This document shows, piece by piece, positions 1-64,000 of a stretch of DNA of 64,000 bases. The stretch comes from Hylemonella gracilis ATCC 19624. GTDB taxonomy: Bacteria; Pseudomonadota; Gammaproteobacteria; Burkholderiales; Burkholderiaceae_C. A program made the translations under genes and the position numbers. The notes below the pieces were generated by a model. It searched no databases. It was not told where the DNA came from and saw only the letters and a program-made list of their open reading frames with translations. Within the stretch, counting starts at the first letter, position 1. Each line of letters opens with the position of its first letter. The stretch lies in NCBI RefSeq assembly GCF_000211835.1, contig NZ_AEGR01000109.1, positions 62,001 to 126,000 on the forward strand, in the 5' to 3' direction.

Positions 1-1
1 C

Positions 2-277
2 TTCCACCGCCCCATCATGATTGGCGACCTGGTGGAAGTGGAAGCCAAGCTGGCCTACACCGGCAGCACCAGCATGAACATCTCGGTCGAGGTGCGCAGC
101 GGTGACATGAAGGGCGGGAACTTGGAAACCACGACCGAATGCCTGATCGTCTTCGTCTCGGTGGATTCTCACGGCAAGCCCATGCCGGTCCCGGCCTGGA
201 CCCCCGATACACCCGAGGCCAACGCCCTGGCCAAGCGGGCCAAGGCCCAGCTGGACGCGTCGCGTTCGGCAGGCTGA
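2..277 (+). CDS. Acyl-CoA thioesterase, hotdog fold (5' end missing)
   Basis: Only the C-terminal 91 codons are in the window; the frame is open from base 2, so the true start lies upstream. The visible part carries the second half of a hotdog domain of the YciA/BFIT acyl-CoA thioesterase type: an F-x-R-P-I-x-x-G-D segment at the very start, then the T-S-x-N-I-x-V-E-V strand and a strand ending in V-x-V-D-x-x-G-K-P. Such enzymes hydrolyse acyl-CoA to free fatty acid and CoA in the cytoplasm. The short tail rich in Ala, Lys and Arg is family-typical. Substrate length cannot be told from this fragment. The next gene is convergent, separated by about 75 bases. Confidence 0.75.
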   Translation, partial: FHRPIMIGDLVEVEAKLAYTGSTSMNISVEVRSGDMKGGNLETTTECLIVFVSVDSHGKPMPVPAWTPDTPEANALAKRAKAQLDASRSAG

Positions 278-353
278 CATGGCAAGTCTGCGATGGCTCC
301 AATCAGGATGCCATCGCCAGCGATCACGCACCGCGCCCGCGCCTTGAATGCAT

Positions 354-1337
354 TCAGAGCACGCGGCGACGCGCGAAACGCACGACCGTGACCCCGGCAC
401 GCGCCTGGCGCGTGGATGGCATGACCAGCACGCAGTCGTCGTAGGGCGTCGTGACCGGAACCTCATCGTTCCAGCCAATGACGGTGCCTGCGTCGGCAAT
501 CAACTCCAGCCCGGTGTAGGGTGCGGCGAAACGGAAGTTCGCGCTCGTGGCCACGACCGGCCCGGTGACTTCCAGCACCCATTGACGCGGTGCGTCGGGC
601 TGGAGCCAGCCGGGCAGCAGGCGCGCGGCCGTGGTCATGTCCAAGGCGCCGGCGGCGACGAGGAAGCGACTGCAGATGTCTTGGGCGACGACCCGGCTGG
701 CTGGATCACCATGGAAGCCGCATTCGACCAGCAGCGAATGCGTGCCGTTGTCGCCGAGTTCTCCAAAACGGCCGTAGTCGCGCATGCGCACGCCATCCTG
801 ATGACCAGCATCGACCACCACATGCTCGGGCGTGCGCAGAATGCGCGCCAGGGCCAGGTTTCGCAACTGAATGCCGGTGAGCAGCAAGGGTGCCGAGGGT
901 TCGTGCATGGAGTGCAGGTCCAGCAGCCAATCTGCGGCGGCAACAAAGGGCCGCAAGGCGGCGGCGCGGCGACGCTCCAAGCTGCCGCCTTCGTCCATGC
1001 GAGCATCGAGCCACTGGCGATTCAGGTCTTCTTCCACCAGGCGCGAGGCATCGTGATTCGCCGGGTCAAAGCGGTCGAAGGCTTCGAGGTTGCAGAAGGC
1101 CAGCGTGAGGCGGCCTTGGCGCGGGCGCACGCCCGCTTCCAGCAGCCCGAGCAGCGCCCAGGCACCGCACAGCTCGTTGCCGTGGACCAGGGCGCTGATC
1201 ATCACGTGCCGCCCAGGCAGCCCGGAATCAAATTGCCAAACACCGGCCGTGCCAGTGTTGCCAGCACGCCAGCCCCCCAGATCCGGGAGCGCCAACTCAA
1301 AAGCTGCGTGCGGTAAAAGTGTGGAGGCGATGCTCAT
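354..1337 (-). CDS. Succinylglutamate desuccinylase/aspartoacylase family zinc hydrolase
   Basis: A 327-residue protein of the AstE/AspA family, zinc carboxypeptidase-like enzymes that cleave N-acyl groups from amino acids. The zinc-binding H-x-x-E is seen as H-G-N-E near residue 53, and a later D-L-H-S-M supplies the third ligand histidine. Its ATG overlaps the stop codon of the upstream Bug-protein gene by four bases (ATGA), so the two are probably translationally coupled. This suggests that the imported substrate, or a product of it, is an N-acylated or amide compound cleaved here. The substrate is inferred only from the fold and from the neighbour. It is not part of an ast operon, so astE itself is unlikely. 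Confidence 0.8.
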   Translation of the reverse strand: MSIASTLLPHAAFELALPDLGGWRAGNTGTAGVWQFDSGLPGRHVMISALVHGNELCGAWALLGLLEAGVRPRQGRLTLAFCNLEAFDRFDPANHDASRLVEEDLNRQWLDARMDEGGSLERRRAAALRPFVAAADWLLDLHSMHEPSAPLLLTGIQLRNLALARILRTPEHVVVDAGHQDGVRMRDYGRFGELGDNGTHSLLVECGFHGDPASRVVAQDICSRFLVAAGALDMTTAARLLPGWLQPDAPRQWVLEVTGPVVATSANFRFAAPYTGLELIADAGTVIGWNDEVPVTTPYDDCVLVMPSTRQARAGVTVVRFARRRVL

Positions 1338-2332
1338 TCTTCGATCTTTGCGAATTCAACTATGCGTTTGTACTTCGCGACTTCAGCGGCCCAGTACTGG
1401 TCAATGTTCACGTTGGTGGACGCCACGGTGGATCCGGTGGCCACCATCTTCTCGCGGAACTCAGGGGATTGCAGGCAGTCGTTCAGCGCCTTCTTGAGCT
1501 TGTTGAACACTGGCTTGGGCAGATGGGCGGGGGCCATCAACGCGAACCACACGCCGATGTCCACGTTCTTGTACTGAGGCGTCTCCGCCAGTGCCGGAAT
1601 GTCGGGGGCGGCGGCCGAACGCCGGGCTTCGGTGGTGCCCAAGGCGATCACCTTGCCGCTGCGGATGTGCGGCAGGCCACTGGACAGCACGAACACGCCG
1701 AACTCCAGATTGTTGCCCATGAGGTCAGTGGTCAGCGGCGCCACGCCCCGGTAGGGAATGTGCGCCATCGAGAGATTGCCCTGCTCCTTGACCATCTCAG
1801 CGGCCAGGTGCAGTGAGGTGCCCACGCCGGAACTGCCATAGCTGAACTTGCCAGGGTTCTCACTCACCTTGCGGGTGAACTCAGCCACGTTCTTCACGCC
1901 GGAACCGGTAGACGCCACGAGCACCAGGGGCTGCGAGGCAATCAGACCAATGGCCGTGAAATCCTTGACGTCGTAGCGGACCGACTTGGTCACGAGCTTG
2001 TTGATCGCCAACTCGTTGCTGGCACCCACCAGCAAGGTGTAGCCGTCAGGCGCGGCATTCGCCACCTTTTGCGCGCCAATGGCGCCTCCGGCACCGCCCA
2101 GATTCTCAATCACCACGGGAACGCCGAGCTTGCTGCTCAGCTCGGTGGCCACGGTGCGCGCGGTCAGATCGGTGCTACCACCCGGGGGGTACCCCACCAC
2201 GATGGTGATCGGTTTGCTGGGATAGGCCTCCTGGGCCACGGCGGGTCGAAGACCCAGCAGCGCGAGGCCGCACAAGGTGGTGCTCAGGGACACGAATGAA
2301 AGGAGCGAGAGACGGCGAAAGATGGACTTCAT
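1334..2332 (-). CDS. Bug-family (TctC-like) periplasmic solute-binding protein
   Basis: A 332-residue periplasmic substrate-binding protein of the Bug/TctC family, which captures carboxylates for tripartite tricarboxylate transporters. The start was placed at the Met beginning a signal peptide (M-K-S-I-F-R-R, hydrophobic stretch, A-V-A-Q-E), not at the longer open frame 37 codons upstream. Typical features are Y-P-S-K-P-I-x-I-V-V-G-Y-P-P-G-G-S-T-D near the mature N terminus and the G-S-S-G-V-G-T-S-L-H ligand loop. No TctA/TctB membrane genes are nearby, which is common for these expanded orphan Bug genes in Burkholderiales. It lies between a LysR regulator and an aspartoacylase-like hydrolase on the same strand. 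Confidence 0.88.
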   Translation of the reverse strand: MKSIFRRLSLLSFVSLSTTLCGLALLGLRPAVAQEAYPSKPITIVVGYPPGGSTDLTARTVATELSSKLGVPVVIENLGGAGGAIGAQKVANAAPDGYTLLVGASNELAINKLVTKSVRYDVKDFTAIGLIASQPLVLVASTGSGVKNVAEFTRKVSENPGKFSYGSSGVGTSLHLAAEMVKEQGNLSMAHIPYRGVAPLTTDLMGNNLEFGVFVLSSGLPHIRSGKVIALGTTEARRSAAAPDIPALAETPQYKNVDIGVWFALMAPAHLPKPVFNKLKKALNDCLQSPEFREKMVATGSTVASTNVNIDQYWAAEVAKYKRIVEFAKIEE

Positions 2333-2439
2333 GGCGGCGGTTCCTGTGATGGGCTTGCACGAATTCTGCAAAGCCGGACCCGCCGTGTTGGTGCCGAAGC
2401 AGCACAAGGTCGTGCTATGTGGATGCCTTCGGCTTGCCC

Positions 2440-3330
2440 TCAACGCCTAGCAAAAGCTGTCCAAACCTGCTCAGCCAGAGGCCCGAGCCGCCGCTTGGGA
2501 CGGTACAGGCGCACGTCAAAGCGCACCTCCATCCGCCGGTCACTCGCCAGGGCCAGCTCGCCGCTCTTGCAATCCGCATGCACCATGGACCAGGGCAGCC
2601 AGGCCACGCCCAAACCCTTGCGCACATATTCATACAGCGCGTCGGCCGAGTCGCATTCCACGTACCGGTCCAGCATCGGCGCCAGCGGGTGCTGGGACAG
2701 GTGGTCTTCCACCAACCGCCCCAGCGCCAGGCTGTGCGCGTAGGCCAGGTAAGGCACGGGACGTGGGCCCAAGGCGTGCAGCGCGCCGCCTTGCGCGTCG
2801 GCCCGCGACACGGGCACCAGCTTGTCGGAGGCCAGCGTCAGATGGTTGAACTGCCGAGCATCCAGTCGCAGGGCCAACGCCGGATGGTGGTAAAGCAGGG
2901 AAAAATCAGCGGCGTGCTGCTCCAGCAGCAACACCGTATCGGCGAGCGAGCGCGTGAGAATGCGGACCTCGGCGTCGCGCAGCACCGGGCGCAGGCGCAC
3001 GAGCCAATCTGCCACCAGGGTACGTGCCAGGGTACGGCCTGTCGCCAGCGTCACCGTGCGGGCCTGTCGGCCGACCACGCTGCGCAGTTCCTCGCGCGAC
3101 GCATCCAGCCCCAGCAGCATCTGCTGCGCGGTGTCCAGGAAGCTCTCACCTGCGGTTGTCAGCTTGAACGGTCCCGCGCCACGCTCCACCAGTGGAGCGC
3201 CCGCCCAAGCCTCCAGCGCGCGAATGCGTCGGCCAAACGCGGGATGGGTCACGTGGCGCAACTCGGCCGCTCGCGTGAAGCTGCGCGCCTGCGCGAGCGC
3301 GACGAAATCTTCAAGCCACTTGAGTTGCAT
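2440..3330 (-). CDS. LysR-family transcriptional regulator
   Basis: A 296-residue LysR-type regulator. The N-terminal winged helix-turn-helix covers about residues 1-60 (L-E-D-F-V-A-L-A-Q-A-R-S-F-T-R-A-A-E-L, then R-R-I-R-A-L-E). A LysR substrate-binding domain follows from about residue 90 to the end. It lies 107 bases upstream of the Bug-protein gene on the same strand, so it may control that gene and the coupled hydrolase. LysR genes are more often divergent from their targets, so regulation in cis is an inference. The inducer is unknown. Confidence 0.88.
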   Translation of the reverse strand: MQLKWLEDFVALAQARSFTRAAELRHVTHPAFGRRIRALEAWAGAPLVERGAGPFKLTTAGESFLDTAQQMLLGLDASREELRSVVGRQARTVTLATGRTLARTLVADWLVRLRPVLRDAEVRILTRSLADTVLLLEQHAADFSLLYHHPALALRLDARQFNHLTLASDKLVPVSRADAQGGALHALGPRPVPYLAYAHSLALGRLVEDHLSQHPLAPMLDRYVECDSADALYEYVRKGLGVAWLPWSMVHADCKSGELALASDRRMEVRFDVRLYRPKRRLGPLAEQVWTAFARR

Positions 3331-3385
3331 GGTCGATACCGTTCGGAAGTCCCGTCAGCATAGAACGCATGCAGCCACGCCTGGA

Positions 3386-4210
3386 TCAGCCCCGCGCTGC
3401 CTGCAGCAGATCGCGGGTCTTCATCGCTTCGCGCCGCGCGGCCTGGGCGTAGTCCGCGCTGCTGGAGGCATAGAGGATCGCGCGGGAGGAATTCACGGCG
3501 ATCAGGCCATCCTTCGTCCGGCCAGCCTTGACCGTGGCCACCGCATCACCACCTTGCGCCCCCACGCCAGGAATCAGCAAGGGCAAGCTAGGCGCGAGCT
3601 GGCGCACGCGGGCGATTTCTTCGGGGTAGGTCGCGCCGACCACCAGGCCGAGCTGGCCGTTCAGGTTCCAGGGCCCTTGCGCCAATGCCGCCACATGCTC
3701 GTAGAGACGCGGCTGCCCCGGCAAGTCGACCAGGCGCTGGTTCTGCAGATCGTCGCCGCCAGGGTTGGAAGTGCGACAGAGCAGGAAGGCGCCCTTGCCT
3801 TCGTACTTCAGGTAGGGCTGCACCGAATCCCAGCCCATGAAGGGCGAGAGGGTCACGGCGTCGGCGTCGTAGCGTTCAAAGGCTTCGCGGGCGTACTGCT
3901 CGGCGGTGGCACCGATGTCGCCGCGCTTGGCATCGAGGATGACGGGCACCTGCGGCGCGTTGGCGCGCATGTGGGCCATGAGTTTTTCAAGCTGGTCCTC
4001 GGCGCGATGCGCAGCGAAGTAGGCGATCTGCGGCTTGAAGGCGATGGCCAGATCGGCCGTGGCGTCGACGATGGCGGCGCAAAAGTCGTAGATCTTGCAG
4101 GGGTCACCCTGGAGGGCGCCAGGAAAGCGCGAGGGCTCCGGGTCCAGCCCCACGCAGAGCATGGACCGATTGCGGGCCTCGGCCGCGCGCAGCATGTCGA
4201 TGAAAGTCAT
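3386..4210 (-). CDS. pyrF: Orotidine 5'-phosphate decarboxylase
   Basis: The protein is 274 codons long including stop and decarboxylates OMP to UMP, the last step of pyrimidine nucleotide synthesis in the cytoplasm. The catalytic block [11 protein letters not shown] is clear, and the length and sequence are those of the longer 'type 2' (PyrF/Ura5-like) bacterial enzymes. The phosphate loop is represented by [11 protein letters not shown]. The start was set at M-T-F-I-D-M-L because the 22 upstream codons lack family similarity. It lies between vanA and the LysR gene, all on the same strand, with no obvious functional link. Confidence 0.93.
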
Positions 4211-4370
4211 GCCCGCGATTGTATGAACCAGCACCGAGCCGGCTCTCGCAGCCTGACCGCCGTGAAGGGCGAGCAAGGCCGGTGGCGCCGCATGCCCCCG
4301 ACTGAGGGGCGACGCAGCGGCGGAGCGGCGCTTTGGTGTTGGCTTTGCCGTTGGTTTTGGTCAGGGCGCT

Positions 4371-5459
4371 TCAAGCCGCCAGTGGCGCGGCGGCAGGCGC
4401 CAGCGCGGCCGTGCCCGCACGCTCGGCCGCGAGGATGCGGTCGATGATCTTGCGCGACTGCACGCCGCCGGCGTCGATGTTGAGCATCAGCAGCTGACGC
4501 TCGGGCCAAGCCAGCAGGTTCTTCTGCTGGCGCTCCAGCATTTCCAGATCCTCGGCAAAGATCTTGCCCTGGCCCTGACGGATGGTGTTGGTCAGCTCGG
4601 CGTCCTGCGGCTTGAACTTGCGCGCCATGCCCCAGAAGTAGTGGATGGAGGTTTCGGTCTCGGGCGTGATGAAGTCCACCACCACGCTGTAGGCCTTCTT
4701 GTCATTGGGCGCGTCGTAGCCGCCATGGCCTTGCAGGGCCACGCCCACCTCGATCATCACGTGGCTGGGCGGCGAAAAGCGGCAGATCTGCCAGCGGTCC
4801 ACCGGCTGGTCATCCGGCAGGCCATTGGCGCGCAAGGCCATCTTCCAGAAGGGCGGGGCTTCGATGCCACTCATGAAGCGGCTGGTGACGACGGTGTCGT
4901 CCTCGACCGTGGTCTTGCAGGGCGTTTCGTCGATTTCCTTCTGCCCGATGGAGGTGCTGTGCACATAGGTCTCGTGCGTCAGGTCCATCAGGTTGTCGAT
5001 CATCAGGCGGTAGTCGCAGGCGATGTGGTACAGACCGCCGCCGTAGGCCCACTCGGGGTGGTCGAAAAATTCCAGCACGGGCAACTTCGCCTCGTCGGCC
5101 AACGCCGCCTCGCCCGTCCAAACCCAGACGAAGCCATAGCGCTCGGCGACGGGAAAGCTCTTGATGGCGGGAAAACCGCGCACGCGCTGACCGGGCATGG
5201 AGACGGTCTTGCCATCGCAGCCCATCACCAAGCCGTGGTAGCCGCAGGTCAGCTGGCCGTCACAGACATGCCCCAGGGACAAGGGCGCGCCACGGTGCGG
5301 ACAGAAATCCTGCACGGCCACCATCTTGCCCGCGGCATCGCGGTAGAAGGCAATGCGCTCGCCACAGACCATGCGGCCCAGCGGCTTGTCCGCGCCGATT
5401 TCCTGGCTGGAAGCGGCGACGTACCAGGTGTTCTTGGGGAAGGTGCTGACAGTGGACAT
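4371..5459 (-). CDS. vanA: Vanillate O-demethylase oxygenase subunit (Rieske)
   Basis: A 362-residue Rieske non-haem iron oxygenase that demethylates vanillate to protocatechuate with the help of a reductase (VanB). The Rieske ligands C53-x-H55 and C72-x-x-H75 are present, and the mononuclear iron region reads N-L-M-D-L-T-H-E-T-Y-V-H. The regions D-N-L-M-D-L-T-H-E-T and G-Q-K-E-I-D-E match classical VanA closely, so the call is specific within this broad family. No vanB reductase is adjacent: the downstream gene is pyrF and the upstream gene is a MarR regulator. The electron donor must therefore be encoded elsewhere. A C-terminal Ala-rich tail is present. Confidence 0.87.
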   Translation of the reverse strand: MSTVSTFPKNTWYVAASSQEIGADKPLGRMVCGERIAFYRDAAGKMVAVQDFCPHRGAPLSLGHVCDGQLTCGYHGLVMGCDGKTVSMPGQRVRGFPAIKSFPVAERYGFVWVWTGEAALADEAKLPVLEFFDHPEWAYGGGLYHIACDYRLMIDNLMDLTHETYVHSTSIGQKEIDETPCKTTVEDDTVVTSRFMSGIEAPPFWKMALRANGLPDDQPVDRWQICRFSPPSHVMIEVGVALQGHGGYDAPNDKKAYSVVVDFITPETETSIHYFWGMARKFKPQDAELTNTIRQGQGKIFAEDLEMLERQQKNLLAWPERQLLMLNIDAGGVQSRKIIDRILAAERAGTAALAPAAAPLAA

Positions 5460-5538
5460 GGCGTACTCCTAGGTCGGGCTCAGGCTGAACAAAGCACGGT
5501 GGATGGCGTCGCAAGGCGGCGTCGCATCATGAATCCGT

Positions 5539-5556
5539 ATACTGAATGAAAGGTAT
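5539..5556. promoter_or_regulatory. Candidate operator upstream of vanA
   Basis: A short inverted repeat, ATAC-N10-GTAT, lies about 80 bases before the vanA start in the 190-base gap between the MarR gene and vanA. It overlaps an AT-rich patch unlike the surrounding GC-rich DNA. Position and symmetry would suit a MarR-type operator, but no consensus match can be claimed. Confidence 0.3.
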
Positions 5557-5652
5557 TTTAGGACGCCTTGCCGCTCGCGGCCAGTCACTGCGGCAGTCTG
5601 ACTTCCTGGTGTTTACCCTCGATCAACGGCGACTCGAATCGCCAGTGAGCGA

Positions 5653-6168
5653 TCACTCTAGAGAATCGCGCTGATCGTGGAGATCGACGAATTTGCGCAG
5701 CAGGCGGATGAATTCGTGCTGTTCGTCCTTGGACAAAGCGCTCATCAGGCTGTCCCAGTGGGCGGTTGTGCCCGTGAGCAATTCGGCCAAGACGCTCTCG
5801 CCCTCGGGCGTGAGCACCAGGCTGCGCTGGCGCCGGGGCAGCACTTCGCGCGAAATCCAGCCCTTGGTTTCCAGGCGCGCGGCGATGTCGGCCGTGGTGG
5901 AGGTGTCCAGCGCCACCTTGTCGGCCAGCGTCACTTGGTCAATGCCTGGCGTTTCCTGCAAGGTGCGCAGGATGGCGTACTGCACCGGCGTGACGTGGCG
6001 GCCATGCACTTCGTGGAACCGCGCCACGGCGATTTGCTGGGCCCGGCGGATCAGGTGACCTGGCTCATCGTAGAGGCGCAACTCGGTCGCGGACACGGTG
6101 TTCTCGGCGTTCATCATGTCCCTGTCCTGTTCATCCGTCGTGTTGATGCGCTGCGTCATGCAGTCCAT
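5653..6168 (-). CDS. MarR-family transcriptional regulator
   Basis: A winged-helix MarR regulator of about 171 residues. The core runs from H-V-T-P-V-Q-Y-A-I-L-R-T-L through the recognition helix region (L-D-T-S-T-T-A-D-I-A-A-R-L-E) to the wing (R-R-Q-R-S-L-V-L-T-P-E-G). Several starts are possible. The Met at 6168 begins two bases after the upstream uracil-DNA glycosylase stop, while the Met at 6117 has a better ribosome site (AGGACAGGG). It lies 193 bases upstream of vanA on the same strand and probably controls vanA in response to an aromatic acid. That role is inferred from position; classical VanR proteins are GntR-type, so this would be a different control. Confidence 0.82.
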   Translation of the reverse strand: MDCMTQRINTTDEQDRDMMNAENTVSATELRLYDEPGHLIRRAQQIAVARFHEVHGRHVTPVQYAILRTLQETPGIDQVTLADKVALDTSTTADIAARLETKGWISREVLPRRQRSLVLTPEGESVLAELLTGTTAHWDSLMSALSKDEQHEFIRLLRKFVDLHDQRDSLE

Positions 6169-6170
6169 TA

Positions 6171-7031
6171 TCAGGCGCTGCTGTCCATCATCAAAGACTG
6201 TGCCAAACATAAATCATCCCAGGCCTTGGCCTTGTCCTGGGGGGTGCGCAGCAGGTAAGCCGGGTGATAGCTGACGACGACGGGCACGCCCTCGTAGCGG
6301 TACACCTGGCCGCGCAAGCGACCCAGCGGCAGCGTGGCCACGTCCGGCACGCTGTGCTGGAGCAGGGATTGCACCGCGAAGCGTCCCAGGGCCAGGATGA
6401 TGCGGGGCTGCAACAGCGCGACCTGTCGGCGCAGATAGGGCTCGCACTGCAGCACTTCCTCGGGGGCGGGGTTGCGGTTGCCCGGCGGCCGGCACTTGAG
6501 CACGTTGGCGATGTAGACCGATTGGGCTTCATCGTCCGAGGTGCGCGAGCGGCCCAGGGTCTTGAGCATGTTGTCCAGCAGCTTCCCGGCTTGGCCGACG
6601 AAGGGTTCACCTTGGAGGTCTTCGTTCTCGCCCGGCGCCTCGCCCACGATCAGCCAGCGCGCCTGCCGCTGGCCGACGCCGAAGACCGTGTTCTTGCGGC
6701 TCTTGCACAGACCGCAGGCTTGGCAGCCCGCGACGGCGGCTTCCAGATCGTCCCAGCCCATGGCGGCAATGTCCGCGGGCAAGTCGCGCGACGGAGCAAC
6801 GGCGGCACGGTCGGAAACCATGGCGACCGGCACGGGCACCTGGGTGGGCGGCACCCGAGGCGCCGCAGGCCTTGGTGCGGCCTGCCCCTCGCGGCTGCCC
6901 TCGGGCAAGTTCTGAAACGGGGGCGCCGGCGCTGTTTCCGGCGCAGACACAGCGTCCCTGGGCGCCCAGACCCGGACTCCCATCTCCTCCAGCATGGCGC
7001 GCTGACGTGCATCCAGTTCCATGGCCCGCAT
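6171..7031 (-). CDS. Uracil-DNA glycosylase, family 4/5 with iron-sulfur cluster
   Basis: A 286-residue (or 283, from the Met at 7022) uracil-DNA glycosylase that removes uracil from DNA in base-excision repair. After a Pro/Ala-rich N-terminal extension of about 95 residues, the catalytic domain begins with the cluster motif C-x-x-C-G-L-C-K and continues with G-E-A-P-G-E-N-E-D, N-V-L-K-C-R-P-P-G-N-R and H-P-A-Y-L-L-R, all family 4 signatures. Four cysteines (two in CQACGLC, then K-C-R and Q-C-E) fit the 4Fe-4S site. It follows rimI by one base and belongs to the tsaB-rimI-udg run. The long low-complexity N terminus is common in Comamonadaceae homologues. Confidence 0.88.
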   Translation of the reverse strand: MRAMELDARQRAMLEEMGVRVWAPRDAVSAPETAPAPPFQNLPEGSREGQAAPRPAAPRVPPTQVPVPVAMVSDRAAVAPSRDLPADIAAMGWDDLEAAVAGCQACGLCKSRKNTVFGVGQRQARWLIVGEAPGENEDLQGEPFVGQAGKLLDNMLKTLGRSRTSDDEAQSVYIANVLKCRPPGNRNPAPEEVLQCEPYLRRQVALLQPRIILALGRFAVQSLLQHSVPDVATLPLGRLRGQVYRYEGVPVVVSYHPAYLLRTPQDKAKAWDDLCLAQSLMMDSSA

Positions 7032-7032
7032 C

Positions 7033-7587
7033 CTACAGAGGTGCTTGCGCGTGATCGCGCGGTGCGGGCGCGACAGCGGCCAAGGACAGGCTCATCACCA
7101 GGGCATCCTCGCGGCGGCCATGCCCGTCGGGGTAGTAGTCCTTGCGCAGTCCCATGCGCCGGTAGCCCTGTGCCTCGTAGACCTGGATCGCGCGCTGATT
7201 GCTCGCACGCACTTCGAGCCAGAGCGTTTCCAGGGGGGGCTGCGCGGGCACGCCGCGCGCCCAGAGCACCAGGGCGTCGAGCATCAAGCGGGCCCAGCCG
7301 TGTCCCCGGTGTTCTGGCGCGACGGTGATGTTGAGCAAGTGCGCCTCGGCAACGCCCTGCATGACGATGTAATACCCCAGCACGGTCTGCGCACTCGCCT
7401 CACCCGCAACCAGCACACGCATGTGGTAGCCCGCGCGCAAACCGTCCAGAAAATTCCCGCGCGTCCAGGGGTGCGAATAAGCACGCTGCTCGATGTGCAG
7501 CACCGCATCCAGGCGCGTGGCGTCCAGCGGTTCGAGGCGAACCTCGGCGGCCGGGTCCAAGAACGGGGGGGGCGTCGCGGCGCGCAT
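7033..7587 (-). CDS. rimI: Ribosomal-protein-alanine N-acetyltransferase RimI
   Basis: A 184-residue GNAT acetyltransferase, the family that acetylates the N-terminal alanine of ribosomal protein S18. The acetyl-CoA binding block reads V-A-P-E-H-R-G-H-G-W-A-R, followed by the L-W-L-E-V-R-A-S-N-Q-R-A-I-x-V-Y strand-helix typical of RimI. The start at 7587 lies 10 bases after the tsaB stop; the longer open frame overlapping tsaB was rejected. The tsaB-rimI order is widely conserved. A run of eight G bases (7565-7572) encodes three prolines near the N terminus and could be prone to slippage. Confidence 0.9.
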   Translation of the reverse strand: MRAATPPPFLDPAAEVRLEPLDATRLDAVLHIEQRAYSHPWTRGNFLDGLRAGYHMRVLVAGEASAQTVLGYYIVMQGVAEAHLLNITVAPEHRGHGWARLMLDALVLWARGVPAQPPLETLWLEVRASNQRAIQVYEAQGYRRMGLRKDYYPDGHGRREDALVMSLSLAAVAPAPRDHAQAPL

Positions 7588-7597
7588 GCGGTTTCGC

Positions 7598-8311
7598 TCA
7601 ACGCGTCGACGACTGCTGCGCCATGCGCTCCCGCAAGCGCTCCTCGGTGGTCTTCGCCACCTTGTCGCGCACGTACTGCGGCAAGGCGTCCTCGGCCCGC
7701 ACGGCACCGCCTTGGGCCAGCAGCGCGGGTGCAAGACGCAGCATCGCCGTGGCCAAAGGCAGGGCAGACCAGCGCGGAACCGAGGCGGGCCAAGCCAGGC
7801 GCTCGCCGTAGGCCGCGAACACGTTGCCGGCCAGTGCGTCACCCTGCCAGGCGGGCAGCGCCTCGGGGGCATGCAGGGCAAAGGGGGCTTGCCGCTGCCA
7901 CTGGCCATCGGCGTACCGATAGGGCGCGGCGTACAGCTCGTCCATGCGGGCGTCGAGCAGGGCCAACACGCGCAAGGTCTGGGCCTGCGGCGCATGGCGC
8001 GCCCGGGCCTCTTCCACCAGCGTCAGCAGGCTGTCGACGGGAAGGACGGGCACGCTGGCACCATAGGCCAGGCCCTGGGCCACGGCGCAGGCCGTGCGCA
8101 AGCCCGTGAAGGCGCCTGGGCCACTGCCGAAGGCGATGGCATCCAGTTCGGCATAACGCAGACCGGCCTGGGCCATCAGGTTGTCGATCGCCGGGATCAG
8201 CGCCACGGAAGCCTGGGCCGCGCCCGCGCCCTGGTGCTGCCAGACCTGGCCATCGCGCGTGAGGGCCACGGAAAGCTGGTCGGTGGTGGTGTCGAGCGCG
8301 AGGAGTTTCAT
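7598..8311 (-). CDS. tsaB: tRNA threonylcarbamoyladenosine biosynthesis protein TsaB
   Basis: A 237-residue ASKHA-fold protein that forms the TsaB-TsaD-TsaE complex making the t6A modification at position 37 of ANN-decoding tRNAs. It opens with the classic L-L-A-L-D-T-T-T strand and carries the G-P-G-A-F-T-G-L-R-T signature around residue 70. It is first in a short leftward run tsaB-rimI-udg and is divergent from dacB, with only about 75 bases between. The partner enzyme TsaC/Sua5 is also in this window, at 61185-62240. Confidence 0.92.
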   Translation of the reverse strand: MKLLALDTTTDQLSVALTRDGQVWQHQGAGAAQASVALIPAIDNLMAQAGLRYAELDAIAFGSGPGAFTGLRTACAVAQGLAYGASVPVLPVDSLLTLVEEARARHAPQAQTLRVLALLDARMDELYAAPYRYADGQWQRQAPFALHAPEALPAWQGDALAGNVFAAYGERLAWPASVPRWSALPLATAMLRLAPALLAQGGAVRAEDALPQYVRDKVAKTTEERLRERMAQQSSTR

Positions 8312-8385
8312 CAGACGGCGTTTCTTCGGGGCACCAATTATCGGCGCTGGCTTCAGGCACCGTGCCTTGCCCTAAACTTTCCCGC

Positions 8386-9903
8386 ATGCTGTGTCTCCCC
8401 CGTTCCCTCGCTCTGCCGGTCCTGGCCCTGGCCGCCGCCCTCACGCACGGCATCGCCGCCGCTGAATTACCCACTCCCGTCGCGCAGGCACTGGCGCGCG
8501 CCAAGATCCCCGCCAGCGCGCTGGGCATCGTGGTCGAGGAAGCGGGCGCCTCGCCCCGCGCCAAGTCCCTGCTGCGCCACCGGGCCGAAGCACCCATGAA
8601 CCCGGCCAGCGTGATGAAGCTGGTCACCACCACCGCTGCGCTGGAACTGCTGGGGCCGAACTGGAAGTGGCGCACCCCGGTCTATGTGGACGGCGTCATC
8701 CGCGAGGGCACGCTGCAAGGTGATCTCTATATCGAGGGCCGGGGAGATCCCAAGCTGGTGGCCGAACGCCTGTGGCTGCTGCTGCGCCGGGTGCAGGGCC
8801 TGGGCATCTCGCGCATCAACGGCGACATCGTGCTCGACGATGGCCTGTTCGAGGCCGTGCCGCACGACCCGGGCGAGTTCGACGGCGAGCCCCTACGGCC
8901 CTACAACGCGGCCCCGAACGCGTTGCTGCTGAACTTCAAGTCCGTGCTCATGACCTTCACACCCGACCGCGCGACGGGCGTGGCGCGCCTGCACGTGGAG
9001 CCCCCGCTGGCCGGCGTGGCCTGGCCGGCCACCGTACCCCTCTCGCAGGAACGCTGCGGCGACTGGCGCGGTGGCCTGCAAGCCAATTTCGCCCAGACCG
9101 GTTTTGGGCGGGCCGAGGGTTCGACCCCGGTCCAGCCCCGCTTCGGGGGCCGCTATCCCGCCGCCTGCGAAGAAAAAATCTGGCCCCTGGCCTGGCCCGA
9201 CCCGGAGGGCTACAACGCCCGGGCCATCGCGGGCATGTGGCAGGCCATCGGCGGCACGCTGCGCGGCCAGGTCCGCGCGGGCCGCGTGCCCGAAGCTCTG
9301 CGCGACAGCAGCCGGGGCCCGGTCTTCGCGCTCGAGTCCCCGCCCCTGGCCGAGGTGGTGCGCGACATCAACAAGTACAGCAACAACGTGATGACGCAGC
9401 AGCTCTTCCTCACCTTGAGCCTGGAGCAGGCGGCAGCGCCTCCCGAGTCCGGCACGGCGAGCGCGCCGCCCCCGCAAGGCACGCTGGCCGCCTCCCGCGC
9501 CTTGCTGCAGGACTGGTGGCGCGAACGCCTGGCCGTGAAAGGGCAGATGGACGAAGGCGCGCCGCGCATCAGCAATGGCTCGGGTCTGTCGCGCGAGGAC
9601 CGCGTGAGCCCCGCCGCGCTCGCGCGGCTGCTGCAGTACGCCTGGGATGGCCCCTTGATGCCCGAGCTGCTGACCTCCCTGCCCATCAGCGGACAGGACG
9701 GCACGCTGCGGCCGGAACGCTGGCGGGCACGGGGCTCGGCCCATCTCAAGACCGGCAGTCTGCGCGATGTGAACTCGCTCGCGGGCGTGGTGGACGCGCA
9801 GAGCGGGCGGCGCTACGTGCTGGTCGCCATCGTGAACCACCCGAACGCCGCAGCGGCCCGGCCGGCCCTGGAAGCGCTGGTGGACTGGGTGGCGCGGCAG
9901 TGA
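8386..9903 (+). CDS. dacB: D-alanyl-D-alanine carboxypeptidase/endopeptidase (PBP4)
   Basis: A penicillin-binding protein of the PBP4 (S13) family that trims and opens peptidoglycan cross-links in the periplasm. The three active-site motifs are present: S-V-M-K (in N-P-A-S-V-M-K-L), S-N-N (K-Y-S-N-N-V-M), and K-T-G (H-L-K-T-G-S-L). A signal peptide (M-L-C-L-P-R-S-L-A-L-P-V-L...) supports the start at 8386, giving 505 residues; a Met at 8362 in the same frame would add eight residues. It is divergent from tsaB. The insertion between the first two motifs is of normal PBP4 length. Confidence 0.92.
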   Translation: MLCLPRSLALPVLALAAALTHGIAAAELPTPVAQALARAKIPASALGIVVEEAGASPRAKSLLRHRAEAPMNPASVMKLVTTTAALELLGPNWKWRTPVYVDGVIREGTLQGDLYIEGRGDPKLVAERLWLLLRRVQGLGISRINGDIVLDDGLFEAVPHDPGEFDGEPLRPYNAAPNALLLNFKSVLMTFTPDRATGVARLHVEPPLAGVAWPATVPLSQERCGDWRGGLQANFAQTGFGRAEGSTPVQPRFGGRYPAACEEKIWPLAWPDPEGYNARAIAGMWQAIGGTLRGQVRAGRVPEALRDSSRGPVFALESPPLAEVVRDINKYSNNVMTQQLFLTLSLEQAAAPPESGTASAPPPQGTLAASRALLQDWWRERLAVKGQMDEGAPRISNGSGLSREDRVSPAALARLLQYAWDGPLMPELLTSLPISGQDGTLRPERWRARGSAHLKTGSLRDVNSLAGVVDAQSGRRYVLVAIVNHPNAAAARPALEALVDWVARQ

Positions 9904-10058
9904 GCGCGGTGCAAGCCGGGAGACCGGCGCCACCTCGGGCCTGTTCACACTGATGGCCGGAGTGCGAACGGGCCCTGAGTCCATGGACCAAAGCCCCGCC
10001 GCATGCTGCCACCTTCGCCGTGGGCTTGGGGCGCCTTCGGTCGCTCAAGTCAGGCCAC

Positions 10059-10694
10059 TCAGCAACGCCCGTGCTCAGCCCGCCAGCGCGCCGGGTGCTG
10101 CGCAGGTGGGCTCTCGCGGGTCTCGGCCCACAGTCCCCGCCCCGCAGCCCGGGCCTCGCTCTGAGCATGGGCATAGGCTTGCCGCGCGGAGGGCGAGGCA
10201 TGGTGCCGGTCCAGGCTCCAAGCCCACCCCTCGGCCACCAGCTCCCGATTGACCTCCCGTCCGGCCAAGAGCACATACGCCACCACGCGGTCATAACTCC
10301 GGGTGCCATCGGTGCGCAGCTGCACGACCCGGCCCTGCACCTTGTCGGCCAGCGCATGGCGGGCCGCTTCGCCGTAAGGCTGGGGCGGGGTGCGGCAGGT
10401 GCGGCCCTGTTGCCGCCGCGTCTGCGCCAGCTCTGGGGCGTCAATGCCTTGGAGACGGATGCGCCAGCGACGCTGGTGGCGGTCCTCCACGTCCAGCGTG
10501 TCGCCGTCCAGCACGGCGAGCACACGCACCGGCGCCGACTGCAGCGCGAGCGCCGCTTCGGGATCGGGCGAAGGCGCGGCGTGCGCAGCACCGCCACCGA
10601 GCCAGGCCCAGGCCCAAATCGCCACCCAGAACGGCCTCCAGACCGAGCGTCCCAAGCCCCGTGCCCGAACACCTCGCCAGGCAGCAGCCTTCAT
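10059..10694 (-). CDS. Secreted staphylococcal-nuclease-like thermonuclease
   Basis: A 211-residue SNase-domain protein with an N-terminal signal or membrane segment (W-V-A-I-W-A-W-A-W-L-G-G-G-A-A-H-A-A). The catalytic pattern is seen: D-G-D-T-L-D for calcium, R-L-Q-G-I-D-A-P-E for the first Arg and Glu, and Y-D-R for the second Arg. It is expected to cut DNA or RNA in the periplasm or outside. The start at 10694 overlaps the stop of yggS by four bases (ATGA), implying coupled translation. It is convergent with dacB, with about 155 bases between that hold nothing recognisable. Confidence 0.85.
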   Translation of the reverse strand: MKAAAWRGVRARGLGRSVWRPFWVAIWAWAWLGGGAAHAAPSPDPEAALALQSAPVRVLAVLDGDTLDVEDRHQRRWRIRLQGIDAPELAQTRRQQGRTCRTPPQPYGEAARHALADKVQGRVVQLRTDGTRSYDRVVAYVLLAGREVNRELVAEGWAWSLDRHHASPSARQAYAHAQSEARAAGRGLWAETRESPPAQHPARWRAEHGRC

Positions 10695-11458
10695 CCCTCG
10701 CGAGGGTCCGCCGATGGCGCGGCGGCAGCGTCGGCCAGCTTGGCCGGACGTGCACCGAACAAGGCGGAGCCGATGCGCACCAAGGTGCTGCCCGCGGCGA
10801 TGGCCGCTTCCAGGTCGGCGCTCATGCCCATGGAGAGCGTGTCGGGCAATGGGTCCGGGCCGTCCCAACCCGCACGCAAATCATCGAACAAGGTGCGCGC
10901 GCGGGCGAACACCGCTTGCATCGCCGCGGCATCGGGCTGCGGGTCGGGAATGCACATGAGGCCGCGCAGGCGCAAGCGAGGCAGCCGCCGCACCGCCAGC
11001 ACCAGTTCGGACAGTTCGTGCGGCGCGATGCCCGCCTTGGTCGGCCCGCCATCGACGTTGACCTGCAGGCAGATCTGCAAGGGCGGCAGCTCGGCGGGGC
11101 GTTGCTCGGACAGGCGCTGCGCGATCTTGAAGCGATCCACCGTCTGCGCCCAGGCGAAATGCTCGGCCACGGGCCGGGTCTTGTTGCTCTGGATGGGGCC
11201 AATGCAATGCCATTCCAGAGGCAGATCGGCCAGCGCCGCTGTTTTTGCGACCGCCTCTTGGATGTAGTTCTCGCCGAACGCGGTCAAACCCGCCTGGTGC
11301 GCGGCGCGAACGGCCTCGGGGCCAAAGGTCTTGGAAACCGCCAGCAAGCGCACGCTGGCGGGATCACGGCCCGCCGCGTCGCAGGCGGCGTTGATGCGCG
11401 CCTGAACCGCCCGCAGGGCGGAACTGAAAGCTGAATTGTCGAACGATGAATCAGACAT
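10691..11458 (-). CDS. yggS: YggS/PLPBP-family pyridoxal phosphate homeostasis protein
   Basis: A 255-residue PLP-binding protein with a single TIM-barrel domain. The PLP lysine is in L-L-A-V-S-K-T, and F-G-E-N-Y-I-Q-E and the phosphate-binding G-M-S-x-D-L-E-A-A-I segment are present. Known members buffer pyridoxal phosphate and affect amino acid pools; no enzyme activity is established. The start at 11458 (M-S-D-S-S-F) was chosen over an upstream extension. It is divergent from pilT, a pairing that recurs across proteobacteria. Confidence 0.92.
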   Translation of the reverse strand: MSDSSFDNSAFSSALRAVQARINAACDAAGRDPASVRLLAVSKTFGPEAVRAAHQAGLTAFGENYIQEAVAKTAALADLPLEWHCIGPIQSNKTRPVAEHFAWAQTVDRFKIAQRLSEQRPAELPPLQICLQVNVDGGPTKAGIAPHELSELVLAVRRLPRLRLRGLMCIPDPQPDAAAMQAVFARARTLFDDLRAGWDGPDPLPDTLSMGMSADLEAAIAAGSTLVRIGSALFGARPAKLADAAAAPSADPREG

Positions 11459-11564
11459 GGAAGACCGCGTACTCCGGCCCATAATTGTCCCGCATCGCGG
11501 CCCAGCGCGCGCACTCCGTCCCCGGATTGAACGCGGCCACACGGCGCCGTGGTTCCCACCTCTC

Positions 11565-12617
11565 ATGGACATCACCACCCTGTTGAGCCTGTGCCTGGCG
11601 CAGGACGCATCGGATTTGCACCTGTCCGCTGGCTTGCCCCCCATGCTGCGGGTGCACGGAGAGATGCGCCGCATCGAGCAGATGGGCACCTTGAGCCATC
11701 AGGGCATTGCCGCCATGCTGGGCACGGTGATGAGCGAACCCCAATCACGACGGTATGCGCAGACGATGGAGTGTGACTTTGCCTGTGCCCTCCCCGACCT
11801 CGGACGCTACCGCGTCAACGCTTTCCAGACCCAGCGTGGCGCCGCCGCGGTGTTCCGCGCGATTCCCGCGCAAATCAGAACCTTGGCTCAGCTGGGCGCA
11901 CCGCCCCTGTTTGCCGAGTTGACGCAGCGCTCGCGCGGCTTGGTGCTGGTGACCGGCCCCACGGGCTCGGGCAAATCCACCACCCTGGCCGCGATGGTGC
12001 GGCATCTCAACGAGACGCAGGCCCGGCACATCCTGACCGTGGAAGACCCCATTGAATTCGTCCATGAGCCCGCTTGCAGTCTGATCAACCAGCGCGAGGT
12101 GGGCGCGCACACGCAGTCCTTCGCCAACGCCTTGCGCTCGGCCCTGCGCGAAGACCCGGACGTGATTCTGGTGGGCGAAATGCGTGATCTGGAAACCATC
12201 CGGCTCGCTCTCACCGCCGCCGAGACCGGGCACCTGGTGCTGGGCACCCTGCACACCGGCAGCGCGCCCAAGGCGATTGATCGCATCATCGATGTGTTTC
12301 CCGCTGGGGAGAAAGAGCTCGCGCGCGCCATGCTGTCGGAATCCTTGCAAGCGGTGATCACCCAGGTGCTGTGCCGCACGGCGAGCGCCAGCACGACAGG
12401 TCGGGTGGCGGCTTACGAAATCATGACGGGCACACCGGCGATCCGCCATTTGATCCGCGAAGGCAAGGTGGCCCAGATGCATTCCAGCTTGCAAACGGGT
12501 GCGGCCGCGGGCATGCGGACGCTGGACCAGCACCTGAGCGAGCTGCGGCGGCGCGGGCTCATCGATGAGGCGGAGGTTCGCCGCCACGCGCGGCAAATGG
12601 AAAGCCTGAGCGCTTGA
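11565..12617 (+). CDS. pilT: Type IV pilus retraction ATPase PilT
   Basis: A 350-residue hexameric ATPase that depolymerises type IV pili for twitching motility. Walker A (G-P-T-G-S-G-K-S) is at residues 131-138; the Asp box region E-D-P-I-E-F-V-H, Walker B (V-I-L-V-G-E-M-R-D) and the His box (G-H-L-V-L-G-T-L-H-T) follow. The start M-D-I-T-T-L was chosen because the 43-codon upstream extension overlaps yggS and lacks family similarity. The usual partner pilU is not next to it: the following gene is convergent. PilU-like ATPases are related, but the length and E-D-P-I-E-F-V-H wording suit PilT. Confidence 0.9.
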   Translation: MDITTLLSLCLAQDASDLHLSAGLPPMLRVHGEMRRIEQMGTLSHQGIAAMLGTVMSEPQSRRYAQTMECDFACALPDLGRYRVNAFQTQRGAAAVFRAIPAQIRTLAQLGAPPLFAELTQRSRGLVLVTGPTGSGKSTTLAAMVRHLNETQARHILTVEDPIEFVHEPACSLINQREVGAHTQSFANALRSALREDPDVILVGEMRDLETIRLALTAAETGHLVLGTLHTGSAPKAIDRIIDVFPAGEKELARAMLSESLQAVITQVLCRTASASTTGRVAAYEIMTGTPAIRHLIREGKVAQMHSSLQTGAAAGMRTLDQHLSELRRRGLIDEAEVRRHARQMESLSA

Positions 12618-12721
12618 GGCGCCCTTGGCGGCAAACCTTCAAACGCAATCGGACAGATTCCCCGTTGGCAAAGGCGGCAGCTGCGTGTCGCCAGCCGCAA
12701 CGCGGCCTGCGTGGTTTGCGG

Positions 12722-13384
12722 TCAGGGAGCCGCAGTCCTTTTGCGGCCGGGATTCTCCAGGGCCAGGCGCTCTTCCTCGCTGATGATCTCGAACAGGCGA
12801 ACCACCTTCTGCACCCCCGAGGTACGGCGCGCGATGTCGGTGGCGCGGTCGGCTTCGCGCTCCGTCACCCGGCCCATGAGGTAGACAATGCCGCGTTCGG
12901 TCACGACCTTGACCACATGGGCGTTCAGATCGGGAGAATCCACCATGCTGGTCTTGACGCGCATCGTGACGCCCACGTCCGAAGACTGTTGCGTCAGCGT
13001 GGAATGGCCGAGCACGGCCAGTTCATTGATGATGTTGCGCACATTGTCCAGGCTGGCGATCACCTGCTGGGCAATTTGGCGGTCCTGTTCACTCAAGACC
13101 TCGCCCGTCAACAGCACCTGGCGGTTGTAGCTGACGATGTTCACGTGGGCCCGGTCACCCAGCCGTTGCTTCAGGCGTGACATGCCCTCGGTCTCGATGC
13201 TTTCGTCGTCCAGTTGCGTGCCGGTGGTGCGCCGGTCCAGCACGGACAGGCCCGTGGCGACCACGATGCCCCCCACGATCATGGGAGCACATCCGCTCAT
13301 GGCCAAGAGGCTCAGACTGCAGGCCAGGCCCAGACAGAGGGCGCGCAGGCCAGCGAAACGAGAGATAAAACGGTGCTTGCTCAC
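12722..13384 (-). CDS. dolP: BON-domain outer-membrane lipoprotein (DolP-like)
   Basis: A 220-residue lipoprotein with two BON domains (about residues 55-120 and 130-200), like E. coli DolP/YraP, which supports outer-membrane integrity. The N terminus is a lipoprotein signal ending in A-M-S-G-C. Translation most likely starts at a GTG (13384) that overlaps the upstream stop codon as GTGA, indicating coupling to the SIS-domain gene. The order matches E. coli yraN-diaA-dolP. Confidence 0.88.
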
Positions 13385-13980
13385 GCCTTGTTTTCCTGTT
13401 CGCCCAACAATTGATGATCCACGCAATCACAGATGCAATGCAGGGTCAGCAAATGCACTTCCTGAATGCGTGCGGTGCGCTCGTGCGGAACGCAGATGTG
13501 CACATCGGTTTCACGCAGCAGGGCGTTCATTTTGCCGCCCCCCTTGCCCGTCAACGCGACCACGGTCATGTCGCGCTCATGCGCGGCCTCGATGGCGGCC
13601 ATCACATTGGGCGAATCGCCGCTGGTTGAAATGGCCAGCAGCACATCCCCCGCTTGGCCCAGGGCCCGCACTTGCTTGGAAAAGACGACCTTGTAGTCGT
13701 AGTCGTTGGCGATGGCGGTCAAGATGGAGGTGTCCGTGGTCAAGGCAATCGCGCCCAGCTCAGGACGCTCACGCTCGAACCGGCCCACGAACTCCGCCGC
13801 GAAATGCTGCGCGTACGCCGCCGAACCGCCATTGCCGCAGGCCAGCACCTTGCCGCCGTTGGTCACGCAGTCCAACATCGCCTGGGCCGCGGCCGAAATG
13901 GGCTTGCTCAGTGGCTGCGCGGCCTGGTATTTCAGGTCCGCGCTGTCAATGAAGTGTTGCTCAATGCGCTGCTCAAACAT
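13381..13980 (-). CDS. gmhA/diaA: SIS-domain phosphoheptose isomerase / DnaA-associating protein
   Basis: A 199-residue single-SIS-domain protein. Synteny (yraN upstream, dolP downstream) and segments such as [14 protein letters not shown] and T-A-R-I-Q-E-V-H resemble E. coli DiaA, which promotes DnaA assembly at oriC. Yet it keeps a glutamate in H-F-A-A-E-F and a histidine in L-T-L-H-C, corresponding to GmhA catalytic residues, so it might also isomerise sedoheptulose 7-phosphate. The start M-F-E-Q-R-I-E-Q at 13980 is chosen over a 30-codon extension. Which role dominates cannot be decided from sequence. Confidence 0.85.
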
Positions 13981-14158
13981 GGTGGGCCGAATGATACCGG
14001 GCTTATATGGGTCCAAATGCGCCAGCGGCCATCCACCCGCGCGCCCCAAGGTCAACGGACGTTCATCCACGCGGGGCCACAGCGCCTGTCAATCCACGCT
14101 CGGGCGCCCTCGACTCATGCCTGCGCCCCCATCGGGCGCCGCTACCCTACGGAGACCG

Positions 14159-14584
14159 TCAAAAGCCTGCGGCGCAATCACCCAGGTCGAAGGCCGCTGG
14201 CAGCCACACCAATCGCGCCTCAGCGCCGGTGGGTGCGCCCTCGATCGCCACGACGTCAAACCGACAAGGGGGCGGAGACGGCCAGCGCAGCAGGTAATGA
14301 CGGGCCGCGAGGATGATGCGTCTGCGCTTCACCAGGCCCACGCTGGCGGCCGCGCCACCGTGCCGGGCGTTGGCGCGGCGGCGCACTTCCACGAACACCA
14401 GGGTGCCGTCGGCGGTTCGCATCACGAGGTCCACCTCGCCACCCCCTCGGCCGGGCGTCCGATAATTGCGTGTCAACAGTGTCAATCCCCGTGCTTGCAA
14501 ATACCGCAGGGCTTGCTGCTCCGCCTCGTCGCCGGCCTGCTTGGTCGAAGTCCGCGCACGGGTTGGGGGAGCGGGTTTGTGCAT
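14159..14584 (-). CDS. yraN: YraN-family (UPF0102) putative endonuclease-fold protein
   Basis: A 141-residue protein of the UPF0102 family. The nuclease-like core is visible: G-D-E-A-E at the N-terminal helix, the strand G-G-G-E-V-D-L-V, and F-V-E-V-R-R-R, the E-V-D...E-V-(K/R) arrangement of restriction-endonuclease-like folds. Its function is not firmly established. It is divergent from rsmI and upstream of the SIS-domain gene, as in many proteobacteria. E. coli has lpoA between rsmI and yraN; here it is absent. Confidence 0.88.
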   Translation of the reverse strand: MHKPAPPTRARTSTKQAGDEAEQQALRYLQARGLTLLTRNYRTPGRGGGEVDLVMRTADGTLVFVEVRRRANARHGGAAASVGLVKRRRIILAARHYLLRWPSPPPCRFDVVAIEGAPTGAEARLVWLPAAFDLGDCAAGF

Positions 14585-14604
14585 GGGCTTACCTATCCAC
14601 GTTC

Positions 14605-15525
14605 GTGAATTCCTCTTCTTATGCCTCAGCCCTGATCGCCGCGCAAGACGCTGCGGGCACTCAGCATCTGCCGCCTGGCACGCTGTACGTGGTGGCCACG
14701 CCCATCGGCAACCTGGCCGACATCACACTGCGTGCTCTGCACTTGCTGCGCGTCGCCGATGTGGTGGCTTGCGAGGACACGCGCCACACCCAAAGCCTGC
14801 TGCGCGCCTACGGCATCGAGAAAAGCGGCGCCAGCTTGATGGCCGTGCATCAACACAACGAACAGGAAGCGGCCCAGCTGGTCATCGCGCGCCTGCGAGA
14901 GGGCCTGCGCGTGGCCTACGTCAGCGACGCGGGCACGCCCGCCGTGAGCGACCCCGGCGCGCGCTTGGTCGCGGCCGTGCGCACCGAGAGTCTGCCCGTG
15001 ATGCCCTTGCCGGGCGCCAGCAGCGTCACCGCGGCATTGAGTGCGGCTGGCGCGGTCGATGAGTCAGGCGGCTTCGTCTTCGCCGGGTTTCTGCCCACCA
15101 AGACGAACGAACGTGCTCAATCCGTGCAGGCGCTGGCGTTGGAGCCGCGTGCCGTGGTGCTGCTGGAAGCGCCGCACCGTGTCGCTGCACTGGCGGGCGC
15201 GCTCGAAGTGCTGCGGGATCGCCCCCTGACCGTGGCCCGTGAGATCAGCAAGCAGTTCGAGCAGATCGTCACCTTGCCCGCCGAGGCTTTTCCAAGCTGG
15301 CTCGCGGCAGACCCGCAACGCACTCGGGGGGAATTCGTGCTGGTGCTGCATCCACTGCCACGCGCCGCGGCTGGAGAGGGCCCAGACGATGCGACGCTGC
15401 GCACGCTGGATTTGCTGCTGGCGGAACTGCCCTTGAAGACCGCCGTCAAGCTGGCGGCGGACATCACGGGGACGCCACGCAACGCGCTGTACGAAAAAGC
15501 GCTGGAACGTAAAAAACAGGAATGA
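14605..15525 (+). CDS. rsmI: 16S rRNA (cytidine-1402-2'-O)-methyltransferase
   Basis: A 306-residue tetrapyrrole-methylase-fold enzyme that methylates the ribose of C1402 in 16S rRNA. Signatures are L-Y-V-V-A-T-P-I-G-N-L-A-D-I-T-L-R-A near the start, C-E-D-T-R-H-T, V-S-D-A-G-T-P-A-V-S-D-P-G and P-G-A-S-S-V. No ATG lies between the divergent yraN start and this first motif, so a GTG at 14605 is the most likely start. A longer GTG-started frame would overlap yraN. Confidence 0.9.
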   Translation: MNSSSYASALIAAQDAAGTQHLPPGTLYVVATPIGNLADITLRALHLLRVADVVACEDTRHTQSLLRAYGIEKSGASLMAVHQHNEQEAAQLVIARLREGLRVAYVSDAGTPAVSDPGARLVAAVRTESLPVMPLPGASSVTAALSAAGAVDESGGFVFAGFLPTKTNERAQSVQALALEPRAVVLLEAPHRVAALAGALEVLRDRPLTVAREISKQFEQIVTLPAEAFPSWLAADPQRTRGEFVLVLHPLPRAAAGEGPDDATLRTLDLLLAELPLKTAVKLAADITGTPRNALYEKALERKKQE

Positions 15526-15679
15526 AGAAACCCCGGCTCATGCGTGCTGAACGCCTGATGCCGTACCGATGATTTGGATTTGCGCGGCACATCTCATGCG
15601 GAGGGCGGCTTGCCCGTCATGCGCGTAGCCCGATCTCGCCACATGCGGAGTCCGCACGTCGAGACGCGCGGCACCGACC

Positions 15680-16396
15680 TCAGTGCGAGCGCATCTTGGC
15701 GCGCAAGCGCGCGATCGACTGGCTGTGCAACTGGCAGACGCGGGACTCGGTGACGCCCAGCACGGCCGCGATTTCCTTGAGGTTCATGTCCTGCTCGTAG
15801 TACATGCTCATCACGTACTGCTCGCGCTCGGGCAGGGCCTTGATGGCGTCCACCAACGAAGCACGCAGCCGCTGGTTGCGCAGCAAGGCCATGGGGTCGG
15901 ACTCGCCATCGACCATGTGACGGTCGAGAAAGCCCTCTTCGTCGTCGCCGCCGCTCATGTCCTCGAGGTACACCAGCTGGGTGCCCTTGACCTTGTAGAG
16001 CAGGGCCTGGTATTCGGCCAGTTCCATGCCCAGTTCCTCGGCGATCTCGGACTCGCTGGGTGATCGGCCCAGTTGGTGTTCCAGCCGGGTCAATGCCGAC
16101 TCGATTTCCTTCTGGCTCTTGCGTGAGCCGCGGCTCATCCAGTCGTTTTCGCGCAGCTCGTCGATCATCGCGCCGCGAATGCGTTGGGTGGCGAAGGTCT
16201 CAAACTGCACGCCCTGGGTCGCTTCGTACCGTGTGAGCGCTTCCGACAGGCCAATCAGCCCCACCTGGATCAGGTCATCCACCTGGATCGACGGAGGCAG
16301 CTTGGCCATCATGTGGTGCGCCAGGCGGCGCACGAGCGGCACGTACTGCCGGATCAGGGCATCGCGGTCCAGCTGGCCTTGTGCGGTGTACGTCAC
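15680..16396 (-). CDS. fliA: Flagellar sigma factor FliA (sigma-28)
   Basis: A 238-residue sigma-28 factor that directs RNA polymerase to late flagellar and chemotaxis promoters. Region 2 (Q-Y-V-P-L-V-R-R-L-A-H-H-M-M-A-K-L-P-P, then V-D-D-L-I-Q-V-G-L-I-G-L), region 3 and region 4 with its helix-turn-helix (L-K-E-I-A-A-V-L-G-V-T-E-S-R-V-C-Q-L) are all intact. The GTG at 16396 has a good ribosome site (GAGGGAG, 9 bases upstream) and gives the family N terminus T-A-Q-G-Q-L-D-R-D; another GTG lies at 16417. It ends the flhB-flhA-flhF-flhG-fliA run. Its anti-sigma factor FlgM is at 27488-27829. Confidence 0.95.
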   Translation of the reverse strand: MTYTAQGQLDRDALIRQYVPLVRRLAHHMMAKLPPSIQVDDLIQVGLIGLSEALTRYEATQGVQFETFATQRIRGAMIDELRENDWMSRGSRKSQKEIESALTRLEHQLGRSPSESEIAEELGMELAEYQALLYKVKGTQLVYLEDMSGGDDEEGFLDRHMVDGESDPMALLRNQRLRASLVDAIKALPEREQYVMSMYYEQDMNLKEIAAVLGVTESRVCQLHSQSIARLRAKMRSH

Positions 16397-16419
16397 GGGC
16401 GAAGCTCCCTCGATCACGT

Positions 16420-17274
16420 TCAGCGCCCCTGCCCGGCAGCCGCCGACGCGCCCGTTCGCGCGCCGGACGTGCTGGCGTAAGCCGGCGCGAGCACGGACGA
16501 CAAATCCCAGCCTTGGGGTTGCAATCCCGACTCCAGCGATCGCAGGGCCAGGCGTTGCATTTCCTCCGGACGGTCCGGACACACCGTGAGCGCGGGCGTC
16601 TCGCACGCGAGGAAATCACGCGCGCATTCCTGCAGATTGCGGCTGATGTTGTGGCCGGACATGCGGGTGGTCAAGGCAGCGTCTTGCATCACGGTCACGA
16701 TGGTAGGCCGCAATTTGCCCAAACTCAACATCTGCTTGAGCGCCTGATAAGCCGACAGCAAGGCCGATTCCTGCACGGAAACCGGCAGCAGCGGCGACAG
16801 GCCACTGCCCTGCCAGACCTGAGCCAGGACGGCGGCGGGCGCGTACACCAGGATCAGTTCATATCCGGGGAAAAGAGCCGCCAGTTGCCGGGCGCGGTCT
16901 TGCCCCGCGTCGGTCGTCTTCGCGGCGGTTTTCCCCGTCTTCTTGGACGCAGCGGCGGAAGCGTCGAGCATTTGCTCGAACCCCAGGGCCGCTGGCACGA
17001 TGGGCCAAGTGGTGGCGCTGTTCGAGAGCACGGCGGCGGAGAAATCTTCGTCGCCGCGCAGCAGTTGCGTCAACCCGGGCACTTCGTCCGTCTCGCGCAC
17101 GTGGGCGTCGAGCACGACCAGCGGATAGTCCAGGTTCGTCCACGCCGCGCACAGCTGCATCAACAAGGGCAATTCGCTGCGCGCGTCCTCGTGGCCCGCC
17201 AGGGCCACGATGCGCGGCGAGGATTCCACCGCGAGCCCCGCCAGACCAGCGGCCTGGTTGTCGACTTCAAGCAT
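16420..17274 (-). CDS. FlhG-like MinD/ParA-family protein without Walker A
   Basis: A 284-residue protein in the place where flhG (fleN) normally stands, starting inside the last bases of flhF with a strong ribosome site. It has faint MinD-like pattern (a Y-P-L-V-V-L-D-A-H strand, and P-E-E-M-Q-R-L-A at the C terminus), but no K-G-G-x-G-K-T nucleotide-binding loop: the corresponding stretch reads V-A-L-A-G-H-E-D-A-R. FlhG normally limits flagellar number by antagonising FlhF. If this protein has that ancestry, ATP binding is probably lost and any role would be structural. Assignment depends on synteny more than sequence. Confidence 0.6.
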   Translation of the reverse strand: MLEVDNQAAGLAGLAVESSPRIVALAGHEDARSELPLLMQLCAAWTNLDYPLVVLDAHVRETDEVPGLTQLLRGDEDFSAAVLSNSATTWPIVPAALGFEQMLDASAAASKKTGKTAAKTTDAGQDRARQLAALFPGYELILVYAPAAVLAQVWQGSGLSPLLPVSVQESALLSAYQALKQMLSLGKLRPTIVTVMQDAALTTRMSGHNISRNLQECARDFLACETPALTVCPDRPEEMQRLALRSLESGLQPQGWDLSSVLAPAYASTSGARTGASAAAGQGR

Positions 17275-18907
17275 GGAGGTTTCCTCCGTGCGCGGGACCC
17301 GGACGACGCACCGCCGGCGGCACCGGTTGCTGCACCGTGGCCAATCCCTGCACGCTCGAAGCTCGACCTTCCATTTGCGTGAAATACAGATCGAGATCAC
17401 CAAGCTGGGGATCGTGCGCCGAACGGCCCGTGGAGCGCATCGACAGCTTGACCAGTTGGTCCGCGTCGGCGCGCGCCCAATCCTCGGGCACGCGTTGGCC
17501 ACAGCTGACGCCACGCAGCACCAAGCGGTGACGGATGGCCGCGTCCAGGGTCGGACCCAGCTTGACGGCTTCGTCCGTCTTGGTCAGCACGGCATGCTGC
17601 GCGCCGCTGCTGCGGAACGAGGCCACGGCCTCGTCTTGCGCGTCGCCGTGGTTGGCGGCGTTGAGCACCATGAGGCGCTGCACGCCGGGCAGATCGAGCA
17701 TGTCCAACACTTCGCGCTTGCGCGGATCGCGCGGCGCGACGCCGGTGGTGTCGATGATGACCATCTTGCGGTTGGACAACAGACCGAGCAGGTCCTGCAA
17801 CGCGCTCTGGTCGTGCGCCATGTGCGCAACCACGCCCAGCATGCGTCCGTAAGTGCGCAGTTGTTCATGCGCGCCGATGCGATAGCTGTCCAAGGTGATC
17901 AGGCCCACGCTGGCGGCGCCGAAATCACGCGCGCATTGCGCGGCGAGCTTGGCGGCGGTGGTGGTCTTGCCCACGCCCGTGGCGCCCACGAGGGCATAGA
18001 TGCCGCCCGCTTCGTGCAGGGCCGGTTCATTCTTGTCGGTCTTGAGGTTGCGCTCAAGCACGGCCAGCATCCAGCGCATGGCTTCAGCCGGCGTGGTGTC
18101 GTTGGGCATCTTCTCGAGCGCGGCGCGCGCGAGGTTGGGCGAGTAACCCGCGCGGATCAGCTTGAGCGTCAGATTGGCACGCACCGGGTTCTGCTTGGCC
18201 TGGCCCAGCCAGGCCAGGGTGCTGAAGCGCTCCTCGATGAGGTCCTTCATCGCGTTGAGTTCGTGCATCAGGCCCTCGGGCACCGTGGCCGCGGGCGCGG
18301 CTTGCTGCACGGCGACACGGCGCGGCGCTTGCACGGGCTCATCCGGAGGCACCACGGCATAGGTGCGCGGCGCGGCGCCACCGACATTGATCGCGGTTCC
18401 ACCCTGGGCAGTCTGCGCAGCCTGACGTACTTCGTGCTGGCGCATCTCGTGACGGCGTTGCAGCACGCGCTCGCGCACGTAGTCCTGGAAGGACAGGGTG
18501 CTCATCGCCAGTTGGTCGGCGTCTTCCTCGACCGTGCTGCGCGGGGAGGCACGCAGTGCGGCGCGGGCCGCACGTTCCGCGCGCTCGGCCGGCTCGGGCA
18601 CGTCACCTTCAGGCTCTTCCCGGGTGTTGCGCGCGGTGCGAGCAGCTTCCTTGGCGGCTTTTTCGGCATTGGCCTTGCGGCGCGAGAGGAAGCCAAAGGT
18701 GGAGCTTTCAGCGCTGTCTTCGGCGGTCATGGCGTTGTCGGCGGCCTTGTCGAGTGCGGCCAGGGTGGTGGAATTGGTGGCAACCACCTCCACACCGCCC
18801 TGCGCCGTGGGCTTGTTCGACAGGATGATGGCTTCCTCGCCAAAAGCCGCGCGTGCCTTGGCCAGCGCCTCGCGGGCGGTCGGGGCATGGAATCGTTGAA
18901 TGCTCAT
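17267..18907 (-). CDS. flhF: Flagellar biosynthesis GTPase FlhF
   Basis: A 546-residue SRP-type GTPase that places the flagellar export machinery. The N terminus (M-S-I-Q-R-F-H-A-P-T-A-R-E-A-L) is typical, followed by a basic/Ala-rich B domain. The NG domain carries G1 (V-G-A-T-G-V-G-K-T-T-T-A-A-K-L-A), D-S-Y-R-I-G-A-H-E-Q-L, I-I-D-T-T-G-V and L-T-K-T-D-E-A. Its start overlaps the flhA stop by four bases and its stop overlaps the FlhG-like start by eight, so this is one tightly packed operon. Confidence 0.95.
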   Translation of the reverse strand: MSIQRFHAPTAREALAKARAAFGEEAIILSNKPTAQGGVEVVATNSTTLAALDKAADNAMTAEDSAESSTFGFLSRRKANAEKAAKEAARTARNTREEPEGDVPEPAERAERAARAALRASPRSTVEEDADQLAMSTLSFQDYVRERVLQRRHEMRQHEVRQAAQTAQGGTAINVGGAAPRTYAVVPPDEPVQAPRRVAVQQAAPAATVPEGLMHELNAMKDLIEERFSTLAWLGQAKQNPVRANLTLKLIRAGYSPNLARAALEKMPNDTTPAEAMRWMLAVLERNLKTDKNEPALHEAGGIYALVGATGVGKTTTAAKLAAQCARDFGAASVGLITLDSYRIGAHEQLRTYGRMLGVVAHMAHDQSALQDLLGLLSNRKMVIIDTTGVAPRDPRKREVLDMLDLPGVQRLMVLNAANHGDAQDEAVASFRSSGAQHAVLTKTDEAVKLGPTLDAAIRHRLVLRGVSCGQRVPEDWARADADQLVKLSMRSTGRSAHDPQLGDLDLYFTQMEGRASSVQGLATVQQPVPPAVRRPGPAHGGNLHA

Positions 18908-21006
18908 GATGCGGCGCCTCTCAGGATCGGTCCGATGCGAATGGAATGGGTTTCAGGAATTTCGCTGTGCGACAGCACTTGCATCCGGGGCGCGGCGCGG
19001 CGCACCAGACGGGCGATGGAATTGCGAATGGGGTCGGGCACCAGCAGGCACGCTGGAACACCGGTTTCTTCTTGCTTCATCGCCACGTCGGCCGCGTTGC
19101 GGGCGAACATGTCGGCCACGCCCGGATCGAGCGCTGGGCCGTTGGCACCGCCCAGCGCCTGCACCAGCAGGCGTTCCAGCGGCGGATCGATGGCGATGAC
19201 GTTGAGTTCTTTTTGCGGCCCGTAAATCTGTTGAACGATGGCCGGCGAGAGGGCGACCCGCACGCGCCGCGCCAATTCGGCCGGATCGGTCGTGGACGGG
19301 GCGTGCTCGGCGATCGTTTCGACGATGGTGCGCATGTCGCGGATGTGCACTGCCTCTTCCAGCAACAGCTGGAGGACTCGCTGGAACGCGGCGATGGACA
19401 CCATTTTGGGCACGACTTCTTCGATGAGCTTCGGGAATTGCCGCGACACGTGCTCCACCAGATTCTGAGTTTCAGTACGGCTGAGCAGACGCGCGGCGTG
19501 AACCTGCATCAAGTGTGATAGATGGGTCGCCATGACGGTCTCGGAATCAACCACGGTAAAGCCGGCCATTTGCGCCGCTTCTTTCTGGCGTTCGTCGATC
19601 CATGTCGCGGGTAGGCCGAAGGCCGGATCGGTGGCGGGCGTGCCGATCAGGGGCGTACTGATGCCACCGGGATTGATGGCCAGGTACATGCCGGGGAAGG
19701 CCTCGCCTTCGCCGACCACCACGCCGCGCAGGTTGATGCGGTAGCCGCTGGGCTTGAGTTCCAGGTTGTCGCGCACGTGGACCGGTGGCGGCAGGAAGCC
19801 AACTTCCTGCGCGAACTTGCGACGCACGCCCTTGATGCGGGTGAGCAAGTCGCCCTGGCGATTCTTGTCCACCAGCGTGATGAGCCGGTAACCCAATTCC
19901 AGGCCCAGTTGATCCACCGGTTGCAAATCGTCCCAGCTGGCCTCGCCATCGCCGGGCGCTGCCGCTGCCGCGGCGGCCGCGGCGGCAGCAGTGGCCTCGG
20001 CCTGGGCCTTCTGCGGTTGCTTGGCGAGTACCCAGGCGGCATAGCCCAGCAGGCTGGCCACGCCGAGGAAGACCAGGTTGGGCATGCCAGGGATCATGCC
20101 CAGCAGGCCCAGCACACCCGCCGTGATGCCGATGGCACGCGGGGACACCAGCATCTGGCTGCCGATCTGCTTGCCCAAATCCTGATCCTTGCCCACGCGA
20201 GACACCACCATGGCGGCGGCCACGGAGATCAGCAAGCCCGGAATCTGCGCGACCAGCGCGTCACCAATGGCCAGCAGGATGTAGCTGTTGGCCGCCTGGC
20301 TGGCGCTCAAGCCGTGCTGGGCCATGCCGATGGCGAAGCCCCCGATGATGTTGATCAGCAGGATCAAGATGCCCGCCATGGCGTCGCCACGCACGAACTT
20401 GGAAGCGCCGTCCATGGAGCCGAAGAAGTCCGCTTCTTCGCTGACTTCCAGGCGGCGACGCTTGGCTTCTTTCTCGTCGATCAGGCCCGCGCCCAAGTCG
20501 GCGTCAATCGCCATCTGCTTGCCGGGCATGGCATCCAAGGCGAACCGCGCGGACACTTCGGCGATACGCTCGGCACCCTTGGTCACCACCACGAAGTTGA
20601 TGACCACCAGGATCGCGAACACGATCAAACCGACCGCGAAGTTGCCGCCGATCAGGAAGTGCCCGAAGGCCTCGATCACCGCGCCAGCGGCGCCGGTGCC
20701 GGTATGCCCCTCGAGCAACACCACCCGGGTGGACGCCACGTTCAGCGACAGGCGCAGCAAGGTGGTGAGCAGCAGCACGACGGGGAAAGCCGCGAAATCC
20801 AGCGGCTTGGTCATGTAGGCGGCCACCATCATCACCATCAGCGCGATGGCGATGTTGAAGGTGAACAGGATGTCCAGCAACCACGGCGGCAGCGGCAACA
20901 CCATCATCGCCAGCACGGCGACGACAAAAAGCGGCGCCGCGACGCCCTGAATCATCGCGGCGTGACGCCCAAAACGCTGCTGCAGTTGTTGGATCAGCGG
21001 GTTCAT
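18904..21006 (-). CDS. flhA: Flagellar type III export gate protein FlhA
   Basis: A 700-residue inner-membrane export-gate component. Eight transmembrane helices occupy about residues 15-330, including the F-H-I-P-E-P-like conserved loop region with T-K-G-A-E-R-I-A-E-V-S-A-R-F-A-L-D-A-M-P-G-K-Q and D-A-D-L. A linker of about 12 alanines (around residues 338-352) joins the cytosolic domain that docks chaperone-substrate complexes. The start overlaps the flhB stop by four bases. Confidence 0.96.
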   Translation of the reverse strand: MNPLIQQLQQRFGRHAAMIQGVAAPLFVVAVLAMMVLPLPPWLLDILFTFNIAIALMVMMVAAYMTKPLDFAAFPVVLLLTTLLRLSLNVASTRVVLLEGHTGTGAAGAVIEAFGHFLIGGNFAVGLIVFAILVVINFVVVTKGAERIAEVSARFALDAMPGKQMAIDADLGAGLIDEKEAKRRRLEVSEEADFFGSMDGASKFVRGDAMAGILILLINIIGGFAIGMAQHGLSASQAANSYILLAIGDALVAQIPGLLISVAAAMVVSRVGKDQDLGKQIGSQMLVSPRAIGITAGVLGLLGMIPGMPNLVFLGVASLLGYAAWVLAKQPQKAQAEATAAAAAAAAAAAPGDGEASWDDLQPVDQLGLELGYRLITLVDKNRQGDLLTRIKGVRRKFAQEVGFLPPPVHVRDNLELKPSGYRINLRGVVVGEGEAFPGMYLAINPGGISTPLIGTPATDPAFGLPATWIDERQKEAAQMAGFTVVDSETVMATHLSHLMQVHAARLLSRTETQNLVEHVSRQFPKLIEEVVPKMVSIAAFQRVLQLLLEEAVHIRDMRTIVETIAEHAPSTTDPAELARRVRVALSPAIVQQIYGPQKELNVIAIDPPLERLLVQALGGANGPALDPGVADMFARNAADVAMKQEETGVPACLLVPDPIRNSIARLVRRAAPRMQVLSHSEIPETHSIRIGPILRGAAS

Positions 21007-22256
21007 GTGGCTCTAACGGAGGAAATGGGTTCGGTACGGGCGACGCCAGCTGTTTCGGCGGCGGCAGCTTTCGCGGCCTTGGCCTTGGCCGCGACGCTGG
21101 CGGCGTAGGCGGCTTGGGCCGCACGGGAATCTTGCGGGTCCATGCCAGGCGGCACGACCGGTTGCGGCATGTCCCCTGGCATGGGGCCTCTGCCCTGCAG
21201 GGCGGCCTTCAGACGGTAGACATAGGCCAGCACCTGGGCCACGGCCGTGTACAGCGTGGAAGGGATGTCCTGGTCCAGCTCGGCATGCGCATACAAGGCG
21301 CGCGCCAGCACGGGGGATTGCAACACGGGCACCTGATGGGCCTTGGCCAGGTCGCGGATCTTCATCGCCAGCAAGTCCGCGCCCTTGGACACCACGCGCG
21401 GCGCCGCCATTGACTTTTCCTCGTACTTCACCGCGACGGCGTAGTGAGTGGGGTTCATCAGCACGAAGTCCGCCTGCGGCACCTTGGGCAGGCTTTGGCG
21501 CTGGGCCAATTCACGCTGCTTCTGGCGACGACGGCTCTTCATCTGGGGGTTGCCCTCGATGTCCTTGTGCTCGTCCTTCATTTCCTGCAAGGACATCTTG
21601 AGCTCGGACTTGTGCAGGAAGATCTGCAGGGGCAGGTCGATCAGGGCCACCAGCAAGACCACGGCCAACAGCAATCCGCACCCCATGACCAGCCAGTTGA
21701 GCATGCGCTCGATGCCGGCCGTCGAGGGCTGCAACACCAGTGTCGAGATCGACGGCAGGGTGTAGTAGATGAAAACAGCGGCCAGGGCCAAGACGAAGAA
21801 GGCGATGAAAGCGAGCTTGACCACCTCGGCCAGCTTCTTCTTGGTGAACATGCCCTGCAAACCCTTGATCGGGTTGATGCGGCTGAAGTCGGGTGCCAGA
21901 GGCGTGGTGGTCCAGACCCACCCCCCGCCCGCGAGCGTGGCCACCACGGCAATCGCCACGATGATGACGGCGATGCCCAGGCTGATGCCCGCGCCGGTCA
22001 GCGTCATGGTGTGCAGGTGATCCAGCATGAACTTGGGATCACGGACGTCGGCGGCGCTGAACGACAGATGGCGCGCCAGCGACTCCCGCAAGGCGCTGTA
22101 AATCCAAGGCGCGGTGAGGACCAGGGTGACCGCGCCACCCCCCAGCACGGCCAAGTGGCTGAAATCCCGGGAACGAGGGACCTGTCCATCCTCCCGCGCG
22201 CGTTGCAGCTTGCGCTGCGACGCGGGTAGATTTCGGTCCTGACTGCTGGATTCCAT
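21003..22256 (-). CDS. flhB: Flagellar export switch protein FlhB
   Basis: A 417-residue inner-membrane protein that switches export from rod-hook to filament substrates. Four transmembrane helices are followed by the cytosolic domain with the autocleavage site N-P-T-H. The protein is about 35-40 residues longer than usual because of a C-terminal Ala/Lys/Pro-rich tail (from about residue 360). It starts a new run after the cheZ terminator. No clear FlhDC box is visible in the 128 bases upstream. Confidence 0.95.
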   Translation of the reverse strand: MESSSQDRNLPASQRKLQRAREDGQVPRSRDFSHLAVLGGGAVTLVLTAPWIYSALRESLARHLSFSAADVRDPKFMLDHLHTMTLTGAGISLGIAVIIVAIAVVATLAGGGWVWTTTPLAPDFSRINPIKGLQGMFTKKKLAEVVKLAFIAFFVLALAAVFIYYTLPSISTLVLQPSTAGIERMLNWLVMGCGLLLAVVLLVALIDLPLQIFLHKSELKMSLQEMKDEHKDIEGNPQMKSRRRQKQRELAQRQSLPKVPQADFVLMNPTHYAVAVKYEEKSMAAPRVVSKGADLLAMKIRDLAKAHQVPVLQSPVLARALYAHAELDQDIPSTLYTAVAQVLAYVYRLKAALQGRGPMPGDMPQPVVPPGMDPQDSRAAQAAYAASVAAKAKAAKAAAAETAGVARTEPISSVRAT

Positions 22257-22314
22257 GGTGGCACGTGCTTAAAAGTCCACGCCATTGTGGGCCGCAGCCC
22301 TGCCACCTAAAACA

Positions 22315-22342
22315 AGAAAAGCCGGGTGTTTCCGGCTTTTTC
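22315..22342 (-). terminator. Rho-independent terminator after cheZ
   Basis: On the minus strand, AAAAGCCGG-AAACAC-CCGGCTTTT forms a nine-pair stem ending in a T-rich tail. It lies about 40 bases past the cheZ stop and before flhB, separating the flhDC/mot/che run from the flhB-fliA run. Confidence 0.85.
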
Positions 22343-22384
22343 TCCCCTTGATCCGGTGAATCCCGGACGAGCGCGAGGCCTCGC

Positions 22385-23083
22385 TCAGAACCCCAAACTG
22401 GCCAGCAGATCGTCCACTTGCGATTGATCGGTGACCACTTCGCTGGCCATTTTTTCTGGATCGACCACGGGACCGCCCAGCTTGACGGTCTCGGGCGTCA
22501 GAGGCGCCTTGGCGGCGGCCTCTTTTTCGGCCTCCATCTGCTCGGTCTGCTGCTTCAGACGCTCCTGGACATCCGCGGGTGCCGTCTGGATCAGCAAGGC
22601 GACCAGCTGATCCTCGATGTTGGAGGCCAGATTGAGGACGCGCGCAATCACCTGCCCCGTGAGGTCATGGAAATCCTGGGCCATCATGATTTCCGTGAGA
22701 TGCTGGTCCAGATCGGTGTTGGTCTTTTCCAGGTCGGTCAGGAAGTTCATGACGTGGCCCTTGGCCACGGCCGCCACCGGATCGGAAGCCAGCAGGGCGA
22801 TCATGTGCTTGGTCTGCGCCACCACATGGTCGTTCTGGCTCTTGGCTTGATCCACGCGGTTGAGCACCTTTTCCGCCGCTTCGCCGGTGAGCTTGGCGAT
22901 GTAGGTGAGGCGCGAACGGGCATCCGGCAATTCGATCGCCGAGCCATGCAGTTTTTCCGCCAACCCCAGCCCCTGCAGGGCGTCGTGCAACTGGCGCGTC
23001 AACAACCCCAGCTTGTGATGGACGACCTCCAGGGCCTCGAAGGTCATGTCCCCCGAGTCAGGTGTGGCGGAATGGTTGTTCAT
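22385..23083 (-). CDS. cheZ: CheY-P phosphatase CheZ
   Basis: A 232-residue long-helical phosphatase that removes phosphate from CheY, ending tumble signals. The catalytic pair is seen in A-Q-D-F-H-D-L-T-G-Q-V-I (D140 and Q144). The C-terminal CheY-binding peptide (V-D-D-L-L-A-S-L-G-F) is intact after a charged linker. It starts two bases after the cheY stop. Confidence 0.95.
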   Translation of the reverse strand: MNNHSATPDSGDMTFEALEVVHHKLGLLTRQLHDALQGLGLAEKLHGSAIELPDARSRLTYIAKLTGEAAEKVLNRVDQAKSQNDHVVAQTKHMIALLASDPVAAVAKGHVMNFLTDLEKTNTDLDQHLTEIMMAQDFHDLTGQVIARVLNLASNIEDQLVALLIQTAPADVQERLKQQTEQMEAEKEAAAKAPLTPETVKLGGPVVDPEKMASEVVTDQSQVDDLLASLGF

Positions 23084-23085
23084 GG

Positions 23086-23478
23086 TTATTGCAACCCTGA
23101 TTTTTTGAGGATGTGGTGCAGCTTTTCCTCGAGCACGGCCTTTGTGAAAGGCTTGACGATGTAACCCGCCGCACCTTGTTGGGCGGCGAGCACGATGTCT
23201 TCCTTGCGGGCCTCGGCGGTCACCATCAGCACCGGGATGTGCTTCAGCTTCTCGTCCCGCTTGATTTCGGCGAGCAATTGGAAGCCGTTCATGTTCGGCA
23301 TGTTGATGTCGCTGACCACGAAATCAAAAGGAAGGGCGCGCAATTTCTGCAGCGCCACCACACCGTCTTCCGCTTCGTCGGCCTCGGAAAAGCCGCTTTC
23401 CTTGAGCAGGTTGCGAACGATACGGCGCATGGTCGAAAAATCGTCAACCACTAGGAATCGCAATGGGTTGTTGGCCAT
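23086..23478 (-). CDS. cheY: Chemotaxis response regulator CheY
   Basis: A 130-residue receiver domain that, when phosphorylated by CheA, binds the motor switch. Key residues sit at the E. coli positions: D12, D13, phospho-acceptor D57, T87, Y106 and K109. It is followed directly by cheZ. It is preceded by motB after 112 bases, where cheA-W-R-D-B often stand in related bacteria. Confidence 0.97.
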
Positions 23479-23590
23479 ACGTTGAGCCTTTCTATGCCTT
23501 TCAGTCTTGCTTTCGGTTCTTATTGCGGCAGATTATCGCCAAGTTCCATGCCCGGCCCAAGCCCACGCATCTCTTCGTACAGCCCGCGGC

Positions 23591-24547
23591 TTACCGCGAG
23601 CCTCCCGGAGCCACCAGCGCAGGGGCGGCGACCAACGCCGGGTCCACCGCCTGTCCCGACGCGGCGCCCCGCTCCCCGGGCTCGACCGCCTCACGGTTGA
23701 TGCCCAACTGGCGCTCCTCCGCCTCCTTGGTCAAGACCATGATACTGATGCGCCGGTTGGCGGGGGCAGTCGGGTTGTCGGGCACCAGCAGATTACTGGC
23801 CGCCAGGCCCGTCACGCGCAACAACTTGTCCTCGGGCATGCCAGCAGCGACCAGTTCGCGCCGAGCCGCGTTGGCCCGATCCGCCGACAGTTCCCAGTTG
23901 CTGTAGCTGCGCCCCTGGTTGCCATACTGCGTCACATCGGTGTGGCCGTCCAGACTGATTTTGTTTTCGACGCCATTGAGCGCCGCGCCAATCTCGCGCA
24001 GGATGTCACGCATGTAGGGCTGCACGGCGGCATTGCCCGTGGTGAACATGGGGCGCCCCTGCTCATCCACGATCTGAATCTTGAGGCCGTCGGGCGTGCT
24101 CTCCAGCTGAATCTGGCGGCTGAACCGACGCAATTGCGCATTATTGGAGATCGCGGCGCTGATCTTGGCGCTGAGCGCAGCCAGCCGCTGCGCGTCACGG
24201 CGAGCGGTTTCGGCACGCCGTCGCTTGTCCGCCGCGGAGGCATCCTCAGGATGCTGGCCTGCGGTCAGCGTGAGGTCCGCGCCGCCACCCGGCATGATCG
24301 ACGAACTGGCGCCTGAGCCATTGCCGCCCACCATGGACACCTTGAGCGGAGCACGGAAATAATCCGCCAGCCCCTTGAGGTCCCCCTTGGAGGTGGAACC
24401 CAACAGCCACATCAGCAGGAAAAAGGCCATCATCGCCGTCACGAAGTCGGCATAGGCAATCTTCCAAGCACCGCCATGGACACCATGGCCGCCCTTCTTC
24501 ACCCGCTTGATGATGATGGGCTGAAGTTTCTTGGCATCCGTGGCCAT
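23591..24547 (-). CDS. motB: Flagellar stator protein MotB
   Basis: A 318-residue stator subunit with one N-terminal membrane helix bearing the proton-carrying aspartate (D34 in A-Y-A-D-F-V-T-A-M-M) and a C-terminal OmpA-like peptidoglycan-binding domain (D-G-H-T-D-V..., N-R-R-I-S-I-M-V). It anchors the MotA4-5/MotB2 channel to the cell wall. The sequence is typical of proton-driven stators. It follows motA by 67 bases. Confidence 0.96.
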   Translation of the reverse strand: MATDAKKLQPIIIKRVKKGGHGVHGGAWKIAYADFVTAMMAFFLLMWLLGSTSKGDLKGLADYFRAPLKVSMVGGNGSGASSSIMPGGGADLTLTAGQHPEDASAADKRRRAETARRDAQRLAALSAKISAAISNNAQLRRFSRQIQLESTPDGLKIQIVDEQGRPMFTTGNAAVQPYMRDILREIGAALNGVENKISLDGHTDVTQYGNQGRSYSNWELSADRANAARRELVAAGMPEDKLLRVTGLAASNLLVPDNPTAPANRRISIMVLTKEAEERQLGINREAVEPGERGAASGQAVDPALVAAPALVAPGGSR

Positions 24548-24614
24548 GATTTCCCCTTAGCCTTTCACCCTGGTCACTGACAGGCCCCGTCCCGCGCTTG
24601 CGCCGGTTCGCGGA

Positions 24615-25472
24615 TCACTTCTTGCGGACATGCGCTTCCAGCTCCAGGAAGCCGGGACGCTCGGTTGAGAACAGCACCTTGCGACCGAACTCGATGGCGG
24701 TCGCGGGGTTGTAGCCCTGCATGCTGGCCAGCAAGGTGGACTTGATGCACTGCAATTCCTTGGTGCCGTCCGCAGCCTTCTGCTCCAGCAAGGTACCCAG
24801 TGGCTCGAAGATGGCGTAGGCCAACATGATGCCCAGGAAGGTTCCGACCAGGGCGGAAGCGATCATGCCCCCCAGGATGGCCGGCGGCTGTCCCACGGAG
24901 CCCATGGTGTTCACCACGCCCAGCACGGCGGCCACGATACCGAAGGCGGGCAGGGCGCCCGCGAGCCGAAGAACGGCCATCGCCGGCGCATGCGCCTCCT
25001 GGTGATGGGTATCGATCTCGCTGTCCATCAGGGTCTCGATCTCATGGGCGTTCAGGTTGCCCGAGACCATCATGCGCAGGTAATCCGTGGTGAATTCAAC
25101 GACATGGTGGTCGTTTCCGACGATGGGGTGCGCCTGGAACAGCGGAGACTCATGGGGCTCTTCCACATCCTTTTCAATCGCCATCAGGCCTTCCTTGCGG
25201 GCCTTTTGCAGGATGTCGTAGAGCAGCGCCATGAGGTCCATGTAGCGCTCCTTGGTGTACTTGGAACCCTTGAGCACCGTCGGCACCTGGGCCATCGTGG
25301 CACGCAGCACCTTGGGCTGGTTGCCCGCCACGAAGGCGCCGAGCGCACCACCGAAAATGGTGGCCATTTCGAAGGGAAGAGCTTCCAGCAGGATGCCGAC
25401 GTTGCCGCCATGCAGGACGAAGGTCCCGAAGATAGCAAGCATGGCAACGGCGTAACCGATGATGACAATCAT
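24615..25472 (-). CDS. motA: Flagellar stator protein MotA
   Basis: A 285-residue stator subunit with four membrane helices (two near residues 1-50, two at about 165-230) around a large cytosolic loop that contacts FliG. The N terminus M-I-V-I-I-G-Y-A-V-A and the P-A-F-G-I-V-A-A-V-L-G-V-V-N-T-M segment (with the conserved proline) are family features. It lies after flhC, separated by about 250 bases that include an inverted repeat and a possible promoter. Confidence 0.96.
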   Translation of the reverse strand: MIVIIGYAVAMLAIFGTFVLHGGNVGILLEALPFEMATIFGGALGAFVAGNQPKVLRATMAQVPTVLKGSKYTKERYMDLMALLYDILQKARKEGLMAIEKDVEEPHESPLFQAHPIVGNDHHVVEFTTDYLRMMVSGNLNAHEIETLMDSEIDTHHQEAHAPAMAVLRLAGALPAFGIVAAVLGVVNTMGSVGQPPAILGGMIASALVGTFLGIMLAYAIFEPLGTLLEQKAADGTKELQCIKSTLLASMQGYNPATAIEFGRKVLFSTERPGFLELEAHVRKK

Positions 25473-25589
25473 GGGTGGGCGGCTAGGGTAGTGAGAAAGG
25501 GGGAGAAATATGTAACTCGGGCCATTCTAGGGGATAGCGCCCAAGTCAGCACACGCAAAAGCGTGGAAAACTGCCCCTTGTACCGAGTC

Positions 25590-25612
25590 TTTTGCAAACT
25601 TCTGTTGCAAAA
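25590..25612. repeat. Inverted repeat between flhC and motA
   Basis: TTTTGCAA-N7-TTGCAAAA is a perfect eight-base inverted repeat lying about 120 bases before the motA start. It partly overlaps a second hairpin (AAACCGG...CCGGTTT, 25610-25628) that could weakly terminate flhC transcription. It could be a regulator site for motA; no known consensus is matched. Confidence 0.4.
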
Positions 25613-25723
25613 CCGGCGAGCCCGGTTTACGGAATCCCCGTCTCGACCGGTGTGGGCGCATGGGGCTTCAATGCGGTGAAACGCTGAGTTTCAGCAACAC
25701 GTCCGCCCCTGCGCTCCCATCGC

Positions 25724-26260
25724 TCAATGCAACTGAATGCCCGCCGTGCTGCCCTTGCCGGCGCGCGCTGGAGGTTCGCACAGGCCGCACACATAGTTGC
25801 GCGCATTCTCGTGGGCCTCGGAGACGAAATGCCCCCCGCACTTGGAGCAGCGTGTCATGGCCAGCATGTTGTTGTCGATGAATTTCACCAGCCGCCAGGC
25901 ACGGGTGATGGACAACAGCGGCTCCATCTCCAAGGCCTTCATTTGTTCTTCATACAGGCGATAAGCCTTCATCACCGCATCGATGTCTTCGATGCTGCTG
26001 GCCTTGCTCAGGTACTCATAGATATTGAGGAAGAGCGAGGAGTGGATGTTGGGCTGCCAGGTCAGGAACCAATCGGTCGAGAACGGCAACTGTCCCTTGC
26101 TGGGCGACTTGCCGGCAACCTCCTTGTAGAGGCGCAGCAGGCGCTCGTAGGACAAATCTGTTTCGCTCTCCAGAACCTGCAAGCGCGCGCCCAGCTTGAT
26201 CAGGGCGACGGCACGTTCGATCTGGCGCGATTCGTTCAGGACGCTTTTGACGGTGCTCAT
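25724..26260 (-). CDS. flhC: Flagellar master regulator subunit FlhC
   Basis: A 178-residue zinc-containing partner of FlhD; the FlhD4C2 complex activates class II flagellar promoters. The four zinc cysteines are seen in C-S-K-C-G and C-G-L-C near residues 138-161. It follows flhD by 33 bases. A matching FlhDC-type palindrome is present before flgB. Confidence 0.96.
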   Translation of the reverse strand: MSTVKSVLNESRQIERAVALIKLGARLQVLESETDLSYERLLRLYKEVAGKSPSKGQLPFSTDWFLTWQPNIHSSLFLNIYEYLSKASSIEDIDAVMKAYRLYEEQMKALEMEPLLSITRAWRLVKFIDNNMLAMTRCSKCGGHFVSEAHENARNYVCGLCEPPARAGKGSTAGIQLH

Positions 26261-26293
26261 GAGGTGTTCCCAGCCTGGTTGATGAGAAGACGC

Positions 26294-26626
26294 TCAGGCG
26301 CCAGTGGCTTCCGCGTGCCGGCCCGCCATCAGAATGCTGGCGTGCAGACGCGTCGTGGCCGGGTTGTCCACTTTGCTGGTGTTGTGGTTGGTCAGCAAAC
26401 TCCACACGACCTCGTCGTCCATGCGGAAGCGGCACAACAGCATGGGGCTCGACGCGATCTTGGAGATCTGGGCGGGCGACATCATGGCGAGCAGGTTGGC
26501 CGATTCCTCGGACAGCCCCAGGCGGAATTGGGCGTCCGCCTTGTCACGCCGGATCAGGCTCTGCGCCAACATGAGGTAAGTCAGGTTGGACTCGCGGATT
26601 TCGGCGTTCAGTTGTTCTTCAGTCAT
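26294..26626 (-). CDS. flhD: Flagellar master regulator subunit FlhD
   Basis: A 110-residue helical regulator that pairs with FlhC. The core L-T-Y-L-M-L-A-Q-S-L-I-R-R-D-K and A-Q-F-R-L-G segments match FlhD. A strong ribosome site (AAAGGAG) stands seven bases ahead of the ATG. The 272-base upstream region contains the flgN terminator and must also hold the flhDC promoter. Confidence 0.96.
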   Translation of the reverse strand: MTEEQLNAEIRESNLTYLMLAQSLIRRDKADAQFRLGLSEESANLLAMMSPAQISKIASSPMLLCRFRMDDEVVWSLLTNHNTSKVDNPATTRLHASILMAGRHAEATGA

Positions 26627-26780
26627 TTGGGGCTCCTTTACAGCGCATTTCTTGCGTTTGGCGTTGGACCTGATTCTGATCCCCGCGCAGGAAACTTGAA
26701 TCAGTCACCTTCTGCACTTGCTGCGAGAAAGACCGGCAGCGGCGTGTCAGGCAAAATCCTACAAGTCCGTCAAGCGCATG

Positions 26781-26817
26781 AAAAAAGGAATTGAGGGCTC
26801 GAAGCACCTCAATTCCT
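26781..26817 (-). terminator. Rho-independent terminator after flgN
   Basis: On the minus strand an 11-pair perfect stem (AGGAATTGAGG with CCTCAATTCCT) encloses a small inner hairpin and is followed by six T bases. It lies about 80 bases past the flgN stop and insulates flhDC from flgMN transcription. Confidence 0.9.
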
Positions 26818-26898
26818 CGCTACCCCGGCCTATTGGCTGCAGGGTCTGTGAAATGCGGCCAGCACCGCCCCCTGGGCGGACACGCCCCCGCCGAAGGC

Positions 26899-27273
26899 TT
26901 AACCCCCGAAGCCGCGGTGCGTCGACGTAGCGCGGCCCAGCGGCTCGTAGCTGACGTTTTTCTGCTCAGCCATGCCCGGGATCAGCGTATGCAGGCTGCG
27001 CTCGGCCTGGGCCGCCAAGCGCAACAGACTTTCGCGTTGCAAATGGATCAGAGTCACGATGCGCTTCATGCGGGCACGCAGCTCCGTGCCACCATGCACC
27101 AGCACTTTGTGCTTTTCAGTGAAGGCGGCGAAGGCCACCGACGCCTCGCGCAGGGACGCGCTGGCGCTCTCGAGCTGCTCCAAACTGGCACCGCCGAGCA
27201 GGGCTTGGGAAACAGCTTCGCAGAGCATCTCGATCTCGGCGAGGGGTTTTTCGTAATCCGCGTAGGAAATCAT
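26899..27273 (-). CDS. flgN: Flagellar export chaperone FlgN
   Basis: A 124-residue helical protein in the flgN position, chaperone for the hook-filament junction proteins FlgK and FlgL. The sequence is low in motifs but shows the two-helix hairpin pattern with a central R-A-R-M-K-R-I and a C-terminal helix (L-L-R-L-A-A-Q-A-E-R-S-L). The start at 27273 has an AAGGAG site. It is 214 bases downstream of flgM; that gap holds no gene. Confidence 0.8.
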   Translation of the reverse strand: MISYADYEKPLAEIEMLCEAVSQALLGGASLEQLESASASLREASVAFAAFTEKHKVLVHGGTELRARMKRIVTLIHLQRESLLRLAAQAERSLHTLIPGMAEQKNVSYEPLGRATSTHRGFGG

Positions 27274-27487
27274 GGAACAGGCTCCTTTTGAATCAAGGAT
27301 GCCGAACGCGTGACGCAAGGTCAGGCGCACGGCACTACAGGCATTTGCAAAAAAACTCCGGGACCGGGATCACGAAGTCGAAGGCTTGAAGGACTCTTAC
27401 TCTTTTGGGGGTGTCCACCCGGCTACGGTGGCTGGTTTTTCAACCTCGGCGCGCACCCCCGCGCGCCTGGAAACTCACGTCAGGGAA

Positions 27488-27829
27488 TCAGTGCACGCTG
27501 CGGGGCGCGAGGAACTCCTCGGCGCCAGACAACAGCTTGTCAGCGATGGCCTCGGCATTCACCACGTACGTGCCGTTTGCAATCGCATCGCGAACCGCGC
27601 GGACCTTGTCCGTGTCGATGTCCGCGGCCTCACCCGTGCCGCGCAGCTGCTCCAGGGCGCGCACGGACGACGACACCGTCACCGACACGCTGCCTTGGGC
27701 GGCGGACGTCGCACCCTGGGTAGACACGCTCACCGCTTCCTTCGCCGCCGCTTCTTTCTTGGCGGGCTGGGCCGCCTGGGGCGTCACCTTGAGCAGCGGA
27801 TCTGCTGCGCCTTGACCGACTTTCATCAT
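27488..27829 (-). CDS. flgM: Anti-sigma-28 factor FlgM
   Basis: A 113-residue (112 from the second Met) disordered-rich protein that binds and inhibits FliA until exported through the finished hook. The C-terminal helices (D-K-V-R-A-V-R-D-A-I-A-N-G-T-Y-V-V-N-A-E-A-I-A) match FlgM. A near-perfect sigma-28 promoter lies about 75 bases upstream, giving the expected feedback control. Confidence 0.93.
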   Translation of the reverse strand: MMKVGQGAADPLLKVTPQAAQPAKKEAAAKEAVSVSTQGATSAAQGSVSVTVSSSVRALEQLRGTGEAADIDTDKVRAVRDAIANGTYVVNAEAIADKLLSGAEEFLAPRSVH

Positions 27830-27902
27830 TTACTCCAAAAAGCCTTATTTGCCTGTAGTCCTGTTCGGGGCTGGGAAGTAGCCATTCCGTCCCGTGCCAA
27901 TC

Positions 27903-27929
27903 TTATCGGCGTGGACCGGCGCAACTTTA
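27903..27929 (-). promoter_or_regulatory. Sigma-28 (FliA) promoter for flgM
   Basis: Reading leftward, TAAAGTTG-N11-GCCGATAA matches the enterobacterial sigma-28 consensus (TAAAGTTT-N11-GCCGATAA) at 15 of 16 positions with the exact spacing. The -35 is at 27922-27929 and the -10 at 27903-27910, about 75 bases before the flgM start. Confidence 0.88.
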
Positions 27930-27974
27930 GCCCCTTCATGCAAGCAACAAGGCGGTTTTCCGCTCGCTTTTCCG

Positions 27975-27989
27975 ATGCGCTGAGCGCAT
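27975..27989. repeat. 15-base palindrome upstream of the flgM promoter
   Basis: ATGCGCT-G-AGCGCAT is a perfect seven-base inverted repeat around one base, about 46 bases upstream of the flgM -35 element. It could be a regulator site or a chance palindrome. Confidence 0.4.
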
Positions 27990-28012
27990 TTCTCGTTTTT
28001 CCCGTGGCCACC

Positions 28013-28064
28013 AAGGCCCTGACACAATTTTTATGCACCTATTTGGTGCTACCCTGAGGGCCTT
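28013..28064. repeat. Nested inverted repeats just past flgA
   Basis: AAGGCCCT at 28013-28020 and AGGGCCTT at 28057-28064 form a perfect outer stem. Between them GCACC-TATTT-GGTGC (28035-28049) forms an inner hairpin. The structure begins eight bases past the flgA stop and may act as a terminator or RNA-stability element, although no T-run follows. Confidence 0.5.
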
Positions 28065-28071
28065 CAATTCT

Positions 28072-28938
28072 TCAGATTTCGACCCGAACCGTGCGCGCAT
28101 CCACGACCGTGGCATTCATGACTCGCCCGTTTTCCATTCGCACCTGGGCCAGCTGGCCGACAACGCCCACCGACAAGGCACGCCCCGGGGCACTGATCTG
28201 AAACCCGCTGCCCTGGACCAGCACACGCACCTGCGCGCCGCTGGTGAAGACTTTGGCGGCCCGGAACATGTTCTGACGCAGGGTCTGGCCTGCACGCAAG
28301 CCGCGCGAAGTGACCTGACCCTCCCAGGCATCGGTGGCCAGCACCGGACTGTTGTCTTCCGCCAAATCCACTTCACGCCGCTCAAGGTCCTGATCCGTCA
28401 CGGCCTGCCCTGCGGGAACATTCGCGCGCAGCACCCAGGCCGAACCCATGACCTGCACCTGAACCGGCAAGGTCACGCTCCAACGCGTGGCGCCTTGGAC
28501 GCAGCGCATGCCCAGATTGCTATTGCCCCACAGACGTGTCGGGGTGTAGACCTCCACTTCAGCGCAAGGGGCGAGACGCAAGCGTCCGTCCAGGCGGCCA
28601 AGTTGGGCCTGCAGGCGGACGCGCGGACCGCGCTCGGATTCGCGCGCCGACAACACCGGCAGATTGCGTTCCAGCCAGTGCTGGGCCACGTACGGCAAAT
28701 CCGCCTCGCTGTTGACGCGGTACGTCGGATTCACAACCGTTTGCTGAGAAGCGTGCACCGGGACGGACCAACCCATCACCAGCATGGCCAAGCCCAGCGA
28801 CAGCCAGGACAGCCATGCCGCCGCGGCGGGGCCGCGGCGCACGAGCACGCGGGTCAGTCCGCCTGCCTTGGAGGCGAACTCCACAGCCTGCGAGGTCCAG
28901 CGCCGCAAGGCCTCAAACGCATACCTGGGTGAATTCAT
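28072..28938 (-). CDS. flgA: P-ring assembly chaperone FlgA
   Basis: A 288-residue periplasmic chaperone for FlgI. A hydrophobic signal segment lies at about residues 32-55, followed by the N-terminal region and an SAF-type C-terminal domain (G-Q-A-V-T-D-Q-D-L-E-R-R-E-V-D, then G-R-A-L-S-V-G-V-V-G-Q-L). The start at 28938 (M-N-S-P-R-Y) follows a short extension with no family similarity. It is divergent from flgB and shares the intergenic FlhDC site. Confidence 0.92.
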   Translation of the reverse strand: MNSPRYAFEALRRWTSQAVEFASKAGGLTRVLVRRGPAAAAWLSWLSLGLAMLVMGWSVPVHASQQTVVNPTYRVNSEADLPYVAQHWLERNLPVLSARESERGPRVRLQAQLGRLDGRLRLAPCAEVEVYTPTRLWGNSNLGMRCVQGATRWSVTLPVQVQVMGSAWVLRANVPAGQAVTDQDLERREVDLAEDNSPVLATDAWEGQVTSRGLRAGQTLRQNMFRAAKVFTSGAQVRVLVQGSGFQISAPGRALSVGVVGQLAQVRMENGRVMNATVVDARTVRVEI

Positions 28939-29005
28939 GATGGGCACTTCATATCGTCCTGAATGCGGATGACTATAGGGATGGCAGCCCAAGACAAAGC
29001 CGCCA

Positions 29006-29030
29006 AATAAGCCGCTTTCACCCGCTTATT
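29006..29030. promoter_or_regulatory. FlhDC-type binding palindrome between flgA and flgB
   Basis: AATAAGC-N11-GCTTATT is a perfect seven-base inverted repeat with 11-base spacing, preceded by AAAGCCGCC. It matches the known enterobacterial FlhDC box layout (AA(C/T)G(C/G)-N2-3-AAATA(A/G)CG, 10-12 bases, inverted copy) well. It can serve flgA leftward and flgB rightward. Confidence 0.75.
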
Positions 29031-29046
29031 CCCATCAAACGCACCA

Positions 29047-29063
29047 TCAAGTTTCCCCACAAT
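29047..29063 (+). promoter_or_regulatory. flgB promoter block shared with flgF
   Basis: TCAAGTTTCCCCACAAT lies 17 bases after the FlhDC palindrome and ends 85 bases before the flgB ATG. The same 17-mer with two changes stands at the identical distance before flgF. CACAAT may be the -10 element of a sigma-70 promoter activated by FlhDC; this is inference. Confidence 0.6.
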
Positions 29064-29147
29064 TTGTCGCACCCGGTGGTTCAGGCACTCGCAATGGCGA
29101 CCTGACACCGCTCATGCAAGGCTGAACTGAATGAAAGGGCGCACGCC

Positions 29148-29633
29148 ATGCTCGACAAATTGACCGGCACGCTGGACTTCCATGGGAAGGCCCTGGTGCT
29201 GCGCTCCGAACGTCAGCGCACCATCGCCAGCAACATCGCCAATGGCGACACCCCCGGCTACCAGGCGCGTGACTTCGACTTCAAGTCCGCCATGCAGGAG
29301 GCTCTGGGGCAGACGGATGCCAAGCTGACGCAACCCTCGACGCTCAACATCTCGGGCACCGCGGCCGGTACCTATGCCCCTGGCAACACCCCGGCCGTCG
29401 CGGGTGCCACCGATCCCCGTCACATTCCGCTGCCCCGGAGCACCGGACAAGGCGGCCTGGGCGACGACGGCATGGGCTACCGCGACCAGATTCAACCCGC
29501 CATGGACAACAACACCGTTGACATGGACCGCGAACGCAGCAATTTCGTGGACAACTCCATCCGCTACGAATCCACCCTGCGCTTCATCAATGGTTATTCC
29601 AAGACCATCCTGAGCGCCATCCAGGGTCAGTAA
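29148..29633 (+). CDS. flgB: Flagellar proximal rod protein FlgB
   Basis: A 161-residue rod protein, first gene of the rightward flg run. It has the rod-protein N-terminal motif (I-A-S-N-I-A-N-G-D-T-P-G-Y-Q-A-R-D) and the C-terminal heptad region (V-D-N-S-I-R-Y-E-S-T-L-R-F-I). It is longer than E. coli FlgB (about 138) because of a central Gly/Ala/Pro-rich insertion around residues 65-105. An AAAGGG ribosome site lies upstream. Confidence 0.95.
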   Translation: MLDKLTGTLDFHGKALVLRSERQRTIASNIANGDTPGYQARDFDFKSAMQEALGQTDAKLTQPSTLNISGTAAGTYAPGNTPAVAGATDPRHIPLPRSTGQGGLGDDGMGYRDQIQPAMDNNTVDMDRERSNFVDNSIRYESTLRFINGYSKTILSAIQGQ

Positions 29634-29675
29634 CGGACTCCGCACCCACTCACCTGAACGACTAGGAAGATCGCC

Positions 29676-30086
29676 ATGTCCATGTTTTCCATCTTCGGCG
29701 TGTCCGGCAGCGCCATCAGCGCCCAGGCCCAACGCCTCAACGTGGTCGCCTCCAACCTCGCCAACGCGGATGCCGTCGCCGGTCCGGATGGCCAGTTCTA
29801 CAAGGCACGGCAGGTCGTCTTCGAGACCCTGCCCTTTGACGAAGCCACGCCCGGCGCGGCCGGCGTGAAGATCAACGCGGTGACGGAGAGTCAAGCGCCC
29901 GCGCGCCGGACCTACGAGCCCACGCACCCCTCCGCTGACGCGGACGGTTATGTGAACCAGTCCAACGTCAACCCGGTGGAGGAGATGGTCAACATGATCT
30001 CGGCCTCGCGCTCGTACCAGAACAACGTCGAGGTGATGAACACCGCCAAGACACTGCTGCTCAAGACGCTGCAAATGGGCCAGTGA
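29676..30086 (+). CDS. flgC: Flagellar proximal rod protein FlgC
   Basis: A 136-residue rod protein. The N-terminal helix with [10 protein letters not shown] and the C-terminal [22 protein letters not shown] segment are characteristic. It follows flgB by 42 bases with an AGGAAG ribosome site. Confidence 0.96.
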
Positions 30087-30127
30087 GCCGCCCCCCCTGG
30101 ACCTGACACCCCCGCGAAGGAACACCC

Positions 30128-30841
30128 ATGGCTTCCGTAGACAGCACCAACTACATCAATAGCTTGGTCAACAAGGGCACCACCACCACGACCAGCTCCA
30201 GCACGGACTCGGCGGAGATGCAGGACCGTTTCCTGAAACTGTTGGTCGCCCAGATCAGCAACCAGGATCCGCTCAATCCGATGGACAACGCCCAGATGAC
30301 CAGTCAGATGGCGCAGATCAACACCGTCACCGGCATCGAGAACCTGAATCAAACGGTGAAAAACCTGGGCAACCAGTTCACGTCCATGCAGGTGCTGCAG
30401 GGCACGGCGCTCGTGGGCCGAGAGGTGATGGTCGCCGACACCACGCTCTCGATCAACGAAGGGACGCGTCCAAGCACCGCGGAAGACGCGGAAGAAGGCG
30501 ATACCGAGACGATCCGCTACGCCAACGGCGCCATCGACCTCGGCGGCACGGCCGACAAAGTCACGGTCGAGATCCTGAGTCCCTCCGGCGAAGTGATTGA
30601 CACCATCGACGCGGGTGCGCTGCCTGAGGGGCGGCATTACTTCACCTGGGACGCGACCGACTACACCGGCTCTGGTGCACCCAGCTTCCGTGTCGTGGCC
30701 ACGAACGGCAGCGCCACGGTCGAGGCCACGGGTTATGCGCGCCACTACGTGCAGTCGGTCGGCATGTCCAACGGGATGATGAAGATCGACCTCATCGGAG
30801 CAGCGAGCGTCAACTACAGCGACGTCCTGGCGATTCTCTAA
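30128..30841 (+). CDS. flgD: Hook-cap scaffolding protein FlgD
   Basis: A 237-residue hook-cap protein needed for hook assembly and then discarded. The N-terminal export and cap region carries F-L-K-L-L-V-A-Q-I-S-N-Q-D-P-L-N-P-M-D-N. A FlgD-type Ig-like/tudor region (about residues 85-225) follows. It sits 41 bases past flgC. Confidence 0.95.
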   Translation: MASVDSTNYINSLVNKGTTTTTSSSTDSAEMQDRFLKLLVAQISNQDPLNPMDNAQMTSQMAQINTVTGIENLNQTVKNLGNQFTSMQVLQGTALVGREVMVADTTLSINEGTRPSTAEDAEEGDTETIRYANGAIDLGGTADKVTVEILSPSGEVIDTIDAGALPEGRHYFTWDATDYTGSGAPSFRVVATNGSATVEATGYARHYVQSVGMSNGMMKIDLIGAASVNYSDVLAIL

Positions 30842-30960
30842 CAGTCTTCCACGCGCAACGTCTGGACGTCACCCGAGAAACCCACGGCACGAACCCCTGA
30901 ACTGCGCGCCAGCTATTCCTCCCCTCACCCCCTTTTTCACCCCCACGAAGGAAACACACC

Positions 30961-32499
30961 ATGGGCTTCCAACAAGGTCTCTCCGGCCTGAACGCATCCA
31001 GCCGCAGCTTGGACGTGATCGGCAACAACATCGCCAACGCCAACACCACCGGCTTCAAGTCGGGTCGCGCGGAGTTTGGTGATGTGTTCGCGTCCTCCAT
31101 CGGCGCCTCGGGCGCGGGCACCATCGGCATCGGCGTGGAGGTTTCCACCGTCAGCCAGCAGTTCACGCAAGGCAACATCGCCATCACGAACAACGACCTG
31201 GACGTGGCCATCAATGGCAGCGGCTTCTTCGCGCTGCAGTTGCAAGACGGTTCCAGGGCCTATTCGCGTGCCGGTGAATTCAAGCTGGATCCGCTGGGCT
31301 ACGTCGTCACCAACACCGGCGCCCAAGTCATGGGTTTCCCCACGGACCCGGCAGGCAATCGCACCAGCGTCACGCTGCAACCCATGCGCATGCCCACGAG
31401 CCAAGGTATCGCCGCCAACCAGACCACGGCGATCACGGCTTCGAAGTTCACCCTGGATTCAGCCGCCACGGTCTGGAACCAGTCCACTCCCAGCACCTCG
31501 CTGGCGCGCTTTGGCACGGCCATCACCAACTATGACTCGCAGGGCAATGAAGTCCCGGTGGAACTCTATTTCCGCAAGGTCGCACCCAACGTCTGGCAGG
31601 TCTACACCGACTCGGACAACGGCGACGCTGGCGCGAACCAAAGTCAGCTGGGTCTGTTGGAATTCAACACCGATGGCTCGCTGCGCGCCAGCTACACCAC
31701 GAGCACGGCATCGGGCGCTCTGCCCGCGACAGGCCCTCAAGCCGACATCACTGTCAACAACTGGAACAAGTTGAACGATGGCACGGGTAACACGTCCACG
31801 GCCATCACCATCAACGCCGTCACTTATCCCGCAGGCACGGCCATCGCAACGCTGCCCACCACGTTCGCGGCCCTCGATCTGACCAACGCCAACAACAACA
31901 CCGCCTTGGCCTTTGCAGACTACTCGGTTGACGTCGGCACCATTGATCCCGATGGCGCGGTCGGTGGTACGACCACCAGCTCGACCAACGCCTCGATGAT
32001 CATCAATGTCACGCTGCCACCCTCACCCAATGTCACCACCATTGGTCTGAACGGCACGGGCAATATCTCGATCGATCTGTCCGGCATCGTCCAACACAAC
32101 ACGCGCTTTACGGCCGGTGACCTGTCGCAGGACGGCTACCCGCCTGGCGACATGGTGGGCCTGAAGATCGAAGACAACGGCATCATCACCGCCCGCTTCT
32201 CGAACGGCGAAACCCAGGCCTTCGGCCAGTTGGCGCTGGCCAACTTCCGCAACGTGCAAGGCTTGTCACCCACCGGCAACGGCGAATGGATCGAGACCCA
32301 AGCCAGCGGCCAGCCCATCTTCGGCGGCCCCACCGAGGGCAACCTGGGTGAGCTGCGTTCCGGTGCGCTAGAAGAGTCCAGCGTGGACCTCACCAAGGAG
32401 TTGGTCAACATGATGACGGCGCAACGCACCTACCAGGCCAACGCGCAGACCATCAAGACACAGGATCAGGTCATGCAGACCCTGGTCAATATGCGGTAA
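30961..32499 (+). CDS. flgE: Flagellar hook protein FlgE
   Basis: A 512-residue hook subunit. N-terminal rod/hook motif (L-S-G-L-N-A-S-S-R-S-L-D-V-I-G-N-N-I-A-N-A-N-T-T-G-F-K) and C-terminal coil (V-D-L-T-K-E-L-V-N-M-M-T-A-Q-R-T-Y-Q-A-N) flank variable domains rich in Asn/Thr. It is longer than the 402 residues of Salmonella FlgE, the extra sequence lying in the surface domains. It ends the first flg transcription unit. Confidence 0.96.
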   Translation: MGFQQGLSGLNASSRSLDVIGNNIANANTTGFKSGRAEFGDVFASSIGASGAGTIGIGVEVSTVSQQFTQGNIAITNNDLDVAINGSGFFALQLQDGSRAYSRAGEFKLDPLGYVVTNTGAQVMGFPTDPAGNRTSVTLQPMRMPTSQGIAANQTTAITASKFTLDSAATVWNQSTPSTSLARFGTAITNYDSQGNEVPVELYFRKVAPNVWQVYTDSDNGDAGANQSQLGLLEFNTDGSLRASYTTSTASGALPATGPQADITVNNWNKLNDGTGNTSTAITINAVTYPAGTAIATLPTTFAALDLTNANNNTALAFADYSVDVGTIDPDGAVGGTTTSSTNASMIINVTLPPSPNVTTIGLNGTGNISIDLSGIVQHNTRFTAGDLSQDGYPPGDMVGLKIEDNGIITARFSNGETQAFGQLALANFRNVQGLSPTGNGEWIETQASGQPIFGGPTEGNLGELRSGALEESSVDLTKELVNMMTAQRTYQANAQTIKTQDQVMQTLVNMR

Positions 32500-32611
32500 G
32501 GAATCCCGCGGTTTTTCCGCGTGGTTTCTTTCCAATTCCGTGCGCCGCCGGGTGATGGCGTCACCTGGCAGCGCGCGGCCCATACTAAGAAAAAGCAGAT
32601 CTCCTTTCCCC

Positions 32612-32640
32612 ACCGCTGGCCCTGCCAGCGGTTTTTTTTT
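32612..32640 (+). terminator. Rho-independent terminator after flgE
   Basis: ACCGCTGGC-CCT-GCCAGCGGT forms a nine-pair perfect stem with a three-base loop, followed by eight T bases. It lies about 110 bases after the flgE stop. Confidence 0.92.
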
Positions 32641-32745
32641 GCTCCGTCGGGCGCAAACGCAACAGGCTCGATGCCTGGGTCCGCTTAATTCAAGACCCCC
32701 ACCCTGGCAAGCCCCAAAGCGCCCAATTACCGCGCCTTTTACCCT

Positions 32746-32783
32746 CTTATTCCCTCGCCCCGGACCTCAAGTTTTTCCACAAT
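32746..32783 (+). promoter_or_regulatory. flgF promoter block with FlhDC-like half site
   Basis: CTTATTCCC (32746-32754), the right half of the flgB FlhDC box, is followed after a similar gap by TCAAGTTTTTCCACAAT (32767-32783). That 17-mer matches the flgB copy at 15 of 17 positions and ends 85 bases before the flgF ATG, exactly as at flgB. The left half of the FlhDC box is degenerate here. Confidence 0.6.
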
Positions 32784-32867
32784 CCCCTGCACGAGGCGAA
32801 AAGGATGGCCTTTGGATTCCTTTGATCTGGCTTCCTTGCCCCGCCCCTATTTGAAAGGCTCGAACTT

Positions 32868-33608
32868 ATGGACCGCATCATTTACACCGCCATGACCGGG
32901 GCCAATGCCGCGCAGCATCGGCAATCGGTGCTGTCCAACAACTTGGCCAATGTCTCGACCAACGGCTTCCGAGCGGAGCTGTCCACCTACCGCGCGGTGC
33001 CCCTGCGCGGCGAGGGCGCGACCACCCGCGTGTTCGCCTTGGAGGCGACGGCTGGCCAGCGCGATGCGCCGGGGCCGTCGATGCGCACGGGCCGCGATCT
33101 GGACGCGATGCCGCAGCAAAGCAGCTGGTTCGCGGTGCAGGGGCTCGATGGCGGCGAGGCCTACACCCGCAACGGCAGCTTCGAAGTCTCCCCCCAAGGT
33201 GTTCTGCAGACCAGCAACGGCTTGCCGCTGCTGTCCGACGGCGGCAGCCCGATCACCGTGCCCGAGAACGCGGTCGTCAGCCTGGGCTCCGACGGCACGA
33301 TCAGCGCGCAGAGCGCGGGCCAACCCCCCACCACGCTGGGCCGCATCAAGTTGGCCACGCCGACCGAGCAAGACCGACTCAAGCGCGGTGACGATGGCCT
33401 GTTTCGTCCGGTTTCCGGCGGGCAGCTGCCGAGCGACACCAACGCCCGCATGGACGTGGGCGTGCTGGAAGGTTCGAACGTGAATGCCGTGGAAACCATG
33501 GTGGGAATGATCCAGACCGCGCGCCAGTTCGAGCAGCAGATGCGCATGCTGCAGACCGCTGAATCCGATGACCGCAGCGCCGCCAAGCTGCTGAGCCTGG
33601 AAGGCTGA
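32868..33608 (+). CDS. flgF: Flagellar proximal rod protein FlgF
   Basis: A 246-residue rod protein. N-terminal M-D-R-I-I-Y-T-A-M-T-G-A and V-L-S-N-N-L-A-N-V-S-T-N-G-F are typical, as is the C-terminal S-N-V-N-A-V-E-T-M-V-G-M-I. It opens the second flg transcription unit after the flgE terminator. Confidence 0.96.
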   Translation: MDRIIYTAMTGANAAQHRQSVLSNNLANVSTNGFRAELSTYRAVPLRGEGATTRVFALEATAGQRDAPGPSMRTGRDLDAMPQQSSWFAVQGLDGGEAYTRNGSFEVSPQGVLQTSNGLPLLSDGGSPITVPENAVVSLGSDGTISAQSAGQPPTTLGRIKLATPTEQDRLKRGDDGLFRPVSGGQLPSDTNARMDVGVLEGSNVNAVETMVGMIQTARQFEQQMRMLQTAESDDRSAAKLLSLEG

Positions 33609-33672
33609 CGCGGACCCTTGCTCCGTGGCACCAAGACGCTCACCCCTCAACCGAATCTAGAAGGAAGACGCC

Positions 33673-34452
33673 ATGTTCAACTCCCTGTGGATCGCCAAGA
33701 CCGGCATGGAAGCCCAGCAACGTCAGCTGGACACCATCTCCAACAACCTGGCCAACTCGTCCACCAATGGCTTCAAGCGCTCGAGCGTCGTGTTCGAGGA
33801 TCTGATGTACCAGAACCTGCGCACCGCGGGCTCCCCCAGCAGCGAACAGACCAACCTCCCCACGGGCTTGCAAGTCGGTCTGGGCGCGCGCGCGGTCGCC
33901 ACCAGCCGCAACTACACCCAGGGCAACCTCGTTCAAGGCCGTCCGCTGGACGTGGCCATCAATGGCAACGGCTTCTTCCAGGTGTCCATGCCCGACGGCA
34001 CCACCCAATACACGCGGGACGGCGCGCTGGAGATCAGCGCCACGGGCGCTCTGGTCACCTCGAACGGCCTGCCGCTGGCCGACGGCATCGTGATCCCCCC
34101 GAACGCGAGCGATTTGTCCATTGCCGACGATGGCACGGTCACGGCCAAGCTGCCCGGGCAAACGGTGGCGCAAACCATCGGCAACATCACCCTGGCCACC
34201 TTCATCAACCCGGCCGGCCTGGAAGCCAAGGGACAGAACCTGTTCGCCGAGACCGCCGCCAGCGGCACGCCCAACACGGGCGCGCCCAGTGCCAACGGCA
34301 TCGGCAAGCTGATGCAGGGCTACCTGGAGTCCTCCAACGTCAATGTGGTGCAGGAACTGGTGACCATGATCCAGACCCAACGCGCCTATGAAATGAACTC
34401 CAAGGCCATCCAGACCTCGGACCAAATGCTGCAAAAGCTGGGACAGCTGTGA
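33673..34452 (+). CDS. flgG: Flagellar distal rod protein FlgG
   Basis: A 259-residue distal-rod subunit, close in length to E. coli FlgG (260). N terminus M-F-N-S-L-W-I-A-K-T-G-M-E-A-Q and C terminus E-L-V-T-M-I-Q-T-Q-R-A-Y-E-M-N-S-K-A-I are diagnostic. Its stop overlaps the flgH start by one base (TGATG). Confidence 0.97.
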   Translation: MFNSLWIAKTGMEAQQRQLDTISNNLANSSTNGFKRSSVVFEDLMYQNLRTAGSPSSEQTNLPTGLQVGLGARAVATSRNYTQGNLVQGRPLDVAINGNGFFQVSMPDGTTQYTRDGALEISATGALVTSNGLPLADGIVIPPNASDLSIADDGTVTAKLPGQTVAQTIGNITLATFINPAGLEAKGQNLFAETAASGTPNTGAPSANGIGKLMQGYLESSNVNVVQELVTMIQTQRAYEMNSKAIQTSDQMLQKLGQL

Positions 34453-35168
34453 TGAAACAACTCATTTCCACTCTGACGCCGCATGTGGCGCGTCTTGGCG
34501 CGTTGTCTTTCGCGCTCGGCGCGGTCCTCCTCGCGGGCTGCACGGTCACGGCGCCGCAACCCGCCAAAGTGGATTTCGCGACCCCGACCATGGCGGCCTA
34601 TCCGTCTCAGACCATCCCCGCCGGTCCGGCCAGCGGGAGCTTGTTCCAATCGGCCACCTACCGGGTGGGTTTCGAGGACCGCCGCGCCCGCCAAGTGGGC
34701 GACACGGTGACGATCCGCATCGTCGAGAACGTCTCGGCGAGCCAGCAATCCAGTTCGACGGCCAACCGCAGCGGCAGCATCAGCGGTGGCATCACGGCCG
34801 TTCCGGGCCTGTCGGGCGGCACGCTGGGCAAGTTCGACATCGGCGCGGAAAACAAGTCTGATTTCTCGGGCAAGGGCGGCACCTCGGCCACCAACACGTT
34901 CTCGGGCTCGATCACCACCATCGTCTCCGAAGTCCTGCCCAACGGCCACCTGGTCGTGGTCGGCGAAAAGCAGATCGGTCTGAACCAGAACGTGGACGTG
35001 CTGCGCTTCACGGGCACCGTCGATCCGCTGGCGATCCAGCCTGGCAGCGTCGTGCTTTCCACCAATGTGGCGAACGTTCGTGTCGAGTCCAGGGGCCGCG
35101 GTCCGCAATACGAAGCGCAGACCGTCGGTTGGCTGACGCGCTTCTTCCATACCTTGTCGCCGTTCTGA
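34452..35168 (+). CDS. flgH: Flagellar L-ring lipoprotein FlgH
   Basis: A 238-residue outer-membrane lipoprotein forming the L ring. The signal ends in the lipobox L-L-A-G-C near residue 32. The core motifs S-L-F-Q-S, G-D-T-V-T-I-R-I-V-E and F-S-G-S-I-T-T-I-V are present. The ATG at 34452 shares a base with the flgG stop, so translation is coupled. Confidence 0.96.
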   Translation: MKQLISTLTPHVARLGALSFALGAVLLAGCTVTAPQPAKVDFATPTMAAYPSQTIPAGPASGSLFQSATYRVGFEDRRARQVGDTVTIRIVENVSASQQSSSTANRSGSISGGITAVPGLSGGTLGKFDIGAENKSDFSGKGGTSATNTFSGSITTIVSEVLPNGHLVVVGEKQIGLNQNVDVLRFTGTVDPLAIQPGSVVLSTNVANVRVESRGRGPQYEAQTVGWLTRFFHTLSPF

Positions 35169-35196
35169 TCCCGTCGAGAACCTCGAGGCCCGCGCC

Positions 35197-36327
35197 ATGA
35201 ACACACTGTCCCGTCTCCTCCGCCCAGCCGCGCTGCTGCTCGGCGCCGCCGCGCTTGTCGGCCTGTACTCCACCGCCCATGCGGCTCGCATCAAGGAAGT
35301 CGCCTCCATCGAAGGCGTGCGCAGCAACCAGCTCACGGGCTACGGCCTGGTGATCGGTTTGGACGGCACGGGCGACCAGACGACGCAGATGCCCTACACC
35401 TCGCAGACGCTGGCGAACTACCTCCAGCAACTGGGCATCACACTGGACCCCACCCTGGCGTCTCGCCTGCAACTCAAGAACGTCGCCGCCGTGCTGGTCA
35501 CGGCCGAGCTCCCGGCCTTTGCACGCCCCGGCCAGCGCATCGACATCACCGTGTCGTCATTGGGCAACGCCAAGTCGCTCAAGGGCGGAACGCTGGTGGC
35601 GACACCGCTGCGCGGCGCGGATGGCCAAATCTACGCCCTGGGCCAAGGCAGCCTGGTGGTGGCTGGGGCGGGCGCCTCCGCCGCTGGCAGCAGCGTGCAG
35701 ATCAACCACCTCAGCGCCGGCCGCGTGCCGGGTGGCGCGCTGGTGGAACGCTCGGTGCCCACGCCCCTGATGGAAGGCGGCAGCGTGCGCCTGTCGCTGA
35801 ATTCGGACGATTTCCTGACCGCCTCGCGCGTGGCCGAAGCCATCAACCAACGTTTTGGCACCGGCGTGGCCAACGCCATGGACGGCCGCTCCATCGACGT
35901 TCGCGCTCCGACTGCACCCAACGATCGCATCGCCTTCCTGGCTCAGATGGAAGAGCTGAATGTGCAGGACACGACGCCCGCCGCCAAGGTCATCATCAAC
36001 TCCCGCACGGGCTCCATCGTGCTGAATCAGGCCGTGACGCTGGGGCCTTGCGCCATTGCGCATGGCAACTTGTCGGTCAGCATCAACAGCACACCCGTGA
36101 TCAGCCAACCCGCGCCCTTGTCACAAGGCCAGACCGTGGTGACCGAGCAGGCCAGCATCCAGGTCACGCAGGAGCCCGGCAACCTGATCAACGTGCCGGG
36201 GTCGCCGACCTTGCAGGAAGTGGTGCGCGCGCTCAACGCCCTGGGCGCGACCCCGCAAGACCTGCTGGCGATTTTGCAAGCCATCAAGGCGGCGGGCGCT
36301 CTGAACGCCGAGCTTGAGGTGATCTGA
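35197..36327 (+). CDS. flgI: Flagellar P-ring protein FlgI
   Basis: A 376-residue periplasmic P-ring subunit with a cleavable signal peptide (ending near T-A-H-A-A). Diagnostic segments are R-I-K-E-V-A-S-I-E-G-V-R, N-Q-L-T-G-Y-G-L-V-I-G-L-D-G-T-G-D and the C-terminal L-N-A-L-G-A-T-P-Q-D-L-L. It needs FlgA for assembly. Confidence 0.97.
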   Translation: MNTLSRLLRPAALLLGAAALVGLYSTAHAARIKEVASIEGVRSNQLTGYGLVIGLDGTGDQTTQMPYTSQTLANYLQQLGITLDPTLASRLQLKNVAAVLVTAELPAFARPGQRIDITVSSLGNAKSLKGGTLVATPLRGADGQIYALGQGSLVVAGAGASAAGSSVQINHLSAGRVPGGALVERSVPTPLMEGGSVRLSLNSDDFLTASRVAEAINQRFGTGVANAMDGRSIDVRAPTAPNDRIAFLAQMEELNVQDTTPAAKVIINSRTGSIVLNQAVTLGPCAIAHGNLSVSINSTPVISQPAPLSQGQTVVTEQASIQVTQEPGNLINVPGSPTLQEVVRALNALGATPQDLLAILQAIKAAGALNAELEVI

Positions 36328-36340
36328 AAGGCCTTCGACC

Positions 36341-37318
36341 ATGAGTGCCGACCTGGTTTCCAATTCGCAAGCGCTGGCCGTTGACGGCTCCAGCCTGGAC
36401 CGCCTGAAATACCAGGCCGGCCAGGCGAACACGCCGCAAACCATCCGCGAGGCCGCCAAGCAGTTCGAGGCTCTCTTCATGCGCGAGCTGATGAAGAGCA
36501 TGCGCGAGACCACCATGAGCAGCGGCATGCTCGACAGCCCCATGGGAGACATGGGCACGAACATGCTGGACGAGCAGTACGCGCTGCAGATGAGTGGCAT
36601 GCCGGGTGGCCTGAGCGAGCTGATCGCCAAGCAACTCATGCGTCAGATGAACGTGAATGACACCGGTGCGACCGCTTCCATGGATGCCCCGCCTGGGGCG
36701 GCAAGCTTGAACGCGGCCAAGGCCGCGCAAGCGGCGGCGCTCGCGGCCCCGTCCACGGCGTCGGCCGCGCCGATCGAGGCGGCGCAGGCCGAGCCGCTGA
36801 TTCCCGCCGCCCGCATCCCAGAGGCCGCGCGCGATTTCGTGATGCAGCACGCCGACATGGCCAAGCAGGTTGAACGCAGCAGCGGCCTGCCCGCCAGCTA
36901 CCTGCTCGGTCAGGCCGGTCACGAAACCGGCTGGGGCCGCCGTGAAATCCGCATGGCCGACGGCAGCAACTCGCACAACCTGTTCGGCATCAAGGCCGGT
37001 GCGGGTTGGACCGGCAAGGTCGCCGAGGTCACCACGACGGAATACGTCGATGGCTCGCCACGCAAGGTGACGGCGAAATTCCGCGCCTACGATTCCTACG
37101 CGGAGTCCTACCGCGACTTCGCGCGCCTGATTGGCAACAGCCCGCGTTACGCCGACGCGCGCGACCAAGCCCTGCAAGCCGACACGCCAGACGGTGTCGA
37201 GTCCGTCCAGAATTGGACACAAGGCCTGCAAGACGCCGGTTACGCGACCGACCCGCAATACGCTGAAAAACTCAGCCGCGCCATCAACACCACCCTGCTC
37301 CTGCAGCGCCGCATGTGA
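36341..37318 (+). CDS. flgJ: Rod-cap protein and peptidoglycan hydrolase FlgJ
   Basis: A 325-residue bifunctional protein. The N-terminal rod-cap domain (about residues 1-110; E-A-A-K-Q-F-E-A-L-F-M-R-E-L-M-K-S-M-R) is joined by an Ala-rich linker to a C-terminal glucosaminidase-type domain (about residues 165-320). In it, Q-A-G-H-E-T-G-W-G carries the catalytic glutamate and N-L-F-G-I-K-A is conserved. The enzyme cuts peptidoglycan for rod passage. Confidence 0.96.
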   Translation: MSADLVSNSQALAVDGSSLDRLKYQAGQANTPQTIREAAKQFEALFMRELMKSMRETTMSSGMLDSPMGDMGTNMLDEQYALQMSGMPGGLSELIAKQLMRQMNVNDTGATASMDAPPGAASLNAAKAAQAAALAAPSTASAAPIEAAQAEPLIPAARIPEAARDFVMQHADMAKQVERSSGLPASYLLGQAGHETGWGRREIRMADGSNSHNLFGIKAGAGWTGKVAEVTTTEYVDGSPRKVTAKFRAYDSYAESYRDFARLIGNSPRYADARDQALQADTPDGVESVQNWTQGLQDAGYATDPQYAEKLSRAINTTLLLQRRM

Positions 37319-37380
37319 TTCACGCAGCGCGACACAGGAAAACAGCCTAAGATTTTTCACTGAGAAACCAGGAACCCGCC

Positions 37381-39486
37381 ATGAGCAGCCTCCTCAGCAT
37401 CAGCGCCAGCGCTTTGACCACCAACCAGAACGTCTTGAACGTGATTGGCAACAACATTGCCAACGTCAACACGGAAGGCTACTCGCGCCAGCAGGCGATC
37501 CTCAAGTCCATCCCCGGCCAATACATGGGCACCGGCTACTACGGCAAGGGGGTCGAGATCTCGACGGTCACCCGGATTTACGACACGTTCCTGACCCGCC
37601 AGGCCGCCACCACCAAGTCGGTGGCCGCGGGTGACAGCGTGCGCTCCACCTACATGCAGCAGCTCGAGAGCCTGTTCCCCGGTGGCGAAAGCGGTCTGGG
37701 TGCATCGGTCAGCGATTTGCTCAACTCCTTTTCCGACATCGCCAACGCGCCGACCGACCTGACCGCCCGAGGCGTCACGCTGGCGCGCGCCGAGGAGCTG
37801 TCCAATCGCTTCCAATCCACGGCCGAGTCCATCAACGAGCTGCGCATCGGCGTCAACCAACAGCTGGACGTGGACATCGCCGCGATCAACAACCTGTCCC
37901 AGCAAATCGCCGCGGTGAACAAGCAGATCACGCAGGCCCTGGGCAGCGGCCACACGCCGAACGACCTCATGGACAAGCGCGACCAGTTGGTGCGCGACTT
38001 GAACAAGTACATTCAAACCTCCAGCGTCACGGCGGACGATGGCTCACTGACCCTGTTTGTCGGAGGCAGTCAGCCCCTGGTGATGGGGAACACGGCGTCC
38101 ACGGTCGCGCTGGTGAGTGATGATTTCAACAATCCGAATCAACGCAAGTTCGCGATCACCTTCAATGGCAAGGAACGCGTGATCGACACCGGTCTGCTGG
38201 GGGGCGGCGAGGTCACGGGTCTGCTGCGCTTTTCCAACGAAGATCTGGTGCAGGCCGAGAACCTGCTGGGCCGCATGGCCCTGTCCATCGGTACCGTGAT
38301 GAACAACCAGCAGGCCCTGGGCCTGGACCTGAATGGCAAGACGGGCAACCCACTGTTCAACCTGGCCAGCCTGCCCGCCGCCTATTCCGCCAAGCAAAAC
38401 ACCGGCACCTTGAACAACCTGTCGGTGGGCATCTCACTGAACGACAGCACCGGCACGCCCGACGGCATGCAGGACTTTCTCGCCAGCAACTACGAGATCA
38501 CCTTCACGAGCACCGGCGCGGCGCCGTTCACGGCCGTGGTCACCCGTCTGTCCGATGGCGTGCAGCAGACCGTCAGCTTCGCCGACAACGTGGCCAATGC
38601 CTCGACCAACCTGGAAGGTGAATTCGACGGCCTGCGCCTGTCCTTCGCCGCCGCGGATGTTCCCGCCGTGGGCGACCGTTTCGTGATTGCGCCCTACTCT
38701 GCCGCATCGCGCAGCCTGACCGTGGCGTTCACGTCGCCCAAGGAATTGGCCATGGCCCGTCCCATCACGGCCGAAGCGGCTTCCTACAACAAGGGGGCGC
38801 TCACGCTCTCGGGTCTGGCCACGCGCAGCGTGCCAACCACGCCCGGGCCGGACGTGAGCTTGGTTTTCCTGACGTCCACCCAATACATCCGCACGGACGA
38901 TGCCTACTACACCGGTTCGCCCCTCGAAGCGGCGATCACGGCGGGCCTGAGGGCCGGCGACCCGGTCTATGACGCCGCCGTGGTGGACTACCAGACCAAT
39001 GCCACCGCAGGTGAGCTTTACAGTTACACGCCGGGCAACCCCATCGAGGCGGACGGTCGCACCACCAACCTGCCTTTCGACCCGACCACGGAGTGGGGCT
39101 GGTCGCTGACGCTCAAGGGCGTGCCGCAACCCGGCGACAGCTTCACGGTCAAGACGAACCCCTACACCCAGCTGGACGCCGCGAACGCGCAGGCCATGAT
39201 GGATCTGCGGGACATGAAGCTGTTCGACAAGGCTCCGCTGACCGATGGATACGCGAGCCTGATTGCCGACATCGGCACCAAGACCCTAGGTGCCAAGCAG
39301 ACTGCGGCAGTTTCAGAACAAATTGCCGTCAGCATCGAGCAGGACCGCACCGCCATCAGCGGCGTGAACTTGGATGAGGAGGCCGCGCGCTTGCTGCAGT
39401 TCCAACAGGCCTACCAGGCTGCGGGCAAGGCCATGCAGGTGGCGCAGACCCTCTTTGACACCCTGATTGCTTCCGTGCAGGCTTGA
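37381..39486 (+). CDS. flgK: Hook-filament junction protein FlgK
   Basis: A 701-residue HAP1 protein. N terminus I-S-A-S-A-L-T-T-N-Q-N-V-L-N-V-I-G-N-N-I-A and C terminus S-G-V-N-L-D-E-E-A-A-R-L-L-Q-F-Q-Q-A-Y are diagnostic. The central variable part is larger than in E. coli FlgK (547). It lies 62 bases past flgJ. Confidence 0.96.
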   Translation: MSSLLSISASALTTNQNVLNVIGNNIANVNTEGYSRQQAILKSIPGQYMGTGYYGKGVEISTVTRIYDTFLTRQAATTKSVAAGDSVRSTYMQQLESLFPGGESGLGASVSDLLNSFSDIANAPTDLTARGVTLARAEELSNRFQSTAESINELRIGVNQQLDVDIAAINNLSQQIAAVNKQITQALGSGHTPNDLMDKRDQLVRDLNKYIQTSSVTADDGSLTLFVGGSQPLVMGNTASTVALVSDDFNNPNQRKFAITFNGKERVIDTGLLGGGEVTGLLRFSNEDLVQAENLLGRMALSIGTVMNNQQALGLDLNGKTGNPLFNLASLPAAYSAKQNTGTLNNLSVGISLNDSTGTPDGMQDFLASNYEITFTSTGAAPFTAVVTRLSDGVQQTVSFADNVANASTNLEGEFDGLRLSFAAADVPAVGDRFVIAPYSAASRSLTVAFTSPKELAMARPITAEAASYNKGALTLSGLATRSVPTTPGPDVSLVFLTSTQYIRTDDAYYTGSPLEAAITAGLRAGDPVYDAAVVDYQTNATAGELYSYTPGNPIEADGRTTNLPFDPTTEWGWSLTLKGVPQPGDSFTVKTNPYTQLDAANAQAMMDLRDMKLFDKAPLTDGYASLIADIGTKTLGAKQTAAVSEQIAVSIEQDRTAISGVNLDEEAARLLQFQQAYQAAGKAMQVAQTLFDTLIASVQA

Positions 39487-39577
39487 TGTGCGAGCTTGCT
39501 TGCCCCCGGAACTGATAACGGCACGAAATACTCCAAACTGAAACTCGGCATCTCCCGCCACCGGAAAGGACCTCACC

Positions 39578-40957
39578 ATGGCCATGCGACTTGGCACCGC
39601 CAACTCCTACGACCGCACGCTCAGCATCCTGACCCAGCGCCAGGTTGAACTGTCCCAGCAGCAGGAAAAGCTGGCTGCGGGCAAGAAAGTGCTGCGTGGC
39701 AGCGACGACCCCACGGGTGCCGCCCAGGCCGAGCGCGCGATGACGCGCTCGACCCGCGTGGACGTGGAAGTGCGTGCGCTCAACCTGCAGCGCAACACGG
39801 TCGCCTTGACCGAGGGCACTTTGGGCAACAGCATGGACCTGCTGCAGAAGATCCGAGAGAAACTGGTCTATGCGGGTGATGGCGCCCTGACTCCCGACGA
39901 CCGCGCCGCCCTGGCGCTGGAAATCAAGGGCATGCGCGACCAGTTGTTCGGCTACGCCATCAAACAAGACAGCAACGGCATTCCGCTCTTCGGTGGCTTG
40001 GGCAGCGCGCCGCAGGCCTTCACCGACGAGGTCACTGGCGTGACCTTCAACGGCACCACCGGTAACCGCGCCAGCACCCTGGTCAGCGTGCCCGGCACCA
40101 TGGATGGTCAGGCCGTCTGGATGAACGTGCCCACGGGCAACGGCATCTTCACCACCGACCTGGGCATGGGCACGATCCCAACCTCGCCGACGGCCTTGAT
40201 TGGTAACTTCACCACCGGCGTGCCCGCCAGCCCGACTGACCCGGACTGGACCTACGACAAGACCATGAACACGGTCAATAAGGGCGAGGTCTGGGCAGGT
40301 GTGGGCCAAGTGGTGGACCCCGCGGCCTTGACCGGCAACAACTACATCGTCCGCTTCAACGTCACGCCCCAACTGGCCGAGCCCGCCCCCGTCTCGACCA
40401 ATCCGGACAACTGGACGCTGCCCGCCGTCGTGACGTATGACGTCTACCGCTACGACCCCATCGCCGACCCCACCGGCGCGGCGGCCGTCGCCGTGGCGTC
40501 CGACCAGCCTTACACCGAGGGGCAAGACATCATCTTCGACGGCGTCTCCATCACGCCGAATGGCAAGCCCGCCGACGGCGACACCTTGAGCATCCAGGCC
40601 AGCAAACGCACCGACCTCTTCGCCGTGCTGGACGACGCGATCGCCGCGATCGATGGCGCCGCCAACGGCTACCAGCTGTCGCAAGACCTGGCCGTGGCGC
40701 TCACGCAGCTCGACAGTGGCAAGGAGCGCCTGTCCTCGGCACGCAGCGAGGCGGGGGTGTTGCTCAACCGCACCGACATCATCGAAACCACGCAGGGCGA
40801 CAAGACCCTGCAACTCGCCGCCGACCGTTCACGCGCCGAGGACATGGACATGATCAAGGGCATCTCGGACATGCAGAACATGCAAGTCGGCTACCAGGCC
40901 GCGCTGCAGACGTACGCGCAAGTCCAGCGGCTCTCGCTGTTCAACTTCATCAGCTGA
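39578..40957 (+). CDS. flgL: Hook-filament junction protein FlgL
   Basis: A 459-residue HAP3 protein, longer than E. coli FlgL (317) through a central insertion at about residues 150-310. The flagellin-like N terminus (R-Q-V-E-L-S-Q-Q-Q-E-K-L-A-A-G-K-K-V-L-R-G-S-D-D-P) and the C-terminal coil (M-D-M-I-K-G-I-S-D-M-Q-N-M-Q) are clear. A GGAAAGGA ribosome site precedes it. Confidence 0.95.
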   Translation: MAMRLGTANSYDRTLSILTQRQVELSQQQEKLAAGKKVLRGSDDPTGAAQAERAMTRSTRVDVEVRALNLQRNTVALTEGTLGNSMDLLQKIREKLVYAGDGALTPDDRAALALEIKGMRDQLFGYAIKQDSNGIPLFGGLGSAPQAFTDEVTGVTFNGTTGNRASTLVSVPGTMDGQAVWMNVPTGNGIFTTDLGMGTIPTSPTALIGNFTTGVPASPTDPDWTYDKTMNTVNKGEVWAGVGQVVDPAALTGNNYIVRFNVTPQLAEPAPVSTNPDNWTLPAVVTYDVYRYDPIADPTGAAAVAVASDQPYTEGQDIIFDGVSITPNGKPADGDTLSIQASKRTDLFAVLDDAIAAIDGAANGYQLSQDLAVALTQLDSGKERLSSARSEAGVLLNRTDIIETTQGDKTLQLAADRSRAEDMDMIKGISDMQNMQVGYQAALQTYAQVQRLSLFNFIS

Positions 40958-40990
40958 CCCCGCGGTCCGCCCCACTCCAACCCTGCGAGC

Positions 40991-41022
40991 GCTGTCCGAC
41001 CTTCACCCTCCGGTCGGGCAGC
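40991..41022 (+). terminator. Hairpin after flgL (possible terminator)
   Basis: GCTGTCCGACC and GGTCGGGCAGC form an 11-pair stem (one G-U pair) with a 10-base loop, about 35 bases past the flgL stop. No T-run follows, so it may be a weak or Rho-assisted terminator. Confidence 0.4.
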
Positions 41023-41056
41023 GACTGCTTCAACGCGCCACCACCGACACCTCACC

Positions 41057-42259
41057 ATGAGCGCGTCCCCCCTGGCCTCTTTGACTCTGAGCCATCGACT
41101 GCTCTGGGACCGCCAGCGCGCGCTGGCCGGTGCCCAGCTGCTGATCGACACATTGCCCGACGCCGACATCTCCGGCGCCGGCTATGCCCGCTACCTCTTC
41201 GCCACCTTGGCCGATCTGTGGCCGCCGCATGCGCCGCCGCTGCTGCTGACCTTGCGTGACCCGGCCCTGCTGCTGGACATGCTGACCCAGGCTCAAGCTG
41301 CGGAGAAGTCGGACGCACGCCGCGTGGTTCCAAAGGCCGGCGATGCGCCGCAGGGTCTGTGGATCGCCCTCGGCCCGGAAGCGCAGCGCGATCCAGTGCT
41401 GGGCCCACGCGCGCGTCAGGCGGCCGCGCGCGGACTGCCCGTGCTGTGGACCACCAGCCAGGATACGGGCGCGCAGTTCATTCTCCAGGCGCCCGAGCGG
41501 CGCTTGCTGGCCGCGCAAGCCCTGGACATGAGCGACAAGAACGCGCAGACCTGGGCGGTCGCTGGCTGGCCGGTGGAAGACACGCTGCGTGATCTGCCAG
41601 ACGCGGCCCGCGCGCCCGCGCGTTCTTCCATCCTGGCCGTGCTGCAGGCCATCGAGGACGACGCCTCGGACGACGACATCGAGGCCCTGCTCTGCGCCGA
41701 TCCGGTGCTGTGCCATCGTTTCCTGCAGCGGGTGAACAAGGCGGCGGCTCGAGAACGCGGCTCCATCGACACGGTACGCCGCGGCCTGCAGGTCTGGGGT
41801 CTCAAGCACGTCTATGCCTGGCTGCACGCGCAACAGGCCAACTCGGACGACCTGCCGGACTTGCGTCCCGTGCGCATCGGCATGGCCGTGCACGCGCACC
41901 TGGTCGAGCATCTGCTGGACCCGGGTGACGAGGAAGACCTGCGCCGCGAGATTTACCTGTGTGGCTTGTATGCGCAAATGGAACGCCTGGTCGGCGAGTC
42001 GCTGCCCAGCCTGCTGCGCGGCCTGCCGCTGTCGCAGCGCATCCAGCAGGCCTTGCTGGAAAGGAGCGGTCCCTACTATCCGGCGCTGCAACTGGCCGAG
42101 ACGATCGAGGCGGGCGACGCACGGGGCCAGCGTCTGCTGGCCGAGAGCTATGGCTACGCCAACGAGGATCTCAGCCGCGCCGTGCTGCGCACGCTGGCCC
42201 AGGCGCTGACCCGCCCGCACAGCCTGGGCTTGATCCCGGGCGCGGCCGCCTTGAACTGA
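41057..42259 (+). CDS. Degenerate EAL / HDOD-domain signalling protein
   Basis: A 400-residue protein resembling the YuxH type: an EAL-like N-terminal half without catalytic E-x-L, followed by an HDOD-like domain. The start S-H-R-L-L-W-D-R-Q-R-A-L-A-G-A-Q-L-L-I-D mimics the first EAL strand-helix. The HDOD core D-D-D-I-E-A-L-L-C-A-D-P-V-L-C-H-R-F-L-Q-R-V-N-K-A lies near residues 195-240, followed by G-L-K-H-V-Y-A-W-L. No enzyme activity is expected; such proteins act as regulators in motility or virulence. It is 99 bases past flgL and may be co-transcribed with the flg genes. Annotation beyond the fold is uncertain. Confidence 0.65.
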   Translation: MSASPLASLTLSHRLLWDRQRALAGAQLLIDTLPDADISGAGYARYLFATLADLWPPHAPPLLLTLRDPALLLDMLTQAQAAEKSDARRVVPKAGDAPQGLWIALGPEAQRDPVLGPRARQAAARGLPVLWTTSQDTGAQFILQAPERRLLAAQALDMSDKNAQTWAVAGWPVEDTLRDLPDAARAPARSSILAVLQAIEDDASDDDIEALLCADPVLCHRFLQRVNKAAARERGSIDTVRRGLQVWGLKHVYAWLHAQQANSDDLPDLRPVRIGMAVHAHLVEHLLDPGDEEDLRREIYLCGLYAQMERLVGESLPSLLRGLPLSQRIQQALLERSGPYYPALQLAETIEAGDARGQRLLAESYGYANEDLSRAVLRTLAQALTRPHSLGLIPGAAALN

Positions 42260-42315
42260 CACGCGCGCGACAAGGGACGGTGCCGATGGCGGCACGCGCG
42301 GGCATACTGGCCCGC

Positions 42316-43023
42316 ATGCCGACCCTCTACCTCGTGCGCCATGCTCAAGCCTCGTTCGGCGCCGCCGATTACGACCGGCTCAGCGAGCTCGGCGAACGTC
42401 AGAGCGAGCGATTGGGCCAGTACTGGCGCGCTCGCGAACGGGGCGATCAACCGCGTTTCGAGACGGTGCTGACTGGCACGCTGCGACGACATGCCCAGAC
42501 TTGGGCGGGCATCGCCCGGGGATTCGGTCTCACCCTGACCCGCGAAGATGCGCGACAAACGCCTTTACGCTTGCCGGGGCTCGACGAGTACGACAGCGGC
42601 GCGCTGATCGAAGCCTTGGGCGCCGTGCCGCCACAGCCTGGTGTGGCGGACACAGCAGACACACGCCGCGCGCATTTCCGCTTGCTGCGCAGCGCCCTTC
42701 AACAATGGGCGGAGGGCGCCATCGCGCCGCGCGGCATGCCTTCCCACGCCGAGTTCTCGGCGGGCGTGCGCGCCACCCTGGACCATGTGCGCAGCCACTG
42801 CACGGGGGATGTGTTGATGATCTCCAGCGGGGGGCCCATCTCGAACGCCGTCGCCCAGATCCTGGGCGCGCCGGCGCAGACTGGCATTGAGCTGAATCTG
42901 CGGCTGCGCAACAGCGCCATCACCGAGTTCGATTACACGCCACGCCGCTTCAGCTTGGTGAGCTTCAACGCGGTTCCGCACCTGGACGAGCCCGGTCTCG
43001 GAGACTGGGTCACCTACGCCTGA
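42316..43023 (+). CDS. Histidine phosphatase family protein
   Basis: A 235-residue phosphoglycerate-mutase-like phosphatase. The catalytic L-V-R-H-A-Q-A motif is at the N terminus, R-R-H-A-Q-T-W follows, and I-S-S-G-G-P-I supplies a third conserved segment, although the usual second histidine there is replaced by glycine. The substrate is unknown. The start M-P-T-L-Y-L at 42316 was preferred to a Met ten codons upstream. Confidence 0.85.
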   Translation: MPTLYLVRHAQASFGAADYDRLSELGERQSERLGQYWRARERGDQPRFETVLTGTLRRHAQTWAGIARGFGLTLTREDARQTPLRLPGLDEYDSGALIEALGAVPPQPGVADTADTRRAHFRLLRSALQQWAEGAIAPRGMPSHAEFSAGVRATLDHVRSHCTGDVLMISSGGPISNAVAQILGAPAQTGIELNLRLRNSAITEFDYTPRRFSLVSFNAVPHLDEPGLGDWVTYA

Positions 43024-43034
43024 GCGCGCGACTA

Positions 43035-43541
43035 TCAGGCGTCAGGGGAATATCCGATCAGCACGGCAAGCTCGCGCCCAAGCAGGGCAGGGTCTTGCAT
43101 ATTGCGTTCGATCAGTTGCCGAAGGTGCGTCACGCTGTCCAAGTCGATGTGCGCGCACTGCAGGCCCACCTGCCAGACCGTGCCAAAGCCATCGGCGGCC
43201 GGGCCTGCTTGCTGCACCCGAGCCACGGCCACGTCCATCGCGATGTAGTCGGTGGCCGACAGGGCCAGGCGCAGTCTGCCTCGTCCGCCTTGCGTCGGCA
43301 GGGTCGTGCCGGCGCCCGCGCGCAACTCGGTCAAAGCGCCCTTGAGCGAGATGTCCACCACCTGCACGTCGAGCACGCCACTGCTCAACGTCAGGCGGGC
43401 CGGTGCTTGGAACACCGAACGCAGGAAGCGCCGGTAAGCAAGTTGTTGGGTCAGTGCCATGGGCTTGAGCTCAATCAGATCGGTCTTCCCCAATGAGGGG
43501 GTGAAGGGTGCGGAAAAGATTTTCTTCAGGACACGCAACAT
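43035..43541 (-). CDS. PilZ-domain protein (probable c-di-GMP binding)
   Basis: A 168-residue protein with a PilZ-like pattern: R-R-F-L-R followed by D-I-S-L-K-G-A near residues 37-70, echoing R-x-x-x-R and (D/N)-x-S-x-x-G of c-di-GMP binders. It may link c-di-GMP to motility or surface traits. A Met at 43460 would give a 141-residue form closer to single-domain PilZ proteins, and neither start has a strong ribosome site. It follows the creatininase-like gene by 12 bases. Confidence 0.7.
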   Translation of the reverse strand: MLRVLKKIFSAPFTPSLGKTDLIELKPMALTQQLAYRRFLRSVFQAPARLTLSSGVLDVQVVDISLKGALTELRAGAGTTLPTQGGRGRLRLALSATDYIAMDVAVARVQQAGPAADGFGTVWQVGLQCAHIDLDSVTHLRQLIERNMQDPALLGRELAVLIGYSPDA

Positions 43542-43553
43542 GGGTGGCTATTG

Positions 43554-44384
43554 TCAGGCCAAAGGCCCTTCCACCAAAGTGTTCGCGGGCAGGCGGTCAA
43601 TTTCGTCCAGCAGGGCGGCCAAGGCCCGTCCTTGGGCCTCCAGCAACGCGTGACCCTGCTCGGCCGTGGCCGCCGCCGCGTCGCCCACGGCACCAGCAGG
43701 GTTGTAATCTTGCATCTGCCAGGCGAGCTTGGCGCTGCGGCCGTTGCCCAGGATGGGAAAGCGCGCCGCGCGCGCCTGGGACGCGGAATCGAAACGCCGG
43801 GCCTGCGCCATGCGGACCCGCTGCGGCGTCAGGGCCAGCATCATGGCCGTCTCGATCTGCCCCGCGTGAATGCCATAGCGGTGTTCTTGCGCGCTGAACA
43901 GCCCGTCCACTTCGGGCGGCAGGGGCAGATTGAAGGTGTTGACGCTGTAGACCAGCACGCCCAGCCGAGCGCGCAGATCGCGCGCCACCACGTCGAGCAG
44001 GCCCACCTGTCCACCATGGGCATTGAGCAGAACCAGCTTGCGCACGCCCGCGCGCGCGACCGACTCCCCCAGGGCCGTCCACAGACCAATCACCAGCGAC
44101 GCGGGCAAGGTCAGGGTGCCGGGATAGGCTTGGTGCTCGGGACTGAACCCCACGTCCTGCGTGGGCAGGAACAACACCGGCAAATCACCCAGGTGCGGGA
44201 GGCTGGCGGCCACCACGCCATTGACCAGGTCGTGATCCACGCTCAGGGGCAGATGCGGGCCATGCTGCTCCGTCGCGCCCAGCGGCAGAACAGCGATGAC
44301 GCGCGCGCGTTGCGCCTCGTCCATCCGGACGAAATCCTGAGTCGTGAGGTCGGCCCAGGCATGGCTGGGGGCAAAAGGGTTCAT
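43554..44384 (-). CDS. Creatininase-family amidohydrolase
   Basis: A 276-residue metal-dependent amidohydrolase of the creatininase fold. Metal-binding residues are visible in G-A-T-E-Q-H-G-P-H-L-P-L, S-V-D-H-D-L, N-A-H-G-G-Q and H-A-G-Q-I-E-T. The family includes creatininase and enzymes of cofactor and nucleotide degradation, so the substrate is not predictable. The ATG at 44384 overlaps the cfa stop by four bases, implying coupled translation. Confidence 0.85.
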   Translation of the reverse strand: MNPFAPSHAWADLTTQDFVRMDEAQRARVIAVLPLGATEQHGPHLPLSVDHDLVNGVVAASLPHLGDLPVLFLPTQDVGFSPEHQAYPGTLTLPASLVIGLWTALGESVARAGVRKLVLLNAHGGQVGLLDVVARDLRARLGVLVYSVNTFNLPLPPEVDGLFSAQEHRYGIHAGQIETAMMLALTPQRVRMAQARRFDSASQARAARFPILGNGRSAKLAWQMQDYNPAGAVGDAAAATAEQGHALLEAQGRALAALLDEIDRLPANTLVEGPLA

Positions 44385-45613
44385 CGTGCGTACATCCAGC
44401 GCCGAGACCAGGGCAGGTTCGTGGAAAGCCGCCCCGACTTCCCACACAAGACCTGGTAGAGCGAAATTTCGTCATTGTCGAACGCCCACTGGCAGCCGGC
44501 AAGGTAGATGCGCCAGATGCGCCAGGTTTTCTCGGGGACCATGCTGCGCAAGCGGTCGGAGCTGGCCTCGAAGGTGTGGCTCCAAAGCCCGGTGGTGTGC
44601 ATGTAGTGGCGGCGTAGGCTTTCCACGTCCAGGGCTTCCAGGCCACCCAGCTGCATGGTGCGCAGCACGGTGCTGATGTGCGGCAGCTCGCCCTGCGGAA
44701 ACACATAACGATCCACGAAGCGCCCGCCGCCATGCGAGGTTTCGCCGTTGTTCGGGTCGGTCGAGGTGATGCCGTGGTTGAGCACCCAGCCATCGTCGGT
44801 CAGCAGCTTGCGGATCTGGGCGAAGTAGGCTTCCAAGTAGTCCAAGCCCACATGCTCGAACATGCCGACGCTGGTGATGCGGTCAAACTGCCCCTCGACA
44901 TCGCGGTAGTCCTGCAAGCGGATCTCGATCTGCTCCTGCAGGCCGGCCGCCTTGACGCGCTCGGTGGCCAGGTCAAACTGGTTCTGCGACAGCGTCACGC
45001 CCACGCACCGCGCGCCGTACTTCTGCGCGGCGCGGATCACCAGGGCCCCCCAGCCACAGCCGATGTCCAGCAGGCGGTGCCCGGGCCGCACCTGGACCTT
45101 GTTCAGGATGTGGTCGATCTTCTTGAGCTGCGCCTCTTCCAAGGTTTCGTCGCCATTCTCGAAGTAGGCACAGGAATAGACCATGCGCGGGTCCAGCCAG
45201 GTTTGGTAGAAGGCATTGGACACGTCATAGTGGTATTGGATGGCTTCCCTGTCGCTCTTCTTCGTGTGCTTGAAACGCCGCACGATGCGCGTCAACCGTC
45301 CCTCGGTCCGGCTACCGGCCTCGGCCATCTGGTGTCCCAACGCCAGGATGTCGTCGACGCGGCCCTCGACGTCAAGCAGCCCCTCCACGTACGCTTCTCC
45401 CAGACTGTCCAGGCTGGGGCTCAGCAGGTGCTTCACCGCGCTGGGTTTGAGCAAGCGGAGGGTCACCAGCGGGGTGTCGAAGTCACCGAGCTTGATCCCG
45501 CCGCCTTCACCGTGCTTTTCGCCGAACTGCACCAGCACCGGCAAATTGACTTTCTTCTTGAACTTCGTCACCCAGGGGGTCAACGCGGCTTCCATCTTGC
45601 TGGCTGCAACCAT
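44381..45613 (-). CDS. cfa: Cyclopropane-fatty-acyl-phospholipid synthase
   Basis: A 410-residue SAM-dependent enzyme that converts cis double bonds of membrane phospholipids to cyclopropane rings. An N-terminal lipid-binding domain (about 1-115) leads to the methyltransferase domain with I-Q-Y-H-Y-D-V-S-N-A-F-Y, Y-S-C-A-Y-F and the SAM motif L-L-D-I-G-C-G-W-G-A. The ATG at 45613 has a GGAGAG site; a GTG precedes it directly. It heads the cfa-creatininase-PilZ run and is divergent from dsbD. Confidence 0.92.
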   Translation of the reverse strand: MVAASKMEAALTPWVTKFKKKVNLPVLVQFGEKHGEGGGIKLGDFDTPLVTLRLLKPSAVKHLLSPSLDSLGEAYVEGLLDVEGRVDDILALGHQMAEAGSRTEGRLTRIVRRFKHTKKSDREAIQYHYDVSNAFYQTWLDPRMVYSCAYFENGDETLEEAQLKKIDHILNKVQVRPGHRLLDIGCGWGALVIRAAQKYGARCVGVTLSQNQFDLATERVKAAGLQEQIEIRLQDYRDVEGQFDRITSVGMFEHVGLDYLEAYFAQIRKLLTDDGWVLNHGITSTDPNNGETSHGGGRFVDRYVFPQGELPHISTVLRTMQLGGLEALDVESLRRHYMHTTGLWSHTFEASSDRLRSMVPEKTWRIWRIYLAGCQWAFDNDEISLYQVLCGKSGRLSTNLPWSRRWMYAR

Positions 45614-45793
45614 CACTACAACTCTCCACGAACACGGGTTTTGTTACAGGATTGGGACCGATGGAAGATTATGACCACCAGGCACGGACGACACAGCCCC
45701 AAGGATGTAACCGAGGTTTGCAGACCGCTTATTCCTTCACAGGTTTGTGAGATTGCTGGCCCCCCAAGAGGCTGGCTTAACATCGACCGCACC

Positions 45794-48055
45794 ATGCTGC
45801 GTCGTTCGCGTCTTTCGCTTCTCACCCGCTCCTTCCTCGTCGGCGGTCTCGGTCCCCTGGCTCTGCTGATTGCGCTGGCCCTGCACGGCGCGGCGCATGC
45901 CCAAGCGTTCCTGAGCAGTGCAGTCACGGCAGCAGGGGCGGTGGTGCAAACCGGCCAGGCGCGCACTGAACTCGTCGCTCATGCGCCCCAGGGCATCGCG
46001 CCTGGACAGACGTTCTGGGCCGGCCTGCGCATCACGCACGCCAAGGACTGGCACACCTATTGGAAAAATCCCGGCGACTCAGGTCTGCCCACGGAGCTGC
46101 GCTGGACGCTGCCGCCCGGCATCCAGGCCGGCGACATCGCGTGGCCGGCCCCCAAGAAATTCGCGATCGGCGCGAGCGACCCGCTGATCAACTACGGCTA
46201 CGAGGACACGGTGCTGCTGCCCGTGCCTCTGACGGTCAGCAAGGACTTCCAAGTGGCGCCGGGGCAGAACGACTTGACCCTCCAGTTGCAAGCCAGCTGG
46301 CTGATCTGCCGCAGCGAATGCATCCCCGAGGAAGGCCGCTACACCCTGCGCATTCCGCTGCGCGGCGCGACCAGCCTGGACGCCCAGGCCTTTGAAGCCG
46401 CGCGACGGGCGCACCCGCGCGACGTGGCCGCGGGCGAGAGCCACATCCAGATCGAGGGCGACCACCTGAAGCTGACCGTGGCCGACCTGCCGCAGCGACT
46501 GCGAGGGCAGAAGCTGGATGCTTTTCCGGAAACAGTCGATGTGCTGAATCCTTCCGCCCCTTGGACACAGGCTTGGCAAGGCCCGCTGTGGACGGCCACC
46601 TTGCCCCTCTCGGCCCAACGCAGCGCCAGCCCGGTCGTGCTGCCGGTGGTGCTGACCCTGGCACAGGGCTCGGGCTCGGGCTCCGCGCACCGCAACGCCA
46701 GCGAAGGCTGGCGCGTCGAGCTGCCCGTGCGCGGTGCCTGGCCTGCGGCCGCCGCACCCGTGACCCTCTCGCCCGCGCTGCAGGAGGCGCTGGACGCCAA
46801 GGCCGCCAGCACGCGCAGCGCCGCCAACGTGACGTCCCTCACTTTCGGCGCGGCCCTGGCGCTGGCCCTGCTGGGCGGGCTCATCCTCAACCTCATGCCC
46901 TGCGTGCTGCCCATCCTGGCCATCAAGGTGCTGGGCTTCGCCCAGCATGCCCAAGACCGGCGCACCCTGCGCTTGAGCGGATTGGCCTACACGGTGGGCG
47001 TGCTGCTGAGTTTCCTCGCACTGGGCCTCGCTCTGCTGGGTCTGCGCAGCGCGGGGGAAAGCCTGGGCTGGGGTTTCCAGTTGCAGAGCCCGGTCATGGT
47101 GGCCGCGCTGGCCGCGCTCTTCACCGTGATCGCGCTCAACCTCGCGGGCCTGTTCGAATTCGGGCAGATGGCGCCAGGAAGACTGGCCACCCTGCAGGCC
47201 CGCCACCCGATGTTGGATGCAGCGCTCACGGGTGTGCTGGCGGTGATCGTGGCATCGCCCTGCACCGCGCCCTTCATGGGCGCCGCCCTGGGCCTGGCCG
47301 CGACCCAGCCCGCCGCCCAGGCTTTGGCCATCTTCGGTGCGCTGGGTCTGGGCCTGGCCCTGCCCTACCTCGCGGCCACCTTCATTCCGGCCGTGGCCCG
47401 GCTGCTGCCCCGGCCTGGCGCGTGGATGTTGACGCTGCGCCGTGTGCTCGCTTTCCCCATGTTGCTGACCGTGGTCTGGCTGGTCTGGGTGCTCGGCCAC
47501 CAAAGCGGCGTGGACGGCGCCGCGACCTTGCTGGTGCTGCTGGTGCTGCTTGCGGCCCTGGTGTGGGTGCTGACGCTGCAGGGCCGCGCGCGCATCATGC
47601 TGTGCGTCGTGCTGCTCGCCGTGGGCGGCTGGTTCGGGGCCACCTTCGGTCCCTCCATGTTCTCCGACGCGGCGTCCGTCGCTGAATCCCAGACCCGTGA
47701 CGATGCAGGCTGGCAAACCTGGAGCCCGGCGCGTGAACAAGCCCTGCTCGCGCAGGGGCGGGCCGTCTTCGTCGACTACACGGCCGCCTGGTGCGTGACC
47801 TGCCAGGTCAACAAGCGCACCACCTTGAATGACGCGCAGGTGCTCAAAGCCTTCGCCGCGCGCGACGTCGTGCTGCTGCGCGCCGACTGGACGCGACGCG
47901 ACCCGGCCATCGGCGCGGCACTGGCGGCGCTGGGGCGCAGCGGCGTGCCCGTGTACGTGCTGCACCGGCCGGCGCGCCCCGAACCCCGGGCGCCGCTGGT
48001 GTTGTCTGAGTTGCTGAGTCCAGGCGAGGTGCAGCGCGCCCTGGACACCCTGTGA
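45794..48055 (+). CDS. dsbD: DsbD-family protein-disulfide reductase
   Basis: A 753-residue membrane protein that carries electrons from cytosolic thioredoxin to the periplasm. After a signal peptide, the N-terminal periplasmic domain (to about 330) bears C-x-x-x-C in L-I-C-R-S-E-C. The central membrane domain has the redox cysteines in L-M-P-C-V-L-P and S-P-C-T-A-P. The C-terminal thioredoxin-like domain has A-W-C-V-T-C-Q. The start at 45794 was chosen at the signal peptide; the frame stays open far upstream by overlapping cfa antisense, which is not real. ScsB-like variants are possible. Confidence 0.9.
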   Translation: MLRRSRLSLLTRSFLVGGLGPLALLIALALHGAAHAQAFLSSAVTAAGAVVQTGQARTELVAHAPQGIAPGQTFWAGLRITHAKDWHTYWKNPGDSGLPTELRWTLPPGIQAGDIAWPAPKKFAIGASDPLINYGYEDTVLLPVPLTVSKDFQVAPGQNDLTLQLQASWLICRSECIPEEGRYTLRIPLRGATSLDAQAFEAARRAHPRDVAAGESHIQIEGDHLKLTVADLPQRLRGQKLDAFPETVDVLNPSAPWTQAWQGPLWTATLPLSAQRSASPVVLPVVLTLAQGSGSGSAHRNASEGWRVELPVRGAWPAAAAPVTLSPALQEALDAKAASTRSAANVTSLTFGAALALALLGGLILNLMPCVLPILAIKVLGFAQHAQDRRTLRLSGLAYTVGVLLSFLALGLALLGLRSAGESLGWGFQLQSPVMVAALAALFTVIALNLAGLFEFGQMAPGRLATLQARHPMLDAALTGVLAVIVASPCTAPFMGAALGLAATQPAAQALAIFGALGLGLALPYLAATFIPAVARLLPRPGAWMLTLRRVLAFPMLLTVVWLVWVLGHQSGVDGAATLLVLLVLLAALVWVLTLQGRARIMLCVVLLAVGGWFGATFGPSMFSDAASVAESQTRDDAGWQTWSPAREQALLAQGRAVFVDYTAAWCVTCQVNKRTTLNDAQVLKAFAARDVVLLRADWTRRDPAIGAALAALGRSGVPVYVLHRPARPEPRAPLVLSELLSPGEVQRALDTL

Positions 48056-48078
48056 AACGCTGCGCTCTGGAGCCCGCC

Positions 48079-48708
48079 ATGCTGAACTCCCTGCCACGCC
48101 GCTTCTTACTCATGCTTGCCGTGCTGGCCAGCACCTCGGTGCCGCTGATCGCGAGCGCCAGCACCGCACCATCCGTCGGGCAAAACGCGCCCGACTTCAC
48201 CTTGCAGGACGTCAATGGCAAAACCGTGCGCCTCTCAGACTTCCGCGGGCGTTACGTGGTGCTGGAGTGGAACAACCCCAACTGCCCCTTCGTGCAGAAG
48301 CATTACGGCAGCGGCAACATGCAGCAGCTGCAGAAGGAAGCCGCCGCCAAGAATGTCGCTTGGCTCACCATCAACTCGACCGAGGTCGGTCATGGCGACT
48401 ACCAGCCCCCGGCACAGCTGGCACGCTGGATGCGCGAGCAAGGCGGCGCGCCCGCAGCCACGCTGATGGACGCCGAGGGCGTGGCGGGCAGGGCCTACGC
48501 CGCGCGGGTCACGCCGCACATGTACATCGCCGATCCGCAAGGCCGCTTGATTTACGCGGGCGGCATCGATGACAAGCCTTCGGCGCGCGCCAGCGACATC
48601 CCCGCCGCCACCAATTACATCCGCGTGGGCCTGGCCCAGGCCTTGGCTGGCCAGCCCCTGAGCCAGGCCACGACCCGCGCCTACGGCTGCAGCATCAAAT
48701 ACAAATGA
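48079..48708 (+). CDS. Periplasmic redoxin (AhpC/TSA-type thioredoxin-like)
   Basis: A 209-residue exported thioredoxin-fold protein with a signal peptide (R-R-F-L-L-M-L-A-V-L). The active-site region reads N-P-N-C-P-F-V-Q-K-H-Y, with one cysteine instead of C-x-x-C, and a second conserved cysteine lies in the C-terminal A-Y-G-C-S-I-K-Y. Start at 48079 has a GGAG site; a GTG at 48052 overlapping the dsbD stop is possible. It probably receives electrons from the DsbD protein. Confidence 0.85.
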   Translation: MLNSLPRRFLLMLAVLASTSVPLIASASTAPSVGQNAPDFTLQDVNGKTVRLSDFRGRYVVLEWNNPNCPFVQKHYGSGNMQQLQKEAAAKNVAWLTINSTEVGHGDYQPPAQLARWMREQGGAPAATLMDAEGVAGRAYAARVTPHMYIADPQGRLIYAGGIDDKPSARASDIPAATNYIRVGLAQALAGQPLSQATTRAYGCSIKYK

Positions 48709-48736
48709 GCCCAAAGGCCTGGGGCAGAATCCGTCC

Positions 48737-49099
48737 ATGAGCGAGACCCAAACGACCCCAGAGGCCCAAGAGCCCATCTACGTGCCCCATGAAGCATTCC
48801 GTGCCGGCCTGCCGGCCGGACAGTTCCGGCTGATCGTCAACCCTGAGCGCGCCAGCAAATACGTCAAGCACCGCCTGATGCTGACGGCGTTGATCCTGCC
48901 CGTTGTCGGCGCCGGCATCGGCATGGCTTGGTACGGCTACCCCTGGATCGGCCTGGTGATGGTGTTGCTGGGCGTGGTGGCGCACCGCATCGTCGCGCGC
49001 CAGGCGCCCAAGATCCTGCTGCACATGGCCTTGCGCGACGCCAAGATCTACCACGAAGCCATCGACTTCGAGATTCTGGAAGTGCGCCGCGCCCGCTGA
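48737..49099 (+). CDS. Conserved hypothetical two-helix membrane protein
   Basis: A 120-residue protein with two transmembrane helices (about residues 47-67 and 69-85) flanked by charged ends. No enzymatic motif is seen. It stands between the redoxin and hemE on the same strand, and no function can be assigned. Confidence 0.7.
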
Positions 49100-49256
49100 G
49101 TCCTCGAGTGCGGGGACCAACGGGTCGCCACGGGGCCACACCAAGGGGACGAACACCCCAGTTCTGGCAAAGCGCGGTGCATGCCTGCGACCGGGGGCAT
49201 CCAGCCACTCGCCGTGCGCGAAGGTGGGGGCTCACAATCCTTGCGACAATCGCGGC

Positions 49257-50366
49257 ATGACCCGCTTTGCCGACCTGAAAAACGACCGCTTCCTGCGTGC
49301 CTGCCTGCGCCAGGCCACCGACTACACCCCGCTGTGGCTGATGCGCCAAGCCGGACGCTATCTGCCCGAATACCGGGCCACCCGCGAGCGCGCGGGCAGC
49401 TTCATGGGCCTGGCCACGAACGTGGACTACGCCACCGAAGTCACCTTGCAGCCCTTGGACCGCTACGCGCTGGACGCTGCCATCCTGTTCTCCGACATCC
49501 TCACCGTGCCCGATGCCATGGGCCTGGGCCTGTCCTTCGCCCAGGGCGAAGGACCCAGGTTCGCCTCGCCCGTGCGTGACGAGGCTGCCGTGGCGGCACT
49601 GGCCGTGCCGGACCTGGACAAGCTGCGCTACGTCTTCGACGCCGTGACGTCCATCCGCAAGGCGCTGGACGGGCGCGTGCCCTTGATCGGCTTCTCGGGC
49701 AGCCCATGGACGCTGGCCTGCTACATGGTCGAAGGCGCGGGCTCGGACGACTACCGCCTGGTCAAGAGCATGCTCTACGCGCGCCCCGACCTGATGCACC
49801 GCATCTTGCAAGTGAACGCCGACGCCGTGGCGGCCTACCTCAACGCGCAGATCGACGCGGGCGCGCAAGCGGTGATGGTCTTCGACAGCTGGGGCGGCGT
49901 GCTGGCCGATGGGGTGTTCCAGCAGTTCAGCCTGGCCTACACGGCGCGCGTGCTGGCCCAGCTGAAACGCACCGGCGTGGATGGCCAGGTGGTGCCTCGC
50001 ATCGTCTTCACCAAGGGCGGCGGCCTCTGGCTGCATGAAATGGGCGCGCTGGATTGCGAGGTGCTGGGCCTGGACTGGACTGTGAACCTCGGCACGGCTC
50101 GCGCTTTGGTGGGCGAGGGTCCGCGGGGCAAGGCGCTGCAAGGCAACCTGGACCCGAATGTGCTGTTCGCGCCGCCCACCGCCATCGAGGCGGAAGTGGC
50201 CAAGGTGCTGGCCAGCTTCGGCGCGCCCCACACCGACCCCTCGCGCCCCGGCCCCACGCACATCTTCAACCTGGGCCACGGCATCAGCCAGCACACCCCG
50301 CCCGAGCATGTGACGGCCTTGGTGGAAGCCGTGCACACGCAATCCCGTGCGCTGCGGCGCGCCTGA
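49257..50366 (+). CDS. hemE: Uroporphyrinogen decarboxylase
   Basis: A 369-residue enzyme that decarboxylates uroporphyrinogen III to coproporphyrinogen III in haem synthesis. Diagnostic segments are [15 protein letters not shown] (N-terminal signature), [21 protein letters not shown] and the C-terminal N-L-G-H-G-I. The start [10 protein letters not shown] was chosen over an 11-codon extension. Confidence 0.96.
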
Positions 50367-50436
50367 AACACGGCCGGGGCGTGGGCGAATTCGACCACAC
50401 CTCGGAACGGGCTTTGTCAAGGGGGCGCGGGCTTAC

Positions 50437-50445
50437 TTATGCACA
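50437..50445 (+). promoter_or_regulatory. DnaA box (TTATGCACA)
   Basis: The nine-mer TTATGCACA fits the DnaA-box consensus TTATNCACA. It lies inside the inverted repeat GCTTAC...GTAAGC (50431-50457). Confidence 0.5.
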
Positions 50446-50571
50446 AAATCCGTAAGCACTGTGACCTGGCTCAGCCCAACGGCACTCGCCTCGCTACAAA
50501 AGCCATAGCGCATCTAAGTTGTTGATTCAGATAGAAATCCTAAATTGCTTTTTTCAAAGGCAATCTGTTGG

Positions 50572-50592
50572 AAGCCTTGATTTACAAGGCTT
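50572..50592. repeat. Perfect hairpin in hemE-priA island
   Basis: AAGCCTTG-ATTTA-CAAGGCTT forms an eight-pair perfect stem with a five-base AT loop. No T-run follows, so it is not a classical terminator. Confidence 0.55.
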
Positions 50593-50624
50593 GCGCGCGT
50601 TTGTCAGGTCAGCTTTCAACAAAG

Positions 50625-50633
50625 TTATCCACA
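50625..50633 (+). promoter_or_regulatory. Perfect DnaA box (TTATCCACA)
   Basis: The nine-mer TTATCCACA is the strongest DnaA box sequence known from E. coli. It lies 106 bases before the priA start. Confidence 0.6.
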
Positions 50634-50738
50634 GAAGTACTGGATTAGTTTTGCAACCCTTGCAGATCAAGCACTTAGCCGCGCTTTCGCCAAACCGAAC
50701 CAAGATCACGGCCTAAGTCGCATCACACCCGCTCACGC

Positions 50739-52943
50739 ATGGCGCACCTGCTCCCCATCCTGGTTCCCACGCCAGCGCACAGCAAGATTCACCTGGCCGG
50801 GGGCATGCTGAGCTGGTTGAGTGAGCAGACACTTTCACCAGGAATGCTGGTGCGCGTGCCCTTGGGCAAGCGTGAGGTGTTGGGCATGGTGTGGGATCGC
50901 CCCACCGAGACCCGCGACACGCCCACGCACGCGGTGGATGCGGACAAGCTGCGCCCGATCACCGAAGCCCTGACGGCGCTGCCGCCGCTGTCCGAGAGCT
51001 GGCGGCGGCTGGTCGACTTCACCGCGCGTTATTACCAGCGCTCGGCGGGCGAGGTGGCCCTGGCCGCCTTGCCGCCCGCGCTGCGAGAGCTCAGCGGCGA
51101 GCAACTGGCGCGCCGGCTCAAAAAGCAGCTCCGCGCTGGCCCCAACCCTGAGTCAGCCGGCACGCCCGTCAGCAACTTGCCCACGCTCACGGCCGAACAG
51201 GCCACCGCGCTCGAGGCCCTGGCGCAGGGTGATGCCAGCGCACCCTTCTTGCTGTTCGGCGCCACGGGCAGCGGCAAGACCGAGGTTTATCTGCGCGCCG
51301 TGCAGGCGATGTTGGCGCGTGACCCGCAAGCCCAGGCGCTGGTGATGGTGCCGGAGATCAACCTGACGCCGCAGCTGGAAGCCCGCTTCGTCGAACGCTT
51401 CGGCGCAGCCGCCGTGGTCTCCTTGCACAGCGGCATGACCAACCCACAGCGTTTGCAGAGCTGGCTGGCGGCGCACGGTCGGCCCACCGAAGAGGGCGAG
51501 GCAGCGGGCGTCATCGCGAGCCCGGTGCGCATCGTGCTGGGCACGCGCATGGCCATCTTCGCCTCCCTGCCGCGCCTGCGGCTGATCGTGGTTGACGAGG
51601 AACACGACCCCAGCTACAAACAACAGGAGGGCGCGCGTTACTCGGCGCGCGACCTCGCCATCTACCGCGGCCGGCTGGAAAACGCCCAAGTCATCCTCGG
51701 CTCGGCCACGCCCTCGCTGGAAAGCTGGCACCACAGCCGGCCCGCCGAACAGGGTGGGCGCTACGTCCGCCTGGCCATGCCCAACCGCGTGGGCGCCATC
51801 GCCCGACCCGATGCGCCGGGCGGCGGCCTGCCCCTGGTACGGCGGGTGGACATGCGGCACCAGCCCAAGGGCGCGGTTGTTTCGCCCCCCTTGCTCGCGG
51901 CCATGCGGGAACGCATCGCGCGCGGCGAGCAGTGCCTGGTCTTCCTGAACCGGCGGGGTTACGCCCCCGTGCTGCATTGCGCCGAATGCGACTGGAAGAG
52001 CGAGTGCCCGCACTGCAGCGCCTACCGCGTCTTCCACAAGATCGACCGCACGCTGCGCTGCCACCACTGCGGCTACACCGAGCGCGTGCCGCGCGCCTGC
52101 CCGTCCTGCGGCAGCCCGGACATCCGCCCGATCGGACGCGGGACCGAACAGATCGAGGAACACCTGGCCGAGCTGCTGGCCGATGTGCGCCGTCCTCTGG
52201 GCGCGGCGGCGACCGGCGAAGCGGGGACCGGCGGCGGCCCGGTGCGCATCGCGCGCATCGACGCCGACACCACGCGGCGCAAGGGCGAGCTGCAAGCCCA
52301 GCTGGCTCAAGTGCACGAGGGCGAGGTGGACGTGCTGGTGGGCACGCAGATGATCGCCAAGGGCCATGATTTCCGGCGCATCACCCTGGTCGCCGTCATC
52401 AACCCGGACACGGCGCTGTTCTCCAGCGACTTCCGCGCGCCGGAACGCCTGTTTTCCCTGCTGATGCAGGTTGCGGGCCGGGCGGGGCGGGACAGCGCGG
52501 CCGGGGCCAGCGAAGTCTGGGTCCAGACCGAGCAACCAACGCACCCGCTCTACGAGGCGTTGAAGCGGCACGACTACCCCGCTTTCGCGGCGCAACAGTT
52601 GCTGGAACGCGAGCAGGCGGGCCTGCCGCCGTTCAGCTTCCAGGCCCTGGTGCGGACGGAAGCCCGCACTCAGGAGGGCGCCCAGGCCTTCCTCAACGCT
52701 GCCAGCGCCTTGGGCCAGGACGCGGCGACCCCGCTTGCGGTGACGCTGTACCCCGCGGTGCCCATGAGCGTGCAACGCGTGGCCAACGTGGAGCGGGCGC
52801 AGATGCTGGTGGAGAGCGCCTCGCGCGCGGCGCTGCAACGCTTTCTCTCGGATTGGCAGGCCACGCTGCACGACCTGCGTGGCACGCCCGAAGGGCAGGG
52901 CATCCTGCGCTGGGCGGTGGATGTGGACCCGCTGGCGATCTGA
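50739..52943 (+). CDS. priA: Primosomal helicase PriA
   Basis: A 734-residue 3'-5' helicase that reloads the replisome at stalled forks. N-terminal DNA-binding region, Walker A (G-A-T-G-S-G-K-T-E-V-Y) near residue 178, D-E-E-H box, and eight zinc-binding cysteines in four C-x-x-C pairs (C-A-E-C, C-P-H-C, C-H-H-C, C-P-S-C) inserted in the helicase core are all present. It follows the AT-rich island with DnaA boxes. Confidence 0.96.
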   Translation: MAHLLPILVPTPAHSKIHLAGGMLSWLSEQTLSPGMLVRVPLGKREVLGMVWDRPTETRDTPTHAVDADKLRPITEALTALPPLSESWRRLVDFTARYYQRSAGEVALAALPPALRELSGEQLARRLKKQLRAGPNPESAGTPVSNLPTLTAEQATALEALAQGDASAPFLLFGATGSGKTEVYLRAVQAMLARDPQAQALVMVPEINLTPQLEARFVERFGAAAVVSLHSGMTNPQRLQSWLAAHGRPTEEGEAAGVIASPVRIVLGTRMAIFASLPRLRLIVVDEEHDPSYKQQEGARYSARDLAIYRGRLENAQVILGSATPSLESWHHSRPAEQGGRYVRLAMPNRVGAIARPDAPGGGLPLVRRVDMRHQPKGAVVSPPLLAAMRERIARGEQCLVFLNRRGYAPVLHCAECDWKSECPHCSAYRVFHKIDRTLRCHHCGYTERVPRACPSCGSPDIRPIGRGTEQIEEHLAELLADVRRPLGAAATGEAGTGGGPVRIARIDADTTRRKGELQAQLAQVHEGEVDVLVGTQMIAKGHDFRRITLVAVINPDTALFSSDFRAPERLFSLLMQVAGRAGRDSAAGASEVWVQTEQPTHPLYEALKRHDYPAFAAQQLLEREQAGLPPFSFQALVRTEARTQEGAQAFLNAASALGQDAATPLAVTLYPAVPMSVQRVANVERAQMLVESASRAALQRFLSDWQATLHDLRGTPEGQGILRWAVDVDPLAI

Positions 52944-53051
52944 ACTTGGGCTGGGCGGTGATCCGAGCCCAGGACAGGTCAACGCTACACCCAAGCCATC
53001 ACGCCTGGCCGAGCGGGCCTGCCCCAGGAACGGCAGCCGCTGGACGGCGCT

Positions 53052-54044
53052 TCAATCCAGCTTGACGCCCGCCGCCTCGACGATGCCCTTCCACTGCGGG
53101 TACTCGGTGCGCAGCTGCGTGGCAAAGGCCGCTGCGCTCTTGGCCTGGGGCTCGGCGCCCTGGGCCTGGATGGCGGCGCGCACGGTCACGTCTTCCAGCA
53201 GGCGGTTGACGGCGGCATGCAGTTTGTCCACCACGGGCGCGGGCGTGCCGGCGGGCGCGAACAGGCCGTACCAGGTGCTGACGTCGAAGTCTTTGAGGCG
53301 CGCCGCCTGCGCCACGGTGGGCACCTCGGGCAGCGACGAGCTGCGCGCGGCGGAGGTCACAGCCAGGGCACGCAGCTTGCCCGCTTTGATCTGACCCATG
53401 GCCGAGGGCACGGACGACACCAGCAGGTCGATGTTGCCGGCCAGCGCGTCCATCAGCGCGGGGTTGGAGCCCTTGTAAGGCACATGCGTGAGCTGGATGC
53501 CGGCAGCTTTCTGGAACAGCTCCGCCGCCAGGTGGATGGACGTGCCGTTGCCCGGCGAACCGTAGCTGATCTTGCCTGGGTCCTTGCGCGCCGCGGCGAT
53601 CACGTCCTCCAGGCTCTGGTACTTGGAATTGGCGCTGGTCGCGATCAGCACCGGCGTGTAGGCCACGTGCGCCACGGCCACGAGGTCTCGCGTCGGGTCC
53701 CAAGGCAAACCTTTGTAGAGCCAGGGGCCGATGACGAGGTTGTCCTTCTGGCCAATCACCAGCTCGTAGCCGGTGGGCGCGGCCTTGACGGCTTCGCTGA
53801 TGGCGATGGTGCCGCCCGCGCCAGCCTTGTTGTCGGCCACGATGGTCCAACCCTGGCGGGCACCCAGTTCGCTCGCGACCAGTCGCGCGAGGATGTCCGT
53901 GCCGCCGCCGGGCGGGAAAGGCACGATGAGGCGGATGGGCTTGTCGGGGTAGCTGGCCGCCGGGCCTTGTGCCTGCGCGGCGGTGGCAAGGACCACGCCC
54001 AGGCTCAACAGCCCCAGCCAGATCGGTTTCAGGAAGCGTCGCAT
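53052..54044 (-). CDS. Bug-family (TctC-like) periplasmic solute-binding protein
   Basis: A 330-residue periplasmic binding protein with a signal peptide (M-R-R-F-L-K-P-I-W..., A-Q-A). It shows Y-P-D-K-P-I-R-L-I-V-P-F-P-P-G-G-G-T-D and the G-S-P-G-N-G-T-S-I-H ligand loop. No transporter membrane genes are adjacent. An AAGGAG ribosome site supports the start. It is a distinct paralogue of the one at 1334-2332. Confidence 0.9.
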   Translation of the reverse strand: MRRFLKPIWLGLLSLGVVLATAAQAQGPAASYPDKPIRLIVPFPPGGGTDILARLVASELGARQGWTIVADNKAGAGGTIAISEAVKAAPTGYELVIGQKDNLVIGPWLYKGLPWDPTRDLVAVAHVAYTPVLIATSANSKYQSLEDVIAAARKDPGKISYGSPGNGTSIHLAAELFQKAAGIQLTHVPYKGSNPALMDALAGNIDLLVSSVPSAMGQIKAGKLRALAVTSAARSSSLPEVPTVAQAARLKDFDVSTWYGLFAPAGTPAPVVDKLHAAVNRLLEDVTVRAAIQAQGAEPQAKSAAAFATQLRTEYPQWKGIVEAAGVKLD

Positions 54045-54076
54045 GAAAGTCTCCTTGGAATCTGCCGTCGTGAAGG

Positions 54077-54108
54077 AAAAAGCCGCCGGAGTTTAGCCCG
54101 GCGGCTTT
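54077..54108 (-). terminator. Rho-independent terminator after katG
   Basis: An 11-pair perfect stem (AAAGCCGCCGG with CCGGCGGCTTT) and an eight-base loop, followed on the minus strand by T bases. It lies about 30 bases past the katG stop and before the Bug-protein gene. Confidence 0.9.
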
Positions 54109-54138
54109 CGGCTCACGGTCACGCCCGAAGGCGCTGGC

Positions 54139-56361
<2,223 letters not shown>

Positions 56362-56510
56362 TCAATAGGCCTGCGCCAGGGCAGCCAGGGTTTCCATCCA
56401 GGACTGCCGATCGATGAAAGACAGCGACATGAGAGGCTCCTTGGTGTTGACGAGCGCTCAGTCTAAAAGTCATCTATTGCAGAAGCCATTTGATTGAGTT
56501 TATCTATCAA

Positions 56511-56539
56511 ATAGGCGGCATCTATCCATGGATGGATAG
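56511..56539. promoter_or_regulatory. Possible OxyR/LysR-type site upstream of katG
   Basis: ATAG-N7-CTAT (56511-56525), half of the four-part OxyR consensus, directly abuts CTATCC-N6-GGATAG (56522-56539), a T-N11-A type palindrome. They lie about 220 bases before katG and just past the end of the AEC transporter gene. The full four-part OxyR spacing is not met. Confidence 0.4.
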
Positions 56540-56559
56540 TCATAGGTAATAACCCGGTC

Positions 56560-57534
56560 TCAGCGCAGCAGGCTGACCGCCCCCGAGAAACTCAGGAAGG
56601 CCACGGCCGTGGACACCAGGATGATGCGGGCGATGCGTCCGTTGTCGGCGCCAAACCGCTCGGCGAGCAAAGACACATTGCTGGCGCTGGGCAGGGCCGC
56701 GGCCAGCACCATGACGGTGAGCGAGAAATCCGACAGCGGCGCGCCCAGGCGCATGGCGGCCAGCCCCACCACCAGCATCAACACCGGGTGCAGCAGCAGC
56801 TTGAATGCCGCGACCGGGACGAAGTCACGCAAGGGAATAGGCGGGTGCTTGCTCTCGGTGCTGAGGATTTGCGAACGCGCCAGCACCGCGCCAATGGTGA
56901 ACAAGGCCACGGGCGAGGCCGCGTCGGCCAGCAGGCCCACGGTCTGGTGCACGGGGCCAGGCAGTTTGAACTGGAGGTAGGACGCCCACCCGCCAAGCAG
57001 GATGGCCCAGGGCATGGGGTTGGTCAGCATGCCCTTGAGCGCGCTCTTCAGCGCCACGGCCATGCCATGCTTGTCCGCGCCGTCCAGGCGCGACAGCGCG
57101 ATGCACAGCGAGGTGGTGATCACCATGTCCACCAGCATGCCCACGATCACCGGAGCCGCGGCCTGCGCGCCCAGCAAGGCCACCAGCAGGGGCACGCCCA
57201 TGAAGCCGGAGTTCGGAAACGCCGCCACCAGGGCGCCGAAGGCAGCGTCGTTCCAGCGGATGCGCCGGCTCAGGGTCACCGCGACCGTGAAGCCCACCAT
57301 GATCAAGGCGCACAGCAGCCAGATCAAGAACACGGAATAGTCCAGCAACTGCGCGATGGGCGTGCTGGCGCCAAAGCGGTACAGCATGCAGGGCAGCGCG
57401 AAGAACAGCACGAAACCATTGAGCCCCGGTATCGCCTCCAGCGGCAACAAGCGACGGCGGGCGGCGAGGTAGCCGCAGAGCACGAGGGCGAAGAAGGGGA
57501 AGGTGACCGAGAAAATCTGGAGCAGGTTCTGCAT
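56560..57534 (-). CDS. AEC-family transporter (auxin efflux carrier type)
   Basis: A 324-residue inner-membrane protein with about ten hydrophobic helices. The F-P-N-S-G-F-M-G-V-P-L segment near residue 113 and the C-terminal half repeat (A-A-A-L-P-S-A-S-N-V) are typical of AEC carriers such as MdcF-type malonate or organic-acid transporters. The substrate is unknown. It ends before the katG regulatory region. Confidence 0.85.
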   Translation of the reverse strand: MQNLLQIFSVTFPFFALVLCGYLAARRRLLPLEAIPGLNGFVLFFALPCMLYRFGASTPIAQLLDYSVFLIWLLCALIMVGFTVAVTLSRRIRWNDAAFGALVAAFPNSGFMGVPLLVALLGAQAAAPVIVGMLVDMVITTSLCIALSRLDGADKHGMAVALKSALKGMLTNPMPWAILLGGWASYLQFKLPGPVHQTVGLLADAASPVALFTIGAVLARSQILSTESKHPPIPLRDFVPVAAFKLLLHPVLMLVVGLAAMRLGAPLSDFSLTVMVLAAALPSASNVSLLAERFGADNGRIARIILVSTAVAFLSFSGAVSLLR

Positions 57535-57621
57535 GGCCCTCATTGTGCAAGGCCGCATGCAACAGAATGTGCGCGGGTATCATCGCTCGCCCTGCCACTC
57601 CGTGTTCCGTTCGCCATCCGC

Positions 57622-59766
57622 ATGTCCGCTGGTCTCAACCTCGCCCAACAAGACGCCGTCAACCACCTGCATGGGCCCTGCCTGGTGCTGGCGGGTGCGG
57701 GGTCGGGCAAGACCCGGGTCATCACGCACAAGATCGGGCGGCTGATCCAGGCCGGACTGGAGCCGCAGCGCATCACGGCCATCACCTTCACCAACAAGGC
57801 CGCCGCCGAAATGCGCGAGCGGACCAAGGGGCTGATCGGCCGGGACGCGAAGAAGGTGCGCATCTGCACCTTCCACGCCCTGGGTGTGCACCTGCTGCGC
57901 GGCGACGGCGAGGCGCTGGGCTTGAAGGCCAACTTCTCCATCATGGACAGCGACGATGTGACCAGCATCCTGAAGGATGCGGGCGGGAGCACCGACGCGG
58001 CCACCGCAAGGCAATGGCAGTGGACCATCAGCAAGTGGAAGAACGCCGGCCTGACGGCAGCGCAAGCCGAGGCCCAGGCGGCGGGCGACAACGAGCGCAT
58101 CACCGCCAAGATCATGGCGCGCTACGAGGAGCGCTTGACGGCCTACCAGAGCGTGGACTTCGACGATCTGATCGGCCTGCCGCTCAAGCTGCTGCGCGAA
58201 CACCCGGAGGTGCGCGCCAAGTGGCAACAGATGATGGGTCACATCCTGGTCGACGAGTACCAGGACACCAACGCCACGCAGTACGAGCTGCTCAAGCTGC
58301 TGACCTCCGACGACCCACAACGCGCGCACTTCACGGCGGTGGGCGACGACGACCAGTCGATCTACGGCTGGCGCGGCGCCACGCTGGACAACCTGAAGAA
58401 GCTGCCCATCGATTTCCCCAACCTGCGCATCATCAAGCTGGAGCAGAACTACCGCTCGACCAGCGCCATCCTGCAGGCCGCGAACAATGTGATCGGCCCC
58501 AACCCCAAACTCTTCCCCAAGACCTTGTGGAGCGAGCTGGGCGAGGGCGAACCCGTGCGCGTTGTGGACGCGGACAACGAGGAGCACGAGGCCGAGCGCA
58601 TGGTGGCGCGCATCCAGAGCCTGCGCGAGAACTCGCAGCACAAGGAGTTCAAGGACTTCGCCGTGCTCTACCGCGCCAACCACCAGTCCCGCATTCTTGA
58701 GCAGGCGCTGCGCAAGGCCAACATCCCCTACAAGGTGTCGGGTGGCATCAGCTTCTTCGACCGCGCCGAGATCCGTGACCTCTGCGCCTGGCTGCGCCTG
58801 TGGGTCAACAACGACGACGACCCGGCCTTCCTGCGCGCCATCACCACGCCCAAGCGTGGCATTGGTCACCAGACGCTGCAGGCCCTGGGCACCTTCTCCG
58901 GCAAGTACAAGGTCAGCCTATTCGAAGCGCTGTTCTCCAGCTCGCTGCCCTCGGTGCTGAACAGCCGAGCGGTGGACAGCCTGCACGAGTTCGGCCGTTA
59001 CGTGAACGACCTCGAGTACCGTGCGCGCCACACCGAGGGCAAGGAAGCCGCGCTGGCCTTCCTGCTGGAGTGGCTCAAGGACATCGGCTACGAAAAATTC
59101 CTCTACGACAGCGAGGAGCACGAGAAGGCCGCGCAGTCGCGCTGGACCAATGTGCTCGATTTCTGCGACTGGATGGCGGGGCGCTGCGGCGGCGAGATCG
59201 AGGACGAGAACGGCGCCAACTTCGGCAACAACTTCGCCAGCGAGAAGAAAAGCCTGCTGGACGTGGCGCAGACCGTGTCGCTGATCTCCACGCTGTCCGA
59301 ACGCCAGCAGGACCAGAACCTGGTGACCCTGTCCACCTTGCACGCCGCCAAGGGCTTGGAGTGGCCGCACGTCATGCTGATCGGTGTGTGCGAGGGGCTG
59401 CTGCCCTTCAAGCTGGACGATGGCGCGGACTCGGCCGGCGGCTCGCAGCGCGAGCACGAAGCCAGCGATGCGGTCATGGGGGCCGCGATCGCCGAACGCC
59501 TGCAGGAAGAGCGTCGTCTGATGTACGTGGGCATCACCCGCGCCCAGCGCACCCTGGCCGTGAGCTGGCCCAAGCGTCGCAAGAAGGGGCGCGAGATGAT
59601 CGCCGCCCAACCCAGCCGCTTCATCGCCGAGATGGCCCTGAGCCAGGCCACGGTGAAAGAAGACCCGCGCGAGAAACTGCGCGCGCTGCGCGCCGAGTTC
59701 GCCAAGAAAGCGGAAGCCACGGCGGCCGCCGCGGCCAGCCAGCAGGCCAGCGGGAGCCCGGTGTGA
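57622..59766 (+). CDS. rep: ATP-dependent DNA helicase Rep (UvrD family)
   Basis: A 714-residue SF1A helicase that clears proteins and restarts replication. Walker A (G-A-G-S-G-K-T-R), V-D-E-Y-Q-D-T-N, G-D-D-D-Q-S-I-Y-G-W-R-G-A, E-Q-N-Y-R-S-T, L-H-A-A-K-G-L-E and Y-V-G-I-T-R-A are all present. The H-Q-S-R-I and Y-K-V-S-G-G-I-S-F-F-D-R segments are more like Rep than UvrD. The start M-S-A-G-L-N-L was chosen because the open frame upstream overlaps the AEC gene antisense. Its stop overlaps the pldA start. Confidence 0.93.
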   Translation: MSAGLNLAQQDAVNHLHGPCLVLAGAGSGKTRVITHKIGRLIQAGLEPQRITAITFTNKAAAEMRERTKGLIGRDAKKVRICTFHALGVHLLRGDGEALGLKANFSIMDSDDVTSILKDAGGSTDAATARQWQWTISKWKNAGLTAAQAEAQAAGDNERITAKIMARYEERLTAYQSVDFDDLIGLPLKLLREHPEVRAKWQQMMGHILVDEYQDTNATQYELLKLLTSDDPQRAHFTAVGDDDQSIYGWRGATLDNLKKLPIDFPNLRIIKLEQNYRSTSAILQAANNVIGPNPKLFPKTLWSELGEGEPVRVVDADNEEHEAERMVARIQSLRENSQHKEFKDFAVLYRANHQSRILEQALRKANIPYKVSGGISFFDRAEIRDLCAWLRLWVNNDDDPAFLRAITTPKRGIGHQTLQALGTFSGKYKVSLFEALFSSSLPSVLNSRAVDSLHEFGRYVNDLEYRARHTEGKEAALAFLLEWLKDIGYEKFLYDSEEHEKAAQSRWTNVLDFCDWMAGRCGGEIEDENGANFGNNFASEKKSLLDVAQTVSLISTLSERQQDQNLVTLSTLHAAKGLEWPHVMLIGVCEGLLPFKLDDGADSAGGSQREHEASDAVMGAAIAERLQEERRLMYVGITRAQRTLAVSWPKRRKKGREMIAAQPSRFIAEMALSQATVKEDPREKLRALRAEFAKKAEATAAAAASQQASGSPV

Positions 59767-60860
59767 GCCACCTGCTCGCCCGAGCAGGCGCCTGGCTGCT
59801 GCTCGGCACGGCGGGCCTCCTGGCGGATGCCCAGGCGCAGACCACGCTGCCTGTCCCCGAACGATCCCCCGAGTCCCAAGCACCCAACGCAGCGGGTGCC
59901 GAGCCCACCACCGAGGCCACCACGGCCAGCCTTGAGGCCCCTCCCGCGCCGCCACCCGGCGCCACGCGGAACTGCCGTGGCAACTTGTCCTCCTTCGCCC
60001 GCTATTGGGAGCTGGACTCCGACACGGACTGCGGCAACTACAACATCCGCGGCTACAAGCCCATCAGCCTGTCTTGGGTCCACGGCAGTCGCGTGAACAA
60101 CGCGCCCCAATCGGACAATGACACCCGGGACGTCGCTGCCGCCAACGCCCAGGATTACGAAAACAACGAAATGCGCATCCAGCTCTCGGTGCGCAGCAAA
60201 CTCGCCACGGGGCTGCTCTTTTGGGAAGCCGGCGGACCGCGCGATTCACTCTGGTTTGCCTACACCCAGCAGAGTTATTGGCAGCTCTTCAATTCGGAGC
60301 TGTCCCGGCCCTTCCGCACGACGGACCACGAGCCTGAGCTGATTTACATCGCCCCCACGCCGCTGACCCTGCCCTGGGGTTGGCAATGGATCTACACCGG
60401 CTTGGCCCTCAACCACCAGTCCAACGGCCAGACCTTGCCCCTGTCGCGCAGCTGGAACCGCGCCATCCTGATGACCGGACTGGAGAAGAAAGATCAGTTT
60501 TCAGTGGGTCTGCGTGTGTGGGAGCGCCTCGGCGATGGCGATGGCGAGAGCAGCACCGACATCAACGCCCAAGACGACAACCCTGGCATTGAAGAGACCT
60601 ACGGACGTGCCGAGGTCATGGCCGCCTGGCATCTGAATCGGGGACACAATCTCGTCCTCACCCTGCGTCATAACCTGCGCCCGGATTCGGAACGCAATGG
60701 CCTGACGTCCTGGCGCATGGAGTGGCTGCGCCCCCTGGACAGCCAAGCCCCGGGCCTGCGCCTGCACCTGCAGCTTTTCAGCGGTTATGGCGATTCGCTG
60801 ATCGATTACAACTACCGCCGCACCGTGCTCAGCATCGGCCTGAGCTTGGTGGATTTCTGA
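59763..60860 (+). CDS. pldA: Outer-membrane phospholipase A
   Basis: A 365-residue outer-membrane beta-barrel lipase that degrades phospholipids in the outer leaflet. The catalytic block N-H-Q-S-N-G-Q...S-R-S-W-N-R matches the His-Ser-Asn site of OMPLA. It starts at a GTG overlapping the rep stop (GTGA), with a signal peptide (L-L-L-G-T-A-G-L-L-A-D-A-Q-A) and an Ala/Pro/Thr-rich spacer of about 50 residues before the barrel. Confidence 0.9.
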   Translation: MSHLLARAGAWLLLGTAGLLADAQAQTTLPVPERSPESQAPNAAGAEPTTEATTASLEAPPAPPPGATRNCRGNLSSFARYWELDSDTDCGNYNIRGYKPISLSWVHGSRVNNAPQSDNDTRDVAAANAQDYENNEMRIQLSVRSKLATGLLFWEAGGPRDSLWFAYTQQSYWQLFNSELSRPFRTTDHEPELIYIAPTPLTLPWGWQWIYTGLALNHQSNGQTLPLSRSWNRAILMTGLEKKDQFSVGLRVWERLGDGDGESSTDINAQDDNPGIEETYGRAEVMAAWHLNRGHNLVLTLRHNLRPDSERNGLTSWRMEWLRPLDSQAPGLRLHLQLFSGYGDSLIDYNYRRTVLSIGLSLVDF

Positions 60861-60889
60861 GCCGAAGCCCTCTCAAGCACTTTTTCATC

Positions 60890-61156
60890 ATGACCGACCT
60901 CATCGGCTACCTCGCCGCTGGCCTGACCACCCTGAGCTTTCTGCCCCAAGCCTTGCACACCTTCCGCACACGCGACGTCAGTGGCATCTCGCTCGGCATG
61001 TACGCGCTGTTCACCACCGGCGTCGCGCTGTGGGTGGCCTATGGCGCCCTCATGGCTTCGGGTCCGCTGCTGGCGGCCAACATCGTCACCTTGTCGCTGG
61101 CGCTGGCGATTTTGGTGATGAAGCTGCGCTACGGCCGCGCCCCTCGCAAGGACTGA
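60890..61156 (+). CDS. SemiSWEET-family sugar transporter
   Basis: An 88-residue protein with three transmembrane helices, half of an eukaryotic SWEET, working as a dimer. The PQ-loop motif F-L-P-Q-A-L and the T-R-D-V-S-G-I-S-L loop are typical. It lies 29 bases past pldA and is convergent with tsaC. Confidence 0.88.
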   Translation: MTDLIGYLAAGLTTLSFLPQALHTFRTRDVSGISLGMYALFTTGVALWVAYGALMASGPLLAANIVTLSLALAILVMKLRYGRAPRKD

Positions 61157-61184
61157 GCCCGCCGGTGCGCAAGCCGTCGCCAGT

Positions 61185-62240
61185 TCAGGCGGCGGCGCGG
61201 CTCAAGCGGTCCATCACGCCTTCCCAGGCCGGCGCGTCGGGGGGGGTCTCGACCCAGATCTCACGCACGCCAGCCTCGTCCAAGGCACGCAGGGCGGCGA
61301 ACAGCTCGTGCGCCGCGACAGCCGCCTCGACCGGCATGGGGCGATGCACGACGCCGGCAGGCAGTTGTAGAGACGTGCGCGCGTAGACAGCGACTGGAGG
61401 AGCCTGGACCTCGTCCGCAAGGCGGGCCGCGCCCGCGTCGCTGTGCCGCGCGGCCAGCGCGGATTGCAAGGCGACCGCGTCCAGGAGACGAACCTTGGCG
61501 CGTGGCGCGTAATGCGATTCGAGCATGCCCGAGGCTCGGGGCGCGGCCTGAGCCGTGCGGGCCTGGACCTCGTCCGCGCTGCGCAAGCGCATGTCGGTGC
61601 CCGCGGCCAGCAGCACCTCGTCGATCCGCACGCGGGTGATCTGCCCGGGCCTCAGCAACACCGGCGCGCCTCGCGTGCAGTCGACGATGGTGGATTCGAT
61701 GCCCACCTCGCAGGGGCCCCCATCCAGGATGAGCAAACCTTCGCCCAACTCAGCCTGCACATGCGCCGCCGTCGTGGGGCTGACGCGACCGAACAGATTG
61801 GCGCTGGGCGCGGCCAGACCCAGCACGCCCAGGGAACGCGCGGCTTGCAACACGGCCTGGGCGACCGGGTGCGCGGGGCAGCGCAGGCCGATGGAGTGCT
61901 GCCCACCCGCGGCGGCGGCGGCCACGCCCGCGCGGCGCGGCAGGATGAGGGTGAGCGGGCCAGGCCAGAAGGCCTCCATCAGTGCGCGCGCGAAAGCCGG
62001 GACCTCGGCGGCAAAGTGCGCGAGACCCTCACGCGCGCCGGATTCATCGGCGAGGTGCACGATGAGCGGGTGGCCCGCTGGACGGCCCTTGGCCGCGTAG
62101 ATCTTCGCCACCGCCTCGTCACTGCCCGCATCGGCTGCCAGGCCATAGACAGTCTCGGTCGGCAGGCCCAGCAACTCGCCCGCGCGCAGGGCCTGGGCCG
62201 CGCGCTGGACGGCAGACGGGTCGCGGCCGTCGAGGATCAT
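61185..62240 (-). CDS. tsaC: L-threonylcarbamoyladenylate synthase, Sua5 type
   Basis: A 351-residue protein with an N-terminal YrdC domain (about 10-205; L-P-T-E-T-V-Y-G-L, K-G-R-P-A-G-H-P-L, S-T-I-V-D) and a C-terminal Sua5 domain. It makes the threonylcarbamoyl-AMP used with TsaB/D/E for t6A. It starts two bases after the purK stop, making it the third gene of purE-purK-tsaC. A run of eight G bases occurs near its 3' end. Confidence 0.92.
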   Translation of the reverse strand: MILDGRDPSAVQRAAQALRAGELLGLPTETVYGLAADAGSDEAVAKIYAAKGRPAGHPLIVHLADESGAREGLAHFAAEVPAFARALMEAFWPGPLTLILPRRAGVAAAAAGGQHSIGLRCPAHPVAQAVLQAARSLGVLGLAAPSANLFGRVSPTTAAHVQAELGEGLLILDGGPCEVGIESTIVDCTRGAPVLLRPGQITRVRIDEVLLAAGTDMRLRSADEVQARTAQAAPRASGMLESHYAPRAKVRLLDAVALQSALAARHSDAGAARLADEVQAPPVAVYARTSLQLPAGVVHRPMPVEAAVAAHELFAALRALDEAGVREIWVETPPDAPAWEGVMDRLSRAAA

Positions 62241-62242
62241 GC

Positions 62243-63406
62243 TCAGAACGGGGCGATGCCCAGCAGGGCCGCGGCGGCCAAGGCCGTTTGGCGCACCTCG
62301 GCCACGCTGGGGCCGGTCAGAGTGAGGTGGCCCATCTTGCGCCCAGGCTTGGCCTCGTGCTTGCCGTACAGGTGCAAGTGGGCGCCGGGCAAGGCCAGTA
62401 CGCGGTCCCAGGCGGGCGACTCACCGTGCTGGCCCCACAGATCGCCCAGCAGATTGAGCATGATGCTGGGGCTGTGCAGGCGCGGCTGCGTGAGCGGCAA
62501 GCCCGCGAGGGTGCGCACCTGCAGATCGAATTGCGACTGGTCGCAGGCGTCGATGCTGTAGTGCCCGCTGTTGTGCGGACGGGGCGCCATTTCATTGACC
62601 ACCAGGCTACCGTCGGCCAGCACGAAGAACTCGACGCAGAGCACGCCGACATAGCCCAGGCCTTCGGCGATGGATTTCGTCGCGGACACCGCCTGCCGCG
62701 CCAGGGCCGGTTCGATGTTGCCCTCGTGCACCTCGGTCACAGCCAGGATGCCCGCGCGGTGCAGGTTGCGCTGCACGGGGAAGTTGACCATGGTCCCGTC
62801 GGCGCCGCGCGCCACGATCACGGACACCTCGGCCACCAGCGGCAGCATCTTTTCCAGCACGCAGGACACGCGCTTCAAACCGTCCCAGGCGGCGGCGAGT
62901 TCGGCCTTCGTCGTGACGCGCACCTGCCCTTTGCCGTCGTAGCCGAGGCGCGCGGTCTTCAGGATGCCGGGCAACAGATCATTCGTGACCGCCGCAAGCT
63001 GACCCGGCGTTTCAATCACGGCATTCGGCGCCACCGGCACGCCGCAGCGCGTGAAATGCGCCTTCTCTTGCGCGCGGTCCTGCGCGATGGCCACGGCATC
63101 CGCGCCGGGCGCCACGGGCTTTAGCGCGGCGAGTTGACGCAAGGCCTGGGCCGGCACGTTCTCGAATTCGGTGGTGATGGCCGCGCTCAAGCGCGCCAGT
63201 TCGGCCAGTCCTTGAGGATCTTCGTAGCCGGTCTGGAGGTGGTGGTGGCTCACCCGCCCTGCGGGGCTGGTCGGGTCCGGGTCCAGCACCGCGGTGAAAT
63301 AGCCCATCTGCTGCGCGGCGTGGACGAACATGCGGCCGAGCTGGCCGCCGCCCATGACGCCCAGGGTGGCACCCGGAAGGATGGTTTTCATCTCGCGCGT
63401 GCCCAT
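62243..63406 (-). CDS. purK: N5-carboxyaminoimidazole ribonucleotide synthase
   Basis: An ATP-grasp enzyme of about 387 residues that carboxylates AIR in purine synthesis. L-G-V-M-G-G-G-Q-L-G-R-M at the N terminus, T-A-R-L-G-Y-D-G-K-G-Q and the metal-binding V-N-E-M-A-P-R-P-H-N-S-G-H are diagnostic. The Met at 63406 overlaps the purE stop by one base (TGATG); the Met at 63391 (M-K-T-I-L-P-G) is an equally good start. Confidence 0.94.
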   Translation of the reverse strand: MGTREMKTILPGATLGVMGGGQLGRMFVHAAQQMGYFTAVLDPDPTSPAGRVSHHHLQTGYEDPQGLAELARLSAAITTEFENVPAQALRQLAALKPVAPGADAVAIAQDRAQEKAHFTRCGVPVAPNAVIETPGQLAAVTNDLLPGILKTARLGYDGKGQVRVTTKAELAAAWDGLKRVSCVLEKMLPLVAEVSVIVARGADGTMVNFPVQRNLHRAGILAVTEVHEGNIEPALARQAVSATKSIAEGLGYVGVLCVEFFVLADGSLVVNEMAPRPHNSGHYSIDACDQSQFDLQVRTLAGLPLTQPRLHSPSIMLNLLGDLWGQHGESPAWDRVLALPGAHLHLYGKHEAKPGRKMGHLTLTGPSVAEVRQTALAAAALLGIAPF

Positions 63407-63897
63407 CAAAGAGCGGGCGGCAGCGTCATCGCCCGCGCATGCGCGGTCTGCTCGGCGCGGTAGGCGTTCAGCTTCTGGCGCAGGGCGGCGTCTTCGTTGG
63501 CCAGCATGGCCACGGCGAACAAGGCCGCGTTGGCCGCGCCCGCCGCGCCGATGGCGAAGGTGGCGACGGGAATGCCCTTGGGCATCTGCACGATGCTGTG
63601 CAGCGAGTCCACGCCAGACAGGGCTTTGCTCTGCACCGGCACGCCCAGCACGGGCACCACGGTCTTGGCCGCCAGCATGCCGGGCAGGTGTGCCGCGCCG
63701 CCCGCGCCGGCGATGATGGCCTTCAGGCCGCGTTCGGTGGCGGCTTCGGCGTAGGCGAACATGTCGTCCGGCATGCGGTGCGCGGAGACGACCTTGGCTT
63801 CGTGCGGGATGCCAAAGTGTTGGAGAATCTGGACTGCCTGTTGCATGGTGTCCCAGTCGGAGCTGGAGCCCATGACCACGCCGATGAGTGTTTTCAT
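63406..63897 (-). CDS. purE: N5-carboxyaminoimidazole ribonucleotide mutase
   Basis: A 163-residue class I PurE that shifts the carboxylate to give [13 protein letters not shown] at the N terminus, S-A-H-R-M-P and [13 protein letters not shown] are all conserved. It is coupled to purK and divergent from the thioredoxin-like gene, with about 29 bases between. Confidence 0.96.
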
Positions 63898-63926
63898 AAG
63901 CCCCGATTATCCCCTGCCGTCTTTCC

Positions 63927-64000
63927 ATGCTCGACATCACCGCCGACAACTTCGAGACCGAGGTCATCCTCGCTTCTCAGACCACGCCCGTGCTGCTGGA
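63927..64000 (+). CDS. Thioredoxin-like protein (3' end missing)
   Basis: Only the first 24 codons are in the window: M-L-D-I-T-A-D-N-F-E-T-E-V, then T-P-V-L-L. This matches the N terminus of thioredoxin-domain proteins, especially the YbbN/CnoX co-chaperone type of Burkholderiales. The CxxC region is outside the window. Confidence 0.6.
   Translation, partial: MLDITADNFETEVILASQTTPVLL

Follow-up and report, generated by a model that had tools for sequence, protein, structure and literature searches.

The gap between hemE and priA in Hylemonella gracilis ATCC 19624 probably represents a DARS2-like DnaA-reactivating sequence, furnished with an IHF site and an additional, far DnaA box. This reading is drawn from the sequence of the gap, which combines a three-box core with an IHF consensus site 110 bases and a far box 188 bases upstream, and from the retention of these spacings in relatives. 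Membership in the DARS group is likely and not proven, because the opposed box of the core, which is essential in E. coli, is degenerate (6/9 positions) in the stretch of 64,000 nucleotides analysed here (hereafter the window).

Most of what is established about chromosomal sites that reactivate DnaA comes from E. coli. The available portions of three papers state, respectively, that many proteobacteria have conserved DARS-like sequences (PMC10380432), that the DARS2 spacings are common to E. coli-proximal beta or gamma species (PMC5742627) and that only E. coli-related gamma species have the DARS2 core (PMC4245941). A literature search of partial coverage, and hence weak evidence of absence in print, returned no description of sites of this kind beside priA or xseA in the Betaproteobacteria. 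What appears to be new is that a DARS-type module has a phased layout and includes a far box.

The hemE-priA gap and its surroundings

The gap spans 372 bases (50367-50738) and has a GC content of 0.513, against 0.658 for the whole window, with a value of 0.39 over positions 50515-50660. The first-pass annotation had described a low-GC gap with an AT-rich middle, two DnaA boxes and an eight-pair hairpin, and each of these features was recovered (Table 1); the observation is confirmed, and was understated. It had also placed the first box inside an inverted repeat. Six pairs can indeed be seen around this box, but by eye the two closest genomes have a shorter version of the repeat and the other rows show none, and it is probably incidental.

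The density of DnaA boxes, which had been proposed as a check, proved unremarkable, with three occurrences of TTWTNCACA in the window against 0.99 expected, a count equalled in 8 of 100 shuffles. Likewise, the perfect box TTATCCACA occurs five times in the 3.6-Mb genome, with eight occurrences for the backwards-read control. Two of the five flank dnaA, one lies in the hemE-priA gap, one in the xseA/exbB gap and one on a further contig (C87:150968-150976), the last being away from dnaA and both modules, with no profile match nearby at E ≤ 1. The weight of the evidence lies in the conservation of the boxes, not in their number.

An RNA element at the gap was rejected, as the sole match in an Rfam scan of positions 49000-52000 at E ≤ 1 was at chance level and far below its gathering score. 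Upstream of hemE, positions 44678-48055 encode a 1125-amino-acid protein with a DsbD-like C-terminal part (below the family cut-off), directly followed by a ResA-like thioredoxin-fold protein beginning at 48052.

Table 1. Features of the hemE-priA locus and of the second module copy in the same genome (offsets in bases from box II)
Feature	Position	Strand	Evidence or remark
hemE, uroporphyrinogen decarboxylase	49224..50366	+	TIGR01464, 394 bits
Whole module, far DnaA box to second IHF-like site	50437..50677	+	Profile R1, genus alignment
Far DnaA box TTATGCACA	50437..50445	+	Offset -188
IHF consensus site IBS1, TAAGTTGTTGATT on the plus strand	50515..50527	-	Offset -110; 9/9 positions
Inverted repeat of 8 pairs, AAGCCTTG-ATTTA-CAAGGCTT	50572..50592		Retained in most rows of the genus alignment (by eye)
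Weak DnaA box CTTTCAACA, box III equivalent	50613..50621	+	Offset -12; 6/9
DnaA box TTATCCACA, box II equivalent (anchor)	50625..50633	+	26/26 genus genomes
Degenerate opposed DnaA box, box I equivalent, TAATCCAGT on the minus strand	50639..50647	-	Offset +14; 6/9
Second IHF-like site IBS2, GATCAAGCACTTA	50665..50677	+	Offset +40; 8/9
priA, replication restart helicase	50739..52943	+	NF004067, 809 bits; TIGR00595
Second module copy (L174)	G000:C26:7111-7267		xseA / exbB-exbD-lpxK gap, other contig

Anatomy and conservation of the module

A profile (R1) built from 28 such gaps matches the window at 50430-50647 with 88.2 bits, the window being one of the 28 rows from which it was built. The gap holds tandem boxes II and III at a fixed spacing, as expected of DARS (the -12 box matching at 6/9 positions), an IHF site at a set distance from the core, as in DARS2-type sites (9/9 at -110), and boxes on both sides of the IHF site, as in datA (boxes at -188 and 0, IHF at -110). 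A head-to-head box I at +14 matches at 6/9 positions in the window and at 6/9 or better in 13/26 genus genomes. Both IHF sites were scored against the IHF consensus. Genes for the alpha and beta subunits of IHF are present in the genome, scoring above the cut-offs of NF001401 and NF001222 and just below those of TIGR00987 and TIGR00988 (for the stretch given).

Conservation of the gap in relatives, also named as a check, was upheld at the genus level. The box TTATCCACA is kept in all 26 genomes, as are IBS2 and a -12 box matching at 6/9 positions or better, while the first box, as TTATGCACA or TTATTCACA, is found in 24/26 genomes and lies 187-188 bases upstream in all 24. In the two exceptions, one sequence ends at a contig edge (L017) and the box is changed in the other (L022). 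Further kept blocks in the genus alignment are TAAGTnnTTGATT, the hairpin, TCAACAAAGTTATCCACAG and ATCAAGnACTTAG, with TAAGTnnTTGATT and ATCAAGnACTTAG fitting the IHF consensus in opposite directions. The eight-pair palindrome, located between the IHF site and the core, could bind another dimeric protein.

Beyond the genus, the best 80 of 590 priA relatives (the named loci) were chosen by protein similarity, the gap not being used. Both boxes recur 5' of priA in many of these loci, with Comamonadaceae, Paraburkholderia, Cupriavidus, Limnobacter and Thiobacillus among them. Profile R1 reaches at least 20 bits in 74/80 named loci, but 27 of these match by construction because they also built the profile, and the independent figure is 47/53. 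Of the remaining loci, two match weakly (L109, L119), three lack a match (L051, L097, L112) and one is without upstream DNA (L079). In L103 the match lies 1.4 kb ahead of priA. The noise level can be gauged from three matches on the opposite strand, of 13-17 bits, that overlap modules in named loci.

Anchoring the 74 named priA-locus elements on box II reveals a layout of fixed offsets. The forward box at -12 stands 10.5 sd over background and the opposed box at +14 stands 6.3 sd over it, the latter matching at 6/9 positions or better in 35/74 elements; at offsets +30 to +109 this count averages 0.55 and never exceeds 8. At -11 the reverse reading gives a signal (7.0 sd) as strong as that at +14; it may be an echo of the overlapping -12 box. 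The opposed box falls below 6/9 in the other 39/74 copies, including all twelve name-listed rows of the Burkholderia/Cupriavidus/Bordetella kind. An IHF consensus of at least 8/9 positions is found in 63/74 elements, 59 of them at -109 to -112 (control windows 13/74 and 1/74), and a second IHF site in 43/74, mostly at +40 (control window 0/74). Furthermore, a perfect TTWTNCACA far box occurs at -205 to -150 in 59/74 elements (control window 1/74). Its offsets form two groups, -185 to -191 and -175 to -179, with means of -187.9 and -176.9, approximately one helical turn apart, as is expected if the proteins must share one face of the helix. The idea that IBS2 substitutes for a lost opposed box was refuted, since the two go together (Fisher p = 0.001), IBS2 being present in 27/35 elements with an opposed box and in 15/39 without.

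Distribution and genomic placement

Profile R1 matches 146/150 Burkholderiales genomes, 112 of them two or more times, and 127/140 genomes of the wider class. In a sample of the phylum it matches 38/60 genomes, comprising 13/15 in the class, 13/14 in one family outside it (f188) and 12/31 of the rest, where matches are mostly weak. Genomes of this family (e.g. G346) carry up to nine matches each, and many of these matches span the IHF site and the core without the far box.

Placement was counted for 150 R1 matches listed, in 102 genomes, with more matches existing. Among these, 58 (56 genomes) are upstream of priA, all on the priA strand, and 51 (50 genomes) lie at the xseA gap, all directed away from xseA, while 41 fall elsewhere, although another test puts two of these on the priA side. 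Twenty-five genomes have both a priA-side and an xseA-side copy among the matches listed. The limits applied were a gene start within 1.8 kb (priA) or 0.7 kb (xseA) of the match. XseA positions were used for part of 145 genomes, by eye covering all genomes with a match classed as elsewhere, with the exceptions of one genome with no XseA match (G149) and one with XseA on another contig (G082). The first 13 second-match loci fetched agree with this pattern, eleven being at xseA or xseA/exbB, one being a hemE/priA copy and one neither. In H. gracilis itself, the xseA-gap copy has an opposed box of 6/9 and a -12 box of 7/9.

Outside the Burkholderiales, 12/28 of the best loci of the class (the gamma loci) likewise precede priA, while others adjoin uvrB, rmuC, rapA, ksgA/aroE or a dus gene, several flanking genes being without a Pfam match. 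The opposed box matches at 6/9 positions or better in 22/22 xseA copies and 25/25 gamma copies, often at 9/9 in the latter, these counts being non-independent in that the copies were picked by R1, which covers the core, and the gamma count leaving out three partial matches (L225, L233, L236) of the 28 loci. A perfect far box is present in 0/22 xseA copies.

Modules occur in tandem, in two to four copies, in 14/74 named priA loci. For example, four precede priA in Acidovorax sp. A1169 (L055:1556-2812). An extra module copy is found just downstream of priA at L041:5276-5480. In complete or nearly complete Burkholderiales genomes, and with some genome sizes rounded, the median arm position of the priA copies is 0.17 (12 copies in 11 genomes; range 0.04-0.88) and that of the xseA copies 0.63 (11 copies; range 0.17-0.99).

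Comparison with DARS2, DARS1 and datA of E. coli

Seven 50-kb stretches of the E. coli K-12 chromosome (350 kb), chosen for oriC, priA, xseA, DARS1, DARS2 and datA, were searched with R1. At E ≤ 10 four matches were obtained, to the core and IHF site of DARS2 (2.5e-6), DARS1 (7e-5), other DARS2 boxes (4e-4; 17 bits) and datA (0.005; 13 bits); the scores of the latter two are near the noise level. The four stretches without known sites (200 kb, holding oriC, priA and xseA) gave no match at this threshold. The DARS2 and DARS1 matches extend over 140-147 bases and that of datA over 56 bases, covering the core pair only. In the available text of PMC4585315 a 35-base stretch of DARS2 was deleted as 'DnaA box I-III', and the R1 match spans all but two bases of this deletion.

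Like the module, DARS2 (rppH-mutH) is intergenic and has a three-box core at -12/0/+14, with the last box opposed (degenerate in the window), and an IHF site approximately a hundred bases away. It differs in that its IHF site is at -99 and not -110, about one helical turn nearer the core, in having no box at -188, and in adjoining mutH whereas the module adjoins priA or xseA. DARS2 also has Fis sites (FBS2-3), the comparison here covering DnaA boxes and IHF sites. The mutH-side location was rejected as the ancestral one, with R1 matching 0/28 gamma mutH loci at E ≤ 0.05. DARS1 (bioD-uvrB) shares the core spacing of -12/0/+14 and has a box-like TTTTTAACA at -189 and a weak IHF-like sequence at -111, but the former matches at only 7/8 positions and the latter at only 7/9. 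The available portions of PMC5742627 and PMC4245941 name IHF for DARS2 and not for DARS1. Similarly, datA (glyY-queG) has a tandem weak and strong box, an IHF site and another box facing the same way, but lacks an opposed box at +14 (4/9), and its R1 match is confined to the box pair. The arm positions of datA, DARS2 and DARS1 in E. coli are 0.20, 0.41 and 0.66, respectively.

Functional interpretation

The first-pass annotation had offered a DnaA-titrating or DnaA-reactivating site, a DnaA-controlled priA promoter and a part of the origin as options for the gap. DnaA reactivation is the best supported, in that the core spacing is that of DARS2 and DARS1 and the IHF site is near its position in DARS2. 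The head-to-head box pair is described as a hallmark of DARS that is essential to function, and IHF and Fis as required by DARS2, in the available portions of PMC5742627 and PMC10380432. The main doubt regarding this reading concerns the same box pair, as the opposed box is weak in the window copy and lost in many named copies. Given this weakness, the priA-side copy could instead have a datA-like or purely titrating role, with the xseA copy retaining the fuller core. On the datA-like reading, which we regard as unlikely but worth weighing, the IHF bend would join DnaA molecules on the far box and box II, and ATP-DnaA would be hydrolysed after initiation or DnaA would be titrated. Same-direction boxes flanking the IHF site, as in datA, the weak match of R1 to datA itself over the core pair, and the opposed box, weak in over half of the named copies, are consistent with such a role, as is the origin-near location of the priA copies in 9/11 complete genomes counted, the median being close to the arm position of datA. 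Against it, datA has no opposed box at +14 and is matched over a far shorter length than DARS2 and DARS1, and the xseA and gamma copies examined, which were picked by R1, retain the opposed box.

A region controlling the transcription of priA through DnaA and IHF would account for the orientation of all 58 priA-side matches among those listed and for the recurrence of the module upstream of priA among the best gamma loci. This is nevertheless improbable as the main function, considering that, among the matches listed, the 51 copies at the xseA gap face away from xseA and a further 41 have other locations (two of these in fact priA-side), that named priA loci can hold as many as four consecutive copies, and that the L041 copy sits behind priA. 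A scan for promoters and terminators over 50300-50800, with a weak search for sigma-70-like sites, found none. A mere priA promoter fits the evidence poorly, and DnaA control of a priA promoter may be a side effect. An AT-rich stretch beside DnaA boxes could also suggest part of a replication origin, and the cumulative GC skew has a shallow low near 50-52 kb of the window, but this low is equalled near 60-62 kb. Moreover, dnaA is on another contig, and in a complete relative (G003; 400 kb examined) the cumulative skew minimum, at which an oriC is expected, is at dnaA, 118 kb from the site. With the arm positions of the priA copies also widely spread, and R1 finding neither the dnaA region of the same genome nor oriC of E. 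coli, an origin is extremely improbable, and this option was rejected on the skew and the position of dnaA.

For the DARS2-like reading, a mechanism can be proposed by analogy with E. coli DARS2. IHF would bend the DNA, allowing several ADP-DnaA molecules to assemble on the core, and contact between opposed DnaA molecules would cause ADP to be dropped. The empty DnaA would then leave and take up ATP, so that more ATP-DnaA would be on hand when oriC next fires. A further DnaA molecule is probably contributed by the far box, from across the IHF bend. The position upstream of priA would be inherited, and unnecessary for the chemistry of ADP release.

It is possible, though we hold this tentatively and consider it rather doubtful, that DARS1, DARS2 and datA are relocated and decayed descendants of one ancestral module, consisting of a far box, an IHF site and a three-box core, which is still present in many Gammaproteobacteria. 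The pair often found in Burkholderiales, with a priA copy near the origin and an xseA copy in the terminus half, might then be an ancestral dosage-based timer of DnaA recharging, which tandem amplification would have adjusted in some lineages. A conserved and locatable module with kept spacing provides a target for testing the generality of the DnaA ATP/ADP switch, and would also permit the dependence of this switch on chromosome position to be tested beyond E. coli, with the tandem copies serving as natural dosage variants.
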